This document shows, one piece after another, positions 1 through 22,846 of a DNA stretch of 22,846 bases. This stretch comes from a virus. Under the pieces are notes generated by a model. That model saw only the letters and a program-made list of their open reading frames with translations. It was not told the DNA's origin and did not search any database. The stretch lies in IMG/VR virus record IMGVR_UViG_3300028498_000026, positions 1-22,846 of that record. One strand, written 5' to 3'. Numbering within the stretch: the first letter of the stretch is position 1; the number at the start of each line of letters is the position of its first letter. Both the position numbers and the translations under genes were made by a program.

Positions 1-25
1 TCTACCCATACATCGTGCAGACAAG

Positions 26-60
26 AAAAAACCCCACTACCAAAAAGATAGCGGGTTTTT
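26..60 (-). terminator. Intrinsic terminator in host flank
   Basis: On the minus strand, an AAAACCC...CTA arm pairs with TAG...GGGTTTT across a short T-rich loop, with one bulged base, and a T-run follows. It lies just beyond the CCA end of the tRNA-Asn fragment in the direction of tRNA transcription, so it is probably the original terminator of the tRNA gene in host DNA. The stem is flanked by A-runs and T-runs on both sides and may work in both directions. Confidence 0.7.
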
Positions 61-80
61 CAATGCCTATGCGGCTTTTT

Positions 81-128
81 TGGCTCCTCGACCTGGGCTC
101 GAACCAGGGACCTACGGATTAACAGTCC
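81..128 (-). tRNA. tRNA-Asn(GTT) 3' fragment, prophage attachment site
   Basis: Read on the minus strand, this stretch holds the anticodon loop CTGTTAA with anticodon GTT, the 3' anticodon stem, the variable loop, the T-arm with GGTTCGAGCCC, the 3' acceptor strand TCGAGGA, discriminator G and an encoded CCA. The 5' half is missing: no TCCTCGA acceptor strand or D-arm follows to the right, and similarity stops near 128. A 3' half tRNA is the usual product of tyrosine-recombinase integration, in which the phage carries a copy of the tRNA end. The orientation fits: the intact tRNA and the integrase should lie at the other prophage end, outside the window, and host DNA should begin left of 81. 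It is a remnant, not a functional tRNA gene. Confidence 0.88.
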
Positions 129-133
129 ACTCT

Positions 134-157
134 GCAAACCGGCCGGCAAACCGCGCC
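134..157. repeat. Two imperfect 12-bp tandem repeats beside att core
   Basis: GCAAACCGGCCG at 134-145 is followed at once by GCAAACCGCGCC at 146-157. The first eight bases are identical. The pair starts six bases inside the phage from the end of the tRNA identity. Its position suggests binding sites for integrase or an accessory factor, but this is only inference from location. Confidence 0.5.
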
Positions 158-474
158 AAATATAGGTTTTCTAAAATCCTTGTCTAATAAAATGACACAG
201 AAAACAGCCGCTGAAGCCCTATTTCGGGCACTTTTTTTAATTAAAACTACTGGATATTAGACAGACGGCCTGCAGCCCGCATGTATCAAATTCGTATCAG
301 TTGACAAGGATGAGTGTGCTTATTAGGCTCCAGTTCTGCATTTGGCCTACGGTGCCATCGGGTGCCACCGGCTCTTGATGTCGAGCCCATGGTTCAGTGG
401 GCTTGCAACTTATACGGACCCTACTCAAAACGTGGAGCGCAAGCGCAGACATCCATGTCGATAGCAACCTATTT
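158..474. other. Non-coding left-end phage segment
   Basis: No credible gene is seen here. The segment is AT-rich up to about 300 and then mixed. It holds a GCCC/GGGC hairpin followed by seven T on the plus strand (216-238). Another inverted repeat, AGCCCA/TGGGCT, lies near 385-402, and the direct repeat GGTGCCA occurs twice near 352-367. A plus-strand TTGACA at 301-306 lacks a well-spaced -10 box. It may be the remaining attP arm region, an RNA gene or a decayed sequence. Confidence 0.4.
216..238 (+). terminator. Possible plus-strand intrinsic terminator
   Basis: A 4-bp GCCC/GGGC stem is followed by CA and a run of seven T on the plus strand. On the minus strand there is no T-tract, so it would stop plus-strand transcripts. 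No plus-strand gene has been recognised here that would need it. The short stem keeps confidence low. Confidence 0.35.
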
Positions 475-2481
475 TTAAATAGCCAGATCAACGTTTGGTT
501 TACTAACTTTATTTTCTTGAGGTTCAAACACCTCTCTGAACATCGGCACGAGTAGTTTGTTGCCATGCTCACTTATGTGGTGCGCATCAAAATACAGCGG
601 ACGTCCATTTTTGACGCCTTGGCAACGGCCATCTGTACATAGGTAGGGCAAGGGATCAAGTATTTTTACGCCACACTTGTCACGTGCTGCGTCCTGTGCA
701 GCCCAGACGAAGGCATGGCGCTGGTGGTAGTCAGCAAGGGAGAGAGAAATTTCTTCAAATTTGCCAAACTGCATCGCTCGGGACATCGTTTTTGGCACAT
801 TAACCGCCATCCCCGGAATGGGCCGCACTAGATATACGGGCCGGTCCTTCGCGAGTTGACAAGCCGTTTCCATGAGATGTTTTGAGAATTCTGACAAGAA
901 AGCAAGTGATGTGCTTTCATAAGAATTGTTGAAATAAATCGTTGGCTTGTTAATTTTTTCAACCCATTGTCCGCCGTGCCCAACTAGATAAGTTGTGGAG
1001 TTGTTGAGTACGACTAGCGGAATATCCCGCGGCACGCTTTTTAAGCGTTCTACCGTCCAATCAAAAAAAGCAGCACATTGGAAAGTTTCGTCTGAGACTC
1101 GATGCACGCCTTGAAGCGTCGGGCAGCCGCTGTAAGTCCACTCCATCACACCGTCATCAGCGTGTAGAGTTGCAGAAGCCACAGAAGAAACGATGCCATT
1201 TGCGTGGCTATCGCCCATCACAATGGCACGCAAATGCGATCCTCCAAACACACACGATGGCGATAGGACGCCTGTATTAGGATGGCATTCTTTCATGCGC
1301 GGATTTCTGTTGAGCGCCTCTTGGCTAACAGCTTCAATCGCTGGAAAAACCCGACCCGCTACCCCTTCTTTCACACGAACCATAGCACCCGGTGCCGCCA
1401 CTGCAAACACAGCTCCCAGCAACGCTGCCGTTCCCCAACCCATCCGAAGTCGGCTTAAATTAATCCGCGCAGGCGTCTCCACCAGCCGATAAGACAGGTC
1501 ACCCAGTACGAGCGTCAGCACCAAGCCAGCGGCGATCGCCTTCGGGTCTCCCAGCCAGTTTGGATAATTCAGTGCCACCACGATCGGCCAGTGCCACAAA
1601 TAGAGCGAATACGAGCGCGTGCCCAGCCACTGCGCCACGGGATGTCCGGTCCAGCCCGAAACAGGCTGCGCGGCCAACAATACTGCCGCCGTACCCAGTA
1701 CCGGCACCAAGGCCCGCCAGCCCGGCCAAGGTGACGAGACGTCAAAACCGGCGATGGACCCTATCACCAGCGCAATGCCGACCGCCTCAAGCATCGTGCG
1801 CTGACGCGGTGTCATCGCCCAACGGTTTGCCAATAAATACACCAGGCCACCGGCCAGCATTTCCCAGGCACGCGTGGGTAGCAGGTAAAACGCTGCCGTG
1901 GGCTGCAACGTTGTCAGTACCATTGATAAGGCGAGCGAGGCCAGCAAAGCCACCGCAATTACTATCATCACGGGGCGACGGCCAGACCGCCACTTCCACA
2001 CGGCCAGCAGCACCAGTGGCAGCAAAAGGTAAAACTGCCACTCCACTGCCAGCGACCAGGTATGCAGCAGCCATTTTTCATGGGACTCTGCGTCGAAGTA
2101 GCCTGCTTCTCGCCAGAACTTGATGTTAGAAAGAAAAGCAAGGCTAAAAATCACATGGGTACCCAACATCGTGTAGTCGAGCGGCATTAAGAACCACCAA
2201 CCTAGCGCCAGCAGCACAGCACACAGCACGATCAACGCCGGAAAAATGCGGCGCGCCCTAGCCAAGTAAAACGCAACAAGTGAAAAACTACCGCGCTCAA
2301 GACCACTGACTACGATGCCAGTCATTAAGAAGCCCGAGATCACGAAAAATACGTCCACCCCGACAAAACCACCGCCGAAGCCTGGAACGCCAAAGTGATA
2401 AAGGATGACGGCCAAAACGGCCCAGGCGCGCAAGCCGTTGATGTCGCCCCTAAAACTGGAGGCGTTTGAGTCTTTTGTCAC
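475..2481 (-). CDS. O-acyltransferase (OafA/YrhL type) with SGNH domain
   Basis: This 668-residue protein probably transfers acyl (often acetyl) groups to cell-surface polysaccharide. Residues 11-365 form the multi-span acyltransferase-3 domain: RGDINGLRA near the N-terminus, H29, the FYLARARRIFPA signature at 71-82, HTWSLAVEWQFY at 140-151, and SYSLYLWHWP around 290-299. Residues about 395-650 are an SGNH domain with the nucleophile motif GDSH (S425) and the D632-x-x-H635 pair. The start is GTG; it places the conserved RGDxxGLRA motif at the normal distance from the N-terminus, though no strong ribosome site is visible. It is the last gene before the attachment site, a typical place for lysogenic-conversion genes. 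The membrane part is GC-rich and the SGNH part AT-rich, suggesting mosaic origin. No terminator separates it from the spanin genes. The exact substrate is unknown. Confidence 0.93.
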   Translation of the reverse strand: MTKDSNASSFRGDINGLRAWAVLAVILYHFGVPGFGGGFVGVDVFFVISGFLMTGIVVSGLERGSFSLVAFYLARARRIFPALIVLCAVLLALGWWFLMPLDYTMLGTHVIFSLAFLSNIKFWREAGYFDAESHEKWLLHTWSLAVEWQFYLLLPLVLLAVWKWRSGRRPVMIVIAVALLASLALSMVLTTLQPTAAFYLLPTRAWEMLAGGLVYLLANRWAMTPRQRTMLEAVGIALVIGSIAGFDVSSPWPGWRALVPVLGTAAVLLAAQPVSGWTGHPVAQWLGTRSYSLYLWHWPIVVALNYPNWLGDPKAIAAGLVLTLVLGDLSYRLVETPARINLSRLRMGWGTAALLGAVFAVAAPGAMVRVKEGVAGRVFPAIEAVSQEALNRNPRMKECHPNTGVLSPSCVFGGSHLRAIVMGDSHANGIVSSVASATLHADDGVMEWTYSGCPTLQGVHRVSDETFQCAAFFDWTVERLKSVPRDIPLVVLNNSTTYLVGHGGQWVEKINKPTIYFNNSYESTSLAFLSEFSKHLMETACQLAKDRPVYLVRPIPGMAVNVPKTMSRAMQFGKFEEISLSLADYHQRHAFVWAAQDAARDKCGVKILDPLPYLCTDGRCQGVKNGRPLYFDAHHISEHGNKLLVPMFREVFEPQENKVSKPNVDLAI

Positions 2482-2537
2482 GTGAATTCTGCGCTTGTTG
2501 AAAAGCCCGCATTTTAAGTGTCAATAGCGTTAATCGT

Positions 2538-2563
2538 AATAAATGGTAAATTTATCATTTATT
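2538..2563. promoter_or_regulatory. 26-bp AT-rich near-perfect palindrome
   Basis: The two 13-base arms, beginning AATAAATG and centred on AAATTT, are complementary except for one pair (positions 2546 and 2555, a G against a T). It lies about 57 bases upstream of the acyltransferase start in an AT-rich pocket of a GC-rich phage. It could be an operator or part of a promoter for that gene. No confident -35/-10 pair is assigned. Confidence 0.5.
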
Positions 2564-2619
2564 TGTCGGCTTAGGTAGCCAGCGCGCCCAAAGCAACAAC
2601 CACATTGCCGGAGCCCATA

Positions 2620-3162
2620 TCACCTCAGCACCTCGCGCAGGTTGATGCTATCGGCTCTGCAGCTGGCATAAGCGACGTTGATGTCGTCGGCAGCTTGGGC
2701 CTGGTTGAGAAGTAGTCCAGTAAGGTCTGCTGAAAGTAGCCCACCGGCCTCGGCAGCGTCTGCTGCACCACCACCGGCACGGGCAGGATCTGCGCCCGTG
2801 GCGCCACCACCACCGCTCCCACATCCTGCAGCGTTGGGGTCGCGCAGCCTACCAGCAGGCCCGGCAGCAGCACGCAGGCGCACAGCCAGACGATCAATAG
2901 CGCTTTGGTTTTCAGCATCGTGTTTCTCCCGTTCGGTTTTGAGTTCAATCAGCTTGGCCGTAGTGGCATTCGCCCGGTCGGTTTCTGTCTGCAGCAACTG
3001 GCCAGCTTTTGCCTTTTGCTGATCGATAGCAGTGTTGTAGGTAGCGGTTGCTCGGGCTTCGCCAATGCCTTGCTGGTGCGTGGCCCAAGCGCCATACCCC
3101 AGCCACAGCGCGGCAAGCAATCCCCCGATAAGCAGCCAGCGGCCGGGGTTGAGCCACCTCAT
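2620..3162 (-). CDS. Rz-like inner-membrane spanin (i-spanin)
   Basis: The 180-residue product has the i-spanin layout: a short cytoplasmic N-terminus, one membrane anchor at about residues 8-27, then a long hydrophilic, Lys/Glu/Gln-rich, helix-prone periplasmic region (about 30-100). This is followed by a Gly/Ala-rich stretch and an Arg-rich tail. Spanins link inner and outer membranes and fuse them at the end of lysis. Its ATG overlaps the stop of the endolysin gene (ATGA), so the two are translationally coupled. A second lipoprotein reading frame lies wholly inside it, as in lambda Rz/Rz1, which strongly supports the call despite low sequence conservation in this family. The Gly/Ala-rich middle probably reflects the constraint of the overlapping frame. 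Confidence 0.85.
   Translation of the reverse strand: MRWLNPGRWLLIGGLLAALWLGYGAWATHQQGIGEARATATYNTAIDQQKAKAGQLLQTETDRANATTAKLIELKTEREKHDAENQSAIDRLAVRLRAAAGPAGRLRDPNAAGCGSGGGGATGADPARAGGGAADAAEAGGLLSADLTGLLLNQAQAADDINVAYASCRADSINLREVLR
2625..2918 (-). CDS. Rz1-like outer-membrane spanin lipoprotein, nested in Rz
   Basis: A 97-residue lipoprotein is encoded in a different frame entirely inside the Rz-like gene. The start at 2918 is preferred because GGGAG lies eight to nine bases upstream and because it gives a compact signal peptide: MLKTK, a hydrophobic core, then the lipobox LVGC with the lipidated Cys at residue 25. A start ten codons upstream is possible but gives a poor signal peptide. 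The mature protein is rich in Pro and Val, a common o-spanin trait. It would sit in the outer membrane and pair with the Rz-like protein across the periplasm. Its stop lies only a few bases from that of Rz. Confidence 0.85.
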   Translation of the reverse strand: MLKTKALLIVWLCACVLLPGLLVGCATPTLQDVGAVVVAPRAQILPVPVVVQQTLPRPVGYFQQTLLDYFSTRPKLPTTSTSLMPAAEPIASTCARC

Positions 3163-3617
3163 GCCAGCACCTGGATGCCCAGCTGCGCGCCCGAGTCAGT
3201 GATCGTAATGACGCGGTTGGCGGTTTTTTCCGGGGTGCGCGTGGAGACATGGATCCACTGCTTGCCCTTGACCCCTTCGAGGATCAGCTGGCCGATGTCC
3301 AGCGTGGACACCAGCGGCGCGAGCAGCTTGGCGATCTGGTACGGCGTGCCGTAGCCGGGCGCAACAAAGTCGGCGGCGTGGCCCTGCGCATGGTCCGAGC
3401 TGGTGACGCCGCCCACGGCGCGGTTGACGGCCGGGGCGCGGTAGCCGCTGGTGACCGTGATGGCCACATTGAGCGTAGTGCGGATGCGTTCTAGCATTTC
3501 GGCCGTGCGCACCAGGCGCGGCACCAGTTCGGGCGCCGGCGTGTTGTCCAGGCCCAGGCGCTGGGCTGTGGCGCTGGTGGTCATTTCAGCCAGAGAAAAG
3601 TGTTGCGTGAGTTTCAT
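3159..3617 (-). CDS. Endolysin, M15-family zinc peptidase
   Basis: This 152-residue enzyme should cleave peptide cross-bridges or stems of murein during lysis. The M15 signature is clear: TSGYR at 56-60, then S-D-H76-x-x-G-H-A-A-D83, then W-I-H123. H76, D83 and H123 are the expected zinc ligands. There is no signal peptide or SAR anchor, so release must depend on a holin. The ATG has an AGGA ribosome site at proper spacing. The stop overlaps the start of the Rz-like spanin, giving the order endolysin-Rz-Rz1. A terminator-like hairpin lies 25 bases upstream of its start, separating it from the small membrane-protein genes. The family also includes VanY-like carboxypeptidases, but the phage context makes endolysin the best reading. 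Confidence 0.92.
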   Translation of the reverse strand: MKLTQHFSLAEMTTSATAQRLGLDNTPAPELVPRLVRTAEMLERIRTTLNVAITVTSGYRAPAVNRAVGGVTSSDHAQGHAADFVAPGYGTPYQIAKLLAPLVSTLDIGQLILEGVKGKQWIHVSTRTPEKTANRVITITDSGAQLGIQVLA

Positions 3618-3641
3618 GGGAATCCTTTGGTGACAGGCAAT

Positions 3642-3665
3642 AAAAAACCCGCTTGATGGCGGGTT
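3642..3665 (-). terminator. Intrinsic terminator-like hairpin before endolysin
   Basis: On the minus strand, AACCCGC pairs with GCGGGTT around the loop CATCAA, followed by a T-run of six. It sits between the 101-residue membrane protein gene and the endolysin start. It would stop or attenuate late transcription before the lytic enzyme unless read through. Confidence 0.85.
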
Positions 3666-3693
3666 CAGGGGGATCGAGGATGAAGTGACCTGG

Positions 3694-3999
3694 TCAGCCC
3701 TCTTTCACTCGGGTGCGGACAATCAGCACCGCACAGCCCAGCATCACGCAAGCGTCCTGCAGCGTGGGCGGATCCAGGTGCATGAGCGGCGTGACCAGCG
3801 CGCCGGCACCGCCAACGGCCAGTAGCAGCCAGGCCAGGGTTTTGAGCCAGACCGTGATGCGGACCTGACGCGACAGACCGCGCGCGCAGGGGGCCGTACG
3901 CTGCAGCTTGTTCAGTGCCTCGGCCAGCACGACCAGGCCGGCCAGCCAGTGCAGTGTTTGGAGCACCCAAGGCGAGATGAATGTGAATGCGTCAGTCAT
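3694..3999 (-). CDS. Small three-span membrane protein of lysis region
   Basis: A 101-residue protein with three predicted membrane spans (about residues 10-29, 50-70 and 80-95) and a short basic C-terminus. The start at 3999 (MTDAFTF) is chosen because its ATG overlaps the stop of the upstream membrane protein gene by eight bases. An earlier in-frame ATG would add 25 Arg/Trp/Pro-rich residues that read like out-of-frame translation. It resembles uncharacterised proteins found next to holin genes in phages of related beta-proteobacteria. It could be a holin, an antiholin or a lysis accessory protein. The sequence alone does not decide this. Confidence 0.75.
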   Translation of the reverse strand: MTDAFTFISPWVLQTLHWLAGLVVLAEALNKLQRTAPCARGLSRQVRITVWLKTLAWLLLAVGGAGALVTPLMHLDPPTLQDACVMLGCAVLIVRTRVKEG

Positions 4000-4378
4000 G
4001 GCCGAGTCCCCCCTTGCGCCCGAACCGTTCGATGGCCACGGCCAGCGCCTGCTGCGCGCTGGCGCCCACGACAAAGCTGCATGACAGTACGGTCGACAGA
4101 GAAAAGTGATCGAGCATGGCCGGCGTCAGGTACCCCGCCGTGACGGCGCTGGCTATGGCCACACCGGCTCGGCGGCCCGTGGTGCGCAGCAGCTCGCGCC
4201 AGGTGTCGCCGGTGCCGGGCACCGAGTTGAGCAGCACAATGGCTGCCAGCGCACCCAGAAAGCCGGCCAGCAGGATGTCTGCACGAAGGCCCAGCGGCAC
4301 GCCGAAGGCCGTGAGGGCGGGCACCGCAGCGCCGGCCATGATCAGCGTCGCGGCGGCGACGGAGGTGGGTTCAGCCAT
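3992..4378 (-). CDS. Putative holin
   Basis: A 128-residue, mostly hydrophobic protein with three or four spans (about 8-28, 34-52, 70-88 and 93-112) and a charged, basic C-terminal tail of the kind holins carry. It lies in the middle of a three-gene membrane-protein cassette just upstream of the endolysin, coupled on both sides by eight-base overlaps. The endolysin lacks its own export signal, so a holin is needed, and this gene is the most holin-like by size and tail. Its family was not recognised with certainty; either neighbour could be the actual pore former. Confidence 0.65.
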   Translation of the reverse strand: MAEPTSVAAATLIMAGAAVPALTAFGVPLGLRADILLAGFLGALAAIVLLNSVPGTGDTWRELLRTTGRRAGVAIASAVTAGYLTPAMLDHFSLSTVLSCSFVVGASAQQALAVAIERFGRKGGLGHD

Positions 4379-4718
4379 TCGAGTTGCCTTTGAAAATCAC
4401 GGACAGATTCCAAACCACCACAGCGATATAGACTCCGACCCACAGCGGCACCCAAAGGATGCTGGTCTGCAGCGTGTAAAAAAGAGTCCCAATCTGCGGC
4501 AGCTTGAGAAGCAGCAACGCCGGTACAAGGCCGACCTTGCCCATGGCCCAGGCCATCGCCTTGTTCTGTTCCCGCCCTATCTGCATGTACAACGCATAGG
4601 CCGTAGCAGCCGCATCGAGCAGGGACGCCAGCACCAACATGCCCAGCCAGGTGTATGGCTCCCAGCCTGTAAGCAGGTACAGGCCGCTCAGAAATTGCTC
4701 GACGGCGCCCAGCATCAT
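4371..4718 (-). CDS. Small membrane protein, possible holin or antiholin
   Basis: A 115-residue protein with three hydrophobic spans at about 22-45, 56-74 and 84-110 and little else. Its ATG overlaps the stop of the tailspike gene (ATGATG containing TGA), and its stop overlaps the next gene by eight bases. It begins the run of three consecutive membrane-protein genes before the endolysin. I do not recognise a family. A role in lysis timing is inferred from position only; an alternative is a membrane-resident exclusion protein. Confidence 0.7.
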   Translation of the reverse strand: MMLGAVEQFLSGLYLLTGWEPYTWLGMLVLASLLDAAATAYALYMQIGREQNKAMAWAMGKVGLVPALLLLKLPQIGTLFYTLQTSILWVPLWVGVYIAVVVWNLSVIFKGNSNG

Positions 4719-7129
4719 GGCGCCTTCAGAATGCTGATGGAGCTGATGACAGCGCCCACCGTGGAGCCTGCGCTGTAGACAACAAACCCTGCCCGCATGT
4801 CGGTCCCGGCTGATCCGGTTGGAACGGTGAATGTCAGGCTGTTGGTGCCCGTGACCAGCACCGTTGACAGCGTGCTGGAGGTCGAAAAGCTCGGGCCGAT
4901 GTCCAGCCGGGTGGTCGCATTGCCAAGCGACGCCACCACGACGACCACGTTGTAAACCTCGCCCACCACATAACTGCCCAGCAGCGCCTGGTAATTGGCG
5001 CCGTACTGCGTGGTGCCGACGTTCAAGTTTCCGCCGCTGATCGACCCGGTGGCGCTCAGCGTCCAGCCGGTTGTCAAATCAAAACTGCCGTTGGTGGTCC
5101 GCTCGGTGACAGTGCCGCCGCCGCTGCTGCCGCCGCCCGAGCTGGCGCCAGGGCTACCCGTGGAGATCATCGGCCAAGTGTCCGCGCCCCAGCGCTTGTT
5201 GTCGCCCTGGGTGAGCGCGCCGCCCACGTTTTGCCCAACGTCAATGGCTGAGGTGTACACCTTGCCGCCTGTACCCGCTGCAGCAACCACAGCGCCGGTC
5301 CCGCCAAACGGCATTCGGTTGTCGTAAGCCTCAAGCACGCACGACCCAAGCATGCCGGTGACCTCGATGTCGCTGAAAATAGCCGCACCGTTCACATGGC
5401 CGGAGCATTTGGTAATTTTGGTCAGCAAAGGCGCCCGTGTGCCATCACCCGTGGTGTTGAACTTGAAAAAAGCCGCTTCACCCAGCGAGGGCGTCCGGGC
5501 GTTCCCAACCCACTTGCAGGCGTTCAACTCAATTTCATTGATCAAGACGCCCGCCGCATCGACAAACCGGGTGAAGCCGCGTCCGCGCACGTTGTCAATC
5601 AAAATGCGGTCAAAGGTCTGCGGCACGCCGGCGAACGCTTCAGCCGAGATCAAGATGGCCGTCGCGTTCGTGGTACTGGTCAGGTCGTTGGACATGTCCA
5701 CGTCGTTGATCACCAAATCACCCTCGACCGGCTGGGTCACAATGCCGATGATGACCCGGCTGATCTTGCCGCCGCGAATATACACATTGCGGTTCCTGCG
5801 GTTGATCAATGAGCCGTTGGCGGTGCCCTGGCCCATCGTGACAACGGCAACGCCGTAGGACCGATTCCCGCCCGCAATCGGGTTGGCTCCGGGGCCGATG
5901 ATGTCAAAGTCGTTGAGGTGTACGTCCGTCGATCCAATGATACGGATCGGCGGGGTGAACCGGGCCACCGTCCACTCCCGCATCTTGATGCGAACAAAAT
6001 CAATGTTCACATCCTGTGCGCCGAACAGCGAGATGGCCTGGTAGTCCAGATCAATGAATTCCGCATAGTCGATCTGCACGCCGGACACCGGCACCAGGGC
6101 ATTCGTCAGGTAGCAGTCTGAAAAGGCAATAAACCCTTCGCTGCAATTTTGAAAGCGGGCGCCCTTGATCCGAAAGCCCTTGTGGGCGGTGCCGTCGCGG
6201 CTGTCGAACTGCAGGGCAAAACCGCCGCCCGCCTGCGCTGTGTGGTAGCGGTGCTGGTAGGTGATGCCATCGGTCGAGCAGCCGTTGGCCTGCACACACA
6301 GCAGCGCGGTGGTGGACCAGTACGACTCGGTCGCGGCGTTGGTTTCGCAGCGCAGCAGGGAGCTGTCATAGCCGTACCCCAGAAAGGCCACGTTGTTGGA
6401 CCGGGAAAACACGCCCGCTGAGCAAACCACTTCGTAGGGCGGAAACAGGAAGGTGCAGCCGCTGGGGAGCAAGTCCAGCGCGGACTGCAAGGGCAGGTGC
6501 CCATTGTTGCCGTACCCGGTCGTCACACCCCACCAAGCCAAATGGTAGCGGCGGTCCAGCACTTGACGCACCCAGGCGCCAGAGGCTCCGGTGGTGGTAC
6601 TGCTGGGCGCGATATACAGGCCCTGGTACGGGTCGGCGGTGACTTTGGCCGACAAATTGCTGCCTGACCACTGGAACAAGCCTTCGCGTCCCGCTTCGGT
6701 CAGGTAGATCAGCGAGAAGGACGGGGAAATCTCCGCCATAAGCGCCCGGCTCGCCGCAGTGATGTATCGCGCCGACAGCGTCGAGTTCGCGGCATCCACG
6801 GCAATTTTTTTGGCGGCTTCGGCCTGCCCGACATAACTGGCAGCGACGGCAGTGTCAACCAAAGCCACTTTGGCGGGGATGGCGATGAGTGCTGCGGCTT
6901 TGGCGTCCTCTATCTGTGCCACCTTGGCAGGGATTGCAATGAGGGCGGCGGTCTTGGCAGTTTCGAACAGCGCCATTTTTGACTCAATGGCAACAATTGA
7001 TCCGGCCATGGTGTTTTTCACGCCCCCGAGCCGGTCAGTGGCCGTGGGTGCCGTGGAGGTGGCAATGGCGGCGATGTGGTCGACATCGAGCTTGGCGTTG
7101 GTTAAATCTGCAATCGTGATGGCGGGCAT
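4715..7129 (-). CDS. Tailspike/tail fibre, beta-helix with C-terminal binding domain
   Basis: This 804-residue protein is the likely receptor-binding protein. Residues 1-42 are a short virion-attachment segment. Residues 43-96 hold three copies of an 18-residue repeat, the last two sharing AALIAIPAKVA, which look like a helical trimeric stalk. From about 135 to 650 the sequence reads as a right-handed parallel beta-helix (pectate-lyase-like), with many short Gly/Asn turns and alternating hydrophobic strands. A Gly/Ser linker near 656-674 leads to a C-terminal beta-sandwich of about 130 residues that begins NGSFDLTTGW, like CBM4/9-type carbohydrate-binding modules. Such spikes bind and often cut surface polysaccharide; catalytic residues cannot be assigned by eye. 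It follows the TipJ-like C gene after a nine-base gap, the usual place for fibre genes. Confidence 0.88.
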   Translation of the reverse strand: MPAITIADLTNAKLDVDHIAAIATSTAPTATDRLGGVKNTMAGSIVAIESKMALFETAKTAALIAIPAKVAQIEDAKAAALIAIPAKVALVDTAVAASYVGQAEAAKKIAVDAANSTLSARYITAASRALMAEISPSFSLIYLTEAGREGLFQWSGSNLSAKVTADPYQGLYIAPSSTTTGASGAWVRQVLDRRYHLAWWGVTTGYGNNGHLPLQSALDLLPSGCTFLFPPYEVVCSAGVFSRSNNVAFLGYGYDSSLLRCETNAATESYWSTTALLCVQANGCSTDGITYQHRYHTAQAGGGFALQFDSRDGTAHKGFRIKGARFQNCSEGFIAFSDCYLTNALVPVSGVQIDYAEFIDLDYQAISLFGAQDVNIDFVRIKMREWTVARFTPPIRIIGSTDVHLNDFDIIGPGANPIAGGNRSYGVAVVTMGQGTANGSLINRRNRNVYIRGGKISRVIIGIVTQPVEGDLVINDVDMSNDLTSTTNATAILISAEAFAGVPQTFDRILIDNVRGRGFTRFVDAAGVLINEIELNACKWVGNARTPSLGEAAFFKFNTTGDGTRAPLLTKITKCSGHVNGAAIFSDIEVTGMLGSCVLEAYDNRMPFGGTGAVVAAAGTGGKVYTSAIDVGQNVGGALTQGDNKRWGADTWPMISTGSPGASSGGGSSGGGTVTERTTNGSFDLTTGWTLSATGSISGGNLNVGTTQYGANYQALLGSYVVGEVYNVVVVVASLGNATTRLDIGPSFSTSSTLSTVLVTGTNSLTFTVPTGSAGTDMRAGFVVYSAGSTVGAVISSISILKAP

Positions 7130-7138
7130 AGTTGGCTT

Positions 7139-8743
7139 TCAGTTGATGACGGTTTGTTTGGCCGGAATGGCCGCATGGTCAGCTGCGTAGTAGTCCGCGC
7201 TGTAATTGATGGCGCGCACGGTGCAGTACTGCCCGTCGCTGATGTCGATTTCCTGCACCAGCCAGGCCTGGGCGGCGCGGGCCGAATCGGCGGCGAACGA
7301 ATAGATGGTGCGGATGCCGTCGGCGCCGTAGTGCGTGGTGATGGCTTCACTGGGCAGGCTTTGCAGGATGACCCGGTTGGCAGCGCTGCCGGCGGTCACC
7401 GGAATGCTCTGCAGCGAGCCGTCCCGGCGCATCAAGACAATGCTGTGCGGCAGTGCCGGCGTGAACCCCACGTCCTGGCTGAGCGTCAGCTCCAGCCCGG
7501 ACTGCCCAACCACTTCGCCGTCGTAGCTTTTGAACCGGGTGTTGTCCACCACATCGATGCGGCTGTTGGGCAGCAGCGACCGGGCGTCCAGCGTCGTCGT
7601 CGTCTCGATGCTCAGGCGCTGGCCGATCAGCTTGCGATATTCCCGGTTGGCGCGCAGCCAGGCTTGCGAAAAGCTGCGGATGCCGGCAATCTCGAACTTC
7701 TTCAGCTTGGTGTAGCTGCCATCGAGCGGCAACGTGATCGTCTCGCTCTGGTCGCTGTCCGGATCCACATAGACAAACTCCACCCCGTCGTATTCCGCGT
7801 CGCTCGCAAACTTGCGCGTGATCGTTTCGGCGTTGGGCTTTTTGTTGCGGTGCGTGAACAGCGCCGTGCTGGCAGTCTGCGCCCGGTCCAGTGTCAGGCG
7901 GATCTTGCCGTTTTGCCGGTAGGCGATGCAAAACGCTGCATTGGCAATGCTGATGATGGTTTCTTCGAAGCTGATGTTGTCGGAGTCAAACGTGAAATTG
8001 AACTGGCCGCAGGCCGGGTTCCAGGCATCTAACTGCTGCTGCACCGCCCAGATCTGCGCCATGTCGACCTCACTGGCCAGGTCACGGGCGCCAATCTTGG
8101 GGTCGGCTGACACGGCGGCGATGATGTCCACGATGCGCGATGTCGGCGCAATAATCCCGCTCACATGCCGGCCGGTCGCCTCGAGCGCGCCGCTGAACGA
8201 GTTGAACGCCGGCCCGTTGTAGTACGGCAGCTTGCGCGTGGCGATGCAGTTGACCTGGCGGCTCTTGACCGCCGTGGCCCGTGCCGTGGCCTGGGTGATG
8301 GTGTGGATCGTGGTCTTGGCGCCAAACTCGGTCTTGGCCACCGGGCTGACGCTGTACAGGTCGGCCCACTTGACCTCGTCCTGCACCGTGCCCTTGAAGG
8401 CATAGTCGTAGTCGGTGGTGCGGCGCATGCGCACCCTGGCCGGGCCGGTCCAGCCGGTCGCATGCTCGACGGTTTCGGCGCGCTCGTCGCTGACAGCGCC
8501 CGACAGCATACCGGTGACCGTTTCTACCGTGCCCAGCGGCGCCAGCAAGGCGCTCAGCCGTTCGATTTCCAGGGCGTAGTTGACGCTCGCCACCGACTTG
8601 CCGCCGTCGTCTTTAAACAAGCCGCTGGGGGCGATGATGTTGGCCCACACCTCGGTGCGGTCGGCGTCGGGCAGCGTGATCCAGTCGGTGTAAGCGGCCT
8701 TGCCTGCGACCTGAACGGTCGAGTAGCGCGGGGTGATGGCCAT
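7139..8743 (-). CDS. TipJ-like tail tip protein, C-terminal part
   Basis: A 534-residue structural protein of the tail tip, comparable to the middle and C-terminal parts of lambda J (central fibre/hub), here encoded separately from the N-terminal part. Features consistent with the family are the many alternating beta-strand stretches, the TVQDEVKWADLYSV-like region, and the C-terminal half with SIETTTTLDARSLLPNSRIDVVD followed by short beta-domains. It would sit between the baseplate hub and the spike. Its ATG overlaps the TAA stop of the N-part gene by one base (TAATG), and the spike gene starts nine bases after its stop. A split J is common in phages of this group and is not evidence of a frameshift. 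Confidence 0.8.
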   Translation of the reverse strand: MAITPRYSTVQVAGKAAYTDWITLPDADRTEVWANIIAPSGLFKDDGGKSVASVNYALEIERLSALLAPLGTVETVTGMLSGAVSDERAETVEHATGWTGPARVRMRRTTDYDYAFKGTVQDEVKWADLYSVSPVAKTEFGAKTTIHTITQATARATAVKSRQVNCIATRKLPYYNGPAFNSFSGALEATGRHVSGIIAPTSRIVDIIAAVSADPKIGARDLASEVDMAQIWAVQQQLDAWNPACGQFNFTFDSDNISFEETIISIANAAFCIAYRQNGKIRLTLDRAQTASTALFTHRNKKPNAETITRKFASDAEYDGVEFVYVDPDSDQSETITLPLDGSYTKLKKFEIAGIRSFSQAWLRANREYRKLIGQRLSIETTTTLDARSLLPNSRIDVVDNTRFKSYDGEVVGQSGLELTLSQDVGFTPALPHSIVLMRRDGSLQSIPVTAGSAANRVILQSLPSEAITTHYGADGIRTIYSFAADSARAAQAWLVQEIDISDGQYCTVRAINYSADYYAADHAAIPAKQTVIN

Positions 8744-9807
8744 TACGCACTCCCTCCCGTGTCAGGCGGCGGGTCGGCAGCGCCCTCGTTCACAGGAATG
8801 ACCACGGGCCAGGACACGCCGCTGACGGTCAACCGGCCATCGCCCACGGCCGAAATGATGTAGCTGCCGCTGTAGTTGTAGGTCGCATACACGGCAGGCG
8901 AGCCGCCGTAGCCGTTTTCATCCGGTGGCACGGCCGGGATGGTTTCTACGTGGTAATCGAGCATGCTGACCGTGATGGCGTCGCCCACGCTGCAGACCGA
9001 ATTGAAGTTGGGCTGCTTGCTGGCCTGCTCGATGATGCCGCTGCTGCCGCTGGGCGTGTAGCTGTATTGCGCCGAGCCGGGCAGTTGCACCTGGTTCAAC
9101 GCCTTGAGCGTCAGTCCGTCCACTTCAATGGCGCGGCTGACCGTCAGCACGTCATCAATGATGGCGTCGCCAATCTGCAGCACCGGCGCATGGCCCGAAT
9201 TGGGCGATGTGAAGGGGTCATAGACCGAGGCGCTGGCGCCGTCAATGTCGCCAATCAAGGTGTCGCCATCGCGCAACTCGGCCAGGGCGTAGTAGCCGCG
9301 TCCGACGCAGTAGTAGCCGTATTCGTACTTGCGGTGTCCGATGTATTTGTTGTACGTCGGCATCATCAGGCTGGGGATGCTCTTGACCGTGCCGTAAATG
9401 TCCTCGACCCTCTCCAAGAGGCGCACCTGGTTCTCCCGGCTGCCCAGCGCATTGTTGGGCGACTGCTGGGTGCGGTTGATGTTGCCCGGCAGGACCGGCT
9501 TGGGGATCAGGAGGATGGTGGCGACCGTGACCGCCGCCACAATGATCAAGAGCCAGGTGAACGGGTCAAACCCGCCCGGGCTTTGCAAGATCACGTATTC
9601 GGCGCCCTCGCCCGCCAGGATGGCTGTGGCGTCCTGGCTGATTTCATTTTCGGCGCACGGCTCGCCCTTAAAAATCTGCACATTCACCTCGGGCGCCGGC
9701 CCGTAGTGCGCCAGCAGCCATTCGGCCAGGCTGGCCACCTCAAACACCTGGGGCGCGCACACGGCAAACGGGTGGTCATACAGGCGTATGCGAATCATGC
9801 GGGTCAT
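8743..9807 (-). CDS. TipJ-like host specificity protein, N-terminal part
   Basis: A 354-residue protein matching the N-terminal part of J/TipJ-type hub proteins. It opens with a short beta domain (MTRMIRIRLYDHPF). A hydrophobic segment follows at about residues 82-102 (PFTWLLIIVAAVTV), typical of this family and probably involved in membrane penetration. The motif RTQQSPNNALGSRENQ comes next, and then beta-rich hub domains. The start at 9807 is chosen because its ATG overlaps the stop of the NlpC/P60-like gene (ATGA). A start four codons earlier is possible but breaks the pattern. It precedes the C part, with which it should assemble at the tail tip. Confidence 0.8.
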   Translation of the reverse strand: MTRMIRIRLYDHPFAVCAPQVFEVASLAEWLLAHYGPAPEVNVQIFKGEPCAENEISQDATAILAGEGAEYVILQSPGGFDPFTWLLIIVAAVTVATILLIPKPVLPGNINRTQQSPNNALGSRENQVRLLERVEDIYGTVKSIPSLMMPTYNKYIGHRKYEYGYYCVGRGYYALAELRDGDTLIGDIDGASASVYDPFTSPNSGHAPVLQIGDAIIDDVLTVSRAIEVDGLTLKALNQVQLPGSAQYSYTPSGSSGIIEQASKQPNFNSVCSVGDAITVSMLDYHVETIPAVPPDENGYGGSPAVYATYNYSGSYIISAVGDGRLTVSGVSWPVVIPVNEGAADPPPDTGGSA

Positions 9808-10172
9808 GCTTTGGCCCAAAACTGCACGACTTCAAAGGCGTCGCGGATCACCGACAGTTCTTCATACAGCGTGATGCCGGTCAGGGCGTGCAGCACTTTG
9901 CCGTCATAAAAGATGCCGCAGTGGTGCACGCCCATGCGCTCGGTCTTGCCCAGCAGCACAATGCACAGCTCCACCGGCGCGGGTGACTCCAAGTAGCCGT
10001 GCTGCCCCTTGCTCAAGGCGATGCGGAACTCCGACGCCATCTGCCGCACGGAGCGGTTGATGGTGCGAAACGTCAGCGGCGTCTGGCCGGTTTCGGTGGC
10101 CACGACATCGGCCACCAGCGACCAGCAGCCTTGCGCCCCGTAGTCCTTGGCCAGGTAGTCATTGATGATCAT
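9804..10172 (-). CDS. NlpC/P60-like tail assembly protein (lambda K analogue)
   Basis: A 122-residue protein of NlpC/P60 type, corresponding to the peptidase part of lambda K, which sits at the tail tip. Family landmarks are GCWSLVADVV with the likely nucleophile C16 and HHCGIFYDGKVLHAL with the likely catalytic H84. The third polar residue would be H95. The start at 10172 overlaps the stop of the DUF1833-like gene (ATGA) and begins directly before the conserved fold. The reading frame stays open far upstream, but there it overlaps the neighbour and is Arg/His/Pro-rich nonsense. It may locally cut murein during DNA entry or act only in tail assembly. Confidence 0.85.
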   Translation of the reverse strand: MIINDYLAKDYGAQGCWSLVADVVATETGQTPLTFRTINRSVRQMASEFRIALSKGQHGYLESPAPVELCIVLLGKTERMGVHHCGIFYDGKVLHALTGITLYEELSVIRDAFEVVQFWAKA

Positions 10173-10675
10173 AAAAAGCCTCTCAGCATGGGGATGTCTC
10201 TCGGTGTGTAGCTCTCGCCGGTGCGCAGCATCGACAGCCGGGGCGAGACGGCGGTGATGTTGGCCGCGCCCTTGACGTAGCTGATGGATTCGGCCTGCAG
10301 CCGGGCCGTGGCCTGGGGGGTGGCCAGGTCGTCGCTGAGGTACTCGCGGTAAACGATCACGATCTTTTCGAGCGTTGCCACCGGAATGCGGTCGAGTTCG
10401 TTGCGCAGCGTGTTGTCTGCATCCACCGTGGAGATGGATATGGAGAACTTCTGGTCCAGGTGCCCCTCGCTGCCAGCCAGCTTGACCCCGAAATTGACCG
10501 GCTCCATGGCGTGCGCCACGCCGGCCACATGGGTGATGCCCGGCACGGTTTCGCGCCAAATATTGAAGGTGCGGCTCATGGCGCTGTGGCTGATCTGCAG
10601 GCACTGCACCGGGTGAATGGTCTGCGGCGCAGAAGCCAGGAACGCGCGCAGCCGCGCTTCGAGGTCGAGGCTCAT
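10169..10675 (-). CDS. DUF1833-like minor tail protein
   Basis: A 168-residue protein resembling the DUF1833 family of phage minor tail proteins. It shows SLDLEARLRAFLASAP at the N-terminus, the NIWRETVPG region near residues 38-46, and an alternating beta-strand body with QKFSISISTVDAD. The family is normally found between the tape measure and the NlpC/P60 protein, roughly where lambda L lies, as here. Its ATG overlaps the stop of the 55-residue gene and its stop overlaps the NlpC/P60-like gene, so all three are translationally coupled. Molecular role: part of the tail-tip complex, inferred from position. Confidence 0.8.
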   Translation of the reverse strand: MSLDLEARLRAFLASAPQTIHPVQCLQISHSAMSRTFNIWRETVPGITHVAGVAHAMEPVNFGVKLAGSEGHLDQKFSISISTVDADNTLRNELDRIPVATLEKIVIVYREYLSDDLATPQATARLQAESISYVKGAANITAVSPRLSMLRTGESYTPRDIPMLRGFL

Positions 10676-10839
10676 GACAGCGCCCGCGTATCTTGGTTGG
10701 CGAACTGGCCGATGCGGGCCAGCAGTTCCGGCCCATAGGCGCCGTTGGTGTTGTAAAAGTCGATCAGCGCGGCAGCATCGGCCGCCGTCATGGAATAGAC
10801 CTGGTTTTCTGCCTCAGCCACGAACGACACGACCGTCAT
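10672..10839 (-). CDS. Small 55-residue tail-region protein
   Basis: An open frame of 55 codons fills the gap between the 96-residue tail protein and the DUF1833-like gene. It begins MTVVSFVAEAENQVYSMTAA and ends in NQDTRALS. The only start in frame after the upstream TAG is this ATG, with AGGCGG a few bases upstream. Its TGA overlaps the next ATG (ATGA), the same coupling seen between the neighbouring genes. Without it there would be a 190-base gap in an otherwise tightly packed block. The sequence looks like a small soluble, helical protein with a Tyr/Phe-rich centre (DFYNTNGAYGPE). No family was recognised. It may be a tail-tip chaperone or minor component. Confidence 0.75.
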   Translation of the reverse strand: MTVVSFVAEAENQVYSMTAADAAALIDFYNTNGAYGPELLARIGQFANQDTRALS

Positions 10840-10863
10840 GATGCCGCCTGTGCGTGCCGCGCT

Positions 10864-11154
10864 CTAGCTGCCTGGCATGATGTTGACGGCATGAGGCGAC
10901 ACCCCAAACCCGCTGTCCAGCGGCATGGTGAAGGCAATCGAGCCCTTGCCGATTTGCCAGTGGTAAAAGGCCGTCCAGATGCTGAACTGCAGTGCGTCCA
11001 GGATCAGCGTGACTTGGAACCGTTGGGTGCCCCGGTCCCAGTCCATGGCATAGCGCGGCGCGCCGCCGCCGACTTCGGTGCGCGTGACGCCGCCCGGCTC
11101 GTCGAATTGGTAGCCGGAAACAACCGGCTTCAGGCCATTTGGAATGGATGGCAT
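10864..11154 (-). CDS. Small minor tail protein (position of lambda M)
   Basis: A 96-residue protein encoded directly after the tape measure; the tape measure TAA abuts this ATG. It is beta-rich, with PVVSGYQFDEPGGVTRTEVGGG near the N-terminus and Trp/Phe-rich strands (WTAFYHWQIGKGSIAF) later. The size and place match lambda gpM, a tail-tip protein bound to the tape measure end, and related small phage tail proteins with a conserved Y-x-x-D-x-Q-R-F core. The functional assignment rests on order and general look. A 25-base gap leads to the 55-residue gene. Confidence 0.75.
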   Translation of the reverse strand: MPSIPNGLKPVVSGYQFDEPGGVTRTEVGGGAPRYAMDWDRGTQRFQVTLILDALQFSIWTAFYHWQIGKGSIAFTMPLDSGFGVSPHAVNIMPGS

Positions 11155-14016
11155 TTAGCGGCTCCTTTGCGTGGCGTAATTGCGCGAGAAGGCCCGGCTT
11201 GTCTTGCTGTTGGGGTCGCCGAACTGCGCGGCGGTGGCGGCCACGGCCTCCTCGATGATCAGCGCCCGCTCGCCGTTGCTCATGCGCTGCTCGGTCACCT
11301 TGCCGATCTTGGCGCTGGTGTTGTTGACGATGGTGATGGCGCCGCCCTTGCTGTCGCTGGCGCTGCCGTTGCGGGCCAGGTCGCGGATCACGTTGGCCTG
11401 CGCCTGGGGCAGCACCATTTCCTTTTCGTGCAATTGCGTCATCGGGTTGACGCCGGCCGGAATGTCAAAGCCGTCACGGGCAGAGGCCACGCTCAGCGTC
11501 GCGGCTGCCGTGGCGGCCACTGCAAAGCCTTCTGCCAACGCAGTGGCCGCCGCAGCAGCACCCGGCGCCAGCACTGGGCCGACGATGGGGATGGCTGCCG
11601 TCGAGGCAAACGCAGCCAGCCCAGCCATGGCGACCATGGCCTGCGACTGCGCTGCAATGGTGGCCGCGTACCCAGTTGCTGCCGTCTTGTCAAGAAACAG
11701 CTTCTGGATCTGGATCTTGATGAAGCCGGTAATAAAGGCGTCGGCCACGTTAAGCGCGACCGCCTTGAGGCTTTCTTCCAGGCTTTTGCCGCTCAGGATG
11801 GCGGCTGAAATACTCGATGACACGCCATCGGTGATGCTGTCAAACGCATTGGAAAACATGGCAGCGGTGTTGCCCGACACATTTTCCGCGCTGGTTTGGT
11901 AGTTGGCAAACGCCTCAGTGGCGCCATTGAGCCAGTCGGCCTGCTTTTCCTTGATGGCCACCGTGCGGGCGTCGTAGGCGGCGATTTCCTTGGCATACGT
12001 GTCGTTGACGATGGCCAGGTAGGTGTCAAACTGCGTCCGGTCGATCTGGTTGCGGCGCAGGTCGCCTTCCAAGCCTTGGCGCTGCGCGGTCTGCTTGTCC
12101 TCGATAACACTGCGCCCGGCTTGGTTCGCCCGGAATTCATCACCCCGGCCGACGCCAGCGATTTCGCGTGCATTTTGCTTGTTGACCGTTTCAATGTAGG
12201 CCTGCGCGGCCTTGGTCGCGTCCACATAGGATTGCGCGATCTTGGCGTTGGCGGCGACTTCCTGGGTTTTCAGTACCTCGATGTTGGCGACCGAGCTTTC
12301 CCGCACTTTGTCGAGCTTCGCCTGGGCATCGGCAATCTTGCGCAGGTTGTCGATTTTATCCTTGCCCGTCAGCTTTTCCTGGTTCAGGCGGGCCAGTTCT
12401 TTTTGCAGTTCGGCCTCTTGCGCCTGGCTGTTCAGGTTCAGGAACCCAAGCTTGGAGGCGTAATAGTCTTTGTCGCTGATCAGCGTTGCTGAGCGCCGGG
12501 CTTCCATGATCTTTTCTGCGCTGGCGAACGTGGCAATCTGCGCTTCACTGGATTTTCTGATTTCATCCAAGTCGAACGCCAGTTGCGCCTTGGCCTCTTG
12601 CCGGGCGGTGTCCTTGCCTTCCTTGTCCTTTTTGGCAGCGCCGTCGAACGTCAACACCTTGCCGGTTTGCTGACCGATGCTACCGGGGTCACCCAGCCGG
12701 CGCGGGTCGTCAAACGGCCTGTTGGCGATGCGTGCGCGTACCTTGTCGGCCATGCCCGCACCTTGCGACAGCCGCTCGTAGCGGGCATTTGCATCTTTAA
12801 GCGTTTGCTCGCGCTCCTTGATGGCCAGTTCCAGCGCGGCAGTGTTCCGCTTGTAAATATAGTCTGGCCCCACCACAGACGCTGCCGCATTGGCCGCGCC
12901 GCGCACCACGACATCGGCATCGGCAGCAATGACATTCAAGCTGCCTTTGAGCGCCAGCAGCGCCCCTGAAGCGTTGTAGATGCCGTCCACCAGTTCAGCC
13001 ACTGAAATGGCGGCAGAATCAGCAAAGGTTTTGATCCCGGTGTTGCCCGCCAACCCGGTGGATTCTTTGCCAACGCTCAAAAGCTCTTTGACTGAGTCGC
13101 CCAACGCGCCAGTGAACGCCGTCAGCGCCGGCAGCGCCTGCGTGGCCAGCGCTGACGCATACAGGCTCAGCTCGGCGCGCTGCTTGGCTTGCTTGTCGGC
13201 GTAGTCGTCGGCCAGGCGGATCTGTTCTTGCGTGAGGATGACCTGGCGCCCGCCTTCTTGCCCCAACTCTTTCAAAAATGGCAACAGATCGGCGCCGGAC
13301 TTGCCGAACAGCGCCATCGCCACGGCGGTTTTTTGTGCGCCGTCTTGAAACCCCGACAGCGCCTTAGCCACCGTTTCGATTTGGTCGGCAGGCCGGAGCT
13401 TTTTAAAGTCATCCAGGCTCAAACCAAGAGCCGAAATGGCAGCGCCTGCGGCTTTGGAGTCGTCGTCGACCCCGGTCAATCCCTTGGTCAGCTTGGCCGA
13501 TGCGCTGACAATCGTGTCCATGGCCGTGCCGGCAGTCCCAGCCGCAACAGCCAGGCTGGCAATGTTCTCGGCCGTGTCGCCCGTCTTTTCGGCCATGTCC
13601 TGAAAGTCACCCGCCTTTTTGATCAAGGCGTCGAATCCAGCCGCCGCCGCGATCAGGCCCGTCGCGGCAATCGCGCCAAAGGCCAATAGGCCCGTGCGCA
13701 GACGCTGCCCCATGGCTTCGCCCTTGGCGTAGCCTTCAGAGAGTTTTAGCGCTGAATCGGCCGCTTTGAGTTGCGCGTCGGAGGCGCCGCGCAGCGCCAG
13801 CTTGTACAACTCAGTTTCCCGGGTGGTTTTTCCGGTGGTGACCGCCGCAACGCCCAGCTGTTTGACATAGCGGTCAATGGATGCGCTCTGGCTCTTTGTG
13901 GCATCGCCGGCCGCGATGCCCAGCCCTTTGAGGCTGCGCTTGGCGTCGTCAATGCCGGCCTTGAGTTTGGTGGCGTCCGCAGACACCTCAATAACGCCGG
14001 AGCCTATAACGGTCAT
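11155..14016 (-). CDS. Tape measure protein
   Basis: A 953-residue tape measure protein that sets tail length and is ejected ahead of the DNA. The N-terminus (GSGVIEVSADATKLKAGID) is typical of phage tape measures. A hydrophobic segment lies at about 108-128 and a long Ala-rich hydrophobic region at about 810-875. The middle is largely helical and coiled, rich in Lys, Glu, Ala and Gln (for example 480-680). The C-terminal PMTQLHEKEMVLP motif is also usual. By the rule of about 0.15 nm per residue the tail would be near 140 nm, so a siphovirus is expected. The gene starts 15 bases after a terminator-like hairpin and is the longest in the window. Confidence 0.95.
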   Translation of the reverse strand: MTVIGSGVIEVSADATKLKAGIDDAKRSLKGLGIAAGDATKSQSASIDRYVKQLGVAAVTTGKTTRETELYKLALRGASDAQLKAADSALKLSEGYAKGEAMGQRLRTGLLAFGAIAATGLIAAAAGFDALIKKAGDFQDMAEKTGDTAENIASLAVAAGTAGTAMDTIVSASAKLTKGLTGVDDDSKAAGAAISALGLSLDDFKKLRPADQIETVAKALSGFQDGAQKTAVAMALFGKSGADLLPFLKELGQEGGRQVILTQEQIRLADDYADKQAKQRAELSLYASALATQALPALTAFTGALGDSVKELLSVGKESTGLAGNTGIKTFADSAAISVAELVDGIYNASGALLALKGSLNVIAADADVVVRGAANAAASVVGPDYIYKRNTAALELAIKEREQTLKDANARYERLSQGAGMADKVRARIANRPFDDPRRLGDPGSIGQQTGKVLTFDGAAKKDKEGKDTARQEAKAQLAFDLDEIRKSSEAQIATFASAEKIMEARRSATLISDKDYYASKLGFLNLNSQAQEAELQKELARLNQEKLTGKDKIDNLRKIADAQAKLDKVRESSVANIEVLKTQEVAANAKIAQSYVDATKAAQAYIETVNKQNAREIAGVGRGDEFRANQAGRSVIEDKQTAQRQGLEGDLRRNQIDRTQFDTYLAIVNDTYAKEIAAYDARTVAIKEKQADWLNGATEAFANYQTSAENVSGNTAAMFSNAFDSITDGVSSSISAAILSGKSLEESLKAVALNVADAFITGFIKIQIQKLFLDKTAATGYAATIAAQSQAMVAMAGLAAFASTAAIPIVGPVLAPGAAAAATALAEGFAVAATAAATLSVASARDGFDIPAGVNPMTQLHEKEMVLPQAQANVIRDLARNGSASDSKGGAITIVNNTSAKIGKVTEQRMSNGERALIIEEAVAATAAQFGDPNSKTSRAFSRNYATQRSR

Positions 14017-14030
14017 TGTGTGACGCCCAT

Positions 14031-14055
14031 AAAAAAAGCCCGCCGTAGCGAGCCT
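14031..14055 (-). terminator. Terminator-like hairpin before tape measure
   Basis: On the minus strand AGGCTCGC pairs with GGGCGGCTT-type sequence (eight pairs including wobbles, loop TACG) and is followed by seven T. It ends 15 bases before the tape measure ATG and forms a pair with the hairpin at 14064-14088. Confidence 0.7.
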
Positions 14056-14063
14056 GTGAATTG

Positions 14064-14088
14064 AAAAAGCCAGCGGCGAGGCTGGCTT
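14064..14088 (-). terminator. Intrinsic terminator after the lipoprotein gene
   Basis: An eight-base perfect stem AAGCCAGC/GCTGGCTT with loop CTCGCC is followed by a T-run on the minus strand. It lies 19 bases after the stop of the lipoprotein gene and would define that gene's 3' end, an arrangement typical of phage moron units. Confidence 0.85.
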
Positions 14089-14106
14089 ATTTGATAGTGT
14101 GTGGTC

Positions 14107-14487
14107 TTACGGCGACGGGGTTGATGAACGCCCGTTGCGGGTTTCTTGTTGCGTTTCTGTCGTTTGGTGATTTACCAATTTGCCCGCTTTGTCGAACGTA
14201 AACACTGTAGAGCTTGTCCGAATATCAGCGCCTCCGGCGAATAGCCCGACAACAGGAATGAACGTAGCCCCTTTAACTTGATACTGTGCGAACGCATAGG
14301 TCATGACGCGCGATCCATCCGACGAACTCATCAAAGTCTGCGGCTTGCCGAGTACCTTGATTACGTCTACCTCTGTGGTTTTTCCTGTTTCAAATGCCGT
14401 TAACTGATCTGCTTTTACCTGGCTGCCGGTAGACGCGCACCCCGCTAGTGCCGAAAAAACCACCAAAACCGCAAACATCGTTTTCAT
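14107..14487 (-). CDS. BamE/SmpA-like lipoprotein (phage moron)
   Basis: A 126-residue lipoprotein. The start at 14487 follows AAGGGGA and gives a clean signal peptide, MKTMFAVLVVFSALAGC, with the lipobox LAGC and lipidated Cys17. The mature part holds F-E-T-G-K-T-T-E-x-D-V-I-K-V-L-G-K-P at about 32-49, the hallmark of BamE/SmpA/OmlA-type folds, then beta-strands and a polar Gln/Thr/Arg-rich tail. No +2 Asp is present (Ala18), so outer-membrane sorting is expected. It interrupts the tail operon between the chaperones and the tape measure, 39 bases after the G-T stop, and is followed by two terminators. It has no known part in tail assembly. A role in lysogenic conversion, such as superinfection exclusion or envelope change, is inferred. 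Confidence 0.82.
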   Translation of the reverse strand: MKTMFAVLVVFSALAGCASTGSQVKADQLTAFETGKTTEVDVIKVLGKPQTLMSSSDGSRVMTYAFAQYQVKGATFIPVVGLFAGGADIRTSSTVFTFDKAGKLVNHQTTETQQETRNGRSSTPSP

Positions 14488-14495
14488 ACTATCCC

Positions 14496-14509
14496 CTTGT
14501 TGTAACAAG
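14496..14509. promoter_or_regulatory. Inverted repeat upstream of lipoprotein gene
   Basis: CTTGTT and AACAAG are separated by two bases, forming a 14-base dyad that ends nine bases before the lipoprotein ATG and abuts its ribosome site. It could be a small operator or an RNA hairpin affecting translation. No clear promoter boxes were found nearby. Confidence 0.35.
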
Positions 14510-14526
14510 ATGATATCGCTGAAGCT

Positions 14527-14841
14527 CTAATTTGCCGACTGCATTTGCGTCAGCGCCGCGTCTTCCATGATTCGAACTTCCTCGAAAACAGTGGCACGGT
14601 CAGCAGGGATAACCCCGCCAAACCGCATCACGACAGGCAGGGCGTTGTAGTCCAGGCCGGTCGCGCCGTTCATGCCCACGCGCCACTGCGTACTCATCGC
14701 AATGAAGCAATTGGCCGCCTGCAGGTTGTCGGGCCACAGCTCGACCGCGTCGCCTTGCGCTTCTTCCAGCGTCAGGCCGAAGTTAGCCGCCTCTGCCGCG
14801 CTTGGCCCTTTCGAGTACAGCGCTACAGCGGCGGCCTTTAG
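14527..14841 (-). CDS. Tail assembly chaperone T domain (G-T frameshift extension, DUF1799-like)
   Basis: From the frameshift site the -1 frame stays open for 104 codons to TAG at 14527-14529. It encodes LKAAAVALYSKGPSAAEAAN at the start, then GLTLEEAQGDAVELWPDN, a cysteine- and tryptophan-containing centre, and an end of MQSAN. The region has no good independent start codon at its beginning, so it should be made only as a fusion to G (about 207 residues in all), as lambda gpGT is. The composition and the E-x-W-P-D-N motif resemble DUF1799-type phage proteins, which occupy this place in related phages. Its role would be to bind tail tube subunits while the G part holds the tape measure. Confidence 0.85.
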   Translation of the reverse strand, partial: LKAAAVALYSKGPSAAEAANFGLTLEEAQGDAVELWPDNLQAANCFIAMSTQWRVGMNGATGLDYNALPVVMRFGGVIPADRATVFEEVRIMEDAALTQMQSAN

Positions 14842-14847
14842 TTTTTT
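14791..14847 (-). promoter_or_regulatory. Programmed -1 frameshift signal A AAA AAC
   Basis: The slippery heptamer A AAA AAC occupies 14847-14841 in the exact zero-frame phasing (GCA AAA AAC), directly before the TAA of gene G. After a five-base spacer, GCCGCC at 14835-14830 can pair with GGCGGC at 14791-14786. One mismatch and two more pairs extend the stem, forming a downstream stimulatory stem. Slippage moves ribosomes into the 104-codon open T frame. Confidence 0.88.
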
Positions 14848-15149
14848 GCTTTGGTCTTCACCAGTTCGGCTTTATAGGTGTCGTACACCGCCAGCGCCGC
14901 GCCCATGTAGTTTTCCAGCAGCAATTCGACCGATGCCTGGTTGAATTCTTCTTCAAATTCCCAGCCGGTCAGCATTTCCATGAAGGCTTCGGCGTCTGTC
15001 TTTTTGGCCAGCCCTTTGCCAAACTCGTCCAGGGCGGTTTTTGTCATGTGCCGGAAGGTGAATTCCATCGGCACGGGCTCGCCACCGGCCACAGGGATCA
15101 ACACTTTCGCCTTGAAGACGGGGTTTGCAATTAACTTGAGTTTTGCCAT
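14838..15149 (-). CDS. Tail assembly chaperone G
   Basis: A 103-residue chaperone matching phage tail assembly chaperones located between tail tube and tape measure genes. It has a beta-rich start (MAKLKLIANPVFKAKVLIPV), then FTFRHMTKTALDEFGK and an acidic helical end with WEFEEEFNQ and LLLENYMGAALAVYDTYK. The start at 15149 (MAKLK) is preferred to an ATG ten codons upstream, which lies inside an inverted repeat. No strong ribosome site precedes it. The last codons carry the slippery site that yields the longer G-T form. The pair is expected to wrap the tape measure and recruit tube subunits. Confidence 0.88.
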   Translation of the reverse strand: MAKLKLIANPVFKAKVLIPVAGGEPVPMEFTFRHMTKTALDEFGKGLAKKTDAEAFMEMLTGWEFEEEFNQASVELLLENYMGAALAVYDTYKAELVKTKAKN

Positions 15150-15156
15150 GATTGGT

Positions 15157-15205
15157 TTTCGTAGGGTTGATGCCAACACGCGCCCAGCCCACCCGCCCTA
15201 CGAAA
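15157..15205. promoter_or_regulatory. 10-bp inverted repeat before chaperone gene
   Basis: TTTCGTAGGG at 15157-15166 is the exact reverse complement of CCCTACGAAA at 15196-15205, with a 29-base loop. In the minus-strand RNA the 3' arm ends seven bases before the G start codon, so a folded stem would cover the place where a ribosome binds. It lies in the 87-base gap between tail tube and G. Confidence 0.6.
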
Positions 15206-15236
15206 GGCGAAGCGAGCCGGGTCTGTGATCAGGAAA

Positions 15237-15881
15237 TTAAGAGGCGTAGCGCACTGGCTCGGCCAGCAGCGATAGCGTGACTTCGCAGGCCATGATCTCG
15301 TTCACGGTCAGCGATGGCGTCTTGTTCAGGCTGATGTAGGCGTTGTAGAGGATCACGGCGCCGCTGGGCAGCGTCACGCGCACGGCACGCGGCAGGCGGT
15401 CATCGTTGGCGGCAGATGCCAGGATGTAGCCGGCCAGCGTCGGGTCGTCTGCAACGCTGAAGGTCAGGCCAGCAGCGCTTTTCACGGTCGGAATGCGTTT
15501 TTGCGCGTCGCCTTCGAGCAGCTGGTATTCCAAAAACTGCTGCTCGCCGCCAGAGCTGGAGCTGGACAAAATCTGTGACAGCTGCGTCCAGCCGGAAATC
15601 TTGCGAAACGAGCCTGTGCCGCCGCCAGCCGGGTAGATGCTGGTCAGCGCCGTGTCGTAGCCTTCGAGCGAAAACTGCGTGCCGCTGGGCGTGAGTGCGC
15701 GCACGATCTTGTTGGTCAGGCGCGACCAGGCAGAGGTGATTTCCACGATGTCGCCGGCAACCAGGGTGTTGCTGGCGCTGGCGACAGCGGGGTTTGCATT
15801 GCTCAATGCGGTGATGCTGACCGCGCTGGTGTACGCGCTGGCGATGGCGACAAGCGCGCCGTTGGGCAGGGAAATACTCAT
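15237..15881 (-). CDS. Major tail tube protein (lambda V type)
   Basis: A 214-residue protein with the order and look of a siphophage tail tube subunit. It begins SLPNGALVAIASAYTSAVSI, is beta-rich throughout, and has a GGGTGSFRKISGWTQLSQI loop region near 85-105. A C-terminal strand set ends VNEIMACEVTLSLLAEPVRY. The start at 15881 is preceded by AAAGG at good spacing; an ATG 12 codons upstream would begin inside the terminator-like hairpin and is rejected. It follows the DUF3168 tail terminator and precedes the G/G-T chaperones, the classical order. As an abundant virion protein it stands directly behind a terminator-like hairpin, like the capsid gene. Confidence 0.88.
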   Translation of the reverse strand: MSISLPNGALVAIASAYTSAVSITALSNANPAVASASNTLVAGDIVEITSAWSRLTNKIVRALTPSGTQFSLEGYDTALTSIYPAGGGTGSFRKISGWTQLSQILSSSSSGGEQQFLEYQLLEGDAQKRIPTVKSAAGLTFSVADDPTLAGYILASAANDDRLPRAVRVTLPSGAVILYNAYISLNKTPSLTVNEIMACEVTLSLLAEPVRYAS

Positions 15882-15900
15882 GATTAGCCTTTCAAGACGT

Positions 15901-15924
15901 AAAAAAAACCGACTCAAGGCCGGT
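15901..15924 (-). terminator. Terminator-like hairpin before tail tube gene
   Basis: On the minus strand ACCGGC pairs with GTCGGT (one G-U) around a five-base loop, followed by eight T. It ends 20 bases before the tail tube ATG. A second short GCCC/GGGC stem lies just upstream near 15933-15947. Confidence 0.75.
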
Positions 15925-15958
15925 GGTGGTTAAGCCCGAAAGGGCGGGAAAACTGAAA

Positions 15959-16309
15959 CTATTGCCAGAAACTGAAGTCCTGGCGGGTGCCGAACAACTG
16001 CGTCTCAAGCTCATACGTGGCAACGGGCTGGGCCATCACGGTGGTCTGCAGCGCTGCAGCACCGCGCAGGGCGTCTTCTGCCTGCCCGGCCAGCAATGCG
16101 GCAGCAGCCCGCGTATCGGCCCACACGCTGACCTGAAACCGGCCGTTGCGCTTGCTCGGCAATGCCGAATCGAGGAAGTTGACGGACTGGCCGCCGATTT
16201 GCTGATACGTCAAGTACGGGCGGACCGTGCCAATGGGCGCCACATCGGGATAGACGCGGTTGGCAGCCAGCCCTTTGAGTACGTTGTAAATCGATGCTTT
16301 AACAGTCAT
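15959..16309 (-). CDS. DUF3168-like tail terminator/completion protein
   Basis: A 116-residue protein of DUF3168 type, the family that includes tail terminators such as lambda gpU-like and HK97 gp11-like proteins. It caps the tail tube and joins it to the head. Family marks are an N-terminal helix (ASIYNVLKGLA), the R-V-Y-P-D-V-A-P segment at 18-25, R-P-Y-L-T-Y-Q-Q-I-G at 30-39, and later G-R-F-Q-V-S-V-W-A at 56-64. Its ATG overlaps the stop of the gp10-like gene (ATGA). A terminator-like hairpin begins after its stop, between it and the tail tube gene. Confidence 0.92.
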   Translation of the reverse strand: MTVKASIYNVLKGLAANRVYPDVAPIGTVRPYLTYQQIGGQSVNFLDSALPSKRNGRFQVSVWADTRAAAALLAGQAEDALRGAAALQTTVMAQPVATYELETQLFGTRQDFSFWQ

Positions 16310-16695
16310 AGCTCGCCAATCTTGGTAGCCATGCTGGCTTTGCCGGAGGCAATAGCCGCGTCCATGTGGTCAAACGCGGGGCGGACGAAGGAGTAAGCGG
16401 GGGCGCGTGAAGTGCCGAACTCGATCAGATGCCCATGGGGCGCTTTTTTCTTGTTCCAGCTGATCCGGTACAGCTTTGAGTCGTCCTTGGACTTTTCAGG
16501 CGAGTACACCCGGTAAATGGCGGACTGCAGCAGCCCGGTTTTCTTGTTTGCGCCGGCATTGCTGACCACTTCGTCATAGATGACCTTGCCCATCGCCGCG
16601 GCGCCAGCAAACAAGACTTTTTCGCGCACGTCCTTGGTGAACTTGTCCAGCGAGCCGGCCAGGTCGCCCGTTAATTTGGAGCCGATGCCGATCAT
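16306..16695 (-). CDS. HK97 gp10-like neck/tail component
   Basis: A 129-residue protein of the HK97 gp10 family, found at the head-tail neck. The pattern is an N-terminal helix (SKLTGDLAGSLDKFTKDV), then G-A-N-K-K-T-G-L-L-Q-S-A-I in the middle, and H-L-I-E-F-G-T-S-R-A-P-A-Y-S-F-V-R-P-A-F-D near the C-terminus. The last motif is diagnostic. The start at 16695 is chosen because its ATG overlaps the stop of the head closure gene; an ATG six codons earlier would lengthen the overlap. The neighbours on both sides are coupled by ATGA overlaps. Confidence 0.93.
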   Translation of the reverse strand: MIGIGSKLTGDLAGSLDKFTKDVREKVLFAGAAAMGKVIYDEVVSNAGANKKTGLLQSAIYRVYSPEKSKDDSKLYRISWNKKKAPHGHLIEFGTSRAPAYSFVRPAFDHMDAAIASGKASMATKIGEL

Positions 16696-17006
16696 GCCGC
16701 CACCCTGATGCACACCAGATCAACCTCTTTGCGCCTGCCATCGGGCACCACGCTCTGAATGTCAAACACCACGCCATCACAGACAACCCGCTGGCCAGCG
16801 TTAAACGCGCCATGAATGGCCCGGATCGACACCTTGCTGATGCTGGTATCGGCGCCGCTCTTGATCGTGCTGAGGCCGCTTAAATACTTGATGTCGCCGT
16901 AGAACTCGCGCACGGTCAACCAGGCGGTCGAGGGCTGGCCGATTTCGTCAACGGCGGCAACACACGTTTGAAGGATACAGCGGTGATGGCGAGCACCGGC
17001 GGTCAT
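16692..17006 (-). CDS. Head closure / head-tail joining protein
   Basis: A 104-residue protein of the SPP1 gp16 / HK97 gp7-8-like head closure group. The visible features fit: an early basic segment (RHHRCILQ), an A-W-L-T-V-R-E-F-Y-G-D-I segment, an alternating beta-strand core, and a C-terminus with G-R-R-K-E-V-D-L-V-C-I-R-V, a strand pattern typical of Phage_H_T_join proteins. It lies between the connector and the gp10-like protein. The ATG overlaps the stop of the 63-residue gene and the stop overlaps the gp10-like gene. Confidence 0.82.
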   Translation of the reverse strand: MTAGARHHRCILQTCVAAVDEIGQPSTAWLTVREFYGDIKYLSGLSTIKSGADTSISKVSIRAIHGAFNAGQRVVCDGVVFDIQSVVPDGRRKEVDLVCIRVAA

Positions 17007-17194
17007 GCTGCCGCCACATTCGCGACCATATCAAGCTCAACACCGACGATGGTGATAGTGGCCACAATGACCCCACCCACCTCAATCGACGCAATCTCGA
17101 TGCGTGTAATGCCGCCTATTTTTTCGCCTGAAGCGGAAAAAACGCGCGTTCCGGCCGCCGTGCCGTCGCTCTCGATGCGAATATTTTTCATCAT
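17003..17194 (-). CDS. Small 63-residue neck-region protein
   Basis: A 63-residue beta-rich protein, beginning MMKNIRIESDGTAAGTRVFS, with G-E-K-I-G-G-I-T-R-I-E-I and a hydrophobic end rich in Val and Ile. The start at 17194 overlaps the stop of the connector gene (ATGA); a longer frame upstream reads as basic out-of-frame sequence. The stop overlaps the head closure gene. Similar small proteins occur at this place in other beta-proteobacterial phages, but I know no function. It may be a small head or neck decoration protein. Confidence 0.75.
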   Translation of the reverse strand: MMKNIRIESDGTAAGTRVFSASGEKIGGITRIEIASIEVGGVIVATITIVGVELDMVANVAAA

Positions 17195-17664
17195 GCGCCG
17201 TAGTGCCGGTAGGCATCGAGCAGACTGCGGGCGCCGTTGGGCAACCGGGTGGCCGATGCGCCGATCACAGTGTCTTCGCGGCTTTCCCACAGATCGCCCA
17301 AAATCAAGAGCATGGCCGACTGGATGGCCGAGTTGATCACCAGGCCCCGGCGAATGCGGCCGGCGGCAAACCGCGCCTGGACATACTTTTCGATTGCATA
17401 GTCCTCTTCAAGACCGCGCAACTCCCCGTCGGCAATCAGCTGCGCGGCGGCCTCAGCGGCCACAGCGGCCGCCTTGTCTGCGGCCAGTAGCGCGGGGATC
17501 AACGCGAGGGCGGCGTCGAGCGCGTCCTGGTCGGCGTACACGGCCCGGTCCAGGTAGTTGACGGCAGCCTGCTCGGCAGCGGCGACTTTCAGCGCCAGGT
17601 CAGCCGCCCCATCGTCGCCAATGAGGCGCAGATGCTGCTTTGCGATTTCCGGGGTGATGAACAT
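17191..17664 (-). CDS. Head-tail connector, HK97 gp6-like adaptor
   Basis: A 157-residue helical protein of the gp6-like head-tail adaptor group, which forms a ring under the portal. It begins MFITPEIAKQHLRLIGDDGA, the usual start with two helices. After a long Ala-rich helix (LIPALLAADKAAAVAAEAAA, about 55-74), the C-terminal helices carry the N-S-A-I-Q-S-A-M-L-L-I-L-G-D-L-W-E-S-R-E-D motif near 112-132, diagnostic for the family. The Ala-rich insertion makes it longer than many family members (about 100 residues). The stop overlaps the next gene; ten bases separate it from the 112-residue gene upstream. Confidence 0.92.
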   Translation of the reverse strand: MFITPEIAKQHLRLIGDDGAADLALKVAAAEQAAVNYLDRAVYADQDALDAALALIPALLAADKAAAVAAEAAAQLIADGELRGLEEDYAIEKYVQARFAAGRIRRGLVINSAIQSAMLLILGDLWESREDTVIGASATRLPNGARSLLDAYRHYGA

Positions 17665-17674
17665 GGCGGGGGTC

Positions 17675-18013
17675 TCAAGCGTTCTGTTTGAGCGTCAGGG
17701 CGTAGGCCACGGCGGCTTTGTTGCTGTCGGCCAGGCCGCCGGCTTCGGCTTCCTTGAGCGCGGGGGCATCGAGCTCGACCACGTCGTTGCACTTGCCCAG
17801 GGCGCAGTCGGTCAGCAGGCGGGCCTTGGTGACCTTGGCGGCGGGTTTTTTCGTTTCCGATGGCGCCGGCTCCGCCAGCTTGGCCTGGCCAGTGGTCAGC
17901 AGGGTTTCAGCGATGTCAACGGGCGCATCAAAGGCGGTGCCGGGTGCGATTTCCAGCGAATCGGCGGCCAGGGCGCCGGCGGCAATGACAGCCAGGGCAA
18001 TGAGTTTGGTCAT
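17675..18013 (-). CDS. Small head-region protein with two similar halves
   Basis: A 112-residue protein. The first half (A-L-A-V-I...L-E-I-A-P-G-T-A-F-D-A-P, then A-E-T-L-L-T-T-G-Q-A-K-L-A) has the pattern of small phage proteins that read as a beta-strand pair, a P-G turn and a helix ending in G-x-A. After a Pro/Lys linker (EPAPSETKKPAAK), the second half (K-A-R-L-L-T-D-C...V-V-E-L-D-A-P followed by A-E-A-G-G-L-A) repeats the layout loosely. The hydrophobic N-terminus imitates a signal peptide but is better read as the first strand. An AGGA ribosome site precedes the ATG. It lies between capsid and connector; function unknown. Confidence 0.75.
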   Translation of the reverse strand: MTKLIALAVIAAGALAADSLEIAPGTAFDAPVDIAETLLTTGQAKLAEPAPSETKKPAAKVTKARLLTDCALGKCNDVVELDAPALKEAEAGGLADSNKAAVAYALTLKQNA

Positions 18014-18043
18014 GGGGGAATTCCTGAAGGATTGAATGGAGCG

Positions 18044-18094
18044 GGCTGGGCATCAACATGCCCAGCCGCGTAGGCGCCTGCACCGGGGCAGGCG
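18044..18094. other. Two strong hairpins after the capsid gene
   Basis: GGCTGGGCAT and ATGCCCAGCC (18044-18067, loop of four) form a perfect 10-bp stem. CGCCTGC and GCAGGCG (18075-18094, loop of six) form a second perfect stem. Neither is followed by a T-run on either strand, so they look like RNA-stabilising or processing structures in the 91-base gap after the capsid stop rather than terminators. Confidence 0.6.
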
Positions 18095-18104
18095 GCCGGG
18101 GCGA

Positions 18105-19355
18105 TCAGGTCGCGCTGTGCTGGTAGACCTTGACGCTGTTGACGTCGAGCAGGTTGCCGCCGGTGCGGGCCCAGGCCAGGAAGCCGACCTGGCCGAGCTT
18201 CATGTAGGCCGAGTCGTCGAAGCGGAACATGGTGATGTCCATCGCGTCGCGGATCATGTACTTGCTGAAGTTGCCAAATGCCAGCGACTTGGCGTTCGCC
18301 GCCGGCACGGCCATGTCGTTGTTCAGGTTGACCGGGTAGCCCAGCAGCAGGTCGGGCGTCTTGGCGCTGGCGCCTTCGTCGTAGCTGGGCGTCCAGATCG
18401 GGCGGCCGGCGGTGTCCTTGATCTTGCGCAGCACGCGGCGCAGGGTCTGGCTGAACATCCAGCCGGGCGCGGCACCGGGCAGCTGCATGTCGGTGACGGC
18501 CGCTTCGAGGTAAGCGGCGTCCAGGCTGTCCACCATGTCGACCAGGTCGTCATAAATGATGCTCAGCGTCTGGCCAGTGGCGCCGGTCTTGCCGACACCG
18601 GCGGCGGTGATCATGCCAAACGGGTCCACGGTGCCTGCGCCGGTGGTGAAGCCGACATTGCTGATGCGGCCGATGCGCTCGGCCAGGCGCTTGAATACCA
18701 TCGCCTGGATGTCGATCTGGCTGTCCTGCAGCAGTTCGATCGGCACGGCCACGACTTTGGAGCTGGCTTTGAAGACGTTCAGGGCGACGGTGCCGAACAC
18801 TGGGTCAGCCGCAGCCGCCGTGACGTTTTGCGCCACCCATTCGCCGGTTTCCGACGTGCCGTCTGACGTCGGGTAGCTCAGCGGGTTGCCTTGGGCGGTG
18901 GTCATCTGGCCGGAGACCTTGCGCATGAAGCCAAAGGCCTTGAGCAGGTCGATCAGTTCGCTGGCCACTTGCGACTGCACGCTGAAGCCGCCCTGCGAGC
19001 CGGTGGTGGTTGACATGGTGTTGCGCACGGCCAGGGCTTCCTCGACGCTCATGTCCTTGAAGGACTTGCGCAGGAAGACGTTCATGGCTTTTTGCGCATC
19101 GCTGAGCGGCTGGCCGTTCTTGCCGTTGGCCTGGATGCTGTGCTCGCCGGCGTCAAGGAAGTTTTCATCCCGATCCTTGGCGTTCATGCGTTCGTGCGCC
19201 TCGATCTGCTTGGTGATGCGCTCGGACTCGTCGGCATGGTTGTCGAAGGTGGTCTGGTCTTCCTTGGTCCAGGTCTGCGCGCCTTTTTCGGCGAGCAGGT
19301 TCTTGGCAGATTTGTTGGAGGCTGCGAGGCGCTCCCGGAGTGCTTGGATGCTCAT
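18105..19355 (-). CDS. Major capsid protein, HK97 fold
   Basis: A 416-residue HK97-type capsid protein. Residues 1-110 form a charged helical delta domain, expected to act as scaffold and to be removed by the prohead protease. The mature part starts near the conserved STTTGSQGGFSV segment at 115-126. Typical capsid features follow: an A-domain and P-domain rich in beta-strands, G-E-W-V-A-Q-N in the E-loop region near 170, and a C-terminal segment with F-G-N-F-S-K-Y-M-I-R-D-A-M-D-I, shared by the family. The start has AGGA upstream. A terminator-like hairpin lies 32 bases before the ATG, and two strong hairpins follow the stop. The protease gene lies immediately upstream. Confidence 0.95.
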   Translation of the reverse strand: MSIQALRERLAASNKSAKNLLAEKGAQTWTKEDQTTFDNHADESERITKQIEAHERMNAKDRDENFLDAGEHSIQANGKNGQPLSDAQKAMNVFLRKSFKDMSVEEALAVRNTMSTTTGSQGGFSVQSQVASELIDLLKAFGFMRKVSGQMTTAQGNPLSYPTSDGTSETGEWVAQNVTAAAADPVFGTVALNVFKASSKVVAVPIELLQDSQIDIQAMVFKRLAERIGRISNVGFTTGAGTVDPFGMITAAGVGKTGATGQTLSIIYDDLVDMVDSLDAAYLEAAVTDMQLPGAAPGWMFSQTLRRVLRKIKDTAGRPIWTPSYDEGASAKTPDLLLGYPVNLNNDMAVPAANAKSLAFGNFSKYMIRDAMDITMFRFDDSAYMKLGQVGFLAWARTGGNLLDVNSVKVYQHSAT

Positions 19356-19386
19356 GGGGTTTCCTAAGTGGGGAATGAAACAGACG

Positions 19387-19415
19387 AAAAAAAAGCCGCT
19401 TCTAGAAAAGCGGCT
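19387..19415 (-). terminator. Strong terminator-like hairpin before capsid gene
   Basis: On the minus strand an eight-base perfect stem AGCCGCTT/AAGCGGCT with a six-base loop is followed by a run of seven to eight T. It lies between the protease stop and the capsid start and is the clearest terminator in the window. Confidence 0.9.
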
Positions 19416-19434
19416 GGGTATCTACGCGGGAGCG

Positions 19435-20178
19435 TCAGATGGGGGTGATCAAGCGCAGGCGGTTGCGGTTGAGCTGGGCTTGCTGTCCTGCCAGGGCCGC
19501 CAGGGCAGAGTCAGACAGAGCGGGATCAGGCTCGGCCCGGCTGGTCGCCGGCACCTTGGGCGCGTTCTTGTAGGCGGCAAGGTTCCACGCGTTCGAGGCT
19601 GCGGCCTTCACCGGCTCGATGCGGTCAATGAAGCCGTTGGACAAAGCCTCGGCGGCAGTGAACCATGACTCGGCGTCCATCAGCGCGATAACTTCGGCGT
19701 CATCCTTGCCGGTCTTGCCGGTGTAGTCCTTGATGATCGACAACTCGATTTTTTCCAGCAGGTCGGCGGTGCTGCGCATGGCGGTCTTGTCGCCCCACAC
19801 GCCGCTGCTGGCGTTGTGGATCATGAACAGCGCGCCCTCCAACATCACGACTTCGTTGCAGGCCAGCGCGATGGACGTGGCGGCGCTGGCGGCCAGCGAG
19901 TCGATGATGGCGACGGTCTTGCCCTTGAAGCGGCCCAACGCGGCCATGATGGCGCGGCCTTCAAACACGTCGCCGCCCGGGCTGTTGATGTACACGTTCA
20001 GCGTGGCGGCATCGCCCACCTGGGCTAGAGCGTCAATCACGTCGGCTGCGCTGACGCCCCAGTACGCACTGATCACGTCGTAGATGTAGAGCGATGCCTC
20101 AGTCCCGTTTTTGACGACGTTGGCCGGGCGCTTTGTGCGCTGCAGGTTGTCATGGTGCAGTTGGTAAATCGTGTTCAT
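19435..20178 (-). CDS. Prohead maturation protease, ClpP-like (S14)
   Basis: A 247-residue serine protease of the phage ClpP-like group, which cuts the capsid delta domain and itself during head maturation. The family marks are Y-I-N-S-P-G-G-D-V-F-E-G at 63-74, the nucleophile in S-L-A-A-S-A-A-T-S (S98), and the catalytic His in F-M-I-H-N-A-S (H121). The acid should be an Asp near 151-160. The C-terminal 50 residues are polar and probably dispensable or linked to assembly. The ATG overlaps the stop of the portal gene (ATGA). It lies between portal and capsid, the standard place. A strong terminator-like hairpin follows its stop. Confidence 0.95.
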   Translation of the reverse strand: MNTIYQLHHDNLQRTKRPANVVKNGTEASLYIYDVISAYWGVSAADVIDALAQVGDAATLNVYINSPGGDVFEGRAIMAALGRFKGKTVAIIDSLAASAATSIALACNEVVMLEGALFMIHNASSGVWGDKTAMRSTADLLEKIELSIIKDYTGKTGKDDAEVIALMDAESWFTAAEALSNGFIDRIEPVKAAASNAWNLAAYKNAPKVPATSRAEPDPALSDSALAALAGQQAQLNRNRLRLITPI

Positions 20179-21491
20179 GGTGCGGGTGTTTCTGCAGGTG
20201 GTTTTGCGGTGGTGCCGCGCTGGGCTTTAAAAAGCTCGTCGCCGCCGTCGATGCGCGGCATGTTTTTCAAGCGCCGGACCTCGTTGACGGTCATGAAGCC
20301 GTCGCCGGTACCGGGCCCGCCCAGGGCGGCCTTGAAGACTTCGCTTTGCGCTTTGGAGTCGCCGCGCAGCAGGCCGTCGAGCTCGAACTCGACGAACTGG
20401 CCGGCGTTGCGAAACAGCTTGCGGTTGAGTTCTTCTTCCCAGCGGCACAGCATGGGCGAGACGGTGAATTTCACGAAGCCCAGCGTGATCTGCTCGATGC
20501 CGGTGCCCCAGCTGCTGGCCTTGTCGCTGTCGCCAATGATGATGGGCGGCACGCCCAGCGCCTGGCAGATGTCTTCCTTTTCGTAGCGGCGCGACTCGAT
20601 CAGCTGCAGATCGACCGGGCTGATGCTCAGTTCGCTGACTTTGCCGCCTTCAGTCAGCACCAGGGGCAGCTTGCGCGCGCCGTGGCCGGTGTAGGTGGCG
20701 ACAAAGCTGTCACGCAGCACCTTGGCCTGCTCGCTGTTCATCTTGCCGGTGAACTCCAGCGCGATCTGCGGCATGGCGCCTTCGCCCATGGTGCGGCCCA
20801 TGTACTCGGCCGATGCTAGGCTATTGCCGATGCCCTGGTAAGCTGCGGACTGGATGGCGCTCAGGCTGCGCAGGCCGTCAAAGCCGAAGCTGGCAAAGTG
20901 CAGCATGTCGTCTTGGTCGACGGTCCGGACGGCGGCGCTGAAGGCGTCCACGATGTCGTACACCAGGCGCTGACCAACACGGCGCGGCACCACCAGGTCG
21001 GGGTGGTGCGGCAGCAGGCCGATGACCGGGCCGCCGGCGTTGTTGCTTCCGCGCACGATCTCGGTGTGCTGGTCGCCTCGCAAGGCCACGCAGCGCACGA
21101 TCCACTCTTTCCAGCTGGCCGCTGTCCACAAGGCATGCGGCTGCTCATTGAGCAACCACCACAGCGGGGTGTTGTTGACGCGCTCGCGCTCGCCGGTGTC
21201 ATCGTAGCGGTAGTGGCGCACGGGCAGCTGCAGCACCGCGCCGGCCAGCTTGCTCAAACAGGCATAGACCGTGCTGACGCGCATGGCGGTCTTGTCGGTC
21301 ACGGCAAAGCCGCTGGCACTGCTGATGGGCTGAAACAGCGCATTCATGGCGTCGTTGTCGGAGCTGACGGCGGTGACTAGGGCATTGCTGATGGCGCCGT
21401 CCATGCGCTGCACCGAGCCTGGGCGCGACGCGGCCCAATCAAGCAACACGCGCGAGGTGTGCTGCTTGCTTTCCAGGTTGAGGGTGTTCAC
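20175..21491 (-). CDS. Portal protein, HK97 family
   Basis: A 438-residue portal protein forming the DNA entry ring at one capsid vertex. Family features are V-S-T-V-Y-A-C-L-S-K-L-A-G-A-V near 72-86, L-W-W-L-L-N-E-Q-P-H around 110-119, G-D-Q-H-T-E-I-V-R-G, E-K-E-D-I-C-Q-A-L-G-V-P-P near 305-317, and F-V-K-F-T-V-S-P. The start is GTG, overlapping the terminase stop (GTGA). The 50 or so residues before the first conserved helix are less conserved. The stop overlaps the protease start. Length is in the usual range for HK97-type portals. Confidence 0.95.
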   Translation of the reverse strand: MNTLNLESKQHTSRVLLDWAASRPGSVQRMDGAISNALVTAVSSDNDAMNALFQPISSASGFAVTDKTAMRVSTVYACLSKLAGAVLQLPVRHYRYDDTGERERVNNTPLWWLLNEQPHALWTAASWKEWIVRCVALRGDQHTEIVRGSNNAGGPVIGLLPHHPDLVVPRRVGQRLVYDIVDAFSAAVRTVDQDDMLHFASFGFDGLRSLSAIQSAAYQGIGNSLASAEYMGRTMGEGAMPQIALEFTGKMNSEQAKVLRDSFVATYTGHGARKLPLVLTEGGKVSELSISPVDLQLIESRRYEKEDICQALGVPPIIIGDSDKASSWGTGIEQITLGFVKFTVSPMLCRWEEELNRKLFRNAGQFVEFELDGLLRGDSKAQSEVFKAALGGPGTGDGFMTVNEVRRLKNMPRIDGGDELFKAQRGTTAKPPAETPAP

Positions 21492-22846
21492 AGTATGACG
21501 AAGCCTTGTTGAATATCGTTGGACTCTTGGGTAGCCATCGCCCGGCCCAGTGCCATCAGCATGGCCATGGGGCCGTCGATCTTGTTTTCCGGCCGCTCCT
21601 TGGTGGGCGAGCGCAGTTCGTTGAACTTGCTGACCTTGACCACCAAGTTGCTGACCATCCAGGTCATGACGGGGTTGCCGTCAAACTTCAGTTTCTTTTC
21701 CAGCACCAGGTTCTCGACCTGGATCAGCGGGGGCGTGAAAAACAGGCTGCGCTGCGCGATCTCGACCAGCGGCAGGCCTTCTTCGATCAGCTTGCCGGCG
21801 AAATACATGCTCAAGGCCGGATCAAACGCAATTTCCTGCACGTCAAACTGGCGGCAGTCGCTGCGCATGTCGTCGGCCAGCACATCAAAATCGGTGATAT
21901 CGCCATCGGTCACCTGCACATAGCCCGACCGGGCCCAGCCGCTCAGATGCGCATTGCCGCTTTCCTGCACCGCCAGCTCATTCAAGTACAGACGTGTGAA
22001 CACATACCAGACGCTTTCCCTCTCGAACACGATGCACAGCGCGGCAAAGTCTTTCTTTTGCGCCAGGTCCAGGCCCATCCAGCAGCGTTCGCCAGCGAAA
22101 TCCGACAGGTTCATGCAGACGTCTGCACAGCGCTCCCATGCGCGCATGTCCATCCATGGGCTTTCGCCGTTGACCCAGACGTTCAGCCGTTTGGTCAGGA
22201 AGTTGTTCAGCGAGCTGGGCATGGCCTCGGCCTTGCGGGCAGCGGCGGCCATGTCGTCAGGCAGCACCGACACCATCCAGTTCGGATTCGCCTTGGCCCA
22301 GGTTGACGGGTCGAACGGGTTGTCCTGGTCGTCAATCGTGTAAATGATGCCGAACATCGTCGGGTCGTTGATCACCCGGTCGAGAATTTTGGTGATGTGC
22401 GTGCGCCGCTCGTAGCAAATTCCGCTGCGGTCTGTGCCGGCAGTGGTGATCAGCCACAGCAGCGACTGCTCCCGAGCGCCCCGGGCCGTGTCAATTACGT
22501 CGTACAGGTCGCGCTTTTTGTGCGCGTGCAGCTCATCGACGGCCGCGAAGTGCACATTCAGGCCATCCTGCGTGCTGGCTTCGGCGGCCAGCGGGGAAAA
22601 CTTGCTCGATGTGTGCGCCACCGTGATGCAGTGCGTCAAGATGGCCACGCCCAGGTAGGTCCGCATGTCCGGCGTGCGTTCGGCCATCGCCTTGGCATCG
22701 TCGAACACGATGCGCGCCTGATCGCGCGTGGTGGCCGCGCTGTACACCTCGGCGCCGTGCTCGCCATCGGCCGACAGCATGAACAGCGCAATGCCGCTGG
22801 TCAGCGTGCTCTTGGCATTCTTGCGCGGCACCTCGACATAGACTTC
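21488..22846 (-). CDS. Terminase large subunit, partial (5' end beyond window)
   Basis: A 452-residue C-terminal part of the DNA-packaging motor, open through the window edge. The ATPase centre starts at once with V-E-V-P-R-K-N-A-K-S-T (Walker A, visible residues 4-14). The family usually has Gly where this has Ala11. The Walker B is H-F-A-A-V-D-E-L-H (acidic D104, E105), and the coupling motif T-T-A-G-T lies near 134-138. The nuclease domain has the expected acidic residues: D260 in W-M-G-L-D-L-A, D342 in I-A-F-D-P, and D424 in K-I-D-G-P-M-A. The apparent start at 22831 is only an internal GTG valine before the Walker A motif. The small subunit should lie further right. Confidence 0.95.
   Translation of the reverse strand, partial: EVYVEVPRKNAKSTLTSGIALFMLSADGEHGAEVYSAATTRDQARIVFDDAKAMAERTPDMRTYLGVAILTHCITVAHTSSKFSPLAAEASTQDGLNVHFAAVDELHAHKKRDLYDVIDTARGAREQSLLWLITTAGTDRSGICYERRTHITKILDRVINDPTMFGIIYTIDDQDNPFDPSTWAKANPNWMVSVLPDDMAAAARKAEAMPSSLNNFLTKRLNVWVNGESPWMDMRAWERCADVCMNLSDFAGERCWMGLDLAQKKDFAALCIVFERESVWYVFTRLYLNELAVQESGNAHLSGWARSGYVQVTDGDITDFDVLADDMRSDCRQFDVQEIAFDPALSMYFAGKLIEEGLPLVEIAQRSLFFTPPLIQVENLVLEKKLKFDGNPVMTWMVSNLVVKVSKFNELRSPTKERPENKIDGPMAMLMALGRAMATQESNDIQQGFVIL

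Follow-up and report, generated by a model that had tools for sequence, protein, structure and literature searches.

We identified a gene for a lipoprotein with a predicted BamE fold, carried as a moron between the tail assembly chaperone and tape measure protein (TMP) genes of a phage. The gene lies in the linear virus fragment IMGVR_UViG_3300028498_000026, which was analyzed over its full length of 22,846 bases (the window). From its place, its fold and the precedents described below, we infer that the product could function in superinfection exclusion. In our best explanation, which as a whole we give about an even chance of being correct, the window phage would be a temperate siphophage whose lysogen expresses the protein in its outer membrane, where it would act on a host beta-barrel receptor or on the assembly of that receptor. 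A previous sequence-only reading of this DNA had singled out the gene and proposed that its product alters outer-membrane protein assembly or blocks superinfection. Its observation was confirmed and its interpretation was partly supported. Our data are consistent with either effect.

The late genes of the fragment are encoded on the minus strand, on which the chaperone gene (TAC), DUF1799, the lipoprotein gene and the TMP gene follow one another in that order. TAC and DUF1799 are probably joined by a -1 frameshift at A AAA AAC, as annotated in the HK97 tail chaperone. The features of the region, in order of transcription, are as follows:

14838-15149, minus strand: tail assembly chaperone (Phage_TAC_4, Pfam match), left border of the slot.
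14847-14841, minus strand: slippery heptamer A AAA AAC, terminal in TAC and leading into DUF1799.
14527-14850, minus strand: DUF1799 overlap frame (PF08809, 2.1e-25), with its stop at 14529-14527.
14510-14538, minus strand: weak promoter-like site, TCGGCA-17-TATCAT, 22 bases before the ATG.
14496-14509, minus strand: perfect, operator-like dyad CTTGTT/AACAAG, CTTGTTGTAACAAG, overlapping the ribosome site.
14107-14487, minus strand: lipoprotein gene (ATG at 14487, stop at 14107 included), 126 aa, phrog_3135, predicted BamE fold.
14437-14448, minus strand: lipobox LAGC, with cysteine 17.
14341-14385, minus strand: BamE/SmpA motif GKTT...LGKP, residues 35-49.
14224-14262, minus strand: conserved FIPVVGLFAGGAD loop, lying between two model strands (residues 76-88).
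14067-14088, minus strand: intrinsic terminator 1, 3' of the lipoprotein gene.
14036-14055, minus strand: intrinsic terminator 2, directly before the TMP start.
11155-14016, minus strand: tape measure protein (Pfam and PHROGs), right border of the slot.

Among named phages, the window terminase is nearest to those of Burkholderia phage BgVeeders33 (66.5%) and Variovorax phage VarioGold (57.7%), which makes a Burkholderiales host likely. The immunity region of the phage falls outside the fragment, and this counts against a reading based on exclusion by the lysogen. Three other minus-strand regions of the window were also noted. Past the lysis genes, positions 475-2481 encode an Acyltransferase_3 protein with an SGNH domain (PF01757, PF19040), likely an O-antigen acetylase and a second envelope-changing cargo gene. 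Nested ORFs at 2620-3162 and 2625-2948 resemble an Rz/Rz1 spanin pair, with a lipobox in the inner ORF. An 804-aa protein in the tail-fibre position (4715-7129) had no Pfam match at E <= 0.01.

The signal peptide and lipobox, together with the chaperone and TMP borders, bear out the earlier description of a secreted lipoprotein between these genes. The lipobox cysteine is kept in 29/29 aligned family members, and 25 of the 29 have some form of the FIPVVGLFAGGAD loop, which was modelled with low confidence. The residue after the cysteine is taken to govern lipoprotein sorting, and the alanine found here points to the outer membrane, so the protein would probably be sorted there. It matches phrog_3135 over its full length (6.2e-19, residues 1-118 on 1-112 of 114), as did all 10 family members scanned; PHROGs annotates this family as being of unknown function. 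The gene has an atypical composition, with a GC content of 0.51 against 0.61 for the window. PADLOC gave no match between the lipoprotein and known defence families, nothing reached the gathering score in an Rfam search, and no close relatives emerged when viral contigs were scanned with this single protein. Our search of the published literature, most of it outside subscription papers, found no tested phage BamE-like lipoprotein or phrog_3135 member.

The BamE/SmpA-type motif claimed earlier also stood up, but through relatives, a family profile and a structural model rather than through the window protein alone. That protein scored below the cut-off for Pfam BamE (PF04355; E = 0.041, 14.1 bits against 23.2), a six-frame search of its own record gave no PF04355 match at E <= 1, and a PDB sequence search with it gave no match. 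In contrast, L001, a relative of 39% identity encoded by Alteromonas phage P24, passed PF04355 (5.8e-9, 36.1 bits), as did L005 (24.2 bits), while L002 sat at the cut-off. The NCBI BamE equivalog PRK11548 was absent among the window protein's matches at E <= 1, and L002 reached 16.5 of the 93 bits that this model requires. When a 21-sequence family profile was compared with the PDB, BamE chains ranked first (best 7.3e-5). An AlphaFold2 model of the window protein (mean pLDDT 79.2, pTM 0.63) provided the comparison with BamE that the sequence-only reading had proposed: all 83 of 83 residues aligned with E. coli BamE (5d0o_E) at Z 11.1, rmsd 2.4 and 19% identity, and the best Foldseek hit was again BamE (1.4e-3). 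A modest score was obtained against TpgA (9vnj_B; Z 6.6), whose N-terminal domain is similar. On the evidence of this model, the window protein is a BamE-fold lipoprotein. It shares with BamE and SmpA/OmlA (PF04355) the lipoprotein form, the fold and a GxTT...GxP motif, and differs from them in being phage-borne, in its FIPVVGLFAGG loop and in falling below the Pfam cut-off on its own.

We then compared the same slot in sister phages, using 69 loci that a tail tube protein scan recovered. Of these, 67 had a readable slot; L173, which has no DUF1799 match, and L180, which is cut, were left out of the count. The slot is empty in 60/67 sisters (L160 included), with at most 57 bases between DUF1799 and the TMP gene against 510 bases in the window. 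An empty site with a 50-base gap is found in the named phage VarioGold. The lipoprotein gene is thus a moron that is unneeded for virion assembly, as had been proposed. In the seven filled slots the cargo is mostly non-homologous, and six of the seven encode envelope proteins by sequence. Three (L181, L201 and L210) hold relatives of the window lipoprotein, with identities of 39, 51 and 43% across the part that aligns. The others hold another lipoprotein (L218, 8050-8620), a small membrane protein (L219, 7240-7580), a zinc-ribbon membrane protein (Zn_ribbon_3; L176, 7340-7640) and an antisense gene that is RES-like by eye (L206, 7220-9150). In two further phages we observed additional genes next to the TMP gene. 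Just ahead of that gene, but on the other strand, phage mEp021 encodes a signal-peptide protein that lacks a Pfam match (L223, 37053-37469, minus strand), and P. aeruginosa phage vB_PaeS-D14C has an ORF resembling a small membrane protein between the BamE-like gene and the TMP gene (L003, 5361-5672).

The family occurs at a second address, after the CI repressor gene. We collected 145 loci with a confident family match, or 89 distinct loci once near-duplicates were removed; four of 17 pattern loci (L133, L139, L142 and L143) were dropped because they lacked a family match at E <= 1e-6. TMP and repressor probes were confirmed through annotation or PHROGs, and flanking genes were checked with PHROGs. 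Distinct loci are not equivalent to independent insertions, and our queries bias a sample drawn mostly from virus contigs; within it, 26/89 loci lie at most 1.5 kb after a CI-type repressor gene on the same strand and 35/89 lie at most 1.8 kb from a TMP gene. By the test used, the remaining 28 have neither address, which counts against our best explanation, although three of these (L035-L037) are situated about 75 bases downstream of an apparent copy of the L032 repressor gene (phrog_4, 1.8e-54). Copies more than 80% identical occur in enterobacterial phages at both addresses, after the CI gene and beside the TMP gene. One cluster of such copies (L004; 55 loci, counting near-duplicates) has 34 members on the CI side and 10 on the TMP side, and another (L054; 25 loci) has 14 and 10. 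Named CI-side examples are E. coli PhiR26_1, Salmonella S107 (with two genes between) and a Herbaspirillum phage-plasmid. In phage lambda, the rexAB genes after cI are expressed in the lysogen, so the CI-side address suggests lysogenic expression of the family.

Both addresses bear on whether the lipoprotein acts at DNA entry, by catching the incoming TMP or DNA in the periplasm in the manner of Ltp or HK97 gp15. The lipoprotein gene adjoins the TMP gene, and passages of two papers describe Ltp and gp15 as blocking DNA injection, with escape mapping to TMP or tail genes (PMC10883804; for Ltp also PMC3952083). However, close homologues occur after CI, far from any TMP gene, and 100%-identical lipoproteins stand beside TMPs that are only 14-20% identical (L050 with L048, L051 and L053), so we consider this alternative unlikely. 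Since identical lipoproteins adjoin such dissimilar TMPs, the protein does not appear to be matched to the TMP of its own phage, and the TMPs of rival phages could still be targets. A tight pairing with its own TMP was rejected as unsupported. The idea of a tail-assembly or virion protein fares far worse: it draws on the tail-operon position only, and the mostly empty sister slots, the homologues after CI and the signal peptide and lipobox make it extremely improbable. We rejected it.

The two tandem terminators reported downstream of the gene are present, and the stretch that contains them folds better than its shuffled versions (z -2.98). Across the family, a terminator lies within 150 bases downstream in 37/70 distinct loci, compared with 23/1311 (1.8%) random stretches taken from the same strand of the same loci, and a hairpin with a T-run stands immediately 5' of the TMP gene in each of the relatives L181, L201 and L210. 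The lipoprotein cassette would probably also have its own promoter. The promoter-like site in the window is weak, which counts against our best explanation; it scored at p 0.09 against shuffles and 0.035 against other window stretches. Of 19 family loci tried, one (L128) was left out as too short, and the other 18 scored only moderately high, at p 0.01-0.84 against shuffles and 0.005-0.63 against other stretches of the same locus. The dyad noted near the ribosome site, CTTGTTGTAACAAG, is real and sits just past the promoter-like -10 box. We regard it as weak evidence because it was not seen in the sister cassettes L181, L201 and L210, and the idea of a shared operator was rejected, given also that the window has a single exact copy.

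Late expression would be possible because the gene lies on the late strand, and this counts against expression in the lysogen. The phage T5 protein Llp is proposed to keep progeny from attaching to the lysing cell or to cell debris, and a lipoprotein made together with the tail genes could protect progeny in the same way. Besides the window, most TMP-side loci would fit such a role: 30 of the 35 have the gene before the TMP gene on the same strand and one has it after, also on the same strand. The terminators 3' of the gene, the four distinct loci in which it is opposite in strand to the TMP gene and the many homologues after CI all argue against a late protector, which we regard as improbable, with little chance of being correct.

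Some relatives occur on plasmids and megaplasmids away from recognised phage genes, which counts against our best explanation; Burkholderia accounts for 101 of the 122 matching plasmid records. The protein might instead serve general lysogenic conversion, joining or modulating the BAM machine and altering porin levels or outer-membrane robustness, with exclusion not its purpose. The BamE fold would suit this role, as BamE binds BamD and POTRA-5 of BamA according to parts of one paper (PMC13067283). So would the relatives carried by conjugative plasmids of Burkholderia, one of which has a YadA-like gene three genes downstream, and a relative on the ROD21 island (SEN1984, in passages of PMC10655114). 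On the other hand, the FIPVVG loop and an identity to BamE of only about 19% suggest a different partner surface, and the phage address dominates our sample, though this sample is mostly virus contigs. We think this alternative distinctly unlikely. One family member on a Burkholderia conjugative plasmid (L145, 5977-6375) has traG upstream and a YadA-like gene downstream, a context that brings to mind TpgA, the partner of a trimeric autotransporter.

We prefer an outer-membrane barrel, or the assembly of one, as the point of action because BamE binds BamA and BamD, and because TpgA, which has a BamE-like fold, binds the single autotransporter barrel AtaA (PMC13082670). In the exclusion mechanism that we propose, the moron cassette in the chaperone/tape-measure slot would consist of the gene, its terminators and, probably, a promoter of its own. 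Its product, a BamE-fold lipoprotein anchored in the outer membrane and facing the periplasm, would be made in the lysogen and would bar rival phages by attaching to an outer-membrane beta-barrel of the host, whether the receptor itself or the BAM machine. More broadly, and with more doubt than confidence, we suggest that a portable BamE-fold exclusion lipoprotein acting on beta-barrels (receptors or BAM) has been repeatedly recruited by temperate phages of Proteobacteria, that its cassette shuttles between the chaperone/tape-measure slot and the repressor operon, and that the former is a general hotspot for exclusion genes that act on the envelope. If this is true, mimicry of a BAM accessory protein would let phages control the receptors or entry routes offered by a lysogen, phrog_3135 would gain a testable role, the widespread 'BamE' annotation in prophages would be explained, and the slot would be marked as a hunting ground for new exclusion genes.

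The earlier statement that no system of exactly this form has been described was too strong. Morons, this slot, BamE-like phage lipoproteins, and the gene and its family in databases were already known. BamE-like phage lipoproteins have been annotated as SmpA/OmlA in phages PP9W2 and B3 and as 'BamE' or 'SEN1984 family lipoprotein' in E. coli. In that species, a copy with 100% DNA identity to the PhiR26_1 gene bears the latter name, and at least 80% of the PhiR26_1 query is present in 67/5426 genomes. SEN1984 of the excisable island ROD21 is called BamE-like in passages of PMC10655114, and the likeness to the window protein is by printed name and description only. In one BAM review, no passage on phages was found under the terms tried. 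The HK97 annotation lists gp15 as a moron product whose gene occupies this very slot, downstream of the frameshifted chaperone pair and ahead of the TMP gene, with a terminator. Parts of PMC10883804 cite it as a superinfection-exclusion protein that blocks DNA injection and report it as a predicted inner-membrane protein. It is 62 aa long, has no lipobox and was judged non-homologous from its translation alone. The exclusion lipoproteins Cor (phrog_1119) and Lpp of the mEpimmI phages are phage lipoproteins encoded among structural genes, and short lipoproteins of the mEpimmI phages, unrelated to the window protein, exclude phages when expressed in E. coli, according to sections of PMC11893012. 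The mEp021 Lpp, however, has 72 aa and lies after J rather than in the chaperone/tape-measure slot. Membership of the Cor family was rejected, as the match to phrog_1119 covers only the N-terminal signal region (residues 1-45, E 0.013) and is not full-length. Ltp of TP-J34, transcribed from the prophage within the lysogeny module, is a lipoprotein for superinfection exclusion (described in parts of PMC3952083), but its host is Gram-positive, and its comparison with the window protein covers the proposed role. Against this background, the portability of the family between two addresses, the role of the slot as an envelope-cargo hotspot and the hypothesis linking the BamE fold to exclusion seem to be new.

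Follow-up and report, generated by a model that had tools for sequence, protein, structure and literature searches.

A Phage_TAC_4/DUF1799 tail assembly chaperone pair very probably joined by programmed -1 frameshifting in a tailed phage

Introduction

In the virus record of 22,846 bases analysed here (the window), the frame T opens at the end of gene G, in the -1 frame and with no usable start codon of its own. How such a frame could be translated is the question raised by this locus. A sequence-only reading had proposed that a programmed -1 frameshift joins G to T in an arrangement like that of lambda.

Identity and neighbourhood of G and T

14838-15149, minus strand: G, tail assembly chaperone, 103 aa, ATG start (PF08748 Phage_TAC_4 and phrog_569)
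14527-14841, minus strand: T, -1 frame, 104 codons and TAG, without a usable start of its own (PF08809 DUF1799 and phrog_680)
15237-15917, minus strand: major tail tube protein, upstream of G (PF08813, E=2.5e-54; phrog_584)
11155-14016, minus strand: tape measure protein, downstream of T (phrog_2854, E=1.2e-44; PF09718, E=2.3e-09)

G matches PF08748 Phage_TAC_4 in the Pfam profile search with E=6.2e-27 and a score of 94.7 bits, above the Pfam gathering cut-off of 21.1, and phrog_569 among the PHROG profiles with E=3.1e-32. T had been described as DUF1799-like, and the profile search agrees: its residues 21-100 match PF08809 DUF1799 with E=1.9e-25 and 89.3 bits (cut-off 26), and the frame matches phrog_680 with E=1.8e-31. 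The first half of a single profile, phrog_17368, covers G and its second half T. Because of the profile matches of both G (6e-27, rounded) and T (2e-25), a random open frame is excluded.

The AlphaFold2 model of G is of moderate confidence (pLDDT 80) and has a helix at the C-terminus, residues 84-101. The model of T is confident (pLDDT 93) and has a helix at its start, residues 2-8. Since G ends and T begins in a helix, the helix could run on across the junction, and the models suggest that the C-terminal helix of G may be continued into T in the fusion. The best structural neighbours of the G model include 3klu (yqbN) and the HK97 chaperone 2ob9, with weak Z scores of 3-5; 2ob9 is among the top four matches, but at Z 3.2, rmsd 4.6 and 81 aligned residues it is too weak a match for homology to be concluded. 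The VIA structural matches of the T model all have a Z of 3.5 or less. Foldseek against the PDB gave no match at E 0.001 for the G model and no significant match for the T model, and a PDB sequence search returned nothing useful.

The gene order is tail tube, G/T and tape measure, with one extra ORF between T and the tape measure gene. The wider order of terminase, portal, ClpP-like protease, capsid and head completion genes is consistent with a tailed phage of HK97-like order. The extra ORF (14107-14487, minus strand) encodes a small lipoprotein-like product (MKTMFAVLVVFSALAGCAS...) that matches phrog_3135 (unknown) and has distant homologues in unrelated phages. A site resembling a promoter precedes it and hairpins resembling terminators lie at 14088-14036; these features suggest a moron that has inserted into the tail operon. 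Where the tail region ends, an acyltransferase-3 domain fused to an SGNH domain (PF01757 and PF19040; 475-2481, minus strand) is of an enzyme type that O-acetylates surface polysaccharide, and is a possible lysogenic conversion gene.

The slip site and the start of T

14841-14847, minus strand: slippery heptamer A_AAA_AAC in zero-frame phase, adjoining the TAA of G (read from the sequence; AAAAAAC or GGGAAAC at this place in 39/40 distinct homologous loci)

The zero frame at the 3' end of G reads gcA AAA AAC TAA, so the heptamer at 14847-14841 is in the zero-frame phase that had been claimed for it. Its placement two codons before the G stop was wrong: TAA follows directly, and AAA and AAC are the last sense codons. 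In the homologue comparison a conserved Asn closes G. In-phase sites of the form X_XXY_YYZ (Y = A or T) number five in the 6780 codons of the 22 window ORFs, which puts the chance of one at a given place at roughly 7e-4, and the site at 14847-14841 is the only one of the five at a gene end. The first -1 codon after a slip would be CTA at 14841, and the frame ends at TAG, 14527. It is open for exactly 104 codons between these positions, as first read, and its open stretch ahead of the slip site is just 10 codons long.

The claim that T has no suitable start also stands. ATG, GTG and TTG are all absent from the frame until codon 48, which falls within the DUF1799 match, and translation from there would cut the domain in half; a rare CTG at codon 7 is a conceivable start. 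This bears on the view that T is a separate gene, read from an internal start or by re-initiation after G. Such a view draws on pAEv1818, AUS531phi and Kpn_F13, where T is annotated as its own ORF, usually truncated, and on Klebsiella phages P85_2 and Re28-1, in which an in-frame GTG precedes the stop codon of G by 22 nt. However, conservation of T sets in at the slip site itself, where the first codon after the slip encodes a Leu that is invariant or nearly so, and divergent relatives retain the slip site. A separate T gene is thus very improbable.

Conservation of the slip site and of the frame

We compared 40 distinct loci, defined as sharing less than 90% identity in the junction region. 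At the place of the heptamer, 26 of them have AAAAAAC, 13 have GGGAAAC and one has AAAAGTC; the loci are related, and these counts are not independent events. Either AAAAAAC or GGGAAAC therefore stands at the identical place in 39/40 loci, and the A-site codon is AAC in all 39 and AAG in none of those. The locus L082, found via G, has AAAAAAC and an intact T.

T lies in the -1 frame in 22 of the 23 annotated records (20 phage and 3 plasmid-borne), the exception having a frame-disrupted G. All 20 inspected phage records show this offset, and 15 have a canonical in-phase heptamer at the end of G; Kpn_F13, VAC4, Amona, Re28-1 and P85_2 have A_AAA_G- or A_AAG-type sequences instead. Five loci (L087, L095, L097, L098 and L100) keep the G/T arrangement without the canonical heptamer and carry AAAAGTC, AAAAGTT, CAAAAG-TAA or CAAAAGC at the end of G, which suggests that they may slip through single-tRNA A_AAG or A_AAA_G sites. 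Two of the three annotated plasmid-borne relatives have both the -1 offset and an in-phase heptamer. In the third, the Paraclostridium plasmid locus L104, the T match is in the other frame relative to the annotated, frame-disrupted G, whose C-terminus continues into the usual -1 frame (FKAGCLSHASA); this points to a probable indel near the junction in that record. In an Acidovorax plasmid prophage (L105, about 1093-1126), T is in the -1 frame, and A_AAA_AAC stands some eight to ten codons ahead of the G stop and not at the end of the gene.

Two further explanations can be weighed against these data. In a contig of metagenomic or viral origin such as the window, the two frames might represent one fused gene split by a sequencing indel or by pseudogene formation. 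Independent complete phage genomes have the identical -1 offset together with the slip site, and we consider a split gene, which these homologues contradict, to have almost no chance of being correct. The run of six A would also suit slippage by the RNA polymerase, so that the fusion is made at transcription and not by the ribosome. A run of this length is short for polymerase slippage in bacteria, and 13/40 distinct relatives have GGGAAAC, without a long homopolymer, at the same position; this explanation is likewise extremely improbable. A separate T gene, an indel artefact and transcriptional slippage are thus all unlikely, and ribosomal frameshifting from G into T is the reading followed below.

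The stem-loop downstream of the heptamer

14785-14836, minus strand: predicted RNA stem-loop, 4-5 nt 3' of the heptamer (fold z -3.4; 5' arm position as in L002, L003 and L082)

The predicted fold has an MFE of -33.9 kcal/mol with z -3.4, and 2/200 shuffles fold equally well. Its stem, GGCCGCC/GGCGGCU, has 7 bp including an outer G-U, with further inner pairs. A five-base spacer and a stem GCCGCC/GGCGGC had been described, and these hold if the outer G-U is left off; the 7-bp stem has a spacer of 4 nt. The closest relatives, L002, L003 and L082, fold alike (z -2.2 to -3.9), and L082 has the same 5' arm start but pairs it with a 3' arm displaced by three bases. Covariation among the four closest sequences gave two pairs changed on both sides, a score reached by 126/500 shuffles, so the support for the stem from covariation is weak. 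A z of -2 or lower is found in 17/40 distinct loci, and many have no clear stem. The predicted stem is likely present in the clade of the window, and it is not a general feature of homologous loci.

Comparison with known systems

The T1-like phages U136B, LL5, Stevie and Solomon carry the same Phage_TAC_4 and DUF1799 families with the same -1 offset as the window, and in U136B the heptamer A_AAA_AAC is confirmed, as in the window. The T of the U136B group is about 39% identical to that of the window and the phage lineage differs; unlike the T1-like pairs, the window has the small ORF between T and the tape measure gene. A frameshift is mentioned in the announcements of Stevie (PMC4319613) and Solomon (PMC8407766). 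A paper search on PF08748, PF08809 and Phage_TAC_4 gave no results.

The locus resembles lambda G/GT in its place between the tail tube and tape measure genes, in a -1 shift close to where G stops and in a startless T. As first read, the families differ: for G and T of the window, Pfam gave no match to a lambda-type chaperone family at E 0.01. Lambda slips on G_GGA_AAG. That heptamer is listed as shifty (PMC5009743).

It had also been expected that normal gene calling would miss T. In several records a truncated T is called from an internal start, and T is absent from the annotation of HK639 and EP23; Escherichia phages U136B and LL5, on the other hand, already have the homologous pair annotated as a joined 'frameshift product' CDS, so the expectation holds in part. 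In the deposited records of HK639 (L084) and EP23 (L090), the -1 frame and the slip site are intact. The mechanism and the Phage_TAC_4/DUF1799 instance of it are already known, and the present locus is a previously unannotated member of the G/GT family.

Proposed mechanism and its implications

Taken together, the phase of the heptamer, the two families, the slip-site conservation, the startless T and the annotated fusion CDSs support the original proposal, and G and T are very probably the tail assembly chaperone pair of a siphophage of HK97-like order, in which a programmed -1 frameshift gives a G-T fusion. Most ribosomes would terminate at TAA and release the 103-aa G protein. From the conserved slip site and frame and the predicted stem we infer that a minority would slip back one base on A_AAA_AAC, with the stem-loop 4-5 nt downstream helping, and continue in the -1 frame. 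The product would be a 207-aa G-T fusion with the junction ...TKAKK-LKAAAVALY.... In a scheme like that of lambda, the tape measure protein would be coated with G, and a few GT molecules would recruit tail tube subunits through T.

A review (PMC5009743) describes A_AAA_AAC as far less prone to shifting in E. coli than A_AAA_AAG, so the efficiency of frameshifting may be low at this site. In an HK97-like tail chaperone cluster, 6-7% frameshifting was reported for two members (PMC3711429). It is conceivable, if rather doubtful, that the near-uniform A-site AAC reflects selection for a low, tuned G:GT ratio, the stem-loop being added in some lineages only.

The G-T fusion of the window phage needs a joined-CDS annotation, which many records of the same family lack, or in which T is truncated. 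The comparative set, which combines two canonical heptamers with a small number of A_AAG or A_AAA_G variants and a stem limited to some lineages, is suited to relating frameshift rate to tail assembly.
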